A DNA stretch of 64,000 bases from contig CACBYP010000001.1 in assembly GCA_902543485.1 (NCBI GenBank), positions 124,001-188,000 on the forward strand, in the 5' to 3' direction. The DNA is from an uncultured Pelagibacteraceae bacterium. GTDB taxonomy: Bacteria > Pseudomonadota > Alphaproteobacteria > Pelagibacterales > Pelagibacteraceae. The notes below the pieces were generated by a model. It did not search any database and had not been told where the DNA came from. It saw only the letters and a list, made by a program, of their open reading frames with translations. Below, piece by piece: positions 1 to 64,000 of the stretch (the stretch's first letter is position 1; the number at the start of each line of letters is the position of its first letter). Both the position numbers and the translations under genes were made by a program.

Positions 1-116
1 AGAAAAATTCATAACTAAATTCTTAATTATTTTATATTCCGTGTCTATAAAAATATTAAACAGCTGAACACATTGTAACCCATTGTCATGATCCGAAAAT
101 TTAATTAAATTTAGTC

Positions 117-1334
117 ATGGAAAATAAATTATCTCAAATTACAGAATTATTCTCCAAAACAAGACAGCAAACGCTATCTCTGTGCGAGAACTTAGAGGCT
201 GAGGATATGGTCATACAGCCCAGCAAAAATGTTAGCCCACTTAAGTGGCATCTTGGTCACACCACATGGTTCTTCGAAAAATTCATCTTGTCAGAATTAG
301 ATGATAGTTACAAACCTTTTAACAAAGATTACAATTACATATTTAATTCATATTATAATTCTGTGGGTGAGTACAATCCTCGAAATAAGAGAGGTTCACT
401 AAATAGACCCATCTTAAAAGATGTTGTAAAATATAGACACTATGTAACTGAAAATATTATTGATTTTTTAAAAAGGACAAAAAATAACAGGACATCATTT
501 TTAGTTGAACTAGGTTCAAATCACGAACAACAGCATCAAGAATTAATGTTAATGGATATTAAAAATATTTTTTACAACAATCCATTGATGCCGACTTATA
601 ATTCTAACGATGATAAACCAGCTGTTAAAGAAAAAAATGAATTAACATTAGAAATCGCTAAGAAATTTAAATATGGAAACGACGAAGATATTTTTTGTTA
701 CGATAATGAATTACCGGTATCTGAAACGCAATTAGATCCTTTTAAATTGTATTCATTTGTTACTAATGGAGAGTGGAAAGAATTTATTAATGATGGTGGA
801 TATAAAAATCATGAGTTTTGGTTATCTGATGGATGGGACTTTGTAAATAATAATAAATTGGAAAGACCAATGTATTGGATAGATAATAATAATTATTTTA
901 CATTAAATGGTGTAAAAAAAATTGATAATGAAAAACCAGTTTCCCATATAAGTTTTTATGAAGCCGATGCTTTTGCAAGATACAAAAACAAAAGATTACC
1001 AACCGAATTTGAACTAGAGTATTTTTTAAAACAATCTGAGAAAAAAGGTAATTTTTTAGAAAATAAAATTTTTCATGAAGTAGAGGAAAAAGCAGACGAT
1101 GTTTATGGAAATTTATGGGCTTGGACAAGTAGTAATTACACGCCTTACAAAAAATACAAACCTTATGAAGGAAATCTAGGAGAATATAATAATAAATTTA
1201 TGTGCAATCAGTTTGTCTTAAAAGGTGGCTCACATTCTACATCTATTAATCACATCAGAGCATCTTATAGAAATTTCTTTTACCCAAGTGATACTTGGCA
1301 GTTTTGCGGTGTCAGACTAGCTGATGATATCTAG
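117..1334 (+). CDS. egtB: Ergothioneine biosynthesis protein EgtB (iron-dependent sulfoxide synthase)
   Basis: The 405-residue protein has an N-terminal DinB-like four-helix domain (about 1-150) followed by a formylglycine-enzyme-like (FGE-sulfatase) fold. H48 (in HLGHTTW) with H136 and H140 (in NHEQQHQE) match the three-histidine iron site of EgtB. The C-terminus has the family signature KGGSHSTS...RASYRNFF...FCGVRL. The family joins a thiol (cysteine or gamma-Glu-Cys) to trimethylhistidine (hercynine) using O2. The stop TAG overlaps the GTG start of egtD by one base, so the two are co-translated. No egtA or egtC lies next to it, so the thiol donor cannot be read from context. The assignment to the family is firm. 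Confidence 0.93.
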   Translation: MENKLSQITELFSKTRQQTLSLCENLEAEDMVIQPSKNVSPLKWHLGHTTWFFEKFILSELDDSYKPFNKDYNYIFNSYYNSVGEYNPRNKRGSLNRPILKDVVKYRHYVTENIIDFLKRTKNNRTSFLVELGSNHEQQHQELMLMDIKNIFYNNPLMPTYNSNDDKPAVKEKNELTLEIAKKFKYGNDEDIFCYDNELPVSETQLDPFKLYSFVTNGEWKEFINDGGYKNHEFWLSDGWDFVNNNKLERPMYWIDNNNYFTLNGVKKIDNEKPVSHISFYEADAFARYKNKRLPTEFELEYFLKQSEKKGNFLENKIFHEVEEKADDVYGNLWAWTSSNYTPYKKYKPYEGNLGEYNNKFMCNQFVLKGGSHSTSINHIRASYRNFFYPSDTWQFCGVRLADDI

Positions 1335-2296
1335 TGACTAATTTAAAATTAATAAACATAAACAATCAAATTCAAGATGATAAAAAATTAATCTTACAAG
1401 GATTATTAAATAAAAAACAAAAATATTTACTGCCAAAATATTTTTATGATGAAAAAGGTTCGAAGTTATTTAATAAAATAACAAACCTTAAAGAATATTA
1501 CCCAACAAACAAAGAGTTAGAAATACTAGGTAGTTCACAAAAAGAGATAAGAAAGAAATTACCAATTCATTCAACAATTGTAGAATTCGGAAGTGGCTCA
1601 AATAAAAAAATCAACAAATTTATAAATTCATTAAGCAAACCCAAAGAATATATTCCTATAGATATTAGTAAGGAATATTTGTTTGAAAATGCATCAATAA
1701 TTGCAAAAAAATTCTCAGATTTAAAAGTAACAGCAATATGTGCTGACTTTAGTCAGACCAATAGATTAAATAAAATTTTAAAAAATAAAAAAAAAATAGT
1801 CAGTTTTTTTCCAGGATCTACCATAGGAAATTATTTACCCAAAAATGCAAATAAAATATTAAAAAATTTTTCAAAAATCATAGGTAAAAATTCTTATTTA
1901 GTAATTGGGGTAGATTTAATCAAAAATAAGAAGACCCTTGAAAATGCTTATAATGATAAATTGAGAGTAACAGCTAAATTTAATAAAAATATATTAAATG
2001 TAGTAAACAAAATTTGTAATTCAAAATTTCAAACGAAAGATTTTGAACATAAAGCGTTCTACAATTTAAAAAAAAATAGAATTGAAATGCATCTTATCTC
2101 GAAAAAAAATTTCACATTAAAAATTAATAAAAAGAATATTAAATTTACTAAAGATGAAACCATTCATACTGAAAATTCTCATAAATATTCAAAAAATAAT
2201 TTTGTTAAATTAGTTAATAAATCTGGCTTTAAAGTCTTAAAATATTTTACTGATAAAAAAAATTATTTTGGAGTTTTTTTATTAAAAGTGAAGTAA
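1334..2296 (+). CDS. egtD: L-histidine N-alpha-methyltransferase EgtD
   Basis: This 320-residue SAM-dependent methyltransferase (DUF2260 family) makes hercynine from histidine, the substrate of EgtB. Family landmarks are FYDEKGSKLFNKI and the tyrosine-rich LKEYYPTNKE near the N-terminus, the SAM motif VEFGSGSNKK, a PIDIS strand end, FFPGSTIGNY, and the substrate-contact segment RIEMHLIS. It starts at a GTG that overlaps the egtB stop codon, and the reading frame leaves no closer ATG that keeps the conserved N-terminus. It is strongly lysine-rich and AT-rich, in keeping with the region. The identification is confident because both sequence and the egtB neighbour agree. Confidence 0.93.
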   Translation: MTNLKLININNQIQDDKKLILQGLLNKKQKYLLPKYFYDEKGSKLFNKITNLKEYYPTNKELEILGSSQKEIRKKLPIHSTIVEFGSGSNKKINKFINSLSKPKEYIPIDISKEYLFENASIIAKKFSDLKVTAICADFSQTNRLNKILKNKKKIVSFFPGSTIGNYLPKNANKILKNFSKIIGKNSYLVIGVDLIKNKKTLENAYNDKLRVTAKFNKNILNVVNKICNSKFQTKDFEHKAFYNLKKNRIEMHLISKKNFTLKINKKNIKFTKDETIHTENSHKYSKNNFVKLVNKSGFKVLKYFTDKKNYFGVFLLKVK

Positions 2297-2304
2297 GTTT
2301 TATT

Positions 2305-2934
2305 ATGGCGCAAAAAGACGTAGGTAACAAAATTCCCATCTACAAGTTGAAAGACACCGATGAAGTAATGAAATATTACGATGAGTGGGGAGATGGTAAT
2401 AAATATGACAAAGACATGGTCGATTGGAATTACACAGGACCAAAAGAGACAACAAAAGTATTTTCAGAATTTCAAAAAAATAAAGAAGCAAAAATTTATG
2501 ATGCTGGTTGTGGTACCGGACTAGTGGGTGTTGAATTAAAAAAATATGGTTTTAAAAATTTTCATGGGGCAGATCTTTCGAAAAAGTTATTAGAATTGGT
2601 ACCGAATGATCTTTATGAGGAGCTTGAACAAGTAGACTTGAATAAACCCATTAATAAAAAAGATGACGAATATGACTCAGTTATGTGCGTTGGTACATTT
2701 ACTTTTGGACATGTAAAGCCACCAGCTTTGGAGGAATTTATCAGGATTACAAAGAATGATGGATTTATCTGTTTTACTATTAATGAGGGAATACACGAAG
2801 AATATGGTTTTGATAAAAAAATTGAACAACTTAAGGAGCAAAATAAATGGAAAGAAATAAAATTTTTTAAATCAGATTACATTGCGAGCAAAGACGTAAA
2901 TGCTTGGTTAGGGTTATATCAAGTGATAAAATAA
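2305..2934 (+). CDS. Class I SAM-dependent methyltransferase, substrate unknown
   Basis: The 209-residue protein has a Rossmann methyltransferase core: IYDAGCGTGLVGVEL is motif I (about residues 69-83), followed by FHGADLSKKLLELV as the acidic end of strand beta2. The N-terminal region with YYDEWGDGNKYDKD resembles the Williams-Beuren/METTL27-like small methyltransferases. It follows egtD by 8 bases and precedes a Rieske oxygenase by 3, so it is probably in the same transcript. The substrate cannot be read from sequence. The position suggests a quaternary amine or histidine-derived compound, which is only a guess. Confidence 0.75.
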   Translation: MAQKDVGNKIPIYKLKDTDEVMKYYDEWGDGNKYDKDMVDWNYTGPKETTKVFSEFQKNKEAKIYDAGCGTGLVGVELKKYGFKNFHGADLSKKLLELVPNDLYEELEQVDLNKPINKKDDEYDSVMCVGTFTFGHVKPPALEEFIRITKNDGFICFTINEGIHEEYGFDKKIEQLKEQNKWKEIKFFKSDYIASKDVNAWLGLYQVIK

Positions 2935-2937
2935 ACT

Positions 2938-4113
2938 ATGTCAGAAATTTACAATATTATAGATAAACAAAAGTTAGATATTGTATCTAAACCAATTAGT
3001 GAAGCTCATGGTTTACCAAATGAATGTTACATCAGTAAAGAATATACTTTAATTGAAAGAAAAAAATTATTTGAAGATAAGTGGATCGTCATTGGAGTTG
3101 GAAGTTCTATTCCAGACGAAGGTGATGTGAAACCAATTGATTTACTTGGAATACCCTTACTTATTGTTAGAACAAAAAATAAAGAAATAAAAGTTTTTAA
3201 TAATATTTGTAGTCATAGAGGAGTTAAATTAGTTAAAGAAGCTGGCAAAATTAGAAATGTTATGAGGTGCTCATATCATTCGTGGTCTTATGATTTAGAA
3301 GGTAAATTAATTGCTACACCTCACATAGGAGGCATGAATATTCATCAAACACCTGAATTTGATAAATCAAAAAGTAATTTAAAAGAGATAAGATCATATA
3401 TTTGGTTAGATCTAATTATGATTAATATTAACAACAATGAAATTTCATTTGAGAATTACATTAGTCCTTTAAGTGAAAGATGGGAAAAATTTTGGCCTTT
3501 GAAAGATAGAGAATTAATTTATCATGCAAATGATTATGGTTATTTTAAATTAGATGCAAAATGTAATTGGAAATTTGCAATTGAAAATTATTGTGAGAGC
3601 TATCATTTGCCTTGGGTACATCCAGGTTTAAATTCTTATTCAAAATTAGAGGATCACTATCATATTCAAGGACTGCCAAATCGTTTCGCTGGACAAGGAA
3701 CAGTTGTTTACAATCCAAGATTTGAAGGAAATGAAAAGTTTCCTTGTTTCCCTAACTGGCCGAAAGATAAAGAAAATATAGCTGAGTACGTAGCACTTTT
3801 TCCTAACGTAATGTTAGGAATTCACAAAGATCATTATTATGCTTATTGGTTAGAGCCAATCAATCATGAGTTTACAATAGAACATATGGAAATTTATTAT
3901 GTAGGAGATGAAGCAGCAAATTCAACAAAATATAAATCCCTAAGACAAAAAAATCACAAACAATGGGAAGATATTCAAAAAGAAGATGTAGATATAATTC
4001 AAAGTATGCAAATAGGTAGAAACTCTCCAGCTTATAATGGTGGTAATTTTTCTCCAAAGATGGACAATCCTACACATCATTTTCATAAGTGGGTTGCTGG
4101 TAATTTAATTTAA
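2938..4113 (+). CDS. Rieske non-heme iron oxygenase, alpha subunit (betaine demethylase/choline monooxygenase-like)
   Basis: The 391-residue protein carries a Rieske [2Fe-2S] site, C91-S-H93 and C111-S-Y-H114, and a mononuclear iron site with H223 and H228 in the segment ENYCESYHLPWVHPGL plus a downstream Asp in EDVDII. This is the ring-hydroxylating oxygenase alpha-subunit architecture. Members that act on quaternary amines (GbcA, stachydrine demethylase, choline monooxygenase) share the ENYxExYH pattern. No reductase gene is adjacent. The dimethylglycine dehydrogenase system at 9.1 kb fits a role in betaine demethylation, but a substrate related to the upstream ergothioneine genes is equally open. 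Confidence 0.82.
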   Translation: MSEIYNIIDKQKLDIVSKPISEAHGLPNECYISKEYTLIERKKLFEDKWIVIGVGSSIPDEGDVKPIDLLGIPLLIVRTKNKEIKVFNNICSHRGVKLVKEAGKIRNVMRCSYHSWSYDLEGKLIATPHIGGMNIHQTPEFDKSKSNLKEIRSYIWLDLIMININNNEISFENYISPLSERWEKFWPLKDRELIYHANDYGYFKLDAKCNWKFAIENYCESYHLPWVHPGLNSYSKLEDHYHIQGLPNRFAGQGTVVYNPRFEGNEKFPCFPNWPKDKENIAEYVALFPNVMLGIHKDHYYAYWLEPINHEFTIEHMEIYYVGDEAANSTKYKSLRQKNHKQWEDIQKEDVDIIQSMQIGRNSPAYNGGNFSPKMDNPTHHFHKWVAGNLI

Positions 4114-4128
4114 AGTTAAAACCTAAAA

Positions 4129-4539
4129 ATGAAAATTATATTAATTATGGGACTTCCAGGCGCAGGGAAAACTACATTAGCTGATGAACTTGCTCCCTTA
4201 TTGAATGCAAAAAGATTAAATGCAGATGAAGTAAGAAAAGCTGCAAACGATTGGGATTTTTCAGAAGAGGGAAGAACAAGACAAGCAAAAAGAATGGCTG
4301 ACTTTGCATTAAAATTAAATGATGAAGGAAATTATGTGATTGCGGATTTTATTTGCCCAACTCCAAAGGCAAGAAGTTTATTTCCTGCAGATTATGTAGT
4401 TTGGGTAGATACTATAAAAGAAGGTAGGTTTGATGACACTAATAAAATGTTTGTTAAACCAGAAAAATATGATTTTCATGTTACATCGCAAGATGCTAAG
4501 TCTTGGGCACCAAAGATTTTAAAGGAGATAAAAAAATGA
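4129..4539 (+). CDS. Adenylylsulfate kinase-like P-loop kinase (CysC-like)
   Basis: The 136-residue protein has a Walker A motif GLPGAGKTTLA at residues 8-18, and LNADEVRKAANDWDFSEEGR, which matches the APS-kinase substrate region (LDGDxxR...LGFSxxxR). The YVIADFICPTPKAR segment corresponds to the CysC core. APS kinases are usually near 200 residues, so this is a short version. Its last four bases form an ATGA overlap with the next gene, a nucleotidyltransferase, which implies a coupled pair. True APS kinase activity is uncertain because no sulfurylase gene is in the window. It may phosphorylate another small molecule. Confidence 0.7.
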   Translation: MKIILIMGLPGAGKTTLADELAPLLNAKRLNADEVRKAANDWDFSEEGRTRQAKRMADFALKLNDEGNYVIADFICPTPKARSLFPADYVVWVDTIKEGRFDDTNKMFVKPEKYDFHVTSQDAKSWAPKILKEIKK

Positions 4540-4910
4540 CGTATCAATGGGACAATAAAAAACCAACTGCTCAAATGTTAGGAAGATGGCAACCGTTTCA
4601 TGATGGTCACTATACTCTATTTAAGGAAATTATAAAAAAAACAGGACAAGTATGTATTCAAATTAGAGATGTACAAGGTGTTGATGATAATCCATTTGAT
4701 TTTGAAACAGTTAAGAAAAATATTGAAGAAAAACTTAATCCAGAGTTTGAGGGTAGGTTCAAAATTATGCTTGTCCCTAATATTACAAATATTTGTTATG
4801 GAAGAAGTGTTGGATATAAAATTGAAGAAATAGTTTTGTCTGAAGAAATCCAAAAAATTTCAGCAACTAAAATTAGAGCCAAGATGAGAGAAGAAGGTAA
4901 ATTAAAATAA
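4536..4910 (+). CDS. Cytidylyltransferase/NMNAT-like nucleotidyltransferase
   Basis: The 124-residue protein has the nucleotidyltransferase signature GRWQPFHDGH (a GRFQPFHxGH-like HxGH motif) near residue 16 and the ISATKIRAKM motif close to the C-terminus, typical of the NMNAT/PPAT/cytidylyltransferase superfamily. I place the start at the ATG at 4536: it overlaps the stop of the kinase gene (ATGA) and has the strong ribosome site AAGGAGA at 4521-4527. An in-frame upstream ATG at 4503 would lie inside the kinase gene. The substrate is unknown. Tight coupling to the CysC-like kinase suggests that the two act on one metabolite. Confidence 0.72.
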   Translation: MTYQWDNKKPTAQMLGRWQPFHDGHYTLFKEIIKKTGQVCIQIRDVQGVDDNPFDFETVKKNIEEKLNPEFEGRFKIMLVPNITNICYGRSVGYKIEEIVLSEEIQKISATKIRAKMREEGKLK

Positions 4911-5684
4911 GTGACTGTAAAAATAAATAAAGTATCACCGGGTGTTAAAAGAGTTTTAATTAATGATCCAAAAACTTATAATTCCTTATCATACAATACT
5001 CTTTCGTCTTTATTAAATGCATTCAAAAAATTAGATAACGATAAAGAAACTAGAGTTATTATTTTAGAAGGGGCTGGCAAAGGATTTAGTGCAGGTCACA
5101 ATTTAAAAGAGGTAAGAGGTATAAAAAATAGATCTAATCATCTAAAACTGTTTAAACTTTGTTCAAAACTTATGATGCAAATTGTTGAAGGAAACAAACC
5201 AGTGATAGCTAAAGTACATGGAGCAGCTTACGCAGCTGGATGTCAATTAGCAGCAAGTTGTGATCTTGCATATAGTACAAACTCAGCAACATTTGCAACA
5301 CCTGGAGTAAAAATTGGATTATTTTGCAGTACTCCAATGGTCGCTGTCAGTCGAAAAATCAGTAGAAAAAGAATGATGGAAATGCTACTTACCGGTGATC
5401 CAATTAGTGCAAAATATGCAAAGGAAATTGGATTAATTAATGATCATTACAGTCCAAAAACTTTGAATAAAAAAGTTTTAGATATTGCAAAAAAAATATC
5501 TTCAAAATCAAATTTAACCATCAAAATAGGTAAAAAAGGTTTTTATAAACAATTAGAAATGCCATTAGGTAAAGCTTATGATTACACAAGTAAGATGATG
5601 ACACTTAATATGTCATCTTATGATGCCAAAGAGGGTATTAGTGCTTTTATTGAAAAAAGAAATCCAAGTTGGAAAAACAAATAA
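4911..5684 (+). CDS. Enoyl-CoA hydratase/isomerase (crotonase) family protein
   Basis: The 257-residue crotonase fold shows the oxyanion-hole segment KGFSAGHNLKEV and the second segment AKVHGAAYAAGCQLAASCDL. The usual catalytic glutamate stretch is replaced by KIGLFCSTPMVAVSR, as in the ECHDC3-like subgroup, so classical hydratase activity is doubtful. Translation begins at GTG 4911 directly after the TAA of the nucleotidyltransferase gene, with the ribosome site apparently inside that gene (GAAGAAGG). The CoA substrate cannot be predicted. Membership in the superfamily is certain. Confidence 0.85.
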   Translation: MTVKINKVSPGVKRVLINDPKTYNSLSYNTLSSLLNAFKKLDNDKETRVIILEGAGKGFSAGHNLKEVRGIKNRSNHLKLFKLCSKLMMQIVEGNKPVIAKVHGAAYAAGCQLAASCDLAYSTNSATFATPGVKIGLFCSTPMVAVSRKISRKRMMEMLLTGDPISAKYAKEIGLINDHYSPKTLNKKVLDIAKKISSKSNLTIKIGKKGFYKQLEMPLGKAYDYTSKMMTLNMSSYDAKEGISAFIEKRNPSWKNK

Positions 5685-5744
5685 CCATTAAGTTGAAGTC
5701 ACTTAAAAAAAAGTTTAAGTTGTAATCAAAGGAGAAAATCAATC

Positions 5745-7097
5745 ATGGATGGATGCTGTGGTCCTGGATATGCTAGTCCTGCAGAAGCAATAAAAGCGCC
5801 AAAAGAAAAGCTTTTATATACAATAGCTATCTACACAGGGACGGGAATACAAAAACCAGACTATTTAGCAACTGTCGATGTTGATCCTCAAAGCCCCACA
5901 TATTCTAAAGTAATTCATAGACTTGAAATGCCAGGTATTGGTGATGAATTGCATCACATGGGATGGAATGCATGTTCTTCTTGCCATGGTGACTCAAACA
6001 TGAGCAGAAAATATTTATTAGTTCCAGGTGTTAGATCAAATAATATTTATGTTGTTGATACTGCATCCGATCCTAGAGCTCCAAAAATACATAAAGTAGT
6101 AGATGGATCTGAAATAAAGAAAAAAACTAATTTATCAGGACCACATACAGTTCATTGCCTAGGTTCTGAAATTATCATTTCTTTTCTTGGAGACGCTCGA
6201 GGAGAAGCACCAGGAGGATATTTACATTTGAATAAAGATTTTGAAATTGTAGGTAGATGGGAAAATTCAATGGGAGACATACCTTTTAGTTATGACTTCT
6301 GGTACCAACCAAGACATAATGTGATGGTTAGTTCTGAATGGGCGGCTCCTAATACTTTTATGCCTGGATTTGATTTAGAGGAAGTTGGTCATTTGAAATA
6401 TGGTAGACGACTTCATGTCTGGGATTTTAAAAAAAAAGAGCCAGTTCAAACAATGTATTTAGGTGAAGATGGTTTAATACCATTAGAAGTAAAATTTATG
6501 CATAATCCCGACAGTAGTCATGGATTTTGCGGTGCAGCGCTAAGCGCAAATGTAATTCATTTTTGGAAATCAAAAGAGGGAAAATGGGAATGGGAAAAAA
6601 TAATTGATGTTGAAAATGAACCACATCCTGATTGGCCAATCCCTGTACCTGGAGTTATGTCAGCGATATTAGTTTCAATGGATGATAAATATCTCTATAT
6701 AAATAATTGGCTTCATGGAGATATGAGGCAATATGATATTACAGATCCGCACAAACCTAAATTAACTGGTCAAGTTTGGATGGGTGGATTGTTAGGAAAG
6801 GCTCCAGAAGTAAACGGTGTCAAAATTGCTGGTGGACCTCAAATGTATCAATTATCCTTAGATGGTAAAAGAATGTATGTAACAACATCATTATTTTCTA
6901 CATGGGATAATCAATTTTATCCTGAAATAAGAAAGCAGGGTGGAGCAATGATTATGATTGATTGTGATGTTGAAAATGGTGGGATGAAAATTAATAAAGA
7001 TTTTATTGTTGATTTTGGTAAAGAACCAAATGGACCTAGTAGGTGCCATGAAAGTAGATATCCAGGTGGAGATTGCACAAGCGACATCTGGCTATGA
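5745..7097 (+). CDS. mtoX: Selenium-binding protein 56 family, probable methanethiol oxidase
   Basis: The 450-residue protein is a full-length SBP56 family member. It begins MDGCCGPGYASP with the family's Cys pair at 4-5, then has PGIGDELHHMGWNACSSC with H70, H71, C77 and C80, and ends in the conserved CHESRYPGGDCTSDIW region. Bacterial and human members oxidise methanethiol to formaldehyde, H2S and H2O2 with a copper centre. A ribosome site (AAAGGAG) sits 9-15 bases before the ATG. The next gene, a ferredoxin, overlaps by ATGA. SAR11 cells release methanethiol from DMSP, so the role is biologically sensible. Activity is inferred from the family only. No N-terminal signal peptide is visible, unlike many periplasmic MtoX proteins. 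Confidence 0.85.
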   Translation: MDGCCGPGYASPAEAIKAPKEKLLYTIAIYTGTGIQKPDYLATVDVDPQSPTYSKVIHRLEMPGIGDELHHMGWNACSSCHGDSNMSRKYLLVPGVRSNNIYVVDTASDPRAPKIHKVVDGSEIKKKTNLSGPHTVHCLGSEIIISFLGDARGEAPGGYLHLNKDFEIVGRWENSMGDIPFSYDFWYQPRHNVMVSSEWAAPNTFMPGFDLEEVGHLKYGRRLHVWDFKKKEPVQTMYLGEDGLIPLEVKFMHNPDSSHGFCGAALSANVIHFWKSKEGKWEWEKIIDVENEPHPDWPIPVPGVMSAILVSMDDKYLYINNWLHGDMRQYDITDPHKPKLTGQVWMGGLLGKAPEVNGVKIAGGPQMYQLSLDGKRMYVTTSLFSTWDNQFYPEIRKQGGAMIMIDCDVENGGMKINKDFIVDFGKEPNGPSRCHESRYPGGDCTSDIWL

Positions 7098-7459
7098 CAA
7101 AGATTACAATCTCAAACAGAAATAACAGTGCATTTGAAGTCAGTGGAAAAAAACCTTTATTAAACGAATTAAGAGATCAAGGTGTCGATCTTCCATACGG
7201 ATGTCAGTATGGGGGATGTATTACATGTGCAGCTAAACTAATTAATGGAGAAGTAGATCAACGTTCTCAAGTTGCTTTAAACAATAGACAAATCAATGAT
7301 GGATATATTATTTTATGTGTTGCTAAAGCAAAAACAGATTGCACAATTGAGATAGGAGTTGAAAGTCATGATAAATTGTATCGAAATCCTTTCCTAGATC
7401 CTTTAGAACCTCATGAATTAAAAGCAGATATCGCGAGTAAAAAGGAAGAAAAAAAATAA
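7094..7459 (+). CDS. Plant-type [2Fe-2S] ferredoxin
   Basis: This 121-residue protein has the plant/cyanobacterial ferredoxin cluster motif C37-x4-C42-x2-C45 and a fourth cysteine at C75 (YIILCVAK). The ATG at 7094 is chosen because it overlaps the TGA of the upstream gene (ATGA). A TTG 21 bases upstream adds only a poor N-terminus. The tail after about residue 95 is longer than in simple ferredoxins. Translational coupling to the methanethiol oxidase suggests that it transfers electrons in the same process, although known MtoX enzymes use O2 and do not need one. Confidence 0.88.
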   Translation: MTKITISNRNNSAFEVSGKKPLLNELRDQGVDLPYGCQYGGCITCAAKLINGEVDQRSQVALNNRQINDGYIILCVAKAKTDCTIEIGVESHDKLYRNPFLDPLEPHELKADIASKKEEKK

Positions 7460-7461
7460 AC

Positions 7462-7911
7462 ATGAACCACAACGAACCTTATAGCGCTGAATATTTAAAA
7501 GATATTTTAAGCTCAGTTAAGACAATTGCTATGGTTGGTGCTAGCCCAGATAAAACTAAATTTAGTTATGGTGTGCTAAGAGTTTTGCATGAAACTGGTT
7601 ATGACATGATACCTGTAAATCCTAAACCAGGTATAAAGGAAATTAGAAATTTAAAAGTTTATCCAAATTTATCTGCTATCGATAGACCTGTTGATATGGT
7701 TGAAGTATTTAGAAAATCTGAGGATCTTTATGGAATTGCTGAAGAGGCAATATCAATTGGAGCAAAAGTATTATGGGGACAAATCGGTGTAATTAATCAT
7801 GATGCAGCAAAAATTGCTGAAGATGCAGGTTTAAAAGTAGTTATGAATAGATGTCCAAAAATTGAACTCTTCAGACCATTTTGGAAACCGCGACTAGATC
7901 TTAAAATTTAA
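7462..7911 (+). CDS. CoA-binding domain protein (YccU family), first copy
   Basis: The 149-residue protein is a single Rossmann-type CoA-binding domain. It has IAMVGASPDKTKFSYGV as nucleotide loop, VNPKPGIKEI after strand 2, and VLWGQIGVINHDAAK with NRCPKIE at the end, all typical of the YccU/CoA_binding_2 family. It starts 2 bases after the ferredoxin gene. A second, diverged copy follows directly, so this is a tandem duplication. The family has no settled function. The proteins resemble the CoA-binding half of succinyl-CoA synthetase alpha and may bind acyl-CoA. Confidence 0.85.
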   Translation: MNHNEPYSAEYLKDILSSVKTIAMVGASPDKTKFSYGVLRVLHETGYDMIPVNPKPGIKEIRNLKVYPNLSAIDRPVDMVEVFRKSEDLYGIAEEAISIGAKVLWGQIGVINHDAAKIAEDAGLKVVMNRCPKIELFRPFWKPRLDLKI

Positions 7912-7919
7912 ATCAAATT

Positions 7920-8345
7920 ATGGATACAACACTTTTAGATGAAAAAATAAAAGAACTATATTTAAGTTATAGGACGATAGCAATTGTCGGAGCAAGCCCA
8001 GACTCAAAAAAAACTTCCAATATAATAATGAAATATTTAAGAAATACAGGTTACAAAGTTTTTCCCGTTAATCCAGTAACAGATAATAAAATTATACATG
8101 GTGAACCAGTTTATAAAAAACTAACGGATATTAAAGATCATGTTGGAATTGTTAATGTTTTTAGACCTAGTGAGGAGGCTGAGGAAATAGCAAAACAAAC
8201 AATAGAAATTGGTGCAAATGTATTATGGTTGCAATTAGGAATTCACAACGAAAATGCAGCTAAATTAGTCTCTCAAAATAAAATTTATTATATCTCTAAT
8301 AAATGTATTAAAAACGAATACGATAGATTATTCAAAACTATATAA
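7920..8345 (+). CDS. CoA-binding domain protein (YccU family), second copy
   Basis: This 141-residue paralogue of the preceding gene keeps the loop IAIVGASPDSKKTSNII, the VFPVNPVTDNK segment and NVLWLQLGIHNENAAK, then ISNKCIKNEY near the end. It differs from its neighbour at many positions, so the duplication is not recent. It lies 8 bases downstream, in the same likely transcript as the methanethiol oxidase and ferredoxin. In the C-terminal region the first copy has NRCPKIE and this one NKCIKNE, so the conserved cysteine stays while the following residues change. The function is unknown. Confidence 0.85.
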   Translation: MDTTLLDEKIKELYLSYRTIAIVGASPDSKKTSNIIMKYLRNTGYKVFPVNPVTDNKIIHGEPVYKKLTDIKDHVGIVNVFRPSEEAEEIAKQTIEIGANVLWLQLGIHNENAAKLVSQNKIYYISNKCIKNEYDRLFKTI

Positions 8346-8380
8346 TATCAAATTATTAAGTGTGATATTAAGACCTTTTA
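8343..8380 (+). terminator. Weak stem-loop after the CoA-binding pair
   Basis: The arms TAATATCA (8343-8350) and TGATATTA (8363-8370) pair perfectly around a 12-base loop, followed by an imperfect T-rich stretch (CTTTTATTTCATTTT from 8375). The stem is only A/T-rich, so any terminator would be leaky. It falls in the 66-base gap between the second CoA-binding gene and the DUF4864 gene and could separate those transcripts. Confidence 0.35.
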
Positions 8381-8411
8381 TTTCATTTTAAATTTAAGAT
8401 AAATTTAAAAT

Positions 8412-8873
8412 ATGAAATTCAAAATTTTATTTTTTTTAATTACATTTTTTTATTTTAATTCTTCATTTGCCGATGTTTTAAAACCAAGTGTGAATATAGA
8501 TCCAAAACAAGTTGTTTTAATTCAATTAAAGGCATTAATGAAAAATGACAGTCCATATAAAGATAGAGGGATTGAGCAAACATGGGAATTTGCACATCCA
8601 AATAATCAAAGGATGACAGGTCCATTAGATAGATTTAAAAGAATGTTAAAAGGGGCTTCATACTCGATGCTGATTGATCACAAAGAAAATACAGTAACTG
8701 AAATTTACAAATCAACTACAATGGCAACTTATGAAGTTGTTGTCTTGGATAAGGACAAACAATATTTTAAATTTAAATGGAAAGTTGAAAAGAATAATAA
8801 AGAAGGCAATCTTTTAGATTGCTGGCTAACAACAGCGGTTTCACAACCAATACCAATGGGATCATCAATATAA
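8412..8873 (+). CDS. Secreted DUF4864-like protein
   Basis: The 153-residue protein opens with a signal peptide: MKFK, a hydrophobic stretch rich in F/L/I, then SSFADV with likely cleavage after SFA (about residue 20). The body, with QLKALMKNDSPYKDRGIEQTWEFAHPN-type sequence and RFKRML, resembles DUF4864, a small periplasmic alpha+beta domain of unknown role. The stop TAA shares its last base with the ATG of the next small gene. It stands between the methanethiol oxidase group and the dimethylglycine dehydrogenase group. Function cannot be inferred. Confidence 0.72.
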   Translation: MKFKILFFLITFFYFNSSFADVLKPSVNIDPKQVVLIQLKALMKNDSPYKDRGIEQTWEFAHPNNQRMTGPLDRFKRMLKGASYSMLIDHKENTVTEIYKSTTMATYEVVVLDKDKQYFKFKWKVEKNNKEGNLLDCWLTTAVSQPIPMGSSI

Positions 8874-9076
8874 TGAAAAAGCCTCCAATGTATATTAGGT
8901 ACGCAATTCTAATGTTTATATTATGCTTTCCAACAATTTCATCTACTCAACTTGGGTGGTATTTTTGGGGAAGTGAAGTTGGGATTAATATTGGCATGGT
9001 AGTAGGTACAATTTCTGTTATAGTTGCCGCTTATTTAATGTTCAGAATGGGTTGGCGTGACGCAGATGATGAATAA
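8873..9076 (+). CDS. Small two-helix membrane protein, unknown function
   Basis: The 67-residue protein has two predicted membrane segments, about residues 8-27 and 38-58, and an acidic C-terminal end (WRDADDE). I choose the ATG at 8873 because it overlaps the previous stop (TAATG). A TTG start 54 bases upstream would read through the DUF4864 gene in another frame. It sits just before the dimethylglycine dehydrogenase-like gene. No family is recognised. Coupling to the secreted DUF4864 protein suggests that the two form an envelope pair. Confidence 0.65.
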   Translation: MKKPPMYIRYAILMFILCFPTISSTQLGWYFWGSEVGINIGMVVGTISVIVAAYLMFRMGWRDADDE

Positions 9077-9122
9077 TAGAATTTTGTTTCGTTAGTAATT
9101 AAAATTTAGTAGGAATCTGAGA

Positions 9123-11555
9123 ATGAAATCCAAAGCAAAAGTTGTTGTAGTTGGTGGTGGAGTAGTAGGGGTTAGCGCACTCTATCACTTAGCAAAAAAA
9201 GGTTGGTCAGATGTTGCTTTAATTGAAAGAAAAGAACTAACATCAGGTTCAACTTGGCATGCAGCGGGCTTATTACCACTATTTAATATGAGTTATTCTG
9301 TAGGACAACTTCATAAGTATGCTGTCAATTTATATAAAACTTTAGAGGAAGAGACAGGTAAGAATGTAGGTTTCAGCGTTGTATCAAATATTAGATTAGC
9401 AAGTACTAAAGATAGAATGGATGAATACTTTCAATACGCAGGTGTTGCTCAAACAATAGGTGTTGATGTAAAATTTTTAACTCCAGACCAAGTTAAGGAA
9501 ATCTGGCCATTATGTAATACATCAGATTTAGTAGGTGCAATACAACACCCCGAAGATGGATATATTCAACCAGCAGATTTAACACAAGCTCTTGCTACAG
9601 GCGCAAGAAATAGAGGAGCAGAAATTTATAGAAATACAAATGTTGTTGGAATGAAACAAACCAAAGATGGTTGGGTTGTTGAAACAGATAAAGGATCTAT
9701 AGAGTGTGAACATATTATTTCTTGTTCAGGAAATTTTGCAAGACAAACTGGAAAGATGGTTGGTTTAGATATTCCAGTAATCCCAGTAGAACATCAATAC
9801 ATTGTTACTGAACCTCATCCAGAAATTCAAAAAAGAAAAAAAGATGGACTACCAGAAATGGGAGTTTTAAGAGATAGTGATAGCAGATGGTACATGAGAG
9901 AAGAAGCAGGTGGATTAATTTTAGGACCATATGAAGATGGAGCACCAGCTTGTTATGTAGATGGACCATCAAAAGATTCTGAATATGAATTATTTCAGGA
10001 AGATTTGGATAGATTGGCTCCACACATTGAAGGTGCAATACATAGAGTCCCTGCGTTTGGAGAGGTAGGAGTTAAGAAAGTTTATAACGGTGCAATTTGT
10101 TATACACCTGATGGTAACCCAATTGTTGGTCCTGCTTGGGGATTGAAAAATTTTTGGATAAATGAAGGTCATAGTTTTGGTATCACTGCAGCAGGTGGAG
10201 CAGGATGGCAACTTGCTGAATGGATTGTAGATGGTGAACCCACAATTGATATGCTTGGTGTTGAACCAAGAAGGTATGGAGATTATTGCTCTAAATCATA
10301 TTTAAAAGCTAAAAATGAAGAAGCCTACAGTCACGTTTTCATAACTCACTTTCCTGATGAAGAAAGACCAGCAGCAAGACCATTAAGAACAGCGCCATGT
10401 TATGACAGAATGAAAAATTTAGGAGCAGTGTTTGGTCAAAAATTTGGATGGGAACGACCTAATTTTTTTGCAACTGATGGAATGGAGCAAAAAGATGATT
10501 GGTCATTTAGAAGATCAAAATGGTTCAATGCAATGGAAAAAGAATGCAAAAACGTAAAAGAAAATGTTGGTCTTTTGGATATGACTGCATTTGCAAAATG
10601 TAGAATTAAAGGACCTGGTGCTGAGGAATTTTTAGATAATTTAGTTGCAAACAAATTACCAAAAAAAGTTGGAAGAATTAATTTATGTCATGCTTTAAAT
10701 ACTAAAGGCGGAGTTCATTCTGAATTTACTATTATGAGAGAGTCACATGATAGCTTTTATTTAGTATCAGCAGGAGCTTTCCAAAGATTAGATCATGATT
10801 GGATTTTAAAATGGATGCCTTCAGACGGTTCAGTGCAGTTTGAAAATTTAACTAATAGTAATGGAGTTTTGGTTGTTTCAGGTCCAAAAGCAAGAGAGTT
10901 AATGCAAAGAGTTTCAAAAGATGATTTTTCAAATGAAAACTTTAAATGGCTAAGTGCAAAAATGGTTGATGTAGGGTACGCACCAGTAAATGCTATGAGA
11001 GTTAATTTTGTTGGTGAATTAGGATGGGAACTTCATCATCCAATTGAATATCAAAATCACATTTTTGATAAACTTATGGAAGCAGGACAAGATCTTGGAC
11101 TAAAGCCATATGGTATTAGAGCAATGAATAGTTTGAGAGTAGAAAAATCGTATAAATTGGTTGGAACAGAACTATCAATAGAATACTCACCTTATGAAAG
11201 TGGTCTTGATAGATTTATACATCCTAATAAAGGAAGTTTTATTGGACTTGAAGCATTAAACAAGTGGAGAGAAAAAGGTTTTGATAACAAACTTGTTACC
11301 TTGGAGGTTCATAATCCAAAAGATGCAGATGTATTAGGCAACAATCCAATTTATGAAAATGGAAGTGTTATAGGAAGAGCTACAGGAGGAGATTTTGGTT
11401 TTAGAATTGGAAAATCATTAGCATTAGGTATGGTTAAACCAGAATTAGCAAATGTTGGACAAAAACTTAAAATTGAAATATTAGGTGAGAAATATGATGC
11501 TACAATTTTAGATGAAAGTCCTTACGATCCAGAAAACAATTTATTAAGAGCTTAA
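9123..11555 (+). CDS. Dimethylglycine dehydrogenase-like FAD/folate enzyme
   Basis: This 810-residue protein has an N-terminal FAD oxidoreductase (DAO) domain with [18 protein letters not shown] at residues 7-24 and the STWHAAGL segment that carries the FAD-linking histidine in DMGDH/SARDH. This is followed by FAO_M and a C-terminal GcvT aminomethyltransferase domain (about 440-810, with [12 protein letters not shown]). The family oxidatively demethylates N-methyl amines and passes C1 units to tetrahydrofolate. Electrons go to ETF, and etfB, etfA and ETF:quinone oxidoreductase follow directly, a textbook complete chain. The exact substrate (dimethylglycine, sarcosine or other) is not determinable. 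Confidence 0.88.
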
Positions 11556-12304
11556 TGAAAATATTAGTCGCAGTTAAAAGAGTTATTGATTACAACGTTC
11601 AAATAAGAGTTAAAGAAGATGGTTCTGGTGTTGTTACTGACAACGTTAAAATGTCAACAAATCCACCAGATGATAATGCAATAGAAGAAGCAGTAAAAAT
11701 TAAAGAGGCTGGCAAAGCTAAAGAAATAGTTGCAATTACAATCGGTGAAGAAAAAGCTCAAGAAACTGTTAGAAAAGCATTAGCTGTTGGAGCGGATAGG
11801 GGAATACATGTCAAAGTTGATAATGTGATTGAGCCATTAGCAGTTTCAAAAATTTTGAAAAAAATTGTAGAAAAAGAAAATCCTGATTTGGTGTTTATGG
11901 GAAAACAAGCAATTGACGATGATTGTAATCAAACTGGTCAGATGCTTGCAGCTTTATTAAATTGGCCTCAAGCAACTTTTGCATCGAAAATTGAAGTTAA
12001 AGATAATGCATTAGAAGTAACTCGTGAAATTGATGAAGGTTTAGAAACTATTGAAGTAAATGTTCCAGCTATTGTTACATGTGATTTAAGACTAAATGAA
12101 CCAAGATATGCTTCGCTTCCAAATATTATGAAAGCGAAGAAAAAACCAATAGAACAGTTAAATGCTTCAGATTTAGGAGTTGATATTAATCCTAGAATCG
12201 AACAAATTAAAGTTGAGGAACCACCAAAAAGAAAAGCTGGAATAAAAGTCGCTAGTGTAGAAGAATTAGTGCAAAAATTAAAAAATGAGGCTAAGGTAAT
12301 TTAA
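11555..12304 (+). CDS. etfB: Electron transfer flavoprotein beta subunit
   Basis: The 249-residue protein starts [19 protein letters not shown], the standard EtfB opening, and includes [18 protein letters not shown], the AMP-binding [19 protein letters not shown], and the EtfB recognition-loop region [17 protein letters not shown]. Together with EtfA it accepts electrons from the upstream dehydrogenase. The ATG overlaps the previous stop (TAATG), and its own stop is followed immediately by etfA, so subunits are made together. Confidence 0.96.
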
Positions 12305-13258
12305 ATGTCAGTATTATTAATTGCAGAACATAATAATAAAGAGGTTAGACCATTTACCTATAATGCTATAACTGCAGCTTCTCAAATAAATGAGGATCTT
12401 CATGTTTTGGTTTTAGGTCATCAAGCTGATGATGTTGCAAAATCTTTATCTGAAGTTCCAAATGTAAAAAAAGTTATTCACGTTGATAATAAAATTTATG
12501 AAAACTACATTGCTGAAAATTATACAGCAGCAATAATTAAGCATGCAGAAAGTTATTCACATATTGTAAGCTCAGCAAATACATTTGGCAAAAATTTAAT
12601 GCCAAGAATTGCAGCATTACTAGATACTTCGCAAGTGAGCGATATAATTAAAGTTATTTCTGAGGATACTTTTTTAAGACCAATTTATGCAGGAAATGCT
12701 TTTGCTACGGTTAAAAGTAATGACAAAAAAAAATGTGTTACTATTAGACCGACGTCGTTTGACCCTGCTGATAAGAGTGGTGGATCTGCTGAAATTACAA
12801 AATCTGATCCAGCAGAAGCTAGTTCATCAACTAAATTTCTAAAGAAAGAAGAAGTTAAGTCAGACAGACCAGAGCTTGGAACAGCTAGAATAGTTATTTC
12901 TGGTGGCAGAGGAATGCAAAATGGTGAAAATTTCAAATTAATAAGTGATATTGCGGATAAACTTAATGCAGCAATTGGTGCATCTAGAGCAGCAGTTGAT
13001 GCAGGTTATATTACGAATGATCATCAAGTAGGACAAACGGGTAAAGTGGTAGTCCCAGATTTATATATTGCAGTTGGAATTTCAGGTGCGATACAGCACT
13101 TAGCAGGAATGAAAGAAAGCAAAGTTATTGTGGCTATAAATAAAGACGGTGAAGCTCCAATTTTTAGTGTCGCAGATTACGGATTAGAAGCAGATCTTTT
13201 TGAGGCTCTTCCTCAGTTTTTGTCAGAATTGAACAAATTAAACACTATACAAAAATAG
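12305..13258 (+). CDS. etfA: Electron transfer flavoprotein alpha subunit
   Basis: The 317-residue protein has the EtfA N-terminal domain and a C-terminal FAD-binding domain with the signature [23 protein letters not shown], and [19 protein letters not shown], then [12 protein letters not shown] near the end. It binds the FAD that relays electrons to ETF:quinone oxidoreductase. It begins directly after the etfB stop. Length and motifs are all normal. Confidence 0.96.
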
Positions 13259-13282
13259 CAAATACTGTAAGAAATTATCATT

Positions 13283-14902
13283 ATGTCCAGAGAAGTGATG
13301 GAATACGATGTTGTCATCGTAGGTGGCGGACCATCAGGACTTTCAACTGCAATTAAATTAAAGCAGTTAAATCCAGATATTAATGTCTGCCTTTTAGAGA
13401 AAGCATCTGAAATAGGTGCACACATTTTATCAGGGAACGTGTTTGAAACACGTGCTTTAGACGAACTAATACCTAATTGGAAAGAATTAGATGCTCCCAT
13501 TAAAACAAAAGTTACAAAAGAAAAATTTTTATTTTTAGGAAAACAAAAATCATTAAGTTGGCCAACATGGCTGCTTCCTAAGGTTCAACAAAATCATAAC
13601 AATTATATTATAAGTCTTGCAAATCTTTGTAGATGGTTAGCAGAGAAGGCTGAAGGATTAGGAGTTGAAATATTCCCAGGATTTCCAGGAAGTGAAGTTT
13701 TATATAATGATGATGGATCAGTTAAAGGTATTGCAACTCAAGATATGGGTATCGACAAAGAGGGAAATAAAAAAGATACTTATGAACCAGGAATGGAATT
13801 ACATGCAAAAGTTACAGTCTTTGCAGAAGGATGCAGAGGTCACTTAGGAAAAGAATTAATTAAGAAGTTTGAGTTGGATAAAGGTAAAAATCCTCAACAA
13901 TATGGAATTGGTTTTAAAGAAATTTGGGAGATAAATGAAAAAAATCATACAGAAGGTTTAGTAATGCATACTGCTGGATGGCCTTTAGACAATAACACCT
14001 ACGGTGGAAGTTTTATGTATCATGCAGAAAATAAACAAGTTTTTCTTGGTTACGTAATTGGATTAGATTACCAAAATCCTCATCTTTCACCTTTCGATGA
14101 ATTCCAAAGATTTAAAACTCATCCAGATATAAAAAAAATAATTGAAGGTGGAAAAAGAATTACTTATGGCGCAAGAGCTTTAATTGAGGGAGGTATACAG
14201 AGTTTACCTCAGATGTTTATGCCAGGTGCTTTGTTAGTTGGATGTGACGCGGGAACGTTAAATATGCCTAAAATAAAAGGGTCTCATACTGCAATGAAAA
14301 GTGGAATGATCGCTGCAGAAACAATTTATGAGCATCTTACAAAAAATATAAATTTATCTACATATGAACAAAAATTTAAAGAAAGTTGGGTTTACAAAGA
14401 ATTATATGAGGCGAGAAATGTAAAACCAAGTTTCTCTTGGGGTTTAATTCTAGGTATATTATTTACTGGAATTGACCAGATTTTATTTAGAGGAAAGCTT
14501 CCTTTCACATTAAAGCATAAACACGCTGATCATGAAGCTTTAAAACCAGCAGATAAAATGCCAAAAATTGATTATCCTAAGCCTGATAACGTTATTACTT
14601 TTGATAAAACTAGTTCGGTTTATTTAACAGGTACAATTCATGATGATAATCAGCCAGTCCACTTAAAACTTAAAGATCCAGATTTGCCAATAAAATATAC
14701 TTTAGAAAAATTTGATGAGCCTGCACAAAGATATTGTCCAGCAGGAGTTTATGAAGTTCAAGAAGTAAATTCTGTTCAAAAATTTGTAATAAATGCACAA
14801 AATTGCATACATTGTAAAACTTGTGATATTAAAGAGCCATCTCAAAATATTACTTGGGTCACACCAGAAGGCGGAGGTGGACCTAAATACGGAAATATGT
14901 AA
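13283..14902 (+). CDS. Electron transfer flavoprotein-ubiquinone oxidoreductase
   Basis: The 539-residue protein has an FAD-binding Rossmann fold VVIVGGGPSGLSTAIKL (about 10-26) and a C-terminal [4Fe-4S] domain with C485 (CPAGVYE) and C508-x2-C511-x2-C514 (CIHCKTCDIKEPSQN). It is a monotopic inner-membrane enzyme that moves electrons from reduced ETF to ubiquinone. As the last gene of the dmgdh-etfBA cluster it completes the route from amine oxidation to the respiratory chain. The next gene is convergent and starts one base later, so the transcript ends in opposing genes. Confidence 0.95.
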   Translation: MSREVMEYDVVIVGGGPSGLSTAIKLKQLNPDINVCLLEKASEIGAHILSGNVFETRALDELIPNWKELDAPIKTKVTKEKFLFLGKQKSLSWPTWLLPKVQQNHNNYIISLANLCRWLAEKAEGLGVEIFPGFPGSEVLYNDDGSVKGIATQDMGIDKEGNKKDTYEPGMELHAKVTVFAEGCRGHLGKELIKKFELDKGKNPQQYGIGFKEIWEINEKNHTEGLVMHTAGWPLDNNTYGGSFMYHAENKQVFLGYVIGLDYQNPHLSPFDEFQRFKTHPDIKKIIEGGKRITYGARALIEGGIQSLPQMFMPGALLVGCDAGTLNMPKIKGSHTAMKSGMIAAETIYEHLTKNINLSTYEQKFKESWVYKELYEARNVKPSFSWGLILGILFTGIDQILFRGKLPFTLKHKHADHEALKPADKMPKIDYPKPDNVITFDKTSSVYLTGTIHDDNQPVHLKLKDPDLPIKYTLEKFDEPAQRYCPAGVYEVQEVNSVQKFVINAQNCIHCKTCDIKEPSQNITWVTPEGGGGPKYGNM

Positions 14903-15277
14903 TTAAGATAAATCGATTGCAAACTTTTTTAAGGTTTCAATTGGAATAAGCTTTAAAGTGTTTTTATGAGTTTTTTTTAAATAAATTGGACATCCTTTTC
15001 CAGCTTCTAAAGCTCGAGCATACCAGCCTGCACACACGCACCAACTATCTCCATCTTTTAAACCTGGAAAACCAAACTCAGGATGAGGTGTAATTAAATC
15101 ATTGCCTGCTTCTTTACACCATTCTAAAAATTCAGTATTTACTTTTGCACAAACAGTGTGCACACCATGATCATTTTCATCTGTATTGCAACATCCGTCT
15201 CTATACCATCCTGTTAAAGGATCATTTGAACATAACTCTAAGTCTTCGTCTAAAACGTTTTTTTGTTTATCAGCCAT
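14903..15277 (-). CDS. DUF2237 family protein
   Basis: The 124-residue protein is cysteine- and tryptophan-rich and matches DUF2237: VLDEDLELCSNDPLTGWYRDG, GVHTVCAKV, FLEWCKEAGNDL, and FPGLKDGDSWCVCAGWYARA. It has about seven cysteines and probably binds a metal or is redox active. The family is widespread but uncharacterised. Its start overlaps the end of the upstream 2OG oxygenase gene by 8 bases, so they are likely one transcript. Confidence 0.82.
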   Translation of the reverse strand: MADKQKNVLDEDLELCSNDPLTGWYRDGCCNTDENDHGVHTVCAKVNTEFLEWCKEAGNDLITPHPEFGFPGLKDGDSWCVCAGWYARALEAGKGCPIYLKKTHKNTLKLIPIETLKKFAIDLS

Positions 15278-15878
15278 GAAACAATCTTGTTAATTTTTTA
15301 TCAATATCTATGTTAAAAGAAAATGATCTTCTTTCACCATCAGATTTAAATGGATATGCAGTATGCATTAAATTATTTGGGAATAAGATAAGATCACCAA
15401 CTCTTGGTTTATGATTAAATATAGAATTATTTAAAAAAGATTTAGAACCATAAATAAAATCAATTGTTCCGTTAGTTTTAATTTTTTTATGTCCCTTTGT
15501 TAAATTGTTTGGAATTTTTAAATAACCAACTCCAGAAACATTGCCATCATGAAAATGAACAGGGTTATAATCATTTTTAAATTGTCTTACGACCCATAAA
15601 TTCTTAATTTTAATATTTTTTGACTTCTTATTAAGATTTTTTTTTAAATATTGATTTACACTTTTAAAAATAAAACTTTTTAAATTTTTTTTAATAAATT
15701 TATTTTTTAATTCAATTTCTTGCTCAACTTGACCTACTAACTTTTTTGAGTAGTCATTTGATTTCAATTTTTTTTTATCTTTGATAATACTTTCAACTTC
15801 ATCATTAATTTTTTTTACCATATTTAATGGAATTTTAACAACAGCAATTTTTGGTCCAAACGGACTTAAAACTTTCAT
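15270..15878 (-). CDS. Putative 2-oxoglutarate/Fe(II) oxygenase
   Basis: The 202-residue protein resembles the putative 2OG-Fe(II) oxygenase (Tiarajudens/SM-20-like) family. It has a VHFHDGNVSGVGYLKIP segment with candidate iron ligands HxD, GDLILFPNNLMHTAYPF with the distal histidine, and an ERRSFSFNID arginine for 2-oxoglutarate. I chose the ATG at 15878 because the longer frame to 15956 would overlap the 3' end of hisI by about 70 bases and adds only a poly-lysine leader. Substrate unknown. Confidence 0.72.
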   Translation of the reverse strand: MKVLSPFGPKIAVVKIPLNMVKKINDEVESIIKDKKKLKSNDYSKKLVGQVEQEIELKNKFIKKNLKSFIFKSVNQYLKKNLNKKSKNIKIKNLWVVRQFKNDYNPVHFHDGNVSGVGYLKIPNNLTKGHKKIKTNGTIDFIYGSKSFLNNSIFNHKPRVGDLILFPNNLMHTAYPFKSDGERRSFSFNIDIDKKLTRLFHG

Positions 15879-15885
15879 TAATTTT

Positions 15886-16374
15886 TTATATTTTTGTTGG
15901 ATTAGGTTGTCCTTTATAAACAACTTCTGGATCAAATTTTTTTTCTTCTTCTTCAAATTTCATTTCGATTTGTCTTGCATTATCAATTTTACCCAAAGGA
16001 ACAGATCTGTAAAAACAGGATCTGTACCCAACGTGGCAACTAGAACCTTCGCCAATATCTACAGTCATCCACACTGCATCTTGATCATCATCAATTCGAA
16101 TCTCTTTTACTTTTTGAACAAACCCACTTGTTTTTCCTTTATGCCAAATTGATTGCCTTGATCTGCTCCAGTAATGTGCTTCTTTGGTTTCAATAGTTAA
16201 CTTGAAGGCTTCGACATTCATATACCCATGCATTAATATTTCTTTTGTTTTTGAGCATGTTGTAATGACTGGAATCAATCCATCATTGTCGAATTTAGGA
16301 GATAAAAGCTTGCCTTCTTCTATTTCTGCTACATTTTCTCTTTTTTTAAACATATATGTGGAATTATCTAACAT
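15886..16374 (-). CDS. hisI: Phosphoribosyl-AMP cyclohydrolase
   Basis: This 162-residue protein carries out the third step of histidine synthesis. The core shows VMHGYMNVEAF-type sequence (here LMHGYMNVEAFKLTIETKEAHYWSR in part), the metal motif IDDDQDAVW, and the zinc cysteines in SSCHVGYRSCFYRS. The C-terminal extension after about residue 125 (FEEEEKKFDPEVVYK) is typical of alphaproteobacterial HisI. A second ATG seven codons downstream (16353) is an alternative start. It is divergent from folE and not next to other his genes. Confidence 0.92.
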   Translation of the reverse strand: MLDNSTYMFKKRENVAEIEEGKLLSPKFDNDGLIPVITTCSKTKEILMHGYMNVEAFKLTIETKEAHYWSRSRQSIWHKGKTSGFVQKVKEIRIDDDQDAVWMTVDIGEGSSCHVGYRSCFYRSVPLGKIDNARQIEMKFEEEEKKFDPEVVYKGQPNPTKI

Positions 16375-16431
16375 AATAATAAATATAATAAATATTTTAA
16401 AATTAAGGTTTTATATATATAAAAGCACGTC

Positions 16432-17034
16432 ATGAAATTAGTAAAAAACGAAAACGAAAAAAAAATTAATGAAGTAACTGACAAAGAAGCTGAAGAAGCT
16501 TTTGTCAAAATCCTTAAATGGTTAGGTGAAGATCCTACTAGAGAAGGTTTATTGGAAACTCCAAAAAGAGTTACAAAAGCATTTAAAGAATATTTCAAGG
16601 GATATAAAGAAGATCCTAAAGCAGTTTTAGATAAAACATTTGGTGATGTTGAAGGCTATAGCGATATGGTTGTTCAAAAAAATATCTCAGTACAAAGTCA
16701 TTGCGAACATCACATGGCACCAATTATAGGAATTGCTCATGTAGCATATATTCCAAATCAAAGAGTTGTAGGATTAAGTAAAATAGCAAGAGTTGTAGAA
16801 GTATTTTCAAAAAGATTACAAACACAAGAAAGATTAACTGTTCAGATCGCTAATACTTTAATGGAGTCGTTGGATGCAAAAGGTGTTGCGGTTACAATAG
16901 ATTCAACTCATCAGTGTATGACTATGAGAGGTATAAAAAAAGAGCAAGCTACCACAGTTACAAATTTTTATCTTGGACAGTTTAAAGACGATTTAAGTTA
17001 TCAAAATAGATATTTGCGATTTATTGCAAAATAA
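16432..17034 (+). CDS. folE: GTP cyclohydrolase I
   Basis: The 200-residue protein makes dihydroneopterin triphosphate, the first step of folate synthesis. Conserved elements are DPTREGLLETPKRV, SHCEHHMAPIIG (zinc Cys and His), VVGLSKIARVVEVFSKRLQ and STHQCMTMRGI (second zinc Cys). Length is normal. Folate supply fits the two folate-dependent demethylating dehydrogenases in the window. Fifty-seven bases separate it from divergent hisI, so both promoters lie there. Confidence 0.96.
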   Translation: MKLVKNENEKKINEVTDKEAEEAFVKILKWLGEDPTREGLLETPKRVTKAFKEYFKGYKEDPKAVLDKTFGDVEGYSDMVVQKNISVQSHCEHHMAPIIGIAHVAYIPNQRVVGLSKIARVVEVFSKRLQTQERLTVQIANTLMESLDAKGVAVTIDSTHQCMTMRGIKKEQATTVTNFYLGQFKDDLSYQNRYLRFIAK

Positions 17035-17049
17035 TATTTACTGATAAAC

Positions 17050-18051
17050 ATGGCGGACTCATTTAAAGCAGTTGTAATAAACAATCAGAACGAAAATTTT
17101 ACAAGAGAAGTCAAAGAACTAAGTTTAGACCATTTTAAAGATGGGGAGGTGCTTGTTAAGATAGATTATTCTGATCTTAATTGGAAAGATGCAATGATAC
17201 TAAAAGATGGTGGCAAATTAGTAAAAGAGTATCCAAGAATACCTGGCATAGATTTTTCTGGAATTGTTGCACAAGGTGATGGTGAAGAATTTAAAGAAGG
17301 AGACAGAGTTATATTAACAGGTTGTAGAGCAGGTGAACTTTTTGATGGTGGATATTCTCAATACGCAAAAGTTAAAAAAGATCATATTACAAAAACACCT
17401 GAGGGAATGACAAATAAACAAGCTATGATTCTAGGAACTGCTGGTCTTACAGGTTTGTTATGCGCCTTTGCAGTTAAAGCAAGAGAGGAACTATTGATGC
17501 AGTCAAAAGTAAACGATGTATTGGTAACAGGTTCTACTGGTGGTGTTGGAATGGTGGCAGTTATGGTTCTTGCAAAGATGGGAATTAATGTAACAGCTAT
17601 AACCGGTAAACCAGATAAAGCAGATTACTTAAAAGAACTTGGTGCAAAAAACGTTATAGATCGTAAAGAATTTGAAAGTGAAGCAAGATTAATAGATAAA
17701 GGAACATGGGATGGAGTTGTAGATACCGTGGGTGGAAATATTTTATCGAATGCAATAGCTCAAACTAAACCAAAAGGAATTGTTGCCATATGTGGAAATG
17801 CTAGTGGTAATAAATTAAATACATCAGTAATTCCATTTATATTAAGAGCAGTCAAATTATGGGGAGTAGACTCTGTTAATATCAGTAAAAAAAGAAAAGA
17901 GTTTGTATGGGGAGAATTTCCTGCTTTGTTAGATTTTAATATTTTAGAAAAATCAGTAAATACTATTGGATTAGATGAATTATTAAATGTCTATCCAGAT
18001 ATATTAAAAGGAAATTTAAAACATAAAATAGTAGTGGATGTAAATAAATAA
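17050..18051 (+). CDS. AcuI/YhdH-type NADPH quinone reductase (acryloyl-CoA reductase family)
   Basis: The 333-residue MDR protein matches the YhdH/AcuI family: DYSDLNWKDAMI, PGIDFSGIVA, NAD(P)-binding VLVTGSTGGVGMVAVMVLAK at about 157-176, and RAVKLWGVDSVN. AcuI reduces acryloyl-CoA to propionyl-CoA and is used to detoxify acrylate from DMSP, a major compound for SAR11. It is not next to other DMSP genes here, so the physiological role is inferred from the family. Its stop overlaps the start of a LysR regulator (TAATG), suggesting joint expression. Confidence 0.85.
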   Translation: MADSFKAVVINNQNENFTREVKELSLDHFKDGEVLVKIDYSDLNWKDAMILKDGGKLVKEYPRIPGIDFSGIVAQGDGEEFKEGDRVILTGCRAGELFDGGYSQYAKVKKDHITKTPEGMTNKQAMILGTAGLTGLLCAFAVKAREELLMQSKVNDVLVTGSTGGVGMVAVMVLAKMGINVTAITGKPDKADYLKELGAKNVIDRKEFESEARLIDKGTWDGVVDTVGGNILSNAIAQTKPKGIVAICGNASGNKLNTSVIPFILRAVKLWGVDSVNISKKRKEFVWGEFPALLDFNILEKSVNTIGLDELLNVYPDILKGNLKHKIVVDVNK

Positions 18052-18941
18052 TGGATTGGGATAAATTAAAGATATTTCATGCAGTTGCTGAGGCAGGTAG
18101 TTTTACAAGCGCAACTGTTATTCTAAACCTTAGCCAATCTGCAATTAGTAGACAGATTCAATCTTTAGAAGAAGATTTAAAAGTTAAATTATTTGAACGT
18201 CATGCAAGAGGCTTAACACTCACTGAAAATGGTGAATATGTATTTAAAACAGCACATGAAGTTATCTCTAAACTAAAAGAGGTAGAAACAACTTTAGGAG
18301 ATAAAAAACACAAACCTTCAGGAAAACTATCAGTAACTACCGTAGTAAGTTTTGGAACAACTTGGCTGACACCAAGAATACAAGAATTTATGCAATTAAA
18401 TCCCGAAATTGAAGTTGAACTCATATTTGATGATAGAGAGCTAGATTTAAGCACTAGACAAGCGGATATTGGTATATTTATGAGAAGACCAAAACAACTT
18501 AATTACATTCAAAAAAAGCTAATAGATATTAATTATCACATCTATGGATCACCAAAATACCTTGAAAAACATGGATATCCTAAAACAGTTAATGACTTAA
18601 ATAAGCACAACTTTATTTCATTTGGTAGAGGAGCTCCATCTCCAGTTTATAATCCAGATTGGGCATTAAAACTTGGAATGAAAGATAATAAAAAAAGAAA
18701 AACTGTAATGAGAGTGAATAGTGTTTATGGTTTACTATTAGCTGTTCAAAGCGGAGTAGGATTAGCTGCAATACCAGATTATTTAACTGTCAAACAACCT
18801 AATATTGTTAAAGTTTTACCAAGCGTTCAAGGTCCAACTACAGAGGCACACTTTGTATATCCTCAATCACTTAAAAATGTTGCTAGAGTTCAAGCTTTTA
18901 GAAACTTCCTTTACAGTAAAATTTCTGAGTGGGAATTTTAA
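18051..18941 (+). CDS. LysR-family transcriptional regulator
   Basis: The 296-residue protein has the LysR winged helix at its N-terminus (MDWDKLKIFHAVAEAGSF, then LNLSQSAISRQIQSLEEDL) and a periplasmic-binding-like effector domain from about residue 90. It overlaps the upstream reductase gene by one base on the same strand, which is unusual because LysR regulators are often divergent from targets. A target could be its own operon or the iron transporter downstream. The effector is unknown. Confidence 0.92.
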   Translation: MDWDKLKIFHAVAEAGSFTSATVILNLSQSAISRQIQSLEEDLKVKLFERHARGLTLTENGEYVFKTAHEVISKLKEVETTLGDKKHKPSGKLSVTTVVSFGTTWLTPRIQEFMQLNPEIEVELIFDDRELDLSTRQADIGIFMRRPKQLNYIQKKLIDINYHIYGSPKYLEKHGYPKTVNDLNKHNFISFGRGAPSPVYNPDWALKLGMKDNKKRKTVMRVNSVYGLLLAVQSGVGLAAIPDYLTVKQPNIVKVLPSVQGPTTEAHFVYPQSLKNVARVQAFRNFLYSKISEWEF

Positions 18942-18974
18942 ATAAATCATCAAAAAAACAGTATTAATTGCGAT

Positions 18975-19011
18975 TGATTATCAATTGCGACAATATTGCA
19001 ATTGATAATCA
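18975..19011. promoter_or_regulatory. 14-bp perfect inverted repeat upstream of futA (operator candidate)
   Basis: The arms TGATTATCAATTGC (18975-18988) and GCAATTGATAATCA (18998-19011) are exact reverse complements, allowing for the outer T/A pair, separated by the 9 bases GACAATATT. It lies between the LysR gene and the iron transporter and overlaps the next Fur-like element. A palindrome of this quality near an iron gene is more likely a protein-binding site than a terminator, since no T tract follows. It could also be a weak bidirectional terminator for the LysR gene. Confidence 0.55.
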
Positions 19012-19034
19012 TTTTCATTGAGAATAGTTATCAT
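19003..19034 (+). promoter_or_regulatory. Fur-box-like sequence upstream of futA
   Basis: TGATAATCATTTTCATTGAG followed by AATAGTTATCATC reads like overlapping Fur-type hexamers (GATAAT, ATCATT, ATTGAG, TTATCATC). It sits just upstream of the inferred promoter of the ferric iron operon. Iron repression by Fur or a related regulator is the natural reading. The match is by eye and the regulator is not in this window. Confidence 0.5.
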
Positions 19035-19039
19035 CCGCA

Positions 19040-19067
19040 TTGCAGGACAAATTACGTTTAATATAAA
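19040..19067 (+). promoter_or_regulatory. Candidate promoter of the iron-transport operon
   Basis: TTGCAG (19040-19045) and TATAAA (19062-19067) are separated by 16 bases. Transcription would begin near 19074, giving a short leader with the ribosome site AAGGAG at 19077-19082 before the ATG at 19087. Promoter calls in AT-rich DNA are weak. The position just downstream of the Fur-like element adds support. Confidence 0.4.
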
Positions 19068-19086
19068 TATAAATTTAAGGAGCAAA

Positions 19087-20109
19087 ATGAGAAAATTAAC
19101 AATAATTTCATTGTTTTTTGCTTTAATTTCAAGTTTTACGATTGCAGCTGAGATCAATATTTTTAGTGCAAGACACTATGATTCTGACATTCAATTATAT
19201 GAAAAGTTCACAGCAGCAACAGGAATTAAAGTAAACGTAGTATCAGGTAAAGATAAAGCCCTGCAGAAAAGAATTACAGAAGAGGGAGCAGACTGTGTTG
19301 GAGATTTATACATCACAGCTGATGCTGGAAGATTAGGTGCATTTGCAGCCAAAGGCATGATGCAAAACGCTGGTTGGTCAAAAGTTATTAAGGATGCTGT
19401 ACCTGCACAATTTAGATCTGCTAAATGGACTGGAATAGCTAAGAGAGCAAGAATAATTTATTATTCACCTGAAAGAGTAAATGCAAACGAACTAAATGGC
19501 ATGACTTACGAAGGTCTAGCTGATCCAAAATGGAAAGGTAGATTAGTAATAAGAAAATCTAATAACATTTATAACCAGTCTTTAGTTGCTTCACTAGTTA
19601 AGAATAATGGTAAAGCTAAAACTGCAGAATGGTCTAAAGCTGTTGTCGCAAATATGGCAAGAACTCCAAAAGGTAACGATCGTGCTCAAATCATGGCTGT
19701 AGCTGCTGGAGAAGCTGATATAGCTGTTGCAAACACATACTATCATGCGTTGATGTTATCTGGAAAAAAAGGCGCTGAACAACAAGAAGCAGCAAAAAAA
19801 GTAATGCCTTTTTTCCCTAATCAACAAGATAGAGGAACACACATTAATATAAGTGGAGCTGGTATGCTTAAACATGCACCAAACAAAACTAATGCTGTAA
19901 AATTAGTTGAGTTTTTATTATCAGAAGAGGCTCAAAATCATATTGTGAATAATACTTTTGAATATCCAATGATCGGTGGTGTAACACCTAATGATTTAGT
20001 TCCAGGCAAAGAGATGAACTTTGTAATGGATACTAAAACAAGTGTTAAGTCATATGGTGCAAAACAAGCAGATGCATTAGAAGTAATGTTGGCTGCAGGT
20101 TGGAAGTAA
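19087..20109 (+). CDS. futA: Ferric iron ABC transporter substrate-binding protein (FutA-like)
   Basis: The 340-residue protein has a signal peptide (MRKLTIISLFFALISSFTIA, cleavage before AEINIFSARHYD). Family marks are NIFSARHYDSD, TADAGRLGAFAAKGM, and the tyrosine pair in VANTYYHALM that coordinates iron in FutA/FbpA proteins. It binds Fe(III) in the periplasm. I chose ATG 19087 because AAGGAG precedes it and it gives a proper signal peptide, while an in-frame ATG at 19018 falls in the operator region. The permease and ATPase genes follow. Confidence 0.93.
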   Translation: MRKLTIISLFFALISSFTIAAEINIFSARHYDSDIQLYEKFTAATGIKVNVVSGKDKALQKRITEEGADCVGDLYITADAGRLGAFAAKGMMQNAGWSKVIKDAVPAQFRSAKWTGIAKRARIIYYSPERVNANELNGMTYEGLADPKWKGRLVIRKSNNIYNQSLVASLVKNNGKAKTAEWSKAVVANMARTPKGNDRAQIMAVAAGEADIAVANTYYHALMLSGKKGAEQQEAAKKVMPFFPNQQDRGTHINISGAGMLKHAPNKTNAVKLVEFLLSEEAQNHIVNNTFEYPMIGGVTPNDLVPGKEMNFVMDTKTSVKSYGAKQADALEVMLAAGWK

Positions 20110-20283
20110 ATGATAGCTGCTAAAAAAAAATTTACTACGGAAGTTGATTATAATAAATCTTCCAAAGCCTGTCCTGCATGTGCTTCGGAGTGTGAAAAAA
20201 TCAATAAACGTGTAAATAATAGAAAATTGTCTGAAATTAAAACTAAGGAGGTTCCGCATATCCTAAAAGTATTTAATTTTTGA
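20110..20283 (+). CDS. 57-residue cysteine-motif protein inside the iron operon
   Basis: An ATG directly after the futA stop opens a 57-codon frame ending at TGA 20283. The product is lysine-rich and has a compact motif CPACASEC (C-x2-C-x3-C) around residues 21-28. No family is recognised. The frame starts without spacing from futA, so translation could be coupled, and it ends just before the attenuator hairpin, so it would share the abundant futA transcript. The cysteine cluster suggests metal binding. It may be a chance frame, but position and motif argue for a real gene. Confidence 0.5.
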   Translation: MIAAKKKFTTEVDYNKSSKACPACASECEKINKRVNNRKLSEIKTKEVPHILKVFNF

Positions 20284-20296
20284 TTTTCTAAAGTTT

Positions 20297-20340
20297 GTGC
20301 CTATGGTTTGGTCTCCTAAGCCATGGGCACTTTTGATTTT
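20297..20340 (+). terminator. Attenuator-type stem-loop between futA and futB
   Basis: The arms GTGCCTATGG (20297-20306) and CCATGGGCAC (20321-20330) pair over 10 positions with one G-U, around a 14-base loop, then TTTTGATTTT. It lies 27 bases before the permease start. The broken T tract suggests partial termination, giving more binding protein than permease, and it would also protect the futA messenger from 3' decay. Confidence 0.75.
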
Positions 20341-20366
20341 CATGATTATAAGGCGGATTATAATAT

Positions 20367-21977
20367 ATGAAATTTAATTCCTGGTACTTATCATCTTTTA
20401 TAGTTTCATTTGTTGTTGCAATTCCAATTTTAACGGTGTTTGCAAGTTTCTTCCAAGAAACAACTAATTACTTTGATATTTTAAAAAATACATTTTTAAT
20501 TGAATATATTTATAATTCCTTAATATTACTTTTAGGAGTTTTAGTTCTTACATTATTCTTAGGTGTTGGCAGTGCATATGTAGTTTCATTTTATGATTTT
20601 CCAGGCGTTAAATTTTTTAAATGGGCTTTAATATTATCTTTTGCAGTACCTGCTTACATTTATGCTTATTCATTAACTGCTTTTTTTGAAAACTTTGGAA
20701 CACTATACTCAATATTGAAATCTTTATTTGGACCTGGTGAATATAATCAATCCATTCCAAAATTTGATGGTATGCTTGGTGCTATTTTATCTATTTCTTT
20801 TTCACTCTTTGGATATGTTTACGTTTTAACTAGAGCATCTTTTCATTATCAGTCTCAAAATTTAATAGAATTAGGACAAAATCTAGGTTTTTCAAAATAT
20901 AAATCTTTCTTTAAAATCATTTTACCATCTGCAAGACCAGCTATAGTTGCGGGTTTAGCATTAGTTGCTATGGAAACATTATCAGATTTTGGAGCAGTAT
21001 CATTTTTTGGAATAGCAACTCTTACTACTGGAATATACGATTCATGGATATCTTTTGATGATTTAGCTTTTGCAAATCAGCTCTCATTTTTTTTGCTATT
21101 ATTTATATTAGGACTTTTTTTTATTGAGAATATCTCAAGAAAAAAAGCTCAATATCACTCTCCAGTTAAGGGAGGAATTAAAGAAAAGAAGAAAATTAAA
21201 TTAAACTTTTCAAAAAGTTCTTTAGCATTCGGATTTTGTTTTTTAGTTTTTTTAGTCAGCTTTTTATTCCCTGTTTTACAAATGTTGTATTGGACAATAA
21301 TTTTTCCAAAAAATTTATTTGATTTAAATACTTTTCAATTATTTATAAACACAATTTACTTGGTATTTTTATCAAGTCTTGTTCTCGTAATTTTTTCATT
21401 TATTTCAAATTATGGAAACAGAGTAACTAAAAGTAAATTCTTAAATTATCTTACAACATTTTCTATTACTGGTTATGCAATCCCTGGTGTAATTTTAGCT
21501 GTAGCATTCATCACTTTTATTGCTTGGTTTGATAATACTTTTATAAAAGCCTTTGAATTTAATTCTATAAAGAGAGTATTTATAGGATCTATTTTTGGTC
21601 TAGTAATAGTTTATTTTATCAGATTTTATTCATTAGCTTATAATGGATTGAAAACTGGTTATGAAAGAATAAATAGGTCAATTGATGAAAGTTCTTATCT
21701 TCTTGGTTACTCGAAAATAAAAACCTTTTTAGGAATTCATGTTCCTTATTTAAAAAATTCTGTTTTTCTTATAGGGATATTGATTACTATAGAAGTAATA
21801 AAAGAATTACCTATAACTTTGATATTGAGACCATTTAACTTTGAAACATTCGCTACAACAGCATATATTTTTGCATCTCAAGATCTCTTAGAGGCTGCAG
21901 CAGTTCCATCATTATTCTTGATATTAATTGCAAGTACATTTATTTTGATTACGTCTAAATTTATTTTGAAAGACTAA
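20367..21977 (+). CDS. futB: Ferric iron ABC transporter permease (FutB-like)
   Basis: The 536-residue membrane protein consists of two fused permease domains, about twelve membrane segments. Each half has an EAA-loop type ATPase contact: ELGQNLGFSKYKSFFKIILP near residues 168-187 and ESSYLLGYSKIKTFLGIHVP in the second half. This double-length layout is typical of FbpB/FutB ferric transporters. Its stop overlaps the ATPase start by TAATG. Phenylalanine and isoleucine are very frequent, as expected in this genome. Confidence 0.92.
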   Translation: MKFNSWYLSSFIVSFVVAIPILTVFASFFQETTNYFDILKNTFLIEYIYNSLILLLGVLVLTLFLGVGSAYVVSFYDFPGVKFFKWALILSFAVPAYIYAYSLTAFFENFGTLYSILKSLFGPGEYNQSIPKFDGMLGAILSISFSLFGYVYVLTRASFHYQSQNLIELGQNLGFSKYKSFFKIILPSARPAIVAGLALVAMETLSDFGAVSFFGIATLTTGIYDSWISFDDLAFANQLSFFLLLFILGLFFIENISRKKAQYHSPVKGGIKEKKKIKLNFSKSSLAFGFCFLVFLVSFLFPVLQMLYWTIIFPKNLFDLNTFQLFINTIYLVFLSSLVLVIFSFISNYGNRVTKSKFLNYLTTFSITGYAIPGVILAVAFITFIAWFDNTFIKAFEFNSIKRVFIGSIFGLVIVYFIRFYSLAYNGLKTGYERINRSIDESSYLLGYSKIKTFLGIHVPYLKNSVFLIGILITIEVIKELPITLILRPFNFETFATTAYIFASQDLLEAAAVPSLFLILIASTFILITSKFILKD

Positions 21978-23032
21978 TGGCTAATAATTTTTTTGAAATT
22001 GAAAATGTATCTTTTGCTGCTGGCGGCAAAAATAAAGTTAATAATGTTTCATTAAAAATTGAAAATGAAGGTGAAATAGTATGTCTGCTTGGTCCATCTG
22101 GCATAGGTAAAACCACAATATTAAGAACTATTGCAGGTTTAGAAAAAATTAATAAAGGTAAAATTAATCTAAAAGGCAGAACAATTTCTTCTGAAAATAT
22201 TCATATCGAACCAGAAAATCGTAATATTGCTCTATCATTTCAAGAGAACAGCTTATTTCCTCATTACAATATAGAAAAAAATATTAATCTTGGTTCAGAT
22301 AGAGTGAAAGATGATAAAAAAATACAAACTAAAGAAGTAATTAATTTTTTAAACTTAAACAAAATATTAAATAAATTTCCGCATGAGATAAGTGCTGGCG
22401 AAGCCCAAAGAGCATCTCTAGCAAGATCTTTAGTTTCTCAACCTGATTTATTAATGCTTGATGAGCCATTATCTAATGTAGATCAAAGTTTTAAGGAGGA
22501 AATTCAAGTTGAATTAAAACAAATTTTAACAAATTCTAAAATAACTACAATAATTGTAACACACGATTCTTATGAAGCTTTTTATTTAGGCAGTAAATGT
22601 GGAATAATATTAGATGGTGAATTAAAGCAATATGATGATCCATATAATGTTTATCATTTGCCAAATTCAGTAGAGGTAGTTAATTTTTTAAATAGAGGCA
22701 CATTAATACCAGCAGAAGTTACCAGTCCGAAAAGTCTTGAAAATGAAGATTTAGGTACAATAACTGGAAATTTCGCTAGACCGTTCCCAATAGGATCTAA
22801 AGTAAAACTGTTAATACAGCCAGAGGACTTACAGCATGATGATGCGAGCAATCTTAAACTTGAAGTAGTAGATAGAAAATTCAGAGGATCAAATTTTATT
22901 TATACATTAAAAACATTAAGTAATAAATTAATACCAGTTTTTGTGCATTCTCATCATATTCATCAACATGAAGTCGATGAAAAATTTGGTATAAAAAGAC
23001 CCATCCATATCGATCATATTGTTTGCTTTTAA
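21977..23032 (+). CDS. futC: Ferric iron ABC transporter ATP-binding protein (FutC-like)
   Basis: The 351-residue ATPase has Walker A GPSGIGKTTIL (about 38-48), a variant signature SAGEAQRASLARSL in place of LSGGQ, Walker B LLMLDEPLSNVD, and the switch histidine in VTHDSYEA. A C-terminal TOBE-like domain follows residue 240. It powers the FutAB importer. It starts by overlapping the futB stop. The signature starts with SAGE instead of SGGQ, a tolerated change. A DMGDH-like gene follows after 26 bases. Confidence 0.93.
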   Translation: MANNFFEIENVSFAAGGKNKVNNVSLKIENEGEIVCLLGPSGIGKTTILRTIAGLEKINKGKINLKGRTISSENIHIEPENRNIALSFQENSLFPHYNIEKNINLGSDRVKDDKKIQTKEVINFLNLNKILNKFPHEISAGEAQRASLARSLVSQPDLLMLDEPLSNVDQSFKEEIQVELKQILTNSKITTIIVTHDSYEAFYLGSKCGIILDGELKQYDDPYNVYHLPNSVEVVNFLNRGTLIPAEVTSPKSLENEDLGTITGNFARPFPIGSKVKLLIQPEDLQHDDASNLKLEVVDRKFRGSNFIYTLKTLSNKLIPVFVHSHHIHQHEVDEKFGIKRPIHIDHIVCF

Positions 23033-23058
23033 ATTTAATCGTATAAATCACATTAAGT

Positions 23059-25497
23059 ATGAAAGAGTTACCTAAAAGTACTAAAGTAGTTGTTATAGGG
23101 GGTGGTGTTGCTGGAACATCATGTGCTTATCATCTGGCAAAATTTGGATGGAAAGATGTTGTTTTAGTTGAAAGAGATTTACTTACTTCAGGAACTACTT
23201 GGCATGCAGCAGGTCTTCTAGGTCAATTAGGTGCATCATCAACAATTACAAAAATAAGAAAATATTCTTTAGATCTTTATAAAGATTTAGAAAAAACTAC
23301 AGGTCTATCAACTGGAATGAAGCAAAATGGTGCAATCACAGTTGCATCTACCAAAGAAAGAATGCAAGAACTACTAAGACAAGCAACAACTGCTCAATTA
23401 TCAGATGTTGAAGTAGAAGTTATCAATAAAAAACGTTTAAAGGAATTGTATCCTGTATTACATAGTGAAGATATTCTAGGTGGTATTTACATGCCGAAAG
23501 ATGGTCAAGCAGATCCAGTTGGAGTAACTAATGTGCTTGCAAAAGCGGCAAGAATGGAGGGCGCAAGGATTTTTGAAAAAACACCTGTAAAAAAAATTTT
23601 AATTAAAAATTCTAGAATTAGTGGGGTAGAAACTGATAAAGGTGTCATCGATTGTGAATACGTTGTTATGGCAACAGGAATGTGGTCAAGACAATTAGGC
23701 GAAGAAATAAATGTAAGTGTGCCACTATATCCAAACGAGCATTTTTATATCATTACAGAACCAATAAAAGATTTACCTCAAAATCTTCCAGTGCTGAGAG
23801 ATTATAATGCTTGTTTATATTTAAAAGAAGATGCAGGAAAAATGCTCGTAGGTATTTTTGAACCAAAAGCAAAACCAGCATTTAAAGACACAGGAAGAGT
23901 ACCAGACAATTTTTCATTTGGTGAACTGCCAGATGATTTTGATCATTTTGAACCTTACTTAGAAAAATCATTTCATAGATTGCCAATGTTAGAAAGTGCA
24001 GGAATAAGAAAATTCTTCTCTGGTCCAGAGTCTTTTACTCCAGATACTCAATATTTATTAGGCGAAACTCCTGAAGTTAAAAATCTATATACATGTTGTG
24101 GTTTTAATAGCATTGGGATTGCTAGCTCAGGAGGAGCGGGTAGAGTTACTGCCGAGTGGATGATCAATGGACATATTAATGAAGATTTATTTTCAGTGGA
24201 TATTAAAAGGTTTCAAAAATTCCACTCTTCAAAAAACTTCATTATGGAAAGGGTAACTGAAACTCTTGGAGATCTGTACGGAATGCATTGGCCATTTAAA
24301 CAGCACAATACATCAAGAAATCAAAAACTTTTACCTTATCACGAGGAATTAAAAAATGCTGGAGCTTGTTTTGGAGTTGCAGGAGGTTTTGAAAGACCAA
24401 TGTGGTATTCATTAAATGGTAAAGAGCCTAATTATAAATATAGTTTTAATTATCAAAATTGGTACCCATCAGCAAAGCATGAAACTTTAAATGCAAGAAA
24501 AAATGTTGGACTTTTTGATTTTTCAACTTTTTCAAAGTTTGATTTAAAAGGGGAAAAAACTCATCAAGAACTTCAAAAGTTATGTACCGCTAACATTAAA
24601 AACGAAGTTGGTAAAACAACATATACTCATATGCTGAATGAAGATGGTGGAATAGAAACAGATTTAACCGTTGTATGTATGGATAAAAACTTTTTTAGAG
24701 TTGTAAGCTCTGCAGCTACAAGAGAACACGATAAATACCATATCTTAAAATATTTAGATGAAGACGTATCTTTTGAAGATGTAACAGAAGATATTTGTTG
24801 TCTAGGATTGTTTGGTCCAAAGAGTAGAGAGATGATCTCGAAAATAAGCAATGATGATTTTAGTAACGATAAATTTAAGTTTGGAACTGGGAAGTTCATA
24901 ATGATAAATGACATTAAAATTTGGGCTCAACGACTTTCTTACGTTGGTGAATTAGGATTTGAGCTTTATGTTGACTCAAGTTTAGCTAAGGATTTATATG
25001 AAATTCTAATTGAAGAGGGGAAAAACTTCAAATTATCTCATTGTGGAATGCATGCAATGGATATTATGAGAATGGAAAGTGGATTTGTTCACTGGGGACA
25101 TGATATTTCACCTGAAGAAAATCAGTATCAAGCAGGTTTAAAATTTGCAATTAGTTATAAAAAAAATGTCAACTTTATTGGAAAAGATGCTTTATTGAAA
25201 ATTAAAGACCAAAAATTAGATAAGAGGATGATGATGTTTACCCTTAAAGACAGCAAACCTGGTGAGCCACTTTTACTACATGAAGAACCTATTTATATGG
25301 ATGACAAAATAATTGGTAGAACAACTTCAGGAAATTATTCTTTTTGTTTTGATAAAAATCTTTCTTTTGGATATGTCAACTCTGGAAATACAGTTGAAAC
25401 ATTAAAAGACAAAAAAATATATATTGAAATTGAAAAACAAAAATATCCAGTTGAGGTGTTAGAAAAACCCTTAAATAATAAAGATTTTAAGAACTAA
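23059..25497 (+). CDS. Second DMGDH/sarcosine dehydrogenase-like FAD enzyme
   Basis: This 812-residue protein is a paralogue of the enzyme at 9.1 kb, with the FAD motif VVVIGGGVAGTSCAYHLAKF (about 9-28), the [12 protein letters not shown] segment carrying the covalent-FAD histidine, and a C-terminal GcvT domain with YVGELGFELYVDSS. The GQLGASSTIT sequence after the histidine resembles sarcosine dehydrogenase more than the first copy does. It likely donates electrons to the EtfBA system encoded near 12 kb. It follows the iron transporter closely and may be in its transcript. The 3' end overlaps a convergent gene by 11 bases. Confidence 0.86.
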   Translation: MKELPKSTKVVVIGGGVAGTSCAYHLAKFGWKDVVLVERDLLTSGTTWHAAGLLGQLGASSTITKIRKYSLDLYKDLEKTTGLSTGMKQNGAITVASTKERMQELLRQATTAQLSDVEVEVINKKRLKELYPVLHSEDILGGIYMPKDGQADPVGVTNVLAKAARMEGARIFEKTPVKKILIKNSRISGVETDKGVIDCEYVVMATGMWSRQLGEEINVSVPLYPNEHFYIITEPIKDLPQNLPVLRDYNACLYLKEDAGKMLVGIFEPKAKPAFKDTGRVPDNFSFGELPDDFDHFEPYLEKSFHRLPMLESAGIRKFFSGPESFTPDTQYLLGETPEVKNLYTCCGFNSIGIASSGGAGRVTAEWMINGHINEDLFSVDIKRFQKFHSSKNFIMERVTETLGDLYGMHWPFKQHNTSRNQKLLPYHEELKNAGACFGVAGGFERPMWYSLNGKEPNYKYSFNYQNWYPSAKHETLNARKNVGLFDFSTFSKFDLKGEKTHQELQKLCTANIKNEVGKTTYTHMLNEDGGIETDLTVVCMDKNFFRVVSSAATREHDKYHILKYLDEDVSFEDVTEDICCLGLFGPKSREMISKISNDDFSNDKFKFGTGKFIMINDIKIWAQRLSYVGELGFELYVDSSLAKDLYEILIEEGKNFKLSHCGMHAMDIMRMESGFVHWGHDISPEENQYQAGLKFAISYKKNVNFIGKDALLKIKDQKLDKRMMMFTLKDSKPGEPLLLHEEPIYMDDKIIGRTTSGNYSFCFDKNLSFGYVNSGNTVETLKDKKIYIEIEKQKYPVEVLEKPLNNKDFKN

Positions 25498-26368
25498 TTT
25501 TCTTTTTTCTACTTTCAGCCTGAACAAATAATATTCCAAAAACAATTATTCCAATAACTCCAAAAGTTTTATTAAAATCGAAAGGTACTCCAAATATATA
25601 AAAATTGATTAATGTTGACCAAATTAATTGTGAATATTGAAAATTAGTAACAAAAGATAAATTTGATAACTGAATTGCAAATATAATTAAAAGGTGGCTA
25701 GTAAAACCTAATACACCTAGAAATACTAACCAAATCCACAACTTTTTATTCTCAATAGGAGTCCAGTCTAACATTACATAAATAGAGAAAACAATGGCTC
25801 CTACAACAGCAGCATAAAATAACGCCACTAAAGGATCATTATTACCAGAAATAAATTTTGTAAAAAATTGATATAAAGCCCAACATACTGGTGGTACCAA
25901 AGGAAAAATTAAGTCTAAACTTAAGACTTTCATACTAGGACTCATTGAATAAATTATACACCCGAAGCTTAATAACATTAAAATTATACCTTTAGATGAA
26001 AGAATATCTTTTAAAAACAATGCCGTTAAGATTGATACTATTAATGGAGCTGAGAAGAAAACTACATAGATATCGACAAGGTCAAATTTTTGTAAAGAAT
26101 GAATGAAAAAAAAAGTAGCAAAAACCATTAATATAGATCTAATAATATTAATTTTAAAATTGCTTTTTAAGTTTAACTTAGGTTTTAATATCGCAAATAA
26201 AATTAAAATAATCACAAAGTGAAAAAAAAATCTGCCCCAAATTACTTGATTTAACGGCATTAATGTTCCCAGATGTTTTGCAGTAGAATCTTGGCAAACT
26301 AAAATAAAAAATCCAGATATAGATAAAATTATAACTTTGGTAATAGATTTATTTTTAAGAAAATTCAT
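25487..26368 (-). CDS. EamA/DMT-family permease
   Basis: The 293-residue protein has about ten hydrophobic segments arranged as two EamA repeats, consistent with the drug/metabolite transporter superfamily. It starts with a short cytoplasmic end (MNFLKNKSITK) and ends KKKIS. It lies downstream of a tartrate/D-malate dehydrogenase gene in the same direction with a 15-base gap, so a substrate related to that enzyme is possible. No substrate can be deduced from sequence. Confidence 0.85.
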   Translation of the reverse strand: MNFLKNKSITKVIILSISGFFILVCQDSTAKHLGTLMPLNQVIWGRFFFHFVIILILFAILKPKLNLKSNFKINIIRSILMVFATFFFIHSLQKFDLVDIYVVFFSAPLIVSILTALFLKDILSSKGIILMLLSFGCIIYSMSPSMKVLSLDLIFPLVPPVCWALYQFFTKFISGNNDPLVALFYAAVVGAIVFSIYVMLDWTPIENKKLWIWLVFLGVLGFTSHLLIIFAIQLSNLSFVTNFQYSQLIWSTLINFYIFGVPFDFNKTFGVIGIIVFGILFVQAESRKKKISS

Positions 26369-26383
26369 AATTTTGATTAAATT

Positions 26384-27457
26384 TTAGACTGAACTAAGAT
26401 TATCTAAAATTCTTTTTGAGCACTGTTCTGTATTACTAGAGCCTTGAAGATCTTTTGTTCGACTGTCTTTATCTTTAAGAGTTAATTCGATTGATTTTAC
26501 TATTCTATCAGAAGCTTCTTTTTCACCCAAGTAATTTAGCATCATTGCAGCTGACCAAATCTGTCCCACTGGATTGGCTATCCCTTGGCCTGCAATATCT
26601 GGTGCAGATCCATGTACAGGTTCAAATAATGACGGGTATTTATTTGTTGGATTGATATTTCCAGATGGTGCAATTCCAATAGTTCCAGTACAAGCTGGTC
26701 CTAGATCAGATAGAATATCCCCAAAAAGGTTCGATGCGACTATCACATCAAAGCGTTCAGGACTTAAAACAAATCTAGCAGCTAATATATCGATATGGTA
26801 TTGATCAGCTTCAACATCAGGATAATTTTTTTTATTTTCATTAAATCTTTCATCCCAATAAGGCATTGTAATAGATATTCCATTTGATTTTGTAGCACTT
26901 GTTAATTTTTTTCTTTTCCTTTTCTTAGCTAATTCAAAAGCAAATTGTTGAACTCTATCTATTCCATATTTTGACATTACTGTTTCTTGAATAACAACCT
27001 CTCTATCAGTTCCCTGATACATTCTTCCACCGACTGATGAGTATTCTCCTTCGGTATTTTCTCTAACAATTATCATGTCAATATCACCAGGTTTTTTTTT
27101 AGCTAATGGAGCATTAACACCCTCAAAAAGCTTTACAGGTCTTAAATTAATAAATTGATCAAACTCTCTTCTAAATTTTAATAATGAACCCCAAAGTGTA
27201 ATATGGTCAGGGTATTTATCTGGCATACCAACCGCACCAAAAAAAATTGCATCATGTTTAGTTAATTTATCTTTCCAGTCATCTGGCATCATTTTTCCAT
27301 GCTTTTCATAATAATCACATGATGCGAAATCATAATCCTCTATCTTTAATTTGAATTGATGTTGCTGAGAAATTTCTTTTAAAATTTTTTGTGCTTCAGG
27401 TACAACTTCTTTACCAATGCCGTCACCAGCAATTGACGCTATAGAATACTCTTTCAT
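26384..27457 (-). CDS. Tartrate/D-malate dehydrogenase-type beta-decarboxylating dehydrogenase
   Basis: This 357-residue member of the isocitrate/isopropylmalate dehydrogenase superfamily has IAGDGIGKEVVPEA at the N-terminus, LRREFD-like LLKFRREFDQFINLRPVKL with substrate arginines, IIVRENTEGEYSSVGGR, and NLFGDILSDL with the metal aspartates, then EPVHGSAPDIAGQG for NAD binding. The REFDQFINLRP pattern and length fit tartrate/D-malate dehydrogenase (TtuC/DmlA) more than LeuB. The exact 2-hydroxyacid is uncertain. Confidence 0.88.
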   Translation of the reverse strand: MKEYSIASIAGDGIGKEVVPEAQKILKEISQQHQFKLKIEDYDFASCDYYEKHGKMMPDDWKDKLTKHDAIFFGAVGMPDKYPDHITLWGSLLKFRREFDQFINLRPVKLFEGVNAPLAKKKPGDIDMIIVRENTEGEYSSVGGRMYQGTDREVVIQETVMSKYGIDRVQQFAFELAKKRKRKKLTSATKSNGISITMPYWDERFNENKKNYPDVEADQYHIDILAARFVLSPERFDVIVASNLFGDILSDLGPACTGTIGIAPSGNINPTNKYPSLFEPVHGSAPDIAGQGIANPVGQIWSAAMMLNYLGEKEASDRIVKSIELTLKDKDSRTKDLQGSSNTEQCSKRILDNLSSV

Positions 27458-28492
27458 TTATTTAGTGAATGTATCGTTAAATTGCTTAGTAACTCTTACA
27501 AAAGTTGTGCACTTACTTAATTGTTTTAAAGAGGGTGCCCCAACATATGTACAACTGCTTCTTACACCACCTAAAATATTTAAAATGGTATCATTAATTT
27601 TACCACGGTACTTAACTCTTACTGTTCTGCCTTCGCTACTTCTGTAGTCTGATAGTCCACCATAATGTTTGTTATTCGCAGTTTCAGAACTTGATCCGTA
27701 AAATTCAACATACTTTGAGCCATTAGATTTTACTAATTTTCCTTTACCTTCATCATGACCTGCAAACATTCCTCCAAGCATAACAAAATCAGCTCCTCCA
27801 CCAAATGCTTTAGCAACATCACCTGGACATGTACATCCACCATCTGCAATAATATGTGCACCTAATCCATGCGCTGCATCAGCACATTCTATTACCGCAC
27901 TTAACTGAGGATAGCCAACCCCAGTTTGTATTCTTGTTGTACACACACTCCCTGGTCCAATTCCAACTTTCACAATATCTGCTCCTGATAAAATTAATTC
28001 TTGAGTCATATCTGCAGTAACAACATTACCTGCTATGATTGTTTTCGTTGGATATTTATCCCTAACAGATTTTAAAAATTTACTAAAATGCTCTGAATAA
28101 CCGTTAGCAACATCAATGCATATAAATTTAATGAAACTAAATTCTTTTAAAACTTTATCTAAATTTTGAAAATCCTCTTTTTTTGTTCCAATACTTAAAG
28201 CTACATTTGGATATATTGATTTAATTTTTTTAAATTGTTTTATTTTTTTAACATCATGCTGTTTTGTTAAGCATGTAATCATTCCATATTCAGATAATTT
28301 TTCAGCAACACCAAGAACACCTACACCATCCATATTAGCTGCCATTATAGGAATTCCAGACCATTCATTTTTACTGTATTTAAAACGATAAGTTCGTTTT
28401 AAATTAACATCTTTTCTACTTTTAAGAGTGCTTCTTTTAGGCCTAAAAAGTACGTCGGAATAATCTAGTTTTAGCTCTTCTTCAATTCTCAC
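27458..28492 (-). CDS. guaC: GMP reductase
   Basis: The 344-residue TIM-barrel enzyme converts GMP to IMP with NADPH. Landmarks are [19 protein letters not shown] at the start, the catalytic loop [12 protein letters not shown] with the nucleophilic cysteine, [14 protein letters not shown] and [12 protein letters not shown] place the start at GTG 28492 (reading [13 protein letters not shown]), which matches other GuaC proteins, while an ATG six codons upstream (28510) is possible. The next gene on this strand follows directly after its stop. Confidence 0.93.
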
Positions 28493-28614
28493 AAAAATGA
28501 AGGTATACATCCAATGAATGATAATTCAATTTAATAATTAAGCTTATTAACGTTGTATTTGAACAATTTTAAAATTATTTGTTGAATTATAAAAATATAA
28601 ATTAAGATAAATAA

Positions 28615-29490
28615 ATGTTTGAAGGTTTTAAGAGTAAATACGTAAAAGTAAAAAAAGGTAAAGTCTTTTGCAAAGTTAAAGGAGATGGTCCTCCTTTATT
28701 ATTGCTCCATGGTTACCCTCAAACGCATTTAATGTGGCATAAAACAGCTCCAGAGTTATCTAAAATTTTTACAGTTGTTGCAGCAGACCTAAGAGGTTAT
28801 GGAAATAGTTTAGCTCCACCATCTGACAGTAAACATTTTAATTATTCTAAAAGAGAAATGGCGAGTGACATGAAACAAATGATGGTAAAATTGGGGTATG
28901 CCAAGTTTTTTGTTGCAGGCCATGATAGGGGTGGAAGAGTTGCTCATAGATTGGCAAGAGATCACAGAAAAAACGTACTTGCTCTCAGCGTTTTAGATAT
29001 TTGTCCAACTTTAGATATGTACGAACTAACAACTAGAGATTTTGCAAAAGCTTACTTCCATTGGTTTTTCTTAATTCAACCAAAATGGCTACCTGAAAGA
29101 ATGATAATGAGTGATCCAAGAAAATGGATGAAGTATTGCTTGGATAAATGGTCTGGCAATCATAAATTTGGAAAAGTTGAAGAGGGTTACATAAAGTGCT
29201 TTAAACAACCAAAGAGAATACATGGATCATGTGAAGATTATAGAGCATCTGCTACAATTGATCTTGATCATGACAGACATGATAGAAAGAAAAAATTAAA
29301 TATTCCAGTTCAAGTATTATGGGGAAAAAATGGTGTTATAGGCAAACAATTTAAACCGATTAAAATTTGGCAAAAATATTCAAATAAAAAAGTTGTTGGA
29401 GTTGCTGTTAAATCTGGACATTTTATACCAGAGCAAAATCCCAAAGAAACAATTAAACAATTAAAAAGTTTTTTTTTAAAAAATGCTTAA
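28615..29490 (+). CDS. Alpha/beta hydrolase, haloacetate dehalogenase-like
   Basis: The 291-residue hydrolase has the oxyanion HGYPQTHLMWH segment, a nucleophile elbow AGHDRGGRVAHR with aspartate in place of serine, HWFFLIQPKWLPE in the cap, and a late SGHFIPEQ histidine. Asp nucleophile with DRGGR and the Trp/His cap residues are the fluoroacetate dehalogenase pattern, and the closely related epoxide hydrolases are the alternative. A TauD-like oxygenase overlaps its 3' end by 8 bases. The natural substrate is unknown. Confidence 0.82.
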   Translation: MFEGFKSKYVKVKKGKVFCKVKGDGPPLLLLHGYPQTHLMWHKTAPELSKIFTVVAADLRGYGNSLAPPSDSKHFNYSKREMASDMKQMMVKLGYAKFFVAGHDRGGRVAHRLARDHRKNVLALSVLDICPTLDMYELTTRDFAKAYFHWFFLIQPKWLPERMIMSDPRKWMKYCLDKWSGNHKFGKVEEGYIKCFKQPKRIHGSCEDYRASATIDLDHDRHDRKKKLNIPVQVLWGKNGVIGKQFKPIKIWQKYSNKKVVGVAVKSGHFIPEQNPKETIKQLKSFFLKNA

Positions 29491-30271
29491 AATTATTCCT
29501 AATAAAAAAAATATAGGCGCAGAATTAGTCTGCGATTTAAATAAAATTAATAATTCTTCACTAAAAAAAATTAAATCTGCCTTATCGAAATATGGAATGA
29601 TTTATTTTAGAAACCAAAAATTAAGCTCTAATCATTATGTAAAATTTGCAAAAAAATTTGGAAAACTAGCAAACTATCCAAGACTTAAAGGATTGAATAA
29701 AAAATATCCTCAAATAACTGTTGTTCAAAGAAAATCAACTGACAAAGGCCCTAGTTTTGGAGAGCAATTTCATACTGATTCAATTTATACTAAAAAACCG
29801 CCTAGATTTACTATGTTACTTTCTAAATTAGTTCCAAAAAAAGGTCAGGCAAACACAGATTTCTGTTCCCAATATTTAGCTTATGAAAAATTACCAACTA
29901 AATTTAAAAGAAGGTTTAAGAACGAAAAATGTATATTTTCATCAGAAGGACCTATTTCTGTAACAAGATTAGAAAGAGAGAAAGAAAAGGGGAAAAAAGC
30001 TAAAGAACTTATTTCAAAGCATAAATTAATTAGAAAAATAAATAGTAAATATACTTTATACTGTAGTCCTGGACACTTTATTCGTTTTAATAACAGCAAA
30101 ATTGACAAAAAATTAAAAACTTATTTATTTAAACACCAATTAAAAAAAAGTTTTCAATATTCTTTAGAATGGGAAAAGAACCAATTAGCCATTTGGGATA
30201 ATAGATCTATGCTTCATCAAGCAACAGCTTTTAAAGGTAATAGAATTATGCATAGAATTACTGTCCAATAA
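29483..30271 (+). CDS. TauD/TfdA-family 2-oxoglutarate dioxygenase
   Basis: The 262-residue protein has the facial-triad motif FHTDSIYT (His, Asp), a distal histidine in NRSMLHQATAF and the 2-oxoglutarate arginine in RIMHRITVQ. The C-terminus stops right after that arginine strand, a few residues earlier than in typical TauD. It overlaps the dehalogenase-like gene upstream and shares a TAATG with the AEC carrier downstream, so the three form an operon. TauD relatives hydroxylate sulfonates, gamma-butyrobetaine or chlorinated phenoxyacids, and the substrate here is open. Confidence 0.83.
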   Translation: MLKIIPNKKNIGAELVCDLNKINNSSLKKIKSALSKYGMIYFRNQKLSSNHYVKFAKKFGKLANYPRLKGLNKKYPQITVVQRKSTDKGPSFGEQFHTDSIYTKKPPRFTMLLSKLVPKKGQANTDFCSQYLAYEKLPTKFKRRFKNEKCIFSSEGPISVTRLEREKEKGKKAKELISKHKLIRKINSKYTLYCSPGHFIRFNNSKIDKKLKTYLFKHQLKKSFQYSLEWEKNQLAIWDNRSMLHQATAFKGNRIMHRITVQ

Positions 30272-31194
30272 TGTTTCAAGTATTCCTAGGATTAACTCCA
30301 TTTATTGGTGTCACTCTTATTGGTTATATTTTAGGATATATTAAAATATTCGATTTACAGAAGGCTAGAATATTTAATTTATTTTCATTTTATATAGCGG
30401 TACCAGCTTTAATCATAAAACTAGTTGCGCAAAGTGACATTGGTGAAATAGATGTATCTCAAATTTCATCATATTTTTTAATGCAGTTAACAAGTGGAAT
30501 ATTTGCTTTTTTATTAACTAAAAATACTTTTAAAAGGTCAATTCAGGAGTCTATTATTTGGGCTTTAACTGTTGCTTTATCCAATCACGTAATATTAGTC
30601 TTACCTATTGCGGAAATATTTTTTGCAGGAAGTACGATAACTCAAATATCAGGTATTATTTTAATGGATAGTGTAGTTTTACTATCCATAGTTAGTTTCT
30701 TTTTAGAACTTACTGTAAAAAAAAGAATTAAATTATTTCAGTTTTTAAGAAATTTAATATTAAATCCGATGATATTAGCAATATTAATTGGATTGATTAT
30801 AAGAATTTCAAAGATCAATATAGACGAAACACCATTTGAGTATATTCTTCAAAGACTGGCTGCATGTGTGATGCCAGTTGGTTTATTTGCAATTGGTATC
30901 ATTCTATCTTTTTATTCAAAAAAAGTTTTCAATAAATTAACAATTACTATCTCAATATTGAAACTCATTGTATCACCATTGATTTTGCTGATCTTAGGTT
31001 ACACATTTTTTAGCTTATCAAATCCAATCAATTTTGCTGGAGCTTTGTTGGTTAGTGTTGGCCCATGTGGAGCCACCTCAATTGTTATGTGCTCTGCATA
31101 TAATGTAAGTCCAGAAAATATTATTAAAGCAATATTTATTTCAACATTTGCTTCAATATTTACTTTTTTATTTACTATAAATTTATTAAATTAA
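30271..31194 (+). CDS. AEC (auxin efflux carrier) family transporter
   Basis: The 307-residue membrane protein has about ten membrane segments, starting with FQVFLGLTPFIGVTLIGYIL. The central NPMILAILIGLIIR-type segment after a short loop, and the final GPCGATSIVMCSAYNVSP, are typical of AEC/malonate-type carriers. It overlaps the dioxygenase gene by one base, so it may import or export the substrate of the dehalogenase-like hydrolase and dioxygenase. Direction of transport is not predictable. Confidence 0.85.
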   Translation: MFQVFLGLTPFIGVTLIGYILGYIKIFDLQKARIFNLFSFYIAVPALIIKLVAQSDIGEIDVSQISSYFLMQLTSGIFAFLLTKNTFKRSIQESIIWALTVALSNHVILVLPIAEIFFAGSTITQISGIILMDSVVLLSIVSFFLELTVKKRIKLFQFLRNLILNPMILAILIGLIIRISKINIDETPFEYILQRLAACVMPVGLFAIGIILSFYSKKVFNKLTITISILKLIVSPLILLILGYTFFSLSNPINFAGALLVSVGPCGATSIVMCSAYNVSPENIIKAIFISTFASIFTFLFTINLLN

Positions 31195-31199
31195 AAATT

Positions 31200-31649
31200 A
31201 TGTATAAAAAAATATTTAGCATTCTTTTCATTTTTCTTTTTTTATCATCGATCTCAATAGCCAAAGATAAAATAGATGAAACCATTGATAAAACTACTGA
31301 TTTTTTAAAATCTATAACTAAGAAAAGCTTGAATAAATCCCAAACAGCAGAATTTTTAAATAATTATGCAATAACATTAGAAGATGAGAGGAATCAAGGT
31401 GTTGTAACTTATATATTTGATGAAAAAAATTATAAAAGATACCAAGATGGAAAAGTTATTTCAGAAGATGGATGGAGATTTACAAATTTAGGTAAGTTAA
31501 GAGTTTTTTCAGGTGATATTAAATTAACTTGGAAATTTAAACTTGATAAGCAAAACGTAATAGTAATTAAAACTAAATTTCAACCACTTGGAAAAGAATA
31601 TCCTTTTACTTATCAATTAAAAGATAAGTTCTTTGAACAAATAAATTAA
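31200..31649 (+). CDS. Secreted hypothetical protein
   Basis: The 149-residue protein begins with a signal peptide (MYKKIFSILFIFLFLSSISIAKD, cleavage after SIA around residue 21). The mature part is rich in lysine and beta-strand-like segments (KYRFQDGK-like pattern, WRFTNLGKLRVFSGD). No family is recognised. It follows the AEC carrier by 5 bases and is probably co-transcribed. Only export to the periplasm can be inferred. Confidence 0.6.
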   Translation: MYKKIFSILFIFLFLSSISIAKDKIDETIDKTTDFLKSITKKSLNKSQTAEFLNNYAITLEDERNQGVVTYIFDEKNYKRYQDGKVISEDGWRFTNLGKLRVFSGDIKLTWKFKLDKQNVIVIKTKFQPLGKEYPFTYQLKDKFFEQIN

Positions 31650-31763
31650 ATGTCAAAAAGATATAGTGGAAAATCATTTAAAGACTCTAGTGTGATGAAA
31701 AAAGCTAAACTTTCTCTAAAGGAAAAACGAAAAATTAAAAAAGATAAGAAAAAGAACAAGTGA
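31650..31763 (+). CDS. 37-residue lysine-rich small protein
   Basis: An ATG immediately after the upstream stop opens a 37-codon frame ending at TGA 31763. The product has 16 lysines, starts MSKRYSGKSFKDSSVMKKAK and has a highly basic C-terminal end. The composition would suit RNA or ribosome binding. It may be a chance frame, but the direct junction with the previous stop is the same arrangement as for genuine neighbours. Confidence 0.45.
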   Translation: MSKRYSGKSFKDSSVMKKAKLSLKEKRKIKKDKKKNK

Positions 31764-31771
31764 AATCTTGT

Positions 31772-31799
31772 TTGCATCAAAAAATAAAAGTAGTATAAA
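31772..31799 (+). promoter_or_regulatory. Candidate promoter of the tRNA gene
   Basis: TTGCAT (31772-31777) and TATAAA (31794-31799) are 16 bases apart. Transcription would begin near 31806, about 9 bases before the tRNA 5' end. The spacing is near ideal for sigma-70 and the target is clear, which makes this one of the better promoter calls here. Confidence 0.5.
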
Positions 31800-31814
31800 C
31801 CAACAATTATTTAC

Positions 31815-31891
31815 GGCGGGGTAGCTCAGTTGGTTAGAGCGCGGGACTCATAAGCCCGAGGTCAGTGGTTCGATCCCACTTCCCGCTACCA
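31815..31891 (+). tRNA. tRNA with CAT anticodon (elongator Met, possibly Ile2)
   Basis: The 77-base cloverleaf has a 7-bp acceptor stem starting GGCGGGG, a D-arm with GCTC/GAGC, anticodon loop CTCATAA with CAT at positions 34-36, a T-arm AGTGG/CCACT with loop TTCGATC, and encoded CCA at 31889-31891. It lacks the C1-A72 mismatch and the G-C triplet adjacent to the loop of initiator tRNA. The first acceptor pair is G-T, and the anticodon-stem pair 31-39 is A/G, both unusual. Met and lysidine-modified Ile cannot be told apart by eye. The CCA abuts the stop codon of the opposite-strand gene. Confidence 0.9.
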
Positions 31892-32401
31892 TTATTTAAT
31901 TGCTATTACATTTAAACTTATAGGAAAACCATAAGGTTTGAATTCACTAGTATCATTAAACAAACCAAATGAACCAACTTTATTAATTTTTGAAAAACCC
32001 GCTGCACTGAGATAATCATACATAAACTCATAGTTCCATCCAAAATAGTGATAATCATAATTATCAACCTGTCCACCAAAAATCATTCGCATGGTATGGA
32101 ATTTTATTTTTTTATTTGCGATTGGAGATACAAAAAAATGACAAAGAATATCCATATCTGGCACGGAAACATAAAACTTTCCATCTTTCTTTAAAATTCT
32201 GTAAATACCTTTTAATGTATTATGAATTTTTTTTTGATCAATATGTTCAATTATATGACTAGCATAAATTTCTTCTATGCTTTCATCCTCAAATTGACTT
32301 AGATCCTCTATATTTCCAACAATATCAACATCAGGTTTCTTTTGTGCGTTAAAGTTTTTCCAACCATCTTTTTTTGTTAAGCCGCCGATATTTATTTTCA
32401 T
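31892..32401 (-). CDS. SAM-dependent methyltransferase-like protein
   Basis: This 169-residue protein looks like the short SAM methyltransferases linked to polysaccharide genes: MKINIGGL at the N-terminus, VGNIEDLSQFEDESIEEIYASHIIEHI (residues about 28-54, motif IV/post-I) and RILKKDGKFYVSVPDM. The usual glycine-rich motif I is reduced to INIGG, so catalytic competence is uncertain. It stands alone between a tRNA and apt. The target is unknown. Confidence 0.68.
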   Translation of the reverse strand: MKINIGGLTKKDGWKNFNAQKKPDVDIVGNIEDLSQFEDESIEEIYASHIIEHIDQKKIHNTLKGIYRILKKDGKFYVSVPDMDILCHFFVSPIANKKIKFHTMRMIFGGQVDNYDYHYFGWNYEFMYDYLSAAGFSKINKVGSFGLFNDTSEFKPYGFPISLNVIAIK

Positions 32402-32579
32402 ATGAAACTTTAACAGAAATTTAAAAACACTAAAATTGAAAAATTCCTGTTACACATATAACTTTATTATTGGGTAATTTTACTATTTCTTATTTTTGGA
32501 GATAATCAATATTGAAAAAAATATAATATCACAAAACATGATCCCGAGTTAAGTGTTTTGGTTCCACTTTACGAAACCA
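32402..32579. other. 178-base gap with weak structure downstream of apt
   Basis: No gene is visible. Read in the minus direction after apt, an A/T-rich hairpin (CAAAACA/TGTTTTG, plus-strand 32532-32538 and 32554-32560) is followed ten bases on by a run of seven T, which could be a weak apt terminator. The rest, up to the methyltransferase start at 32401, is AT-rich and probably holds that gene's promoter. Confidence 0.4.
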
Positions 32580-33107
32580 TTAATGACCAGGAAAATCTAA
32601 AAGATTTTCAACTTTATATCCTTTTTTTAAAAGATTATCAGTACCACCAAGATCAAATAAATTAATTACAAAAATAAAACCTGCTACATTACTTTTTGAT
32701 ATTTCAATTAATTTAGCTGCCGCATCTGCGGTTCCGCCAGTTGCAATTAAATCATCAATAATTAATACATTATCGTTTTCATTAAATGAATCTTTGTGAA
32801 CTTCAATTGTAGCTGTTCCATATTCTAGTTCAAAATCTACAGAGTGTACTTCTGCAGGTAATTTATTTTTTTTTCTTAACATTATAAATGGCTTATCTAA
32901 GATATACGAAATAGCAGAAGCAAACACAAAGCCTCGGGATTCTACTGCAGCTATTTTATCAAAATTAAATTTTTTAGATCTCTCTACAATTTGATTTATA
33001 CACTCTTTGAAAGCCTTTTCGTTTTTAATTAGAGTTGTGATGTCTCTAAATAGAATTCCCTTTTTAGGATAGTCTTTAATTGATCTAATATGTTCTTTTA
33101 AATCCAT
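32580..33107 (-). CDS. apt: Adenine phosphoribosyltransferase
   Basis: The 175-residue enzyme converts adenine and PRPP to AMP. It has GILFRDITTLI, AAVESRGFVFASAIS, the PRPP motif VLIIDDLIATGGTADAA (about 118-134) and LLDFPGH at the end. It is divergent from mtnP across a 28-base gap. Since MtnP releases adenine from methylthioadenosine, the pairing is metabolically coherent. Length and motifs are standard. Confidence 0.95.
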   Translation of the reverse strand: MDLKEHIRSIKDYPKKGILFRDITTLIKNEKAFKECINQIVERSKKFNFDKIAAVESRGFVFASAISYILDKPFIMLRKKNKLPAEVHSVDFELEYGTATIEVHKDSFNENDNVLIIDDLIATGGTADAAAKLIEISKSNVAGFIFVINLFDLGGTDNLLKKGYKVENLLDFPGH

Positions 33108-33117
33108 AAAACTTAAT

Positions 33118-33123
33118 TATAAT
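33118..33123 (+). promoter_or_regulatory. Candidate -10 box of mtnP
   Basis: A perfect TATAAT lies 12 bases before the mtnP ATG (33136). Transcription would start near 33130, leaving only about six leader bases, so the messenger would be almost leaderless. No good -35 is seen. The 28-base divergent gap leaves no room for a longer leader. Confidence 0.4.
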
Positions 33124-33135
33124 CTAAAACGTATT

Positions 33136-34008
33136 ATGGCAAATAATAAATTAGCAATTATTGGTGGAAGTGGCCTATATGATGTTGAAGAGTTTAAAGA
33201 TAGAGAAACTTTAGATTTAAACACTCCATGGGGGAAACCCTCAGATTTAATATTAAAAGCTAAATATAATAATAAAGAAATTTATTTTTTACCAAGACAT
33301 GGAAAAGGTCATTTTATTTCTCCATCAAAAATAAATTTTAGAGCAAATATTGATGCTCTTAAACAACTAGGTATCACAGACATAGTTTCTGTTTCAGCCG
33401 TTGGATCTTTAAAAGAAGATTTACCCCCAGGTAAATTTGTTATCGTTGACCAATTCATTGATAGAACTTTTGCAAGAAACAAAACTTTTTTCGATGATGA
33501 GATTGTTGCTCATGTATCAATGGCACACCCAACCTCAAATGGGCTGATGAATGCTTGTGAAGATGCTATTAAAAAAGAAAATATAACTTATCAAAGAGGT
33601 GGAACTTATGTTGTAATGGAAGGTCCACAATTCTCTACATTAGCAGAGTCAAATCTATATAGATCATGGAAAGCAGATGTTATTGGAATGACAAATATGC
33701 CAGAAGCCAAGCTAGCAAGAGAAGCTGAAATCAGATATGCTTCTGTATCGATGGTAACAGATTATGATTGCTGGCATCCAGATCATGAAAATGTTGATGT
33801 TCAACAAGTTATAAAAGTACTCTTAGATAATGCCGCGAAAGCAAAAAATATGATTAAAAATTTGATAGATAACTTTGAAAATCACATAGATCCTAATGAT
33901 CCAACTAATAATTGCTTAGATGTAGCAATAATTACAGCTCCAGAAAAAAGAACACAAAAAACTAAAAATAAATTAAAAACAATTGCAGGAAGAGTTTTAA
34001 ATATATGA
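33136..34008 (+). CDS. mtnP: S-methyl-5'-thioadenosine phosphorylase
   Basis: The 290-residue phosphorylase cleaves methylthioadenosine (the by-product of spermidine synthesis) to adenine and methylthioribose-1-phosphate. Motifs are LAIIGGSGLYDVEEF at the N-terminus, PRHGKGHFISPS (phosphate site), VMEGPQFSTLAES, and the substrate loop IGMTNMPEAKLAREAEI, then VTDYDCWH. These are MTAP/MTIP-type rather than general purine phosphorylase features. The stop overlaps the next gene by ATGA. Confidence 0.94.
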   Translation: MANNKLAIIGGSGLYDVEEFKDRETLDLNTPWGKPSDLILKAKYNNKEIYFLPRHGKGHFISPSKINFRANIDALKQLGITDIVSVSAVGSLKEDLPPGKFVIVDQFIDRTFARNKTFFDDEIVAHVSMAHPTSNGLMNACEDAIKKENITYQRGGTYVVMEGPQFSTLAESNLYRSWKADVIGMTNMPEAKLAREAEIRYASVSMVTDYDCWHPDHENVDVQQVIKVLLDNAAKAKNMIKNLIDNFENHIDPNDPTNNCLDVAIITAPEKRTQKTKNKLKTIAGRVLNI

Positions 34009-34937
34009 AGAAACTATTTTTAATTTCATTATTTTTGATTATTTCTAATTTAGCTTACGCTAATGGTAAAATTTTAAAAAGTGGATTTTTTACTAAATCA
34101 GCCTCAGTAGAGGAGGGTATGGACGTAAAAGATCCAAAAAACAAAATTATAATTATTTATAATCATGGTCAAAATTCAAATGATAAAGCACACAAGAATG
34201 AATGTATTTGGGTAAATCAAATAAGAAATCAAGCTTCATTAGTTGATGATGAAATTAATGGCAAAAAAATTATGGTTTATAATTTCTGCTCAAATGATTT
34301 TGCAGGTGATATGTCATTAAAAAAACACTGGTGGAAGTCCAAAACTCCTTATGTAGGTAAACATAAGTTAGACAAAAGGATTGAAAAAAATTTAGAATTA
34401 GTTGAAAAATTTATAGAAATAGGAGTACCTAGAAAACAAATTATTATTTCAGGACATTCCTGTGGAGGATTATTAACCTTAATGTTGTTGTCTGCTCATC
34501 CCGAAAAAGTTGGTGGTGGAATATCATATATGCAAGCTTGCTTTGGTAAGCTTTCTAAAAGTTATAAAGTAAAAAAAGTAGGTCCTGAAAAGGCATTAGC
34601 AAAATTTGCTAAAAAATACCCGGGCCCTGCTGAATTAAGAGCAAGACAAATTAATAATATTAAAAATTCTGAAAATGTTCCTGTTCTAGCTTTTACGCAT
34701 CCAAAAGATAAGTTTGAAGGTCTGTTATCTGACTGGTTAGAAGAAGTTCCAGGAGTTAAAAGAATTGTTATTTCTAAAGATTATAAAATTAACGGAAAAT
34801 CTTGTGCTGTCAAAGGAGTTGATTGGCAAAAAAATATCTCAGCTCAGAAAAATCCAGGTCATGAAATGAACCAGGCTGATTGTTTTCAATATTATAATCC
34901 AACAATTAAAGAATACATTGCTTCAAGAATAAAATAA
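34005..34937 (+). CDS. Secreted alpha/beta hydrolase-like protein between mtnP and mtnA
   Basis: The 310-residue protein has a signal peptide (MKKLFLISLFLIISNLAYAN, cleavage after AYA near residue 19) and an alpha/beta-hydrolase nucleophile elbow ISGHSCGGLLTL, with a late histidine in NPGHEMNQ. It resembles dienelactone-hydrolase-like secreted esterases, but the substrate is unknown. It overlaps mtnP by ATGA and mtnA by TAATG, so it is firmly inside the methylthioadenosine operon. An exported enzyme there is odd, since the other steps are cytoplasmic. Confidence 0.75.
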   Translation: MKKLFLISLFLIISNLAYANGKILKSGFFTKSASVEEGMDVKDPKNKIIIIYNHGQNSNDKAHKNECIWVNQIRNQASLVDDEINGKKIMVYNFCSNDFAGDMSLKKHWWKSKTPYVGKHKLDKRIEKNLELVEKFIEIGVPRKQIIISGHSCGGLLTLMLLSAHPEKVGGGISYMQACFGKLSKSYKVKKVGPEKALAKFAKKYPGPAELRARQINNIKNSENVPVLAFTHPKDKFEGLLSDWLEEVPGVKRIVISKDYKINGKSCAVKGVDWQKNISAQKNPGHEMNQADCFQYYNPTIKEYIASRIK

Positions 34938-36013
34938 TGAAAATTAATGGTGTTGAATATAAAACGATTTGGTTTGATGAAGAAAAACAAATTGTAAAAA
35001 TTATAGATCAGACAAAGCTGCCACATAAATTTATAATAAAAGAATTAAGTTCAGTTAAAGACGCTGTAAATGCTATCAAAACAATGGAGGTCCGAGGTGC
35101 ACCATTAATTGGAGGCACAGCTGCATTTGGATTGGTTTTAGCTATAAAAGAAAATAACAGTTTAGATTTTATTAAAAAAAGTTCAGAGGAATTAGTTGCA
35201 TCTAGACCAACAGCAATAAATCTTCAATGGGCAGTTCACAGAATGAATAACAAATTGTCATTTGTTGAGCCTGTAGATTTATTTAAAGTTGCACTCAATG
35301 AAGCTAAGGAAATTTGTAAAGAGGATGAGGGATTTTGTGAAAGTATTGGTAAAAATGGATTAAATATTATTGAAGATATATATAATAAAAAGAAAGATAC
35401 CGTAAATATTCTTACACATTGCAATGCAGGTTGGTTAGCCACAATAAATTGGGGAACAGCTACATCTCCTATTTATCATGCACATAAAAAAGGAATACCA
35501 ATACATGTTTGGGTAGATGAAACTAGACCAAGAAATCAAGGAGCAAACCTTACATCATATGAACTTAATGAAGAAGAAATTCCAAATACTATTATAGCAG
35601 ATAATACAGGTGGAATATTAATGCAAAGAGGACAGGTTGATATGTGTATTGTTGGAACAGATAGAACATTATCTAATGGAGATGTATGCAATAAAATTGG
35701 AACCTATTTAAAAGCCCTTGCAGCTCATGATAATAAGATACCTTTTTATGTTGCTTTACCAAGTTCAACGATAGATTGGAATTTAAAAAACTCTAAAGAT
35801 ATTCCAATAGAAGAAAGAGATCCAAAAGAACTTTCCCATGTGGATGGAATTAACAAAGATAATAAAGTTGATAAAGTTTTAATATATCCTGAAAAAAGTA
35901 AATCATTAAATTTAGCCTTTGATGTAACACCCGCTAAATATGTTACTGCATTAATAACAGAAAAGGGAGTTTGTGATGCTTCTTCTGAAGGATTAAAAAA
36001 GTTATTTAATTAA
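34937..36013 (+). CDS. mtnA: Methylthioribose-1-phosphate isomerase
   Basis: The 358-residue enzyme isomerises methylthioribose-1-phosphate to methylthioribulose-1-phosphate. Family marks are MEVRGAPLIGGTAAFGL, LTHCNAGWLATINWGTATSPIY, VWVDETRPRNQGANLTSYEL with the catalytic region, VGTDRTLSNGDVCNKIGTY, and PFYVALPSSTID. It is related to eIF2B subunits but is clearly of MtnA type. It directly follows the secreted hydrolase gene. Its 3' end abuts the convergent aldolase-dehydrogenase gene without a spacer. Confidence 0.94.
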   Translation: MKINGVEYKTIWFDEEKQIVKIIDQTKLPHKFIIKELSSVKDAVNAIKTMEVRGAPLIGGTAAFGLVLAIKENNSLDFIKKSSEELVASRPTAINLQWAVHRMNNKLSFVEPVDLFKVALNEAKEICKEDEGFCESIGKNGLNIIEDIYNKKKDTVNILTHCNAGWLATINWGTATSPIYHAHKKGIPIHVWVDETRPRNQGANLTSYELNEEEIPNTIIADNTGGILMQRGQVDMCIVGTDRTLSNGDVCNKIGTYLKALAAHDNKIPFYVALPSSTIDWNLKNSKDIPIEERDPKELSHVDGINKDNKVDKVLIYPEKSKSLNLAFDVTPAKYVTALITEKGVCDASSEGLKKLFN

Positions 36014-38047
36014 TTATCTTAAAGACGCAGCAATATTTCCACCGTCTACGGTTAATACTGCTCCAGTTGATTTTTTTGATATCGCAAGATGATAAAAAGC
36101 TTTGGCCACATCATCTGCTTTAACTTCGCTTAACAGTAGATTGCCACTCATATATTGATCTGTGGTTACTTCTCTAGCCTTTGCCCTTTGTTTAATCATT
36201 TTATCATTTAATAAACCACTTCTAATTCTATCAGCGTTAACACCATTTGATCTAATACCAAGGTGTCCATAATCAATTGCATATTGCTTACACAAATTTA
36301 ATAGCGCAGACTTTGGCAATCCGTATGGTCCAAAATTTTTACCAGGATTAACTGATTGCTTGGATATATTAAATAACAAACATCCATTTATATTTTGTTT
36401 TTTCATAATTTTTACAGCCTCTGATGCACAATTTTGATGTGAGAAAAAATTATCTTCAAAACTTTTTCGAAGTATTTTATCATTAACTTCTGCAATTGAT
36501 CCACCAATAGCAGTACCAGCATTAGATATTAAAATATCTACACCCCCGTATATCTCCAAAATTTTATTAAATGCTTTTTTTACACTTTGTTTATTGGTTA
36601 CATCACAATGAATACAAAGATCACTTATTTTTGTTTGTAAGTCATTTATCTTATTTTTATTAATATCAAGCAAAACAACTTCTGCTCCGTATTTTTTAAA
36701 TAATTTATAGGTTGCTTTACCAATTTCACCAGTGCTACCAGTGATAACTACAACGTTGCCTTGCAACTCTTTTTTTGCTTTATTTAATTTTGCTTGTTCC
36801 AAGGACCAATACTCGACATCAAATAAGTCTTTTTTTGATAAGAATTTATATCTGGACGTCTCTTCAACACTTGAAATTACATTGGCATTAGTTTGAGTTA
36901 AATCCCCTGCAATTTTTGCAGCTTTTAAGGTATCTCCTACTGTAAATAAACCAAAATTCTGAATAAGAATTACTCTAGGAGATGTATCAAGCATTACTTT
37001 TTTTTCTTTAGTTTTTTTCTTATTGGCTTCAAAATATTTTTTATATTTTTTCCGATATTCTTTGAATTTTTTTTCAGCTAAATTTTTAAATTCATCTAAA
37101 GTACAGTTTGCTTTTGGTGATATTACTAAAGGAAATGGTTTAACTCTTATAACATGATCAGGTGTAGCTGTTCCTTCGTGTGAATACCTATTTATATCTT
37201 TACCATTAATAAAATAATCTAACTTATTATTTTTTTTAAAATTTAAGATAAATTTGTTATCATTTTTTTCAGATAAAAGACCTCTCAATATAGGAGCTAT
37301 ATCTGCAGTTGAGAAATTAAATTTAGTTTTCTTTATCTGTTTTACTTTTTTCTTTTTTAGTTTGGTTAAAGTTTTTTCAGCATCAGATATATACTTAATC
37401 ATTAAACTGTAAGCATCTTTTGCATTATCAGCAAATGTAAAAATACCGTGGTTTAATAAAATTAAACAGTTTATATTTGGGTTTTTAGAATAAACTTCAT
37501 TTATTTTTTGCGCTAATTTAAATCCTGGCATTACATAGGGTACTATTGCAGTTTTTTTACCAAATATTTTTTTTGATAGTATTTCTCCATTTGGTCTATT
37601 AGTAATTTTCATAATTGCATCTGAGTGAGTGTGATCGACAAATTTAAATGGTAAAAATGCATGTAAAAAAGTTTCAACTGATGGATTAGGTGATTTTGTA
37701 TCTATCAAATTTTTTTTTTGAAAAGCAACCATGTCATCATCAGAGAGCGTTTTCTTTTTTTTCATAGTAAGCAATGGATTTAATTTAACAGCTGGCAAAC
37801 CTGCTGGTTCAATTTCAGCCATATCCCATCCGCTGCCTTTTACGCAAAGAACATCATAATATTTACCATCTATATCTTTGATTTTTGTCTTAACGGATGT
37901 ATTGCCACCACCATGTAATACTAATTCTGGATTTCTTCCTAGAAGCCTGGTTGTATAAACTCTTAAAGCCATATCTTCAGAATGACCTAATTTCTTATAC
38001 TTTTTAATATATTTTTTAGCTTCGTTTTCTGACCAATTGTTTTTCAA
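36014..38047 (-). CDS. Fused class II aldolase - short-chain dehydrogenase
   Basis: The 677-residue protein joins an N-terminal class II aldolase/adducin-type domain (about 1-420; GGGNTSVKTK, zinc HTHSDAIM, LLNHGIFTF) to a C-terminal SDR domain (about 430-677; VVITGSTGEIGKATYKLF, YGLPK with the YxxxK pair, TVDGG). Relatives are annotated as rhamnulose-1-phosphate aldolase/lactaldehyde dehydrogenase (RhaDE-like). The first domain should yield DHAP plus an aldehyde, and the second should oxidise or reduce that aldehyde. It lies tail to tail with mtnA, whose product is a ketose-1-phosphate. Either rhamnulose or methylthioribulose-1-phosphate could be substrate. Confidence 0.85.
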   Translation of the reverse strand: MKNNWSENEAKKYIKKYKKLGHSEDMALRVYTTRLLGRNPELVLHGGGNTSVKTKIKDIDGKYYDVLCVKGSGWDMAEIEPAGLPAVKLNPLLTMKKKKTLSDDDMVAFQKKNLIDTKSPNPSVETFLHAFLPFKFVDHTHSDAIMKITNRPNGEILSKKIFGKKTAIVPYVMPGFKLAQKINEVYSKNPNINCLILLNHGIFTFADNAKDAYSLMIKYISDAEKTLTKLKKKKVKQIKKTKFNFSTADIAPILRGLLSEKNDNKFILNFKKNNKLDYFINGKDINRYSHEGTATPDHVIRVKPFPLVISPKANCTLDEFKNLAEKKFKEYRKKYKKYFEANKKKTKEKKVMLDTSPRVILIQNFGLFTVGDTLKAAKIAGDLTQTNANVISSVEETSRYKFLSKKDLFDVEYWSLEQAKLNKAKKELQGNVVVITGSTGEIGKATYKLFKKYGAEVVLLDINKNKINDLQTKISDLCIHCDVTNKQSVKKAFNKILEIYGGVDILISNAGTAIGGSIAEVNDKILRKSFEDNFFSHQNCASEAVKIMKKQNINGCLLFNISKQSVNPGKNFGPYGLPKSALLNLCKQYAIDYGHLGIRSNGVNADRIRSGLLNDKMIKQRAKAREVTTDQYMSGNLLLSEVKADDVAKAFYHLAISKKSTGAVLTVDGGNIAASLR

Positions 38048-38135
38048 TGTTAATCCTCGATAAATTATTATAATAGTTTTTTGTTTGAAAGAAGTAAAAA
38101 ATTTCGTTAGTTAAAAAAATAAATATTAGATTTTT

Positions 38136-39176
38136 ATGGAAAAAGTTGGGGAACATATAACACTGGATATAGTTGGAACTAAAAAGGAATATACTCCCGA
38201 ATTTTATGAAAAGTTAGTATATAAAATTGCTAAAGCAGCAAAAGTAACAGTTTTAAAAATTTCAAAATATAAATTCGAGCCACAAGGATTTACATTAGTC
38301 GCTTTGCTTGCTGAAAGCCACATTAGTTTTCATACTTTCCCAGAAAAAGAAATTGTAAGCTTTGATTTTTTTACATGTGGAAAAGTATCACCTAAAGTTT
38401 CTCTAGATATAATAAAAGACGAAATGGAACATACAAATATAATAATTAAAGAATTTGATAGAGATACTATTGATCTTTATCATGACAATTATAGTTCTCC
38501 AGGTTTAAAAAAATCATATGTTGTTAATAGAGTTTTAGAAAATTTTAAATCTAAAGTAGGCCAATATATTGAAATACTTGATTTAGAACAATTTGGAAAA
38601 GCTTTATTTATCGATAATGAAATACAAGTAGCTGAAAGCGATGAACATTTATATAGCTCAACCTTTGTAAATTCAGGTCTTAATTTAAATTCAAACAAAG
38701 AAAAAGCTGCAATTATTGGTGGAGGTGATGGTGGTGTTGCAAGAGAATGCATTTCACAAAACTTTGGCTTTATAGATTGGTATGAATTAGATCCTGAGGT
38801 TGTTGATGTATGTGATAAACATTTAAGCAAAATTGGCGAGAAAGCTACTGAAAAGAATTCAGTTAAATGTGTTTGGGGAGATGCTTTTGAAAGTATTAAA
38901 TCTGTTAAAGACAATACTTATGATCAAATATTTGTAGATCTAAATGATGATCAATTTTGCATAGATTTGGCTGCAAAAAATATGTCATCTTTAGAAAGAA
39001 TTTTAAAACCTAAAGGTGTAATTACCGCTCAAGTAGGAAGTCAAGACAAAAAACCAAAACAAGTTGAAAATTGGTTAAATGTTTTTAATAAAAATTTTGG
39101 AAATACAAAACTTTCAAGAGTTTATATACCTAGTTTCGATTGTTCTTGGAATTTTTCCTCGTCAATAAATCATTAA
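38136..39176 (+). CDS. Fused S-adenosylmethionine decarboxylase - spermidine synthase
   Basis: The 346-residue protein is a fusion. Residues about 1-118 are a prokaryotic SpeD: AESHISFHTFPE holds the self-cleavage site between E60 and S61 (the serine becomes pyruvoyl), H66 is the processing histidine, and C81 the catalytic donor in FFTCG. Residues about 125-346 are SpeE: IIGGGDGGVARE (SAM site), DEHLYSST and VDLNDDQ near the catalytic aspartates. One chain thus makes and uses decarboxylated SAM, releasing methylthioadenosine for MtnP. Self-cleavage would free the SpeD beta fragment from the SpeE-bearing rest. Confidence 0.9.
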   Translation: MEKVGEHITLDIVGTKKEYTPEFYEKLVYKIAKAAKVTVLKISKYKFEPQGFTLVALLAESHISFHTFPEKEIVSFDFFTCGKVSPKVSLDIIKDEMEHTNIIIKEFDRDTIDLYHDNYSSPGLKKSYVVNRVLENFKSKVGQYIEILDLEQFGKALFIDNEIQVAESDEHLYSSTFVNSGLNLNSNKEKAAIIGGGDGGVARECISQNFGFIDWYELDPEVVDVCDKHLSKIGEKATEKNSVKCVWGDAFESIKSVKDNTYDQIFVDLNDDQFCIDLAAKNMSSLERILKPKGVITAQVGSQDKKPKQVENWLNVFNKNFGNTKLSRVYIPSFDCSWNFSSSINH

Positions 39177-39234
39177 TTTTTCTTTTTAAAACAATAATTT
39201 TATGAAATAATCTTCAAAATTTTTGGAGGAAAAA

Positions 39235-40062
39235 ATGAAAAAATTAAAAGTATTAGGACTTGGTATTTTGATATCGTCATTTCTAACAATTTCTTCAATT
39301 GCAGATCAAATTAAAATAGGAACCGAAGGCGCATATCCGCCTTGGAATTCTAAAGATTCAGCTGGAAATTTGATTGGCTTTGAAGTCGAATTAGCAAATG
39401 AATTATGTAAAATAATGAAACATGATTGCACTATAGTAGAGCAAGACTGGGATGGAATGATACCAGCTTTAGTCTCAAGAAAATTTGATGCCATCATGGC
39501 TGGAATGTCAATAACTGGTGAGAGAATGAAAACAATAAACTTTTCTCAAGGTTATGCTGATGAAGTTGCATCATTAGCTGTTATGAAAGGATCGAAAAAC
39601 GAAGGCCTTAAAACAATGTCAGCTATAAATTTATCTGACGTAAGTGCTGATGAACAAGCAACACTAGACGTTTTGACCAAAGCATTTAAAGGCAAAACTA
39701 TTGGTGTACAAACAGCAACAATTCACCAGAACTTCTTAGAGTCTGGTTTAATGGGTAATGTAAAAATAAGAACTTATAAAACTCAAGATGAAGTAAACTT
39801 AGATTTATCTGCTGGTAGAATAGATGCAGCATTAGCTGCAGCAGTTGCTTTTACAGATTATGCAGAAAAATCTGGTAAAGGAGTTGTATTAACTGGACCA
39901 ACATTTGCAGGTGGAGATTTTGGTAATGGTGTTGGCGTAGGTATTAGAAAAGGTGACTCTAAACTTTTAAATGATTTTAATGCAGCAATTGATAAAGCTA
40001 GAGATGATGGCATTATTAGTAAGCTTGCTATAAAACATTTTGGTTTTGACGCCTCTATGTAA
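39235..40062 (+). CDS. Polar amino acid ABC transporter substrate-binding protein
   Basis: The 275-residue protein has a signal peptide (MKKLKVLGLGILISSFLTIS, cleavage near SIADQIK) and is a family 3 solute-binding protein: IGTEGAYPPWNSKDSAGNL, GFEVELANELCK, QDWDGMIPALVSRKFD and AGMSITGERMKTINFS. It resembles the lysine/arginine/ornithine or histidine binders, though the ligand is not certain. I chose ATG 39235, preceded by GGAGGA at 39225-39230, while TTG 39223 lies in the ribosome site itself. Confidence 0.92.
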   Translation: MKKLKVLGLGILISSFLTISSIADQIKIGTEGAYPPWNSKDSAGNLIGFEVELANELCKIMKHDCTIVEQDWDGMIPALVSRKFDAIMAGMSITGERMKTINFSQGYADEVASLAVMKGSKNEGLKTMSAINLSDVSADEQATLDVLTKAFKGKTIGVQTATIHQNFLESGLMGNVKIRTYKTQDEVNLDLSAGRIDAALAAAVAFTDYAEKSGKGVVLTGPTFAGGDFGNGVGVGIRKGDSKLLNDFNAAIDKARDDGIISKLAIKHFGFDASM

Positions 40063-40074
40063 TAAATTATTTAT

Positions 40075-40096
40075 GGGTGGCTATAATTAGCCACCT
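40075..40096 (+). other. Stem-loop between amino acid binding-protein and permease genes
   Basis: GGTGGCTA (40076-40083) and TAGCCACC (40088-40095) pair perfectly around TAAT, extended by G-U and A-T pairs. No T tract follows, so it is more likely a messenger-stabilising element that gives high binding-protein expression than a terminator. It falls in the 39-base gap before the permease gene. Confidence 0.65.
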
Positions 40097-40101
40097 ATAT
40101 T

Positions 40102-40794
40102 ATGGAACTTCTATATTTTGGTGATAAAGGTTGGGGAGACGAGTTATTTTTCGCAACCTTAATGACAATTGCGGTCTCAATAACCGCGATGATAATTGGC
40201 TTTATATTTGCTGCTTTATTTACTCCATTAAAATTATCTAATAATAAATTTCTTAATTCTATTGGTAATGCATACACCACTGTTATTAGAGGTGTACCAG
40301 AGCTTCTAGTAATTTATTTATTTTTCTTTGGTGGAAGTGGAGCTATTATGTTTGTTGCTTCAATATTTGGCTATAATGATTATATCGAAATTAATGCTTT
40401 TTTAACTGGTTCATTTTCAATAGGGATAATATCGGGAGCGTATTCAACTGAAGTATTTAGAGGAGCCCTACAATCAATAGATAAAGGTCAGTTCGAAGCT
40501 GCAAAAGTTTTAGGTTTTGATAAATATATTTACTTCTTTAAAATTATTTTGCCTCAAATGCTAAGACTTGCAATTCCTAACTTAAGTAATGTTTGGCAAA
40601 TTACATTAAAAGATACTTCTCTTATATCTGTAACTGGTTTAGTTGAAATAATGAGACAATCCTATATTGCAGCTGGTTCAACTAGAGATCCATTATTTTT
40701 TTACTCATTTGCAGCAATTTTATACTTGATGCTTACGTTTTTAAGTATGCAATTATTAAATAGATTAGAAACAAAATATAGCAAAGGTTATTGA
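40102..40794 (+). CDS. Polar amino acid ABC transporter permease (HisQ-like)
   Basis: The 230-residue protein is a five-helix permease of the HisMQ family, with VIRGVPELLVIYLFFFGG and the EAA loop QFEAAKVLGFDKYIYFFKIILPQ (ATPase contact, given in part). It pairs with the following permease. It comes 39 bases after the binding protein gene, past a stem-loop. The ATPase gene is missing from this operon. Its TGA overlaps the next ATG. Confidence 0.92.
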   Translation: MELLYFGDKGWGDELFFATLMTIAVSITAMIIGFIFAALFTPLKLSNNKFLNSIGNAYTTVIRGVPELLVIYLFFFGGSGAIMFVASIFGYNDYIEINAFLTGSFSIGIISGAYSTEVFRGALQSIDKGQFEAAKVLGFDKYIYFFKIILPQMLRLAIPNLSNVWQITLKDTSLISVTGLVEIMRQSYIAAGSTRDPLFFYSFAAILYLMLTFLSMQLLNRLETKYSKGY

Positions 40795-41471
40795 TGGATA
40801 TTGAATTAATGATTAGTAGTTTTCCTAAGTTGTTAAACGCAACTTTGATTACTCTTAAACTACTATCTGTATCTCTATTTCTTGGTCTTTTTATTGGATT
40901 AGGTTTTGCAATCTTGAGAATGAATAATAATAAGTTGATTAATAAATTTGCTTACGGGTATTCATATATTTTTAGAGGAACACCTTTATTGGTTCAAATC
41001 TTCATAATATATTTTGGATTAGGTCAAATTGAATACTTAAGAACAACATTTTTGTGGGTAGTTTTAAAAGAACCATATTGGTGTGCAATAATAGCATTTT
41101 CATTAAACACTGGTGCTTACACATCAGAAATATTGAGATCAGCATTTCAAACTATAAAGCCAGGATATTTAGAAGCTGGAAGAAGCTTAGGTATACCTTC
41201 AAAAATTATTTTTACAAAAATACAAATTCCTATAGCAATTAAACAATCTTTACCAGCTTATGGTAATGAAATTATTTTAATGCTTAAAGGTACATCTTTG
41301 GCAAGTACAGTCACACTTATGGACTTAACTGGTGTTGCTAAATATATAATTTCAACTACGTTTAAGCCAGTAGAAGTATTTATTGTGGCAGGAGGTATTT
41401 ATTTGTTTATGACTTTTATAATTCATAATGTTATTAAATATTTAGAAAAAAAATATGGGTTTCAAACATGA
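40794..41471 (+). CDS. Polar amino acid ABC transporter permease (HisM-like)
   Basis: The 225-residue protein is the second HisMQ-type permease, with FRGTPLLVQIFIIYFGLG and PGYLEAGRSLGIPSKIIF as the ATPase contact loop. I chose ATG 40794, which overlaps the TGA of the upstream gene (TGATG); a TTG three bases upstream is unlikely. Its end overlaps the nitrilase gene by ATGA. Confidence 0.92.
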   Translation: MDIELMISSFPKLLNATLITLKLLSVSLFLGLFIGLGFAILRMNNNKLINKFAYGYSYIFRGTPLLVQIFIIYFGLGQIEYLRTTFLWVVLKEPYWCAIIAFSLNTGAYTSEILRSAFQTIKPGYLEAGRSLGIPSKIIFTKIQIPIAIKQSLPAYGNEIILMLKGTSLASTVTLMDLTGVAKYIISTTFKPVEVFIVAGGIYLFMTFIIHNVIKYLEKKYGFQT

Positions 41472-42253
41472 AAATAGCATGCATACAATTATCTAGTGGA
41501 GAAAATTATCAAAATAATTTTAAAGATATTGTTAAATATGTAAATCAAGCTATAAAAAATAAATCTGATTTAATTATTACACCTGAAACTTCTTCTTTGA
41601 TGTCTAGTAGTAGAGAAATACTTTTTAAATATTCATATGAAATGAATAAAGATCCAATTTTGAAGAAAATTAGAGAGGTTTCAAAAAAATATAAGAAATG
41701 GATTTTACTCGGATCAATTTGTGTTAAGGTTAAAAATAAACTCAGAAATAGATCTATACTGGTTGGACCAAATGGAAAAATTGTCAAATATTATGATAAA
41801 ATTAATATGTTTGATGTTAAAATTCCAAATAAAGAGCAACATAGAGAAAGTAAAACTTTTAAAGCAGGAAATAAATTAGTCACGGCTAATTTACCTTGGG
41901 GTAAAATAGGTTTTACAATCTGTTTTGATCTGAGATTTCCTGAACTTTATAGGAATTTATCAAAAAAAAATTTAAGTTTTATAGCCGTTCCATCAGCTTT
42001 CACAAAGTTTACGGGACAAAAACATTGGTTAACACTTTTAAGAGCAAGAGCGATTGAAAATTTTTGCTATATTTTTGCGCCAGCTCAAACAGGTAAAAAT
42101 ACACCCAAAAGAGAAACATTTGGTCATACAACAATTATTTCTCCAGATGGAAAAATTTTGGCATTAAAAAAATTAGGGAAGGGTGTAATTTATTCAAAAA
42201 TTAACCCCAAGCTCTCTATGGATTTAAGAAAAATAATTCCAAGTTTAATTTAA
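41468..42253 (+). CDS. Carbon-nitrogen hydrolase (nitrilase superfamily, Nit1-like)
   Basis: The 261-residue protein has the Glu-Lys-Cys triad of the nitrilase fold: TPETSSL (E), YYDKINMFDV (K) and GFTICFDLRFPELYR (C). The overall sequence with RARAIENFCYIFAPAQTGKN fits the Nit1/omega-amidase branch that hydrolyses deaminated glutathione or alpha-ketoamides. It overlaps the amino acid permease gene by ATGA where an ATPase gene would be expected, so it may process an imported amide. It ends in a 4-base overlap with a convergent gene. Confidence 0.88.
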   Translation: MKIACIQLSSGENYQNNFKDIVKYVNQAIKNKSDLIITPETSSLMSSSREILFKYSYEMNKDPILKKIREVSKKYKKWILLGSICVKVKNKLRNRSILVGPNGKIVKYYDKINMFDVKIPNKEQHRESKTFKAGNKLVTANLPWGKIGFTICFDLRFPELYRNLSKKNLSFIAVPSAFTKFTGQKHWLTLLRARAIENFCYIFAPAQTGKNTPKRETFGHTTIISPDGKILALKKLGKGVIYSKINPKLSMDLRKIIPSLI

Positions 42254-43698
42254 TTCCTACTATCAACAATCAATGTGTCTTTAGATCCACCACCTTGAGA
42301 ACTATTAACTATTGTACTACCTTTTTTTAGAGCAACTCTAGTCAACCCACCAGTTGTAACATAAGTTGATTTACCTGTTAAAATAAAAGGTCTTAAATCT
42401 AAATGTCTTGGTTCAATGTTATCAGGTGTGATTGTTGGAACAGTAGAAAGAATTTCTAGTGGTTGTGCAATGTAATTCCTAGGATTTTTTTTGATATTTT
42501 TTATCATTTCTTCTTTTTCAGCTTTTGAGGCTTTTGGACCAATCATAATTCCGTACCCACCTGATGCATTTGAAGGTTTAACCACATACTTAGAGATATT
42601 ATCTATAACGTGTTCTCTATTTTTTTTATCTCCACAGAGAAGAGTTTCAACTTGATCAATAATTGGTTGCTCTCCTAAATAGTAAATGATCATTTTATTA
42701 ACATAAGAATAAACTGCTTTATCATCTGCAACTCCTGTTCCTAAAGCATTTATTATTCCAACATTTCCTTTTCTCCAACATTTGAACACACCAGGCACAC
42801 CTAATAAGGATCCTTTAAAAAAAACTTTTGGATCCATAAAATTGTCATCTATTCGTCTATAAATACAATCTACTTTCAAAGGACCTTTAACGGTTTTCAT
42901 GTAAACATGATCGTTTTCAACAAATAAATCTTTTCCTTCTACCAAGGCTATTCCCATTTGTTCAGCAAGAAAGGAGTGTTCAAAATAAGCAGAATTATAA
43001 ATACCAGGTGTTAATAAAACCATGTGTGGGTTATTAGTCTTCTTTGGAATACACTCTGTCATACAATTATATAATTTATTTGCATATTGATGAACTGAGG
43101 AAACTTTATATCTTGTAAATAGTTCTGGAAAAATATCTCTCATAACCATTCTATTTTCCAGCATATATGAAACTCCAGAAGGAACTCTTAAGTTATCTTC
43201 AAGAACTAAAAAATCCCCATCAATATTTTTAATAAGATCAATCCCAGATATATTTGACCATGCTTTGTGTTTTGGTGAGAAACCTTCACACTCTTTTAAA
43301 TACAATGGAGAATTAAAAATTAGTTCTTTAGGTATTACTTTGTCTTTAAATATTTTTTTTGCATTGTAGACGTCATCGATAAATAAATTTAGTGCCTTAA
43401 CTCTTTGTGCAAGTCCTTTTGCAACCTTTAACCATTGACTTTTTGGTATAATTCTAGGAATGATGTCTAAAGGCCATTTTTTCTCTTCAGCTCTATTGTT
43501 TGCAGCATAAACTCTAAAATTTATTCCTCTAGCGCTTATTGTACTTTGACAATTTTTTTCTATTTCTTGTAATTTTTTTTTTCCATATTTTTCAAGTATA
43601 CCTGCAATGATCTTAGCATGACTTCTCAACTTCTTCTCTTTACTGATATATCCATCAAAAGTTGATTTAGAATCATAATTTTTCCAAAAATCAGACAT
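42250..43698 (-). CDS. Circularly permuted type 2 ATP-grasp protein
   Basis: The 482-residue protein belongs to the DUF404/DUF407 circularly permuted ATP-grasp family: NFRVYAANN-like region, PLDIIPRIIP, VLEDNLRVPSGVSYMLENR (about 163-181), HMVLLTPGIYNSAYFEHSFLA, YVVKPSNASGGYGIMIGP and PRHLDLRPFIL. It probably ligates amines or amino acids in an unknown peptide-like product. It is usually encoded with an alpha-E protein and a transglutaminase, and often with the Anbu peptidase. Here only Anbu is present, transcribed divergently. Confidence 0.88.
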   Translation of the reverse strand: MSDFWKNYDSKSTFDGYISKEKKLRSHAKIIAGILEKYGKKKLQEIEKNCQSTISARGINFRVYAANNRAEEKKWPLDIIPRIIPKSQWLKVAKGLAQRVKALNLFIDDVYNAKKIFKDKVIPKELIFNSPLYLKECEGFSPKHKAWSNISGIDLIKNIDGDFLVLEDNLRVPSGVSYMLENRMVMRDIFPELFTRYKVSSVHQYANKLYNCMTECIPKKTNNPHMVLLTPGIYNSAYFEHSFLAEQMGIALVEGKDLFVENDHVYMKTVKGPLKVDCIYRRIDDNFMDPKVFFKGSLLGVPGVFKCWRKGNVGIINALGTGVADDKAVYSYVNKMIIYYLGEQPIIDQVETLLCGDKKNREHVIDNISKYVVKPSNASGGYGIMIGPKASKAEKEEMIKNIKKNPRNYIAQPLEILSTVPTITPDNIEPRHLDLRPFILTGKSTYVTTGGLTRVALKKGSTIVNSSQGGGSKDTLIVDSRN

Positions 43699-43813
43699 AT
43701 TAACTTAATTTTTTTACATAAGAGTTAAATAAGCAAATGATTAAATTCGATATCTGATATGAAATAAATGGGTTTTAATGTAATCACATATAATTTAAAT
43801 AGTTAACTTTAAT
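43699..43813. promoter_or_regulatory. Divergent promoter region between the ATP-grasp and Anbu genes
   Basis: These 115 bases separate two divergent genes of a likely functional pair. The stretch is AT-rich with TATAAT-like stretches (ATATAATTT near 43789-43797) but I cannot place -35 boxes with confidence. No coding potential is seen. Confidence 0.35.
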
Positions 43814-44536
43814 ATGACTTATTGTATTGGCATTAAAACAGAGACAGGACTAGTTTTTGCATCAGACTCCAGAACAAATGCAGGATTGGACAATGTAAAT
43901 ATATATTCTAAAATGCTTACACACGATGTTGGAGATAGAACAATAGTAATTGTTACATCAGGAAATCTCGGAACTTCTCAAGCAGTTTATAATTCAATAA
44001 AAAAAGATTTAAAAAGCGAAACAGGAATTATGAATTTAAATACGTGTAGTGATTTTGAGCAAATTGCCTCCTACATAGGTTCTCTCAATATTGAACATTC
44101 ATCTCCTCAAGGAATTAACACTGATAGCGTTTTACTAGGTTCAACTTTTATTGTAGGTGGTCAAATAAAAGATCAACCACCAGAATTATATTTAGTTTAC
44201 CCACAAGGCAATTATATTCGTCCAGCGGATAGCAAACCATATTTAGTTATAGGTGAAGTAAAATATGGAAAACCTATTTTAGATAGAGTAATCACACCAA
44301 AAGTCTCAATCGGAGATGCATCGAGATGTGCACTGATATCAATGGACTCAACATTAAAAAGTGATTTAACTGTTGGTCCACCAATAGATTTTGCAGTGAT
44401 AAAAAAAGATGAAATCAAAATAGCATCACTTAAATGCTTAAATATGAATGACCCTGAATTTTCAAAAGTTTGTAATCAATGGTCACAAGGTATTTTCAAG
44501 ATATTTGATTCTTTTCAAAGGTTTGACTGGGAATAA
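43814..44536 (+). CDS. Anbu-type proteasome-like peptidase
   Basis: The 240-residue protein is an ancestral beta-subunit (Anbu) Ntn hydrolase. Thr2, exposed after Met removal, is the presumed nucleophile (MTYCIGIKTETGLVFASDSR), with Asp18 and Lys33 matching the Asp/Lys of proteasome active sites. The later GSTFIVGGQIKD and YGKPILDRVITP regions are Anbu-like. It likely forms a ring or spiral assembly in the cytoplasm. Its cognate partner is the divergent ATP-grasp gene. No ATP-dependent unfoldase lies next to it. Confidence 0.88.
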   Translation: MTYCIGIKTETGLVFASDSRTNAGLDNVNIYSKMLTHDVGDRTIVIVTSGNLGTSQAVYNSIKKDLKSETGIMNLNTCSDFEQIASYIGSLNIEHSSPQGINTDSVLLGSTFIVGGQIKDQPPELYLVYPQGNYIRPADSKPYLVIGEVKYGKPILDRVITPKVSIGDASRCALISMDSTLKSDLTVGPPIDFAVIKKDEIKIASLKCLNMNDPEFSKVCNQWSQGIFKIFDSFQRFDWE

Positions 44537-44538
44537 AA

Positions 44539-44928
44539 CTAATATTTTGTGTATTCTTTAATTTCTTTAATTTTAGAACCAGTTTTATTATTTATTTCTA
44601 ATTTTAATTTTGCCCGTTCATCATTTAGGAAATGAACATCTCTTGATAATTTAATAAATTTTTCACCAAAATCAGAATTTTTTTCACATAATCTTTTATC
44701 ATCTTCTATTACCCAAAGCTTTGAATTAATTTCTTTAAGTGAATTATATAAACTTTCAATTTCACTGTAATTTTTAATATTTGTATTTAATTGATCTTGT
44801 AAAATTTTATATTCATCATTTATGAAATTTAGTTTTTCAGGATCTTTAATTTTTTCAGATTTAATTTCTAAAATTGAAATTTTATCCAGTAATTCTCCAA
44901 CTGATACTTCTACTAAAATTTTATTCAT
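44539..44928 (-). CDS. DUF6165 family protein
   Basis: The 129-residue protein starts with MNKILVEVSVGELLDKISILEIKSEKI, the DUF6165 opening, and continues as mainly helical with a coiled-coil-like charge pattern. The family is found near glycosyltransferases, and a family 9 glycosyltransferase starts 32 bases away on the opposite strand. Function is unknown, but a role in polysaccharide or surface glycan synthesis is plausible. Confidence 0.78.
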   Translation of the reverse strand: MNKILVEVSVGELLDKISILEIKSEKIKDPEKLNFINDEYKILQDQLNTNIKNYSEIESLYNSLKEINSKLWVIEDDKRLCEKNSDFGEKFIKLSRDVHFLNDERAKLKLEINNKTGSKIKEIKEYTKY

Positions 44929-44960
44929 ATAAATCGATATTATGTTAAGTTGTTAAAAAT

Positions 44961-45902
44961 ATGTCTAATATACTTATTATAAAACATGGATCTTTAGGTG
45001 ATATAGCGCAAGCAAGTGGTGCAATTCAAGATATATCTGATAATCATCCAAATGATAATCTTTATATACTATCAACCAAACCTTATTATGATTTATTAAA
45101 AAAAAATCCAAATATAACTGATGTCATTTTAGATAAACGACTCTCTAGGTTTAACTTAATTTATTTATATTTATTAATGAGAAAGATAAAAAAATATAAA
45201 TTTATTAAAGTTTACGACCTTCAAAATTCTAAAAGAACTAGTTTTTATAAAAATATTCTCTTTCCAAAAGCAACGTCAGATATTTGGTCATCAACAGAAA
45301 CAACACTTCCTGAAGGAACTAATAAGAATGATTTTGATAAAGACACTGTTCTAAACCGCTTTGAACATCAATTAAATTTTTCTGGAATTAAAACTAATCA
45401 CGTAACTAAACCAGACTTTTCTTGGAGCTGTGAGGATATTTCAGAAATCAAAAAAAAATATAATTTAAACAAATATTTAATTTTATTCCCCTTTTCATCA
45501 TCTCATTTAACTATAAAAAGATGGCCATATTATAATGAATTGATAAAAAAAATTAAATCTACTTTTAGAGATGAAATCCAAATTTTAATTGCCCCAGGTC
45601 CAAACGAAATCAAATTAGCTAATGATATTGATGCTAATATTATTTTAGATAATGATAAAGCGCTTAATATTTCTCAACTTTCGTCATTAATAAAAGAAAG
45701 TTATTTTGTAATATCGAACGATACTGGACCAGCACATATGGCTGCGCATTTAAATGTAAAAGGATTAGTTCTATTTGGATCGCATACTACTGCTAAAAAA
45801 GTTAGTATTGAACGAGAAAATTTTAAAGCAATTCAAGTTTCAGATTTAACCAAACTATCAGCAGATAAAGTATTTCAAAGAATGCAAGAAGCAATTAATT
45901 AG
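44961..45902 (+). CDS. Glycosyltransferase family 9 (heptosyltransferase-like)
   Basis: The 313-residue protein matches the ADP-heptose:LPS heptosyltransferase fold: ILIIKHGSLGDIAQASGA at the start and VISNDTGPAHMAAHL (the nucleotide-sugar pocket) near residue 250. The middle region is lineage-specific. It probably transfers a sugar in lipopolysaccharide core or a related surface glycan. It is divergent from the DUF6165 gene and ends in an 8-base overlap with a convergent permease gene. Confidence 0.85.
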   Translation: MSNILIIKHGSLGDIAQASGAIQDISDNHPNDNLYILSTKPYYDLLKKNPNITDVILDKRLSRFNLIYLYLLMRKIKKYKFIKVYDLQNSKRTSFYKNILFPKATSDIWSSTETTLPEGTNKNDFDKDTVLNRFEHQLNFSGIKTNHVTKPDFSWSCEDISEIKKKYNLNKYLILFPFSSSHLTIKRWPYYNELIKKIKSTFRDEIQILIAPGPNEIKLANDIDANIILDNDKALNISQLSSLIKESYFVISNDTGPAHMAAHLNVKGLVLFGSHTTAKKVSIERENFKAIQVSDLTKLSADKVFQRMQEAIN

Positions 45903-46974
45903 TTTTTCTAAATTTTGATAATAAAAAAGGCAAAAATAAAACTATTATGAAAATTCTTAAAAAATGATGGTAGCTCACAAATATTGGATCTATGTTATAA
46001 GCAACACTAATAACAACCATTTCATGAATTCCTCCAGGTGCAAAACTTAAAAAAGTTGGTATAAATTCAAATCCTATATAAGTGAGCAAATAAGCAGTTA
46101 TCATTGCAACAATTACCAAAATTGAACTAACTATTATTCCATGAAATATAAAAAATAATAATTCTTTAATTTTTAATCCATTTAATCTGGTACCTAAAGC
46201 GGTGCCTAGAAATATAAATGCAATATTTATAAATGCATCTGGAAATCTGGCATTAATTATTTCAAAAGTATAAAAAGCACCAGATAAAGCCATTGCACCA
46301 ACTAAAGTAGGTGATGGAATTTTATAATTTTTTAAGATGTTTGCAAAAATGAAACAAATTATTAACAGAAATAATATTTCTAAAAAATATCTTTCATTAT
46401 AGATATTTTCATAGTTATAACCTGTCATTTCTGAGAAGCCTAAATTATTAATAAAAAAAATAGGCACAAAACTTACAATAAATATTACTCTTGTAGCCTG
46501 AGGGATCAAAACACCCTTATCGTTTTTTGATTTACCAAATTCTAACAATGCTGCAGATATTGGAACAAATGCGCCCGGAAGAGCTGCTAAAACTGAAATA
46601 AATTTACTAAATTTACAAACTTTAAAAAAATAATAACCAGCAAGAATAGTACTGACTATTGTGCAGATTAACATCGCTAATGACGAAAAAATCCATAGAT
46701 GAATTTTATACAATAATGTTACATTTAAAGTTCCACCAAGAATTATACCAACAATTAAAAATATAGGATTTAATAATTTAGTTGGAAAAACTATTTTAAA
46801 ATTTGTAAATGCGAAACATAAATTTAAACCTAGAGATCCTAATAACCAGGGCAAAGGTAGATTAATTAAAGTACCCAAGTATCCACCAACAAGTCCTATA
46901 AATAGAGCTTTATAACTACCTACTAAAGCTAAAATATATTCCTTTATGTTTTTGGAAAAATTATATTTGAGCAT
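45895..46974 (-). CDS. AbrB-family membrane transporter
   Basis: The 359-residue protein has about ten membrane segments and matches the AbrB (ammonia monooxygenase-like annotation) family: PLPWLLGSLGLNLCF and a second repeat with FGNILG-type SPTLVGAMALSGAFY, and FAPGGIHEMVVISVAYNIDP near the end. The two internal repeats are the family's hallmark. Function is poorly known, perhaps export of a small metabolite. It stands divergent to the TctC gene. Confidence 0.85.
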   Translation of the reverse strand: MLKYNFSKNIKEYILALVGSYKALFIGLVGGYLGTLINLPLPWLLGSLGLNLCFAFTNFKIVFPTKLLNPIFLIVGIILGGTLNVTLLYKIHLWIFSSLAMLICTIVSTILAGYYFFKVCKFSKFISVLAALPGAFVPISAALLEFGKSKNDKGVLIPQATRVIFIVSFVPIFFINNLGFSEMTGYNYENIYNERYFLEILFLLIICFIFANILKNYKIPSPTLVGAMALSGAFYTFEIINARFPDAFINIAFIFLGTALGTRLNGLKIKELLFFIFHGIIVSSILVIVAMITAYLLTYIGFEFIPTFLSFAPGGIHEMVVISVAYNIDPIFVSYHHFLRIFIIVLFLPFLLSKFRKTN

Positions 46975-47002
46975 TGACTAAAATTTATAACTTATGTTTA
47001 AT
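46974..47002 (+). promoter_or_regulatory. Candidate promoter of the tct operon
   Basis: TTGACT (46974-46979) and TTTAAT (46997-47002) are separated by 17 bases. A start near 47009 leaves a 27-base leader to ATG 47036. The same hexamer pair and spacing occur before dctP at 57.7 kb, which strengthens both. Confidence 0.5.
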
Positions 47003-47035
47003 GATGGTTTCATAAATATAATAAGAGAGGAAATA

Positions 47036-48010
47036 ATGAAACTAATTAAAACTTTTATTTCAGTTTTATTCTCTGCTTTCCTTCTATTTTCATCAACAAG
47101 TTCATTTGCAGTTGAAAAATTACATTTTTTAATTGGCGGTGGTGCTGGTGGTGGTTGGGATGGAACTGCTAGAGGTACTGGAGAAGCATTAACAAAAGCT
47201 GGTTTTTTGAAAAGTGCATCATTTGAAAACATGTCAGGTGGTGGAGGTGGTAAGGCTTTGGCTTACCTAATCAATAACGCTCCGAAAGATACAGTTTTAG
47301 TTCAGTCAACACCATTGGTGTTAAGATCCATTACAAGACACAAGGGTTATGTAAAAGGTACTGGCACTTTATCTTATAAAGATGTTAAACCAATTGCAGG
47401 TGTAATTGGAGATTATGGTGCAATAGTTGTTGCAAAAAATTCACCTATCAAAAATTTCAAAGATGCAGTTGATCAATATCAAAAAGATCCAAAGTCAATT
47501 AAAATGGCTGGAGGATCTGTAAGAGGAAGCATGGACCACTTAATTGGTGCGTTAGCTTTCCAAGCAGCTGGAGCTAATCCAAACGATGTTATCTATGTTC
47601 CATATGATGCTGGTGGAAAAGCGCTTGCTGGACTTTTATCTGGAGAAACTCAAATACTTTCAACAGGCTTAGGTGAAGTAATGGGTGCTAGAGATCAAGT
47701 AAGAATAATTGGTATCACAGCTCCTGAAAGAGTAGGTGATGCACCAGATGCTCCAACATTAAAAGAGCAAGGATATGATGTTCAGTTTGTTAACTGGAGA
47801 GGTTTCTTCGCACCAAAAAGTATGAGTATGAGTGACTATAACAAAATCTCTAAAATGCTTGGTGATGTTCAAAAGACACCAGAGTGGGAAGCTGTTAGAA
47901 AAAGAAATGCATGGGTAAATATTTATAACCCAGGTTCTAAATTTGATGCGTTTTTAGAAAAACAAACAGTTGAAATGACAGCTCTGATGAAAAAACTTGG
48001 AGTAATATAA
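47036..48010 (+). CDS. tctC: Tripartite tricarboxylate transporter substrate-binding protein (TctC)
   Basis: The 324-residue protein has a signal peptide (MKLIKTFISVLFSAFLLFSS, cleavage near SSFAVEK) and the Bug/TctC fold, including LIGGGAGGGWDGTARGTGEA, FENMSGGGGGKALAYL, AGGSVRGSMDHLIGA and YVPYDAGGKALAGLLSGE. It captures a carboxylic acid in the periplasm. ATG 47036 is chosen for GAGAGGAAATA upstream and the clean signal peptide; an in-frame ATG at 46994 overlaps the -10 region. TctB and TctA follow after a hairpin. Confidence 0.92.
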   Translation: MKLIKTFISVLFSAFLLFSSTSSFAVEKLHFLIGGGAGGGWDGTARGTGEALTKAGFLKSASFENMSGGGGGKALAYLINNAPKDTVLVQSTPLVLRSITRHKGYVKGTGTLSYKDVKPIAGVIGDYGAIVVAKNSPIKNFKDAVDQYQKDPKSIKMAGGSVRGSMDHLIGALAFQAAGANPNDVIYVPYDAGGKALAGLLSGETQILSTGLGEVMGARDQVRIIGITAPERVGDAPDAPTLKEQGYDVQFVNWRGFFAPKSMSMSDYNKISKMLGDVQKTPEWEAVRKRNAWVNIYNPGSKFDAFLEKQTVEMTALMKKLGVI

Positions 48011-48034
48011 TCTTTATAGATTATTAAAGAATGT

Positions 48035-48081
48035 AAAGCAGTGAGAATAAGTCCTACAAAATTTATCTCACTGCTTTTTTT
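48035..48081 (+). terminator. Terminator-like hairpin overlapping the tctB start
   Basis: The arms AAAGCAGTGAGA (48035-48046) and TCTCACTGCTTT (48066-48077) pair perfectly over 12 positions with a 19-base loop and a run of T ends at 48081. The GTG start of tctB (48041) lies inside the left arm and the T tract codes for its first membrane helix. It looks like a full intrinsic terminator serving as an attenuator and also as a translation block for tctB. Confidence 0.85.
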
Positions 48082-48511
48082 AGTTTTATCAGTATTTTAT
48101 TTATACACTGCATACAACATTCAAGTATTTGCATTTGATGAGAACGCACCATTCAATGCTAGGACTTTCCCAATATATTTAGGTTGGGCAGGAATAATTT
48201 TATCGAGTTTAAAAATAATTTTACCTGAAAAAGTTACTACAGAGGTAAATCATAAACACTTAGATTACAAAAGTATAATTTATCTAATAATTATCTCACT
48301 AATATATGCAGCTGTAATTTTAAAAATTGGATACTTTATATCAACTTCTTTATTTCTTTTTGCATCTTATTATTTCTTAGGTGAAAGAAGATGGGGATTA
48401 ATGTTTATTTTATCTTTTCCATTTGTTGCTGCATTTATGTATTTATTACATGGCTTATTAAACATTTATCTACGTGATCCTTTTTTAAAATACATTGGAG
48501 TTATGGGATGA
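48041..48511 (+). CDS. tctB: Tripartite tricarboxylate transporter small membrane subunit (TctB)
   Basis: The 156-residue protein has four membrane segments and belongs to the TctB family (KFISLLFLVLSVFYLYTAYNIQVF at the N-terminus in part, ARTFPIYLGWAGIIL, KIGYFISTSLFLFASYYFLGERRW). It begins with GTG 48041, inside the terminator-like hairpin, which may keep it low. No ATG near the N-terminus gives a full first helix. The 3' end overlaps tctA by ATGA. Confidence 0.85.
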   Translation: MRISPTKFISLLFLVLSVFYLYTAYNIQVFAFDENAPFNARTFPIYLGWAGIILSSLKIILPEKVTTEVNHKHLDYKSIIYLIIISLIYAAVILKIGYFISTSLFLFASYYFLGERRWGLMFILSFPFVAAFMYLLHGLLNIYLRDPFLKYIGVMG

Positions 48512-50007
48512 TCGAAGGAATACTTATCGGATTATCAACTGCTTTATCTCTAACAAATATTTTAATGGTGATGGTTGGATGTTTTGCGGGAACAATAATT
48601 GGAATGTTACCTGGACTTGGACCAATGACTGCAATAGCATTAATGATACCAATTACTTACGGCTTTGATCCATCAACAGGTTTAATTTTAATGGCAGGAG
48701 TTTACTATGGTGCAGTATTTGGAGGATCTACATCTTCTATTTTATTAAATGCACCTGGAATACCAGGAACTGTTGCTACTGCATTTGATGGTTATCCAAT
48801 GGCACAACAAGGAAAAGCTGGTAAAGCTTTAGCAATAGCAGCCTATAGTTCATTTGCTGGAGGAACAATTTCTGCAATATTTTTATTAGTTGCAGCCCCT
48901 AGTTTGTCAAAAGTAAGTTTAGCTTTTAGGTCACCTGATTATTTTGCACTAATGATTTTAGGTTTAACTGCAATTTCTGCATTTTCATCTAAAGGACAGT
49001 TTTTAAAAGCAATGATGATGGTAGTTTTAGGATTGATGTTAGCAACTATAGGACAAGATTCTTTGTCAGATATTACAAGATTTACATTTAATAATATGAA
49101 TTTAACTGATGGAATAAGTTTTGTATTAATTGTCATGGCAACATTTGCAATGAGTGAAGCTTTAACGATTATTTTTAGAGGGAAAGATCCGAACAGAGCT
49201 GCAAAACAAATCTCATTAACAGAACTAGGTTCAATTAAAGTAAATAAAGAGGAAACCATCAAAATGGCCAAAACAATACCTAGATCCTCAATACTTGGTT
49301 TCTTAATTGGCGTTTTACCTGGAGCAGGTGCAACAATTGCATCTTTCTTAGCTTATGGAATGGAGAGAAATTACGTAAACGAAGAAGAAAAACAAAAATT
49401 TGGAAAAGGTAGCGTTCATGGTTTGTCAGCACCAGAAACGGCAAATAACGCTGCTTGCTCTGGTTCTTTTGTACCATTGCTAACATTAGGAATTCCTGGA
49501 AGTGGAACAACTGCTGTAATGCTCGGAGCTCTTTTAGGATTTGGTATACAGCCTGGACCAAGACTTTATCAAACAAACCCTGAAATTTTTTGGTCGGTTA
49601 TTATGTCAATGTATATTGGTATGGTTGTACTTTTAATTTTAAATTTGCCATTAATTCCCTATATCGCTAGAATTTTAGCGGTACCTAGAAATTACTTAAT
49701 TCCTTTAATTTTATTTTTCTCAGTGACAGGAATTTATTTAATGTCATTTAATAATTTTGATATTTTTTTAATGATAGGTATTGCAGTGGTTGCAACATTT
49801 TTAAGGCTCTATGATTTTCCCATGCCACCTTTAATACTGGCTTTTGTACTCGGGGGACTAATGGAGGAAACATTGAGAAGATCACTATTAATAAGTGATG
49901 GTTCACCTAATTTTTTATGGGATAGGCCTATAACACTAATAATATTATTGATAACAGTAACAATTGTTGGTTGGCAAATTTTTTCAACTTTAAGAAAAAA
50001 AAATTAA
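48508..50007 (+). CDS. tctA: Tripartite tricarboxylate transporter large membrane subunit (TctA)
   Basis: The 499-residue protein has about eleven membrane segments with the TctA signatures GTIIGMLPGLGPMTAIALMIP, YYGAVFGGSTSSILLNAPG and the repeat VLPGAGATIASFLAYGMERN plus APETANNAACSGSFVPLLTLGIPG. It is the channel-forming subunit of the TctABC sodium-coupled importer. It starts at an ATGA overlap with tctB. Substrate is unknown; citrate, tartrate or other dicarboxylates are typical. Confidence 0.93.
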   Translation: MIEGILIGLSTALSLTNILMVMVGCFAGTIIGMLPGLGPMTAIALMIPITYGFDPSTGLILMAGVYYGAVFGGSTSSILLNAPGIPGTVATAFDGYPMAQQGKAGKALAIAAYSSFAGGTISAIFLLVAAPSLSKVSLAFRSPDYFALMILGLTAISAFSSKGQFLKAMMMVVLGLMLATIGQDSLSDITRFTFNNMNLTDGISFVLIVMATFAMSEALTIIFRGKDPNRAAKQISLTELGSIKVNKEETIKMAKTIPRSSILGFLIGVLPGAGATIASFLAYGMERNYVNEEEKQKFGKGSVHGLSAPETANNAACSGSFVPLLTLGIPGSGTTAVMLGALLGFGIQPGPRLYQTNPEIFWSVIMSMYIGMVVLLILNLPLIPYIARILAVPRNYLIPLILFFSVTGIYLMSFNNFDIFLMIGIAVVATFLRLYDFPMPPLILAFVLGGLMEETLRRSLLISDGSPNFLWDRPITLIILLITVTIVGWQIFSTLRKKN

Positions 50008-50420
50008 ATATAAATTTTATCAGCTAAGCCGTAACAAAGTATCCCACTTAGCACTGTTAAAATTCCTGAAGCAATGACACCTTCGCTATTTGTTTTTTCG
50101 TTGTGTCCAAGTTTATTGATATAAATTGTATATATCCCAATTAAAAAATATAAAACGTTTTGAGCAAAAATTAATGTAAAGAAACCCCATGTTCCTGCCA
50201 AACCATCTACTTTGATTAACATTATGTAAAGTGCCACTAAAATTGATGCAACAAAGGGTGCTCCAAAAAATCTAACCATCACAGCTGCAGAATGATCTAT
50301 ATTATATTGATCTAAAAATGATTTTGTTGCTACCACTGTTCTAAAAGCATAAACAGCGTAAACGATAAAATGAACGATAAAAATACTTAAATAAATTATT
50401 CCATTAAATTTATCTAACAT
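50004..50420 (-). CDS. Hypothetical four-helix membrane protein
   Basis: The 138-residue protein has about four membrane segments, starting at residues 8-27 and 46-66, then 76-98 and 115-135. I recognise no family. It is convergent with tctA (4-base overlap) and lies downstream of a glycosyltransferase gene in the same direction with a 9-base gap, so it may be part of that transcript. Nothing more can be said. Confidence 0.55.
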   Translation of the reverse strand: MLDKFNGIIYLSIFIVHFIVYAVYAFRTVVATKSFLDQYNIDHSAAVMVRFFGAPFVASILVALYIMLIKVDGLAGTWGFFTLIFAQNVLYFLIGIYTIYINKLGHNEKTNSEGVIASGILTVLSGILCYGLADKIYI

Positions 50421-50429
50421 GTTTTAATT

Positions 50430-51512
50430 TTATAAGATTCCTTTGTAGTTTTCAATTATCTTATCCCAAAGGAAATTTTTGGAGTGTGTTTTGCACTCTT
50501 TTCCAAATTCAATATATTTATTTCCCTCAAATAAATTATCTATACTTGAGTAAATTTCATCTAGACTGTTACCATCGCAAATTAACCCCGTTTTATTATG
50601 AATAATTGCATCAGAAGCACCACCATCTTTACCACCTATAGATGGAATTCCATATTGTGCAGCCTCAATGAAAGAAATACCAAAGCCCTCAACTGAGGTT
50701 TTGTGAATTATTGATGGCATTATAAAAATATTTGATTTTGCAATTAATGCATTTTTCAATTCATTAGAGATATCACTTAAAAAATTTACATATTTATCAA
50801 GATTTAATTCTATCACTAATTTTTTTAAATTTTCTTCTTCATCTCCATATCCTATACAGGTGTAAGTAATATCAGGGTATTTCTCTTTTAAATTACGGAT
50901 AGCCATTATAACTTTTTCATGATTTTTTCTTTTATCAAATCTTGATACAGTAATTAGTCTTTGTTTTTTTCCTTTTAGAATTTCTTCTGCTTGTTTAAGG
51001 TCATCTTTTGGAATTTCTTCAACAGGATCTACACCTGGATTTATGACTATTAATCTTTTTTCTTCAACTCCAAGACTAACTGCTAAATTTTTTGTAAAAT
51101 TTGAGTTTGCTACGACATGATCAACATTATTTAAAATCTCCAGAACTTTTTTGTTCAGTCTAGATCCTTTAGGGTGATTAATTTCTTTAGAGTGAATTAA
51201 ACATATTTTCTTTTTTGGTGATTTTATAAGTTCTAAACTTTTCCAATGATCTGCAATGATACAATTTACATTTTTATTTTCATTTAAATATTCATTTATT
51301 AGTAGAGATTTTCTATATTTTCTTAATAATTTAACTCCGCTAACTCTTTCAATTGTAAATGAAACTTTATCATCAAACTTTTTATGATCTTCGTGATAAT
51401 CGGCAAAAACTTTAACTATATCAAGTTTTGATAAAGATCTCGCTAATCCCCACATTAGATTTTGCATACCACCAACTTCAGGAGGGAAAGTTCTAGTTAT
51501 TATTAAATACAT
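50430..51512 (-). CDS. Glycosyltransferase family 4 protein
   Basis: The 360-residue GT-B enzyme has TRTFPPEVGGMQNLMWGLA at the N-terminus and the nucleotide-sugar domain with SRFDKRKNHEKVIMAI, PSIIHKTSVEGFGISFIEAA (catalytic EX7E pair) and the YGIPSIGGKDGG region. It probably adds a sugar to a lipid or polysaccharide acceptor. Its ATG overlaps the stop of the upstream thioredoxin-like gene by one base. The sugar donor is unknown. Confidence 0.88.
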   Translation of the reverse strand: MYLIITRTFPPEVGGMQNLMWGLARSLSKLDIVKVFADYHEDHKKFDDKVSFTIERVSGVKLLRKYRKSLLINEYLNENKNVNCIIADHWKSLELIKSPKKKICLIHSKEINHPKGSRLNKKVLEILNNVDHVVANSNFTKNLAVSLGVEEKRLIVINPGVDPVEEIPKDDLKQAEEILKGKKQRLITVSRFDKRKNHEKVIMAIRNLKEKYPDITYTCIGYGDEEENLKKLVIELNLDKYVNFLSDISNELKNALIAKSNIFIMPSIIHKTSVEGFGISFIEAAQYGIPSIGGKDGGASDAIIHNKTGLICDGNSLDEIYSSIDNLFEGNKYIEFGKECKTHSKNFLWDKIIENYKGIL

Positions 51513-52066
51513 TAATTAGATGACCACTTTATACCACAACCCATACTTGGGAATTGTTCTTCTGGACCTTTACCTGTTTCTGAAACTTGTTTCATAGCAA
51601 TAAATAAATCACTATCTCCAGATCTCACAGGTTTTAATTCTCTTAATTCTCTAATTCTTCCTCTATATTGAAGACCAAAATCTTTATCATAACCAAAAAA
51701 ATCAGGAGTACACACAGCATCATATTTTCTTGCAATGTCTTGTGTTTCATCAATTAGGTAAGGAAAATTAAACTTATGTTTAATTGCAAATTCTATCATT
51801 TTTTCAAAAGAGTCTTCTGGATAATTAATTGGATCATTAGAGCATATTGCAACTGAATTTATTCCTAAATCATTAAGTTTAGCACAATCCTCCACTACAT
51901 CTTTTATAATTGCTTTTACATATGGACAATGATTACAAATAAACATTATCAAGGTTCCATTCTCACCTTTGATATCATTTAATGATATTAATTTTTTCTC
52001 TGTAGATTTTAATTCAAAATTTTCTGCTTTTTTTCCAAAATCACATACTGGTGTTTTAATAGGCAT
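51512..52066 (-). CDS. Thioredoxin-family protein (AhpC/TSA-like)
   Basis: The 184-residue protein has a thioredoxin fold with the CNHC redox motif in MFICNHCPYVKAIIKDV (about 43-59), and a PDFFGYDKDFGLQYRGRI segment typical of the AhpC-TSA/thioredoxin-like family found near glycosyltransferases. It has no clear signal peptide, so it likely acts in the cytoplasm. It is the first gene of a minus-strand group and lies 20 bases from the divergent gamma carbonic anhydrase gene. Confidence 0.85.
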   Translation of the reverse strand: MPIKTPVCDFGKKAENFELKSTEKKLISLNDIKGENGTLIMFICNHCPYVKAIIKDVVEDCAKLNDLGINSVAICSNDPINYPEDSFEKMIEFAIKHKFNFPYLIDETQDIARKYDAVCTPDFFGYDKDFGLQYRGRIRELRELKPVRSGDSDLFIAMKQVSETGKGPEEQFPSMGCGIKWSSN

Positions 52067-52086
52067 AATGTAATAATATATAAATT

Positions 52087-52599
52087 ATGTTTTACGATTT
52101 GGAAGATAAAAAACCAAAAAACTCTGGCGAAAATTGGGTAGCACCAAATGCAACTATTATTGGAGATGTCACATTAGAAAAAAACTCTAGTGTTTGGTTT
52201 AATGCTGTAATTAGAGGGGATAATGAAAACATTCATGTTGGAGAAGGTTCAAATGTTCAAGACGGAAGCGTTTTGCATACTGACCCAGGATGTCCTTTAA
52301 GAATTGGTAAAGACGTAACCATCGGTCATATCGTTATGCTCCATGGATGTACAATTGGAGACAATAGTTTAATAGGTATTGGAGCCGTCATTTTAAATAA
52401 TGCAAAAATAGGTAAAAACTGCATCATTGGTGCAAAAGCATTAATAACTGAAAACAAAGAAATTCCAGACAACTCATTAGTAGTTGGAGCTCCAGGAAGA
52501 GTAGTTAGAAAACTTACAGACGAAGAGATAGGTAAAATTACAGAGAACGCAAAACATTACCAAGATAATTGGAAAAGATACGTAAAAACTGTTTTTTAA
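52087..52599 (+). CDS. Gamma-carbonic anhydrase family protein
   Basis: The 170-residue protein is a left-handed beta-helix with hexapeptide repeats (residues about 15-145). The metal ligands are visible as HTDPGCP (H66 region), GHIVMLHGCTIGDN (two further histidines) and the substrate arginine in AVIRGDN. YrdA/PaaY-like proteins share this layout. It may be an active carbonic anhydrase or a thioesterase-related homologue. Confidence 0.88.
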   Translation: MFYDLEDKKPKNSGENWVAPNATIIGDVTLEKNSSVWFNAVIRGDNENIHVGEGSNVQDGSVLHTDPGCPLRIGKDVTIGHIVMLHGCTIGDNSLIGIGAVILNNAKIGKNCIIGAKALITENKEIPDNSLVVGAPGRVVRKLTDEEIGKITENAKHYQDNWKRYVKTVF

Positions 52600-52600
52600 T

Positions 52601-52891
52601 ATGTCAGCAGGGTATGTAATTGCACAATTAAGAGTAACTAATCCAGAAAATTATAAAGAGTACATTGAAAAAGTTAATCCAATTGTAAAAAAATTTGATG
52701 GAGAGTTTTTAGTTAGAAATGGCGAGTATCAAATTTTTGATGGGGAAACTGAATATCCAAGAATAATCATTTTAAAATTTCCAAGTTATGAGAGAGCTCT
52801 TGAGTGGTATAACTCAGAGGAATATAAACCAATAAAACAAATAAGATTGGATAATGCTGAGGGGACAAATATAATAATTAAGGGACTTTGA
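52601..52891 (+). CDS. DUF1330 family protein
   Basis: The 96-residue protein has the ferredoxin-like DUF1330 fold: GYVIAQLRVTNPENYKEY, FLVRNG and FPSYERALEWYNSEEYKPI. The family is widespread and uncharacterised. It starts 1 base after the gamma carbonic anhydrase stop, so they are co-transcribed. A convergent gene begins its 3' end 4 bases beyond. Confidence 0.85.
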   Translation: MSAGYVIAQLRVTNPENYKEYIEKVNPIVKKFDGEFLVRNGEYQIFDGETEYPRIIILKFPSYERALEWYNSEEYKPIKQIRLDNAEGTNIIIKGL

Positions 52892-52895
52892 AAGA

Positions 52896-53291
52896 TTAAT
52901 CTTTTAGTGACAAAATTTTAAAATTTATTTTCAACTCTGGGAATTTTTTATCTATAATTAATTTAATTTTTTTAAAAGAATCCTTGTGAATTTTCTTTTC
53001 AATAGTTGAATTAAATTCTTTCTTTCCATTCACTATTTTAGCTGCACCACAATCTTCGTGATTAATTACAATTAATCTATTAATATTATGCAACTTTATC
53101 GAAGTTGATAAATTGTCCAAAAAAGTTGATTGCCATTTTTTAAATTTTTTAGAAGTTACACCAATGGCTGCTCCAGCAATAGTAAATGAGCTATATTTTC
53201 CAGTTAATTTCTTTTTTTTTAAGTAATTAAAAACTTTTGGCTGAAACCTTGGATCCATACATGACAAAACCATAGCTTCATATTTTTTCAT
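52896..53291 (-). CDS. Small beta-carbonic anhydrase-like protein
   Basis: The 131-residue protein keeps the beta-carbonic anhydrase zinc and catalytic motifs: LSCMDPRFQP (C-x-D-x-R) and NHEDCGAAK (H-x2-C). Canonical enzymes have 190-220 residues, so the C-terminal part is missing. ATG 53291 shares a base with the upstream stop (TAATG on the minus strand); an in-frame ATG five codons upstream is unlikely. It could be a genuine small carbonic anhydrase or a related regulatory protein. Confidence 0.72.
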   Translation of the reverse strand: MKKYEAMVLSCMDPRFQPKVFNYLKKKKLTGKYSSFTIAGAAIGVTSKKFKKWQSTFLDNLSTSIKLHNINRLIVINHEDCGAAKIVNGKKEFNSTIEKKIHKDSFKKIKLIIDKKFPELKINFKILSLKD

Positions 53292-53896
53292 TATGGTACC
53301 AACCAAGTATCTTTACTATTATCAATTTCAAATCTAGCTCTTCGATGACCCTTTGCAGCTAAATACAACCATTCTATAGATTTAATTTTACACTGAATAA
53401 CAGTAAAGTTTTTATATCCTTCTTCGCTTTGTTCTTTTGTGTAATCAAAATTATCTAATTCAGGCTTTAAACCAGATGTTGGAATATCAGACTCTGTACC
53501 TGGTCCATTATCTACTAAGTAACATTTACGACTTATATGTTGAGTTTTTTCCCAAGATTGTTTTGTTATATCATTATTATGATTGATAATTGCTTCAACT
53601 TTTAATCTAACCTGTATTTTTTCGTCTTTATCATAAAATAACATTGATGAATTTGGATTTTTTTCTAAGATTTTTATTTTATCAGATCTAATATCACTAT
53701 GGAATTGCACCAAATTATTTTGTTCATCTGTTTTTCTAAGAACAACAATTCTACTTTCAATATTGTCTTCACTCCCACATGAAAAAACAGGTATTCTAAA
53801 AGGAGACGATCTGTTAGTAACTGCATCAGTTAACATTAACCAAATTTTCTTTTTTATTTCAGAAAAATCCTCGTAGTAGGGAACAGTGGTAGACAC
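53291..53896 (-). CDS. Pyridoxamine 5'-phosphate oxidase-like FMN protein
   Basis: The 201-residue protein has a split-barrel FMN-binding fold of the pyridoxamine oxidase type: SSPFRIPVFSCG, IVVLRKTDEQNNLVQFHSDIRSDK and MLFYDKDEKIQVRLKVEA, then RRARFEID at the end. It is more like the Alr4036/PNPOx-like subgroup than true PdxH. It lies between a hydroxyacid dehydrogenase and a carbonic anhydrase-like gene in one direction. Substrate unknown. Confidence 0.82.
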   Translation of the reverse strand: MSTTVPYYEDFSEIKKKIWLMLTDAVTNRSSPFRIPVFSCGSEDNIESRIVVLRKTDEQNNLVQFHSDIRSDKIKILEKNPNSSMLFYDKDEKIQVRLKVEAIINHNNDITKQSWEKTQHISRKCYLVDNGPGTESDIPTSGLKPELDNFDYTKEQSEEGYKNFTVIQCKIKSIEWLYLAAKGHRRARFEIDNSKDTWLVP

Positions 53897-53898
53897 AA

Positions 53899-54774
53899 TT
53901 ATTTTTTCTTTTTTAATCTAGCTATTAAACTTGAGCTATCCCAACGGTTTCCACCCATTTTTTGAACTTCAGCATAATAACCATCAACAATTTCAGTTAC
54001 TGGAACAGGCGAACCATTTCTTTTTGCTTCTTCAATACAAATTTTTAAATCTTTTCTCATCCAATCTACAGCAAATCCGTAATCAAATTTATCAGCTACC
54101 ATAGTTTTATATCTATTTTCCATTTGCCAAGATTGAGCTGCACCTTTTGAAATAGTTTCCATAACTTTATCCATATCTAAACCTGCATTAATTCCAAAAT
54201 TTACTGCTTCTGATAATCCTTGAACCAAACCACCAATACACATTTGATTAACCATTTTAGTTAGTTGTCCACTGCCTGATGGTCCGATTAAAGTTACTTT
54301 TTTACTATAACTATCAATTATTGGCTCTGCTTTTTTAAAATCATTGTCATCTCCACCAACCATAACAGTTAATATCCCACCTTCAGCACCTGATTGTCCT
54401 CCAGATATAGGAGCATCTAAAAAACCAAATCCTTTATCTTTTGCAGCTTTATAAAGTTCTCTAGAAATTTCAGCAGACACTGTTGAATTATCTATATATA
54501 CGCATCCTTCTTTGGCATTATGAAATAATCCATGTTCTCCTAAAGAGACTTGTCTCAAATCATCGTCATTCCCAACACAGGTAAAAATAAAATCAGCATC
54601 TTTCGCAGCTTCGGATGGTGTATCAGCCATATTACCTTTGTATTCACCAATCCATTTTTCTGCTTTTGATTTTGTTCTGTTAAAAACAGTTACATTATGT
54701 CCTGCTTTTGATATATATCCTGCCATTGGATAACCCATTACACCAAGACCTATGAAAGCAACTTTAGAAGTCAT
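53899..54774 (-). CDS. 3-hydroxyisobutyrate dehydrogenase-family NAD(P) oxidoreductase
   Basis: The 291-residue beta-hydroxyacid dehydrogenase has the Rossmann motif FIGLGVMGYPMAGYISKAG (6-24), the substrate motif FLDAPISGGQSGAEGG and the catalytic lysine in GSGQLTKMVNQMC. Members act on 3-hydroxyisobutyrate, tartronate semialdehyde or succinic semialdehyde. The sequence alone does not separate these. It begins the minus-strand transcript that includes the FMN-binding and carbonic anhydrase-like proteins. Confidence 0.88.
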   Translation of the reverse strand: MTSKVAFIGLGVMGYPMAGYISKAGHNVTVFNRTKSKAEKWIGEYKGNMADTPSEAAKDADFIFTCVGNDDDLRQVSLGEHGLFHNAKEGCVYIDNSTVSAEISRELYKAAKDKGFGFLDAPISGGQSGAEGGILTVMVGGDDNDFKKAEPIIDSYSKKVTLIGPSGSGQLTKMVNQMCIGGLVQGLSEAVNFGINAGLDMDKVMETISKGAAQSWQMENRYKTMVADKFDYGFAVDWMRKDLKICIEEAKRNGSPVPVTEIVDGYYAEVQKMGGNRWDSSSLIARLKKKK

Positions 54775-54782
54775 ATTTTTTT

Positions 54783-55991
54783 ATGTTTAAAAATTTAAGT
54801 TTAAAAGTAATTGTATTTGGTTTTATATTTACATTTTTTTCAAGCTTTGGACAGAGTTTTTTTCTTGGAATATTCAATACAAGTATAAGAGAGACACTCT
54901 CGATAACTCATGGACAATTTGGCTCAATATATGCATCTGCAACATTGTGCAGTAGTCTATTACTTATTTGGGTTGGAAAGAAAATTGATGATATAAATAT
55001 TTTTCGATTTGCAATCTATGTAACATTACTTTTATCTTTTTCTTGTTTTTTCTTTTCAAAAATTTCATCAATAGTTTTTTTATTCATTGCAATTTTCTTA
55101 ATGAGATTTTCAGGACAAGGAATGATGTCTCATACTGCAACAACAACAGTTTCAAGATATTTCACAAAATCAAGGGGTAGGGCATTAAGTATTTGCTGGT
55201 TTGGTTTATCTAGTGCTGAATTTATTTTACCTGTTTTAATGGTATTTTTGTTGTCATTAACAACTTGGCAAAATATTTGGAAAGTAATTGCTTTATTGAT
55301 TTTAATATTTTTACCGATTGCATCATTCTTTCTAGTTCGAACTGTTAAACTTGATACGAGAGAAAGCACCGAAGGAGAAGACTTTAAAGAGGAAAATATT
55401 AAGCAATGGAAAAGAATTGAAGTAATAAAAGACTATAAATTTTATATTGTAAGTATGAATATGCTAGCCATGCCTTGGATTGCAACTGGTGTATTTGTTT
55501 ATCAGTCATTTATTACTGAATCAAAAAACTGGGGACCATTTGTAATTGCTCAGTCTTTTATGTCTTATTCAGTATTTTCAGTAATTACTCTTTTAATATC
55601 TGGTTTTTTAATTGATAAATTCACAAGTCGAAAACTTTTAATATTTATGAATATTCCTTTATTTCTGTCGACTTTTGTAATTATTTATTTTGATGCACAA
55701 TTTACTGCATTTATATTTTTAGGTTTAATTGGAATATCAAATGGTTTGGCAAACGTTTTGGGATCTTCTACTTGGGCTGAGGTTTATGGTGTAAAGCATA
55801 TTGGATCTATTAAAGCTTTGACCACTGCACTTATGGTTTTTTCAACAGCTTTTGGAACAGCTCTTTTTGGAATTTTAATTGATATTGGATTTTCAATTGA
55901 GAAAATTGCTATTATATCTGCACTTTATATACTTATTTCTTTTATTCTTCTTTTTTTAGTTAGAAAAAAATTAAATCCAATTTTAGTATAA
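54783..55991 (+). CDS. Major facilitator superfamily permease
   Basis: The 402-residue protein has about twelve membrane segments and MFS landmarks: GQSFFLGIFNTSIRETLSI in the first loop, the loop 2-3 signature GKKIDDINIFR in diverged form, and FLIDKFTSRKLLIFM in the second half. A helix-breaking GMMSHTATTTVSRYF segment follows helix 4. No substrate can be read. It is divergent from the dehydrogenase gene with an 8-base gap, so the promoters must overlap coding sequence. Confidence 0.85.
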   Translation: MFKNLSLKVIVFGFIFTFFSSFGQSFFLGIFNTSIRETLSITHGQFGSIYASATLCSSLLLIWVGKKIDDINIFRFAIYVTLLLSFSCFFFSKISSIVFLFIAIFLMRFSGQGMMSHTATTTVSRYFTKSRGRALSICWFGLSSAEFILPVLMVFLLSLTTWQNIWKVIALLILIFLPIASFFLVRTVKLDTRESTEGEDFKEENIKQWKRIEVIKDYKFYIVSMNMLAMPWIATGVFVYQSFITESKNWGPFVIAQSFMSYSVFSVITLLISGFLIDKFTSRKLLIFMNIPLFLSTFVIIYFDAQFTAFIFLGLIGISNGLANVLGSSTWAEVYGVKHIGSIKALTTALMVFSTAFGTALFGILIDIGFSIEKIAIISALYILISFILLFLVRKKLNPILV

Positions 55992-55996
55992 AACAC

Positions 55997-56025
55997 TTGA
56001 TTTTGTTGATCTTGGAGTATATTTA
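55997..56025 (+). promoter_or_regulatory. Candidate rpoZ promoter giving a leaderless messenger
   Basis: TTGATT (55997-56002) and TATTTA (56020-56025) are 17 bases apart, and the ATG of rpoZ is at 56033, only seven bases after the -10 box. Transcription would start at or next to the A of the ATG. The only purine-rich stretch (GGAG, 56014-56017) is too far upstream and lies between the boxes. Confidence 0.45.
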
Positions 56026-56032
56026 ATCGCCC

Positions 56033-56560
56033 ATGGCAAGAGTTACCGTTGAAGACTGTATAGACAAAGTAGATAGCCCTTATGAATTAGTTTTGGTTGC
56101 TAAAGAAAGAGCTACTCAACTTAATTCAGGGATTGAACCTACATTAGATAGAGATAACGACAAGCACACAGTTATTGCTTTGAGAGAAATAGCTGAAGAA
56201 ACAATTAAAGTTCCAGATTTAACTGAAGCTGCAGTTTACAAACTAAGAAAACATGTAGAACAAATTGATGATACTGCTGAAGAAGATGAAGATATTGGTG
56301 ATGATTTTGAGAATTTATACAAAGGTGAAATCTCAAAAAGTGGTGTACCAATTCTTCCTTCTAAAAGAGCTAGAAAAATCCCTGAGAAAATTCAAGTTTC
56401 AAAAGAAGATCTTGCTGAATTATCACCATCAGCTCAACCCGATGTTAATGTAGAAGCCCCAAGTGAGGCTGAAGAAAATGATGACGTTTCACTAGATCAA
56501 GTTTCAGAAGCAGAAGAACAAGTTTCAGATAACGCAAGCGACGAAGAAAATAATTCTTAA
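56033..56560 (+). CDS. rpoZ: RNA polymerase omega subunit with long acidic tail
   Basis: Residues about 1-75 are a standard omega subunit: [51 protein letters not shown]. The remaining 100 residues are a tail rich in Asp and Glu with a basic patch ([12 protein letters not shown]) in the middle. E. coli omega has 91 residues, so this one is nearly doubled. The tail is probably disordered and may contact other polymerase parts or regulators. The core identity is secure. Confidence 0.93.
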
Positions 56561-57703
56561 TTAAGAAAACTCTTTTAATATTTGTTCCCTGTGTTCATCA
56601 AGATCAGGAATGTCCCCTCTAGTACTTTTATCTTCGTATGAAGACATTTTTATAGGATTGCCTGCTAATCTAAAATCACCAACTACTTTATGATAGGCTT
56701 TAACAATCATGTTTCTTGCTTCGACTTGAGGATTTTCTACCGCTTCTTTAATATTAAATATCGGTCCACAAGGTATCTTTAATTTTTCCATTTCACTTAT
56801 CCATTCAGAAGTATTTTTTGAAGAAAGTTTATCTTCAAAAATTGATTTAAGTTCATTCATATTTTCACATCTGAGTGAATTGGTATTAAATCTTTTGTCA
56901 CTGACCATTTCAGGTATTCCTAATACTTCACAAAGTTTTTCATATAATTTATCGTTACCTGCAGCAATGATTATATAACTATCTTTTGTTTTAAATGCCT
57001 CAAAAGGAGCGATTGAAGGATGTCTAGATCCCATCGGTTTAGGAATTTCATTTTTAGATAAATATCTTGCAATTGCATTTTCTAAAATCCCAATCTGGCA
57101 GTCTAACATTGAAACGTCTATAAACATTCCTTTACCTGTTTTTTGTCTATCATACAAAGCTGCATTAATTCCAATTGTAGTAAAAAGTCCTGCTGTAATA
57201 TCACCAATTGATGTTCCAACTCTTGTTGGTTCACTATTTGGATGACCTGTAACACTCATCAATCCACCCATTCCTTGAACTACCATATCATAAGCGGGTA
57301 ATTCTTTTAAAGGTCCTGTCTGACCAAAACCAGATGCAGATGCATATATTAATTTTGGATATTTTTTGCTTACATCTTTCCAACCATATCCCCATTTTTC
57401 CAAAGTACCTGGTTTAAAATTTTCTACTAAAATATCTGCTTTTGCTAAAATTTTATCAAAGATTTTTTTGTCATCTTCATTTTTCAAATTAAGAGCAATA
57501 CTTTCTTTTCCTCTATTCAGTGACATAAAATATGCTGAATAGTCTTTCACAAAAGGTCCAAACTTTCTTGAATCGTCACCAATTTCTGGTGCTTCTACTT
57601 TAATTACACGTGCACCGAGATCAGATAAAATCATTGTACAATATGGACCTACTAAAACCCTAGTAAGATCAACAACTAATAAATTTTTTAAAGGACCATC
57701 CAT
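56561..57703 (-). CDS. CaiB/BaiF-family CoA transferase (family III)
   Basis: The 380-residue protein has the family III CoA-transferase features: LKNLLVVDLTRVLVGPYCTMILSDLGA at the N-terminus in part, the VKVEAPEIGDDSRKFGP loop, YFMSLNRGKESIALNLK, and the catalytic Asp in VSMLDCQIGILENAI. These enzymes move CoA between organic acids. It is divergent from the TRAP transporter and near a malonyl-CoA decarboxylase, so an acid imported by the TRAP system could be its acceptor. Confidence 0.9.
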   Translation of the reverse strand: MDGPLKNLLVVDLTRVLVGPYCTMILSDLGARVIKVEAPEIGDDSRKFGPFVKDYSAYFMSLNRGKESIALNLKNEDDKKIFDKILAKADILVENFKPGTLEKWGYGWKDVSKKYPKLIYASASGFGQTGPLKELPAYDMVVQGMGGLMSVTGHPNSEPTRVGTSIGDITAGLFTTIGINAALYDRQKTGKGMFIDVSMLDCQIGILENAIARYLSKNEIPKPMGSRHPSIAPFEAFKTKDSYIIIAAGNDKLYEKLCEVLGIPEMVSDKRFNTNSLRCENMNELKSIFEDKLSSKNTSEWISEMEKLKIPCGPIFNIKEAVENPQVEARNMIVKAYHKVVGDFRLAGNPIKMSSYEDKSTRGDIPDLDEHREQILKEFS

Positions 57704-57726
57704 AATAAGTACGTCATTTCCTTATA

Positions 57727-57755
57727 TTGACTCTTCTGCTCAAGTTCAATTTAAT
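57727..57755 (+). promoter_or_regulatory. Candidate promoter of the dctPQM operon
   Basis: TTGACT (57727-57732) and TTTAAT (57750-57755) have a 17-base spacer, the same elements as before tctC. A start near 57762 leaves about 24 leader bases with the ribosome site AAAAGGGGA before ATG 57786. Confidence 0.5.
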
Positions 57756-57785
57756 AACATCATTATAAATAAAAAGGGGAAAACT

Positions 57786-58796
57786 ATGTTAAGAAAAATA
57801 ACATTATATTTGTCTTCAATAATTATAGCTTTTTCAATAGTAGGATCTGCATATGCAGTTACATTAAAAGCAAGTCACCAATGGCCAGGAACACCAAGAG
57901 CTGACGGCTCTTTTGACCCACGTCATGAAATGGTACAAATTATTGCTGATGAAGTAAAAAAAGCAAACGTTGATTTAGAAATTAGAATTTATCCAGCTAA
58001 GTCACTTTATAAGCCAAAAGAACAGTGGAAACCTATGACTACAGGTCAATTAGATATTTCTGCTTTCCCATTAGCTTATGCATCAAAATTCCATCCAGAG
58101 TTTGATGCTACATTAATGCCAGGAACTGTAAAAAATCATGAGCATGCATTGAGATTTAATAAAGGTCCAATGATGACTGAGATTAAAAAAATAATCAGTG
58201 ATGCTGGTGTTGTAGTACTATCTGATGCATGGTTAGGTGGTGGTTTCGCATCGAAAACTAAATGTATCAAGAATCCAAGTGATGCTAAAGGACAAGTGAT
58301 GAGAGCTGCAGGAAAAGCTTTCAACCAAATGTTAGAAGCTGCTGGTGCTGGTATTCAAAGTATGCCATCATCTGAAATTTATACTGGATTACAAACTGGT
58401 GTATTAACAGGTGCAAATACAAGTTCAGGAAGTTTTGTAAGTTACAAAATTTACGAACAAGTAAAATGTGCAACTCCTCCAGGGAAATTTGGTTTGTGGT
58501 TCATGTATGAGCCAATTTTAATGTCTAAGAAAAGCTACAATGCATTAAATTCAAGCCAGCAAGTGGCTTTAATGAAAGCAGGAAAAGTTGCTGAGAAATA
58601 TATGACAGCTCAAGTAGAAAACTTAGATAAAAAGTTTGAGGAAGCATACAAAGCTGCAGGTGTTAAATTAGTGTATATGGATGCTGATGATCATGCTGCA
58701 TGGGTTGATATTGCAATAAAATCATCTCACAAAGCTTTTGCTGAAAAAGTTCCAGGTGGCGATAAGCTAATGGAAATGGCTTTAGCAGTTAAATAA
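57786..58796 (+). CDS. dctP: TRAP transporter substrate-binding protein (DctP family)
   Basis: The 336-residue protein has a signal peptide (cleavage after GSAYA, residue 24) and then VTLKASHQWPG, EIRIYPAKSLYKPKEQW, the ligand arginine region GQVMRAAGKAFNQMLEA and PSSEIYTGLQTGVLTGANT. It is a typical DctP. It captures an organic acid and delivers it to DctQM. Neighbouring CoA transferase and malonyl-CoA decarboxylase suggest malonate or a related acid, but the ligand is not proven. Confidence 0.92.
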   Translation: MLRKITLYLSSIIIAFSIVGSAYAVTLKASHQWPGTPRADGSFDPRHEMVQIIADEVKKANVDLEIRIYPAKSLYKPKEQWKPMTTGQLDISAFPLAYASKFHPEFDATLMPGTVKNHEHALRFNKGPMMTEIKKIISDAGVVVLSDAWLGGGFASKTKCIKNPSDAKGQVMRAAGKAFNQMLEAAGAGIQSMPSSEIYTGLQTGVLTGANTSSGSFVSYKIYEQVKCATPPGKFGLWFMYEPILMSKKSYNALNSSQQVALMKAGKVAEKYMTAQVENLDKKFEEAYKAAGVKLVYMDADDHAAWVDIAIKSSHKAFAEKVPGGDKLMEMALAVK

Positions 58797-58810
58797 AATA
58801 ATATATAAAG

Positions 58811-58847
58811 AACCCCTATTTATTCTCTATAAGTAGGGGTTTTTTTT
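58811..58847 (+). terminator. Attenuator-type terminator directly before dctQ
   Basis: AACCCCTA (58811-58818) pairs with TAGGGGTT (58834-58841), with a 15-base loop and eight T (58840-58847) that run up to the dctQ ATG. It looks like an efficient intrinsic terminator inside an operon, reducing permease expression and perhaps occluding the start region of dctQ. Confidence 0.85.
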
Positions 58848-59342
58848 ATGAAAGAAAAATACTTAAAATTCTGTGATTATGTTGCAAGAGCTTGCGGAGC
58901 TTTTGCTGTTTTAGCTTTACTCTTATCAATTCTTGTTATTGTTGAATTAGTATTTGAAAGATACTTTTTTCAAAGAGCAATAACGTGGCAAACAGAGCTA
59001 GTTACAATGCTTCTAGTTGCTTCAACATTTATAGGAAGTGCATATGTTTTAAGTGAAAAAGCTCATGTAAGCATGGAGTGGATTTACGATTTTTTATCAA
59101 AGAAAAATATTTTAAGACTTAAAATATTTACATCATTAGTCAGTTTATTATTTTTCTTAATTTTATTCTATTTTGGTTTTTTAATGGTTGAGGAAGCGTT
59201 TACTAAAAATTATTCAACAGGAACAGTTTGGGACCCTCCATTGTGGGTACCATATTCTTCTATGATGATAGGTGCTGCATTAATGATTTTACAATATATA
59301 GCAGAGATTATTAAGCTTACAGACGAAAAGGATACTAACTAA
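58848..59342 (+). CDS. dctQ: TRAP transporter small membrane subunit (DctQ)
   Basis: The 164-residue protein has four membrane segments and the DctQ layout, with WQTELVTMLLVASTFIGSAYVL and the EKAHVSMEWIYDFL segment that follows, then DPPLWVPYSSMMIGAALM near the end. It begins right after the terminator T tract without a clear ribosome site. Its end shares a base with the dctM ATG (TAATG). Confidence 0.9.
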   Translation: MKEKYLKFCDYVARACGAFAVLALLLSILVIVELVFERYFFQRAITWQTELVTMLLVASTFIGSAYVLSEKAHVSMEWIYDFLSKKNILRLKIFTSLVSLLFFLILFYFGFLMVEEAFTKNYSTGTVWDPPLWVPYSSMMIGAALMILQYIAEIIKLTDEKDTN

Positions 59343-60673
59343 TGGATCCATTAATAATTGCAATAATCGTTGCTGTTTTTACTTTGATAGTATTATTTTC
59401 CGGAATACCAATTGCTTTTGGTTTAAGCTTTGTATCAATAGCTCTTTTAGTTGCTTTCGAAGGTTTCCAAATGCTAGATGTTTTTGCTGAAACTTTCTAT
59501 GCGGGATTAAATTCGTTTGTCCTACTTTCAATACCAATGTTTATATTAATGGGGATGGCAGTTGCTAATTCCCCAGCAGGAAAAGATTTATATACAGGAT
59601 TGGACAGATGGTTATGGAGGGTACCTGGAGGTTTGGTTATTTCTAATATAGGAGCTTGCTCAATTTTTGCTGCACTAAGTGGATCAAGTCCTGCAACCTG
59701 TGCAGCAATTGGCACTATGGGAATTCCTGAAATGAGAAAAAGAGGATACTCAGATCAAATTGCAACAGGAACCATAGCAGCCGGCGGAACTTTAGGAGTA
59801 TTAATTCCTCCAAGTATTGTTTTAATTGTTTATGGAATTGCAACTGGAACATCTATTGGAAGATTATTTTTAAGCGGATTGATACCAGGATTTATGCTTG
59901 CAGGTATGTTTGCTATCTGGGCACTCATACACAGTTACTTTATAGATAAAGATTCAGCTAAAGCTTTAAAAAATAGAAAACCTCCAACTTTCAAAGAAAA
60001 AATTGAAGTTCTACCAAGGATACTTCCTTTCTTAGCAATCATTGCTGGTGTCTTATATGTTTTATATGGTGGTGTTGCTACTCCATCAGAAGCTTCAGGG
60101 GTTGGAGCCTTTTTAGTTTTTGTTTTGATTGCTGTTGTTTATAAAATTTATCAACCAAAAAAAATATGGAATATTGTTAAAGTTTCAATGAAAGAAAGTG
60201 TAATGATAATGTTTATCATTGCAGCTTCTTATCTTTTTGCATTTACATTATCTCAACTTTACGTAACTCAATCATTAGCTCAAAGCATGGTGGAGATGAG
60301 CTCTAATAAATGGGTAGTATTTATTTTAATAAATATATTTCTATTGATTGCAGGTTTCTTTTTACCTCCAGTTGCCGTGATTGTTATGACCTCCGCAATA
60401 TTATTGCCAGTTATAACTCAACTGGGATTTGATCCATACTGGTTTGCAATTGTATTTACAATTAATATGGAAATTGGTCTCATTACCCCTCCCGTTGGAT
60501 TAAACCTTTATATAATTAAGGGTATCACGCCTGATGTAAGTTTGTCAGAAATTTTAAAGGGATCTATACCATTTATGATAATTATGGCTTTAGCCATACT
60601 TATATTGTGTATTTTTCCTGAGATTGTGACTTGGTTGCCTGACAAAATAATGGGTAAAAGTTTAGGTTTTTAA
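59342..60673 (+). CDS. dctM: TRAP transporter large membrane subunit (DctM)
   Basis: The 443-residue protein has about twelve membrane segments and the DctM signatures LSIPMFILMGMAVANSPAGK, SGSSPATCAAIGTMGIPEM, GTLGVLIPPSIVLIVYG and FTINMEIGLITPPVGLNLYI. It is the sodium-coupled transport subunit. Both conserved PP-containing loops are intact. The malonyl-CoA decarboxylase gene follows after 15 bases and may be in the same transcript. Confidence 0.94.
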   Translation: MDPLIIAIIVAVFTLIVLFSGIPIAFGLSFVSIALLVAFEGFQMLDVFAETFYAGLNSFVLLSIPMFILMGMAVANSPAGKDLYTGLDRWLWRVPGGLVISNIGACSIFAALSGSSPATCAAIGTMGIPEMRKRGYSDQIATGTIAAGGTLGVLIPPSIVLIVYGIATGTSIGRLFLSGLIPGFMLAGMFAIWALIHSYFIDKDSAKALKNRKPPTFKEKIEVLPRILPFLAIIAGVLYVLYGGVATPSEASGVGAFLVFVLIAVVYKIYQPKKIWNIVKVSMKESVMIMFIIAASYLFAFTLSQLYVTQSLAQSMVEMSSNKWVVFILINIFLLIAGFFLPPVAVIVMTSAILLPVITQLGFDPYWFAIVFTINMEIGLITPPVGLNLYIIKGITPDVSLSEILKGSIPFMIIMALAILILCIFPEIVTWLPDKIMGKSLGF

Positions 60674-60688
60674 TATATAAAAAACACC

Positions 60689-61996
60689 ATGTTAAATATA
60701 AAAAGAATATTTGAGACAATTGCTGATGCTGGTCAAAAAATTTTAGAGAAAAAATCATTAAAAAAATTCTCTAAAAAAAGAGATTTGATTGAGCTATGTG
60801 ATGACCTTTTATCATCTAAAGGAGCTGCTTTCGGTATCACATTAGCAAGAGATATTCTTTTTAGATATCATAACTTATCTCATGAAGATAAATTAAAATT
60901 CTTACTTCAAGTAAATGAAAAATATAAACCTGATACAGCAAATATTGATAATGCCATAAAAGACTATACTGAAAATAAAAATAGTAGATCAATTTTAAAT
61001 TTATCAAGAATTACATCAGGAACCAGAAAAGAATTGTTTGTTAGATTAAACATGGCACCAAATGGAACTGCAGAGATTGTTTCTTTAAGAGAAGATTTAC
61101 AATTGTTTTTAATAAAAAATCCTGAATTAAAAGAATTAGATTATGATTTGATTGATATATTTAAAAATTGGTTCAATCCTGGATTTTTAAAATTAAGAAA
61201 AATTACTTGGGATACAAAAGCTGCAATATTAGAAAAATTATTAAAATATGAAAAAGTTCATTCAATGAAAGATATGAATGAATTGAAAATTAGATTAGGA
61301 GAAAACAGAAGATTTTTTGCATATTTTCATCCAGCATTAGAAGATGAGCCAATAATTTTTGTTGAGATTGCATTAACTAAAGGTTTAGCTAAATCGATAC
61401 AAGAATTAACAAGACCCAATGATGGTAAAAAAGAAGATTATGATACAGCTACATTTTATTCAATTAGCAACTGTCAAGAGGGTCTTTCAAGAGTTACGCT
61501 TGGTAACTTCTTAATCAAGAGAGTGGTATATGAGTTACAAGAAGAGTTACCTGATGTTAAAAATTTTGGCACCTTATCACCCATGCAAGGTTTTGCAGAT
61601 TGGGTAAAATCTTCAGAAAATGAGAAAATTAGTGAAATAGTTCAAAAAGATAATTTTGTAAAAGTTGAGTTTTTAAAATCATTAGATCTTAAAATTGGAG
61701 ATAGAAAATTTATTGATAATAAAGATTTACTCACAAAACTTGCTTTAAATTACTTAGCTGTACAAAAAAATGATCTAGGTTTTCCCATTAATGATGTTTG
61801 TAGGTTTCATTTAAAAAATGGAGCTGAAATTGACGATATTGTAGTTAATGCTAACGTTTCTGATGTAGGATTTAAAAGGTCATTTGGAATAATGGTTAAT
61901 TACAAATATGAACTTGGGAAGATTGAGCAAAATCATCAAGAGTATGTAAACGAAAAAAAAATTAATATATCAAGCAAACTCAAAAAATATGTCTAG
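60689..61996 (+). CDS. Malonyl-CoA decarboxylase
   Basis: The 435-residue protein matches malonyl-CoA decarboxylase: an all-helical N-terminal half, VHSMKDMNELKIRLGENRR, FAYFHPALEDEPIIFVEIALT (with the catalytic region), TATFYSISNCQEGL and FGTLSPMQGFADWV. It turns malonyl-CoA into acetyl-CoA and CO2. Placement after dctPQM and near a CoA transferase supports malonate catabolism. Its end overlaps dusA by 8 bases. Confidence 0.92.
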   Translation: MLNIKRIFETIADAGQKILEKKSLKKFSKKRDLIELCDDLLSSKGAAFGITLARDILFRYHNLSHEDKLKFLLQVNEKYKPDTANIDNAIKDYTENKNSRSILNLSRITSGTRKELFVRLNMAPNGTAEIVSLREDLQLFLIKNPELKELDYDLIDIFKNWFNPGFLKLRKITWDTKAAILEKLLKYEKVHSMKDMNELKIRLGENRRFFAYFHPALEDEPIIFVEIALTKGLAKSIQELTRPNDGKKEDYDTATFYSISNCQEGLSRVTLGNFLIKRVVYELQEELPDVKNFGTLSPMQGFADWVKSSENEKISEIVQKDNFVKVEFLKSLDLKIGDRKFIDNKDLLTKLALNYLAVQKNDLGFPINDVCRFHLKNGAEIDDIVVNANVSDVGFKRSFGIMVNYKYELGKIEQNHQEYVNEKKINISSKLKKYV

Positions 61997-62990
61997 ATTA
62001 AATAGAACTGTTTCTGTTGCTCCAATGATGGACTGCACAGACAAACATGAAAGATTTTTCTTAAGACTAATTAGTAAAAACGTTCTTCTCTATACTGAAA
62101 TGATTGTCTCAGAAGCTATTGATAGAGGAGATAAAAAGAAACTATTAGAATTTGATATGAGAGAAAAACCTGTTGCTCTGCAACTTGGTGGTTCTTCTCC
62201 AAATCTATTAGGAAATGCAGCATATTTAGGTGAAGAATTTGGTTATGATGAAATAAATTTAAATTTAGGTTGTCCAAGTAAAAAAGTTCAGAAAAATAGA
62301 TTTGGGGCTTGTTTAATTCAAGAACCTAATCTTGTTGCTGATTGTCTAAGTGAAATGATTTCAAAAACAATACTTCCTGTAACAGTTAAAACTAGAATTG
62401 GATATGACAATGTTGATCAATACGAAGATTTATATAATTTTGTGAATATTTTAAAAGAAACAGGTGTTAAAACTTTTATAATCCATGCCAGAAAAGCAAT
62501 GTTAGGAAAATTTACACCTAAACAAAATTTAAATATTCCCCCTTTGAAATATGAATATGTAAATAAATTAAAGAAAGATTTTCAAAATTTAGAAATAATA
62601 ATAAATGGTGGCATAACTTCCACGGATCAAATTAAAGAACATTTAGATAATGTAGACGGTGTTATGATTGGAAGATCTATTTATCATTCCCCTTACATGT
62701 TAGCAGATATTGAGAATCAAATTTTTAATAATAGTGAAGTTTTGACAAGACAAGAAGTTGTTGAGAAACTAATTGAGTATGTAAAAGAAGAAATTAAAAA
62801 GGGAACAAGATTAAATCAAATCATGAGACATACTCTTGGTTTATTTCATGGACAAACCGGTTCAAGTTTTTGGAAAAGATATTTAAGTGAAAATATGTGT
62901 GTAAGAGATGCCGATGTTAAGAAAATTGATCACATAATGGATAAAGTAAAATTTAATCCACAAAGTATATCGGCAGGTCAAATTGAATAA
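61989..62990 (+). CDS. dusA: tRNA-dihydrouridine synthase A
   Basis: The 333-residue flavoenzyme reduces uridines in the D-loop of tRNA. It has VAPMMDCTDKHERFFLRL, ALQLGGSSPNLLGNAA, INLNLGCPSKKVQKNRFGACL (catalytic Cys), VKTRIGYDN and IHARKAMLGKFTPKQN, then NGGITS. These match DusA rather than DusB or DusC. It overlaps the malonyl-CoA decarboxylase gene and the TauE-like gene by a few bases. Confidence 0.94.
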   Translation: MSRLNRTVSVAPMMDCTDKHERFFLRLISKNVLLYTEMIVSEAIDRGDKKKLLEFDMREKPVALQLGGSSPNLLGNAAYLGEEFGYDEINLNLGCPSKKVQKNRFGACLIQEPNLVADCLSEMISKTILPVTVKTRIGYDNVDQYEDLYNFVNILKETGVKTFIIHARKAMLGKFTPKQNLNIPPLKYEYVNKLKKDFQNLEIIINGGITSTDQIKEHLDNVDGVMIGRSIYHSPYMLADIENQIFNNSEVLTRQEVVEKLIEYVKEEIKKGTRLNQIMRHTLGLFHGQTGSSFWKRYLSENMCVRDADVKKIDHIMDKVKFNPQSISAGQIE

Positions 62991-63816
62991 TACTCTTTTA
63001 GAGATTAATAATATTTATTTTATTTTTTTAATGATGGCAGCTGCTGTCCCAGTTGGTTTTTTTGCAGGATTTTTTGGAATTGGTGGAGGATTAATTTCAG
63101 TTCCATTTTTATTTTTTGTATTTGAAGCATTTAATGTAGATAAAGATTATTTAATGCATTTATCTGTAGGGACAGCTTTCTCAATAACAATTTTAACAGC
63201 AACAGCTTCAGTATTAACTCATAGAAAATATAACGCTGTTGATTTTAATATAATTAAAAATTATGGAACATTTGTAATAATTGGGGTTTTCTCCGGAACA
63301 TTAATGGCAGCATTGATGAATACTAAAACTTTATTATTCTTTTTTTCTGCAGTTGTTTTCTTTTTTGGAGCTTACTTGTTGTTACAAAGTGAAAAGAAAA
63401 AAAAAAATAAGAAAAAATTTAATATTTTTCCAAGAATAATATTTGGATTTTTGTCAGGATTAATATCTGCTCCTATGGGCATAACAGGAGCTATGATGAA
63501 TGTTCCTATATTAAGATACTTTGGTTATCCTATTAACTTAGCGATAGGAAGCTCTGCAGCTATTGGATTTATAATAGCTTTATTTGGATCAATTGGATTT
63601 TTTACATCTGGTTTGATGTTGAAAGCTGATATCCCATTAAGCATAGGATTTATTAATATACCTGCATTTATAATATTTGTTCCAATAACAACATTCATGG
63701 CAAGGATCGGAGCAAAAACAGTTCAAGATCTAGACAGAGTTAAAACACAAAGATTATTTGGTGTTTTTCTGTATGTTATTGGTACTTTATTTTTATATAG
63801 ATTTTTAGTGACCTAG
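62983..63816 (+). CDS. TauE/SafE-family sulfite exporter-like membrane protein
   Basis: The 277-residue protein has about eight membrane segments and the family motif GFFAGFFGIGGGLISVPFL (about 25-43), repeated as FLSGLISAPMGITGAMMNVPIL in the second half. It may export sulfite or another anion. I use the TTG start at 62983 that overlaps the dusA stop; an internal ATG at codon 17 is a possible alternative. The stop TAG ends at 63816, in the first arm of a pseudoknot candidate. Confidence 0.82.
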   Translation: MNNTLLEINNIYFIFLMMAAAVPVGFFAGFFGIGGGLISVPFLFFVFEAFNVDKDYLMHLSVGTAFSITILTATASVLTHRKYNAVDFNIIKNYGTFVIIGVFSGTLMAALMNTKTLLFFFSAVVFFFGAYLLLQSEKKKKNKKKFNIFPRIIFGFLSGLISAPMGITGAMMNVPILRYFGYPINLAIGSSAAIGFIIALFGSIGFFTSGLMLKADIPLSIGFINIPAFIIFVPITTFMARIGAKTVQDLDRVKTQRLFGVFLYVIGTLFLYRFLVT

Positions 63817-63851
63817 GAGACGAGGTGGTTTCAGTCTCCCTCCGCCACCTC
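63816..63851 (+). other. H-type RNA pseudoknot candidate
   Basis: Two perfect stems interlock. Stem 1 is GGAGAC (63816-63821) with GTCTCC (63834-63839), and stem 2 is GAGGTGG (63822-63828) with CCACCTC (63845-63851), where each has its 5' arm before the other's 3' arm. This is G/C-rich, unlike the AT-rich surroundings, so it is unlikely by chance. It starts at the last base of a stop codon. I do not recognise a known RNA family. Function and direction are open, and the complementary strand can form the same fold. Confidence 0.6.
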
Positions 63852-63904
63852 AACTACATATTAATCGATTCTCTAATTTTTTCTTAACTCTTTATAGTTG
63901 AATT

Positions 63905-64000
63905 TTAAATTTTTTGATCATAATCCCCAACTTTACCAGTTTGTTGAAGGAGATTATCAATAAAGTCAAAAATCTTCTTTTTTCTATCTTCGGAGGTTGG
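63905..64000 (-). CDS. 3' end of an unidentified minus-strand gene (cut by the window)
   Basis: On the minus strand, an open frame enters the window at base 64000 and ends with TAA at 63905-63907. The 31 visible residues read PTSEDRKKKIFDFIDNLLQQ and then TGKVGDYDQKI. The amphipathic helical character and clean codon use suggest a real C-terminus. No family is recognisable from so little. It is convergent with the TauE-like gene. Confidence 0.6.
   Translation of the reverse strand, partial: PTSEDRKKKIFDFIDNLLQQTGKVGDYDQKI

Follow-up and report, generated by a model that had tools for sequence, protein, structure and literature searches.

An aldolase–dehydrogenase fusion as a predicted component of a DHAP shunt for methylthioadenosine in SAR11 and other Alphaproteobacteria

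We analyzed a 64,000-nucleotide stretch of a SAR11 genome (the window), in which a 6.6-kb block at positions 32580 to 39176 probably encodes a DHAP shunt for methylthioadenosine and 5'-deoxyadenosine, with an aldolase–SDR fusion acting as an aldolase that has a built-in NAD-dependent aldehyde dehydrogenase. This fusion would be the third enzyme of the shunt, taking the place of the stand-alone FucA/Ald2-like aldolase. On the evidence of its context, the fusion very probably performs the aldolase step after MtnA, because it replaces the stand-alone aldolase one for one, forms part of an mtn operon in another Pelagibacterales family, and lies directly after mtnA or mtnP in many other Alphaproteobacteria. 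The substrate, the product, and above all the oxidative direction of the second step are what we infer.

Results

The block comprises six open reading frames (ORFs). The apt gene, for adenine phosphoribosyltransferase (32580..33107, minus strand; NF002636, 212 bits with a cutoff of 125; TIGR01090, 199.7 bits with a cutoff of 185.85), is followed on the plus strand by mtnP, for 5'-methylthioadenosine phosphorylase (33136..34008; NF006492, 444.5 bits with a cutoff of 437; TIGR01694, 313 bits with a cutoff of 274.85), an alpha/beta-hydrolase-like ORF (34005..34937; a weak match to PF02230 Abhydrolase_2, 23.5 bits with a cutoff of 23), and mtnA, for 5-methylthioribose-1-phosphate isomerase (34937..36013; TIGR00512, 411 bits with a cutoff of 279), such that profile scores place both MtnP and MtnA of a DHAP shunt in the window. 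The aldolase–SDR fusion lies on the minus strand (36014..38047, TTG start; PF00596 plus adh_short; NF006192, 908 bits with a cutoff of 639) and is separated, by coordinates, by an 88-base divergent intergenic region (38048..38135) from a speD-speE fusion on the plus strand (38136..39176; AdoMet_dc PF02675, 90 bits; Spermine_synth PF01564, 87 bits; TIGR03330, 93 bits with a cutoff of 75.65), which combines S-adenosylmethionine decarboxylase with spermidine synthase and is one source of methylthioadenosine. The sequence-only reading had correctly placed the five named genes, as ORFs and profile scores confirm, but had left out the sixth ORF, between mtnP and mtnA.

That ORF is accessory and variable. 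A member of the same cluster occurs in locus L114, but it was not seen in the loci of the seven other genomes that carry the fusion in the initial genus sample (L099 to L105), four of which have an empty mtnP–mtnA gap. Loci L102 and L103 hold an ORF from another cluster in this position (the L102 copy matched PhyH), and the L101 contig begins just upstream of mtnA, with one ORF lacking identification. Riboswitch control of the block was rejected, as Rfam at gathering thresholds returned nothing but one tRNA across the whole window and no match in 38048..38135. Promoter-like matches in the region were set aside, since they numbered 30, fewer than the mean of 41.5 in shuffles.

In the proposed pathway, MtnP would act on methylthioadenosine made by SpeE, or on 5'-deoxyadenosine, to release adenine, which Apt would recycle, along with 5-methylthioribose-1-P or 5-deoxyribose-1-P, and MtnA would convert these sugars to their ribulose-1-P forms. 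The N-terminal class II aldolase of the fusion would then cleave the ketose-1-P, giving DHAP plus an aldehyde, either 2-(methylthio)acetaldehyde or acetaldehyde. The C-terminal SDR would use NAD+ to oxidize this aldehyde, yielding (methylthio)acetate or acetate. The predicted product of 36014..38047 is a 5-methylthioribulose-1-P/5-deoxyribulose-1-P aldolase coupled to an aldehyde oxidoreductase; calling it a one-enzyme shunt was an overstatement, as MtnP and MtnA are still required.

The genomic distribution of the fusion within SAR11 (Pelagibacterales) supports this role. Presence calls from genome tables, with distances taken only where both gene places were listed, identified mtnA in 203 of 297 genomes, of which 161 have only the stand-alone FucA/Ald2-like aldolase, 41 have only the fusion, none has both, and 1 has neither. 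Whichever version is present, its neighbor is the same: within a 61-genome sample, speDE adjoins the fusion in 8 of 8 cases and the stand-alone aldolase in 34 of 35 (the remaining one is at a contig end), and the fusion and speDE are adjacent and divergent in 30 of 30 order-level loci, counting that of the window. The genome containing the window has no match to the stand-alone aldolase profile at an E value of ≤1e-45, the fusion filling that slot, and its sole other class II aldolase is AraD-like. In genome G001, which has no mtnA match, a partial class II aldolase, C3, is additionally present.

Comparison of the window with two close relatives that bear the aldolase captures such a replacement. 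DNA homology is lost at position 35997, still within the terminal part of mtnA, and restarts at 38135 to 38141, at the start of speDE, with 92 to 93% identity beyond; in these genomes, fusion and aldolase have been cleanly swapped between mtnA and speDE. On trees of the flanking genes, about nine changes between fusion and aldolase are required (the trees omit L107, L108, L133, and L145, which have no aldolase label; L134 and L154, which are second contigs of two genomes; genomes missing a concatenated gene; and duplicate loci of one genome). The mtnP-mtnA-fusion neighborhood to which the sequence-only reading drew attention recurs in other genomes, and this recurrence shows that the gene arrangement is not due to chance.

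The orientation of the fusion differs between families. In SAR11 family f1, it is antisense to mtnA and speDE and therefore not cotranscribed with them there; in two genomes of family f2, the second family of the order, it belongs to an apt-mtnP-mtnA-fusion operon of overlapping ORFs, beside which no speDE was seen. This operon, the lack of any mtnA genome with both aldolases (0 of 203), and the linkage to mtnA/mtnP make the assignment of the fusion to the aldolase step after MtnA, as originally proposed, very probable. As the shunt aldolase of SAR11, the fusion holds up as an alternative but not as the only route, because most sampled SAR11 with mtnA (161 of 203) have a separate Ald2-like aldolase. 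The shunt looks common in SAR11, and on these counts the majority of mtnA-bearing SAR11 would run it, in two interchangeable versions.

The absence of speDE beside the f2 operon bears on the choice of substrate. It would fit a fusion whose main substrate is 5-deoxyribulose-1-P from 5'-deoxyadenosine, a radical-SAM by-product, with methylthioadenosine secondary and acetate as the product, and MtnP, MtnA, and Ald2 are described as dual purpose in the available portion of PMC10986504. Passages of PMC8437039 propose that SAR11 SpeE can run in reverse, and methylthioadenosine supply would therefore be lower, a point against our preferred reading. Against 5-deoxyribulose-1-P as the main substrate, however, the f1 slot adjoins speDE, the methylthioadenosine producer, wherever the neighbor is visible, and both substrates can coexist; we regard it as an unlikely, although credible, alternative to a shunt serving methylthioadenosine as well.

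The fusion type extends outside SAR11 into other Alphaproteobacteria. A sample of 385 alphaproteobacterial genomes, with types I and II split at an E value threshold of 1e-150, contains 69 type I carriers (including the window) and 316 others; mtnA is present in 65 of the 69 and in 116 of the 316 (Fisher P = 5e-20, a value that takes no account of kinship, although related genomes are not independent). The fusion is partial in two of the four type I carriers without an mtnA match, and G637, counted as type II, may hold a disrupted type I gene, since its match is incomplete and contains an internal stop. Where places were listed, mtnA lies no more than 2 kb upstream of the fusion, in the same orientation, in 26 genomes besides that of the window, and mtnP and/or mtnA fall inside the 1.5-kb flanks of 18 of 29 fusion loci and neither does in 11. 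The linkage is far from universal: among the 51 alphaproteobacterial genomes for which the places of both genes were listed, 24 have the fusion and mtnA far apart or on separate contigs.

The predicted structure of the fusion (AlphaFold2, mean pLDDT of 90.9) consists of a class II aldolase domain (residues about 24 to 228), a middle domain (229 to 424), and an SDR domain (425 to 677), and domain matches, model, and fold search agree on the class II aldolase plus SDR architecture. Residues 1 to 228 matched 3m4r with a Z score of 32.2, and the matches listed for the middle domain include SDR chains and one aldolase. The Glu, the three His, and the SDR N-S-Y-K columns are invariant in 38 of 38 fusions, a reading of the active site that presumes the catalytic roles of FucA Glu73 and its His ligands as well as general SDR motifs. 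Asp461, likewise kept in 38 of 38, presumably fits NAD(H), by a rule that we assume and that says nothing on direction.

Of the two products originally offered, methylthioethanol or methylthioacetate, the precedent of RhaEW makes (methylthio)acetate, formed by oxidation, likelier than methylthioethanol, formed by reduction. SDR domains mostly act on alcohols and ketones, and aldehyde oxidation therefore rests on a single precedent, in a separate clade: RhaEW of Chloroflexus aurantiacus, as characterized in the accessible part of PMC3870299, requires NAD+, with which it yielded DHAP and lactate, and had no activity with NADH. If the same pathway instead ended with reduction of the aldehyde by NADH, the product would be 2-(methylthio)ethanol or ethanol, by a step that in Rhodopseudomonas palustris, Rhodospirillum rubrum, and Escherichia coli is ascribed to a separate alcohol dehydrogenase. 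Characterized DHAP shunts do yield 2-(methylthio)ethanol (PMC5893883 and PMC10986504, in part), and SDR-family reductases occur among the fold neighbors of the fusion. Given the inactivity of RhaEW with NADH, we consider this ending improbable, slightly more so than 5-deoxyribulose-1-P as the main substrate, and retain the oxidative shunt.

The fusion had also been likened to RhaDE-type enzymes, a membership that was not borne out. It belongs by score to NF006192 (907.9 bits, over the curated cutoff of 639) but reaches only 446.5 bits on TIGR02632 (RhaD_aldol-ADH), under the curated cutoff of 567.75, whereas three rha-locus fusions (L328 to L330) score 856 to 1027 on TIGR02632 and are all under the NF006192 cutoff. 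These three form a clade apart from the window-type fusion in the family tree (built without L303, whose best open segment is just 384 amino acids), share only 31 to 34% identity with the window protein in the aldolase domain and 31 to 36% in the SDR domain, and carry Asp, in 3 of 3, in the catalytic-type column that holds Glu in the window-type fusion; unlike theirs, the neighbors of the window fusion do not form a rha locus. As to rhamnose genes elsewhere, the single FGGY kinase found in the genome is a glycerol kinase, although the PF00370 test misses some rhamnose kinases and a divergent rhamnulokinase would escape it. An aldolase/dehydrogenase for rhamnulose-1-P (or another 6-deoxyketose-1-P), present at this locus by chance, would share the RhaEW domain architecture and account for the TIGR02632 match, but the absence of both aldolases together from all 203 mtnA genomes is hard to obtain by chance; score, locus, clade, and active-site column lead us to reject the rhamnose enzyme reading as highly improbable.

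The least probable alternative by a short distance, and one we effectively dismiss, is that the fusion acts on the MtnA product as an MtnB-like dehydratase feeding classical salvage: MtnB is itself a member of the class II aldolases (PMC6302742, in part), but mtnD is over the cutoff in 0 of 42 Pelagibacterales fusion carriers and the replaced gene is FucA-like. This stand-alone aldolase is nearest to FucA yet under the curated cutoffs of all families listed; in PDB matches (one query), FucA entries were best, followed by 6btd, which we take to be DrdA and which one SAR11 stand-alone aldolase matches at 9.5e-40, with the MtnB entry 4m6r at just 23.7 bits. Its identification as MtnB was rejected on these matches and on TIGR03328 scores of 57 to 72 bits (four queries) with a cutoff of 137. 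The missing mtnB and mtnD, previously noted for the window, extend to a genome-wide profile search, in which neither was over the cutoff: the best mtnB match (48 bits, with a cutoff of 137) is at the AraD-like gene, and mtnD has no PF03079 match at an E value of ≤0.001, an absence that is not absolute because the genome is 97.9% complete. No mtnB was over the cutoff in the 16 Pelagibacterales fusion carriers scored for it; two fusion carriers hold mtnB and mtnD too.

Discussion

SAR11 ranks with the most abundant cells of the ocean, and spermidine synthesis leaves behind one methylthioadenosine per molecule made. The two versions of the shunt may release different organosulfur compounds; if so, neighboring ocean cells turn the same by-product into different sulfur products. 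We give roughly even odds to the broader proposition that an oxidative DHAP shunt is widespread and unrecognized in many Alphaproteobacteria, with an mtn-linked fusion, separate from the rhamnose enzyme, through which methylthioadenosine and 5'-deoxyadenosine yield DHAP and NADH together with (methylthio)acetate or acetate, and that in SAR11 it has been swapped repeatedly for the stand-alone aldolase, giving different sulfur products. Neither an mtn-linked aldolase–SDR fusion nor a SAR11 DHAP shunt was found in the portions of the literature searched, and the accessible sections of the SAR11 polyamine paper (PMC8437039) yielded no account of methylthioadenosine disposal, with mtnP and mtnA counted once each, outside the main text.

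Among known systems, the DHAP shunt with stand-alone Ald2 (R. rubrum, R. palustris, and E. coli ATCC 25922) shares MtnP (or a nucleosidase plus kinase), MtnA, a class II aldolase, and DHAP as the carbon product, here predicted, and mtnB and mtnD are not over the cutoff in the window genome. In contrast to Ald2, the aldolase of the window is fused to an SDR, belongs to another class II branch, and lies beside speDE, and the aldehyde step is built into the fusion and is probably oxidative. DrdA, of 5-deoxyribose disposal in Bacillus thuringiensis, performs equivalent chemistry but is, according to the available part of PMC8102628, a single-domain enzyme supplied by a kinase rather than by MtnP. 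RhaEW/RhaD_aldol-ADH proteins (Bacillus subtilis YuxG and C. aurantiacus) have the same aldolase-middle-SDR architecture and the reaction order predicted for the window protein, from ketose-1-P to DHAP and aldehyde followed by oxidation with NAD+, but the window fusion lies at an mtn rather than a rha locus, in another clade, under the family cutoff, and with Glu rather than Asp in the catalytic-type column; such fusions should not be annotated as rhamnose enzymes. By score, the window protein belongs instead to NF006192 (PRK08324.1-6), a large family known just as "bifunctional aldolase/short-chain dehydrogenase," a name without a substrate, for which the shunt proposes a testable one.

The mtnP-mtnA-fusion-speDE block

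All five genes claimed in the sequence-only reading (apt, mtnP, mtnA, an aldolase–SDR fusion, and speD-speE, here speDE) were found in the window, which spans C1:124001-188000 of a 1.31-Mb genome (G000; 21 contigs, 97.9% complete). A sixth ORF, weakly matching alpha/beta-hydrolases, lies between mtnP and mtnA (34005-34937). The fusion (36014-38047, minus strand) is encoded opposite to mtnA and speDE, with its stop codon immediately next to the mtnA end and 88 bases between its start and speDE.

Across the loci read, the mtnP–mtnA gap is a variable slot, occupied by the hydrolase-like ORF in the window and in L114 (a close relative), by ORF cluster F9 in L102 (14351-15142; PhyH by Pfam in this tested locus), L103, and L106, by a different, weakly hydrolase-like ORF in L111 (9402-10208), and by no ORF in several others. 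In L101, L102, L104, and L106, ~3.5 to 15 kb of additional genes separate mtnA from the aldolase or fusion, and ORF clusters F13-F17 and F21-F23 in these insertions are common to distant genomes; this stretch looks like a site of frequent gene exchange. After speDE (window 39223-41471) come a lysine/arginine/ornithine-type substrate-binding protein (TIGR01096, 232 bits; cut-off, 256) and two permease-like ORFs, in a position kept in most SAR11 loci read.

The fusion protein consists of a class II aldolase, a middle stretch, and an SDR, in that order (mean pLDDT of 90.9 in an AlphaFold2 model). Glu125, His139, His141, and His200 in the aldolase half and Asp461, Asn509, Asn533, Ser562, Tyr575, and Lys579 in the SDR half are invariant in an alignment of 38 fusions. 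These columns correspond to those used for catalysis and metal binding in class II aldolases and SDRs, and on that footing both halves look active. The protein exceeds the cut-off of NCBIfam NF006192 (908 bits versus 639) and misses that of the rhamnose family TIGR02632 (446 versus 567.75).

Exchange of the fusion and a separate aldolase in SAR11

Within SAR11, the fusion is interchangeable with a separate aldolase of ~210 to 230 amino acids found beside mtnA and speDE. Among 61 genomes of the window's genus, the fusion was over the cut-off in 8 and mtnA was present in 44, which divide into 8 with the fusion, 34 with the separate aldolase, and 2 with neither, the contigs of both of these (G031 and G044) stopping inside the region; a 35th separate aldolase occurs in a genome with no mtnA match (G005). 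All 8 fusions and 34 of the 35 separate aldolases abut speDE, the remaining one being at a contig end. Across a broader set of 297 Pelagibacterales genomes, 203 had mtnA, 165 the separate aldolase, and 42 the fusion. The 203 mtnA genomes comprised 161 with only the aldolase, 41 with only the fusion, none with both, and a single one (G198) with neither; genomes lacking mtnA held four aldolases and one fusion (G246, broken off by a contig end), and 89 of the 297 had none of the three genes. Two one-contig, essentially complete SAR11 genomes (G012 and G071) have no mtnA, separate-aldolase, or fusion match at the thresholds used.

The divergent neighbor of the fusion is speDE in all 30 fusion loci listed, including the window, and in the further loci fetched from the window's family wherever that neighbor is on the contig (the L197 contig starts inside the fusion). 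Compared with L114 and L130, close relatives with the separate aldolase, the window has 92 to 93% DNA identity in the main flanks and 83 to 87% in one block each; homology stops at 35997, 16 bases short of the mtnA end, and restarts in the first speDE codons (38135-38141). Parsimony requires 9 changes between fusion and aldolase on an mtnP-plus-mtnA tree (58 genomes), 9 with speDE added (56 genomes), and 10 on speDE alone (75 genomes). About nine exchanges is an estimate, since 19 of 53 inner branches of the 56-genome tree are weak, fusion genomes are overrepresented in the sample, and the marker genes are themselves linked to this locus. Recurrent replacement, in which the two genes never co-occur and are almost never both missing, is expected if both perform the same needed step.

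The nearest relatives of the separate aldolase are FucA and DrdA: the best PDB matches of one query were FucA entries (3e-46), followed by 6btd (1e-39). MtnB was rejected as its identity, entry 4m6r scoring 23.7 bits with this query and MtnB models falling far under the cut-off for four queries, for which FucA models were under the cut-off too. Glu80, His99, His101, and His162 are kept in 11 of 11 aligned sequences. The other class II aldolase of G000 (C3:120246-120794) is AraD-like (NF006047, 219 bits; cut-off, 257), and its neighbors, judged by eye, resemble sugar-nucleotide and membrane genes.

Classical salvage and rhamnose genes

Neither mtnB nor mtnD is over the cut-off in G000 (best mtnB match, 48 bits against 137; no mtnD match). 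Among the fusion carriers tested, mtnD exceeded its cut-off in none of 42 Pelagibacterales and in 2 of 26 carriers from outside the order; for mtnB the counts were 0 of 16 and 2 of 26. The same two genomes (G702 and G418, family f80) account for both genes, which lie side by side on a contig other than the fusion's; both routes can therefore coexist. The single FGGY_N kinase found in G000 is glycerol kinase. Matches occur in 34 of 42 Pelagibacterales carriers, that of G000 being the one identified, and this search has gaps, as PF00370 fails to match the kinase in one rhamnose-type locus (L328).

The fusion across Alphaproteobacteria

In a second family of Pelagibacterales (loci L186, L187, and L188), a fusion with 51 to 53% identity directly follows mtnA on the same strand; in L186 and L187 the genes run apt-mtnP-mtnA-fusion and their ORFs overlap, and the L188 contig stops within mtnA. 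None of the three loci showed speDE. The operon in L186 is followed by a PAD_porph gene (10244-11383) whose score for its closest family, agmatine deiminase, falls under the cut-off; this gene is absent from the corresponding place in L187.

Of 385 alphaproteobacterial genomes, 81 have a fusion at an E value of ≤1e-90, and 69, including the window's, are window-type carriers at ≤1e-150. mtnA occurs in 65 of these 69 versus 116 of the remaining 316 genomes (P = 5e-20 by Fisher's test, which takes no account of relatedness). Among the 81 carriers, 14 have no mtnA match, 16 have gene places not listed, and 51 have both places listed; in this last set, mtnA lies no more than 2 kb upstream of the fusion, in the same orientation, in 26 genomes besides the window, and the fusion is distant from mtnA or on another contig in 24. 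Flanks of at most 1.5 kb contain mtnA and/or mtnP in 18 of 29 loci, and in 10 of 12 window-type loci from named non-SAR11 records, some being the same contigs. mtnP alone was seen, directly upstream of the fusion, in five loci (L216, L220, L228, L265, and L274).

Other groups of fusions

Three of 12 more distant fusions below the threshold (L328 to L330) were read as a rhamnose contrast. Two adjoin L-rhamnose isomerase (L329 and L330; TIGR02629, 725 and 630 bits; cut-off, 647), and that of L328 adjoins an FGGY_C_2-domain kinase and ORFs resembling sugar transport genes by eye. Their scores (TIGR02632, 856 to 1027; NF006192, 406 to 442) are the reverse of those of the window protein, they form a separate branch in a quick tree (SH-aLRT support, 100%), and they have Asp at the column where mtn-type fusions have Glu125.

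A third group, set apart from both (34 to 38% identity), comes from gamma- and betaproteobacterial, cyanobacterial, Chloroflexota, and other records, mostly outside Alphaproteobacteria. In 4 of its 30 loci, three betaproteobacterial (L293, L305, and L314) and one from Arcobacter (L310), the fusion has mtnA close by; the available flanks of the cyanobacterial fusions L295, L298, L299, and L304 contain no mtnA. PMC8102628 states that a different 5'-deoxyadenosine route must operate in cyanobacteria that have mtnP and mtnA alone and lack an Ald2 homologue; this fusion is a candidate for it.

Comparison with known routes

In the known DHAP shunt, as outlined in PMC10986504, MtnP (or a nucleosidase plus a kinase), MtnA, and Ald2 convert methylthioadenosine or 5'-deoxyadenosine to DHAP plus 2-(methylthio)acetaldehyde or acetaldehyde, and in Escherichia coli the sulfur product builds up as 2-methylthioethanol. 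Rhodopseudomonas palustris is described as making 2-(methylthio)ethanol, which is then converted to methanethiol (PMC5893883). The characterized relatives of the fusion that we found belong to RhaEW. The Chloroflexus protein converted L-rhamnulose-1-phosphate to DHAP and lactate, required NAD+, and was inactive with NADH; the same study reports RhaEW exclusively within rha loci (PMC3870299).

Combining the shunt with the RhaEW precedent, the fusion should cut methylthioribulose-1-phosphate with its aldolase half and would then oxidize the resulting aldehyde in place. Context gives good support to the predicted aldolase step; oxidation is suggested by analogy with one distant precedent, and reduction of the aldehyde is a less probable alternative. 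Reverse operation of SAR11 SpeE, proposed in PMC8437039, would alter the amount of methylthioadenosine, not its proposed fate. Of the central idea of the sequence-only reading, a one-enzyme methionine-salvage shunt, the aldolase step gains support from context and the scope is corrected. No earlier description of the fusion variant was found in the literature searched, which covers shunt distribution in part, and the fusion family currently carries a name that states no substrate. Compared with the shunt that relies on Ald2, the fusion route is a new variant, present across Alphaproteobacteria.
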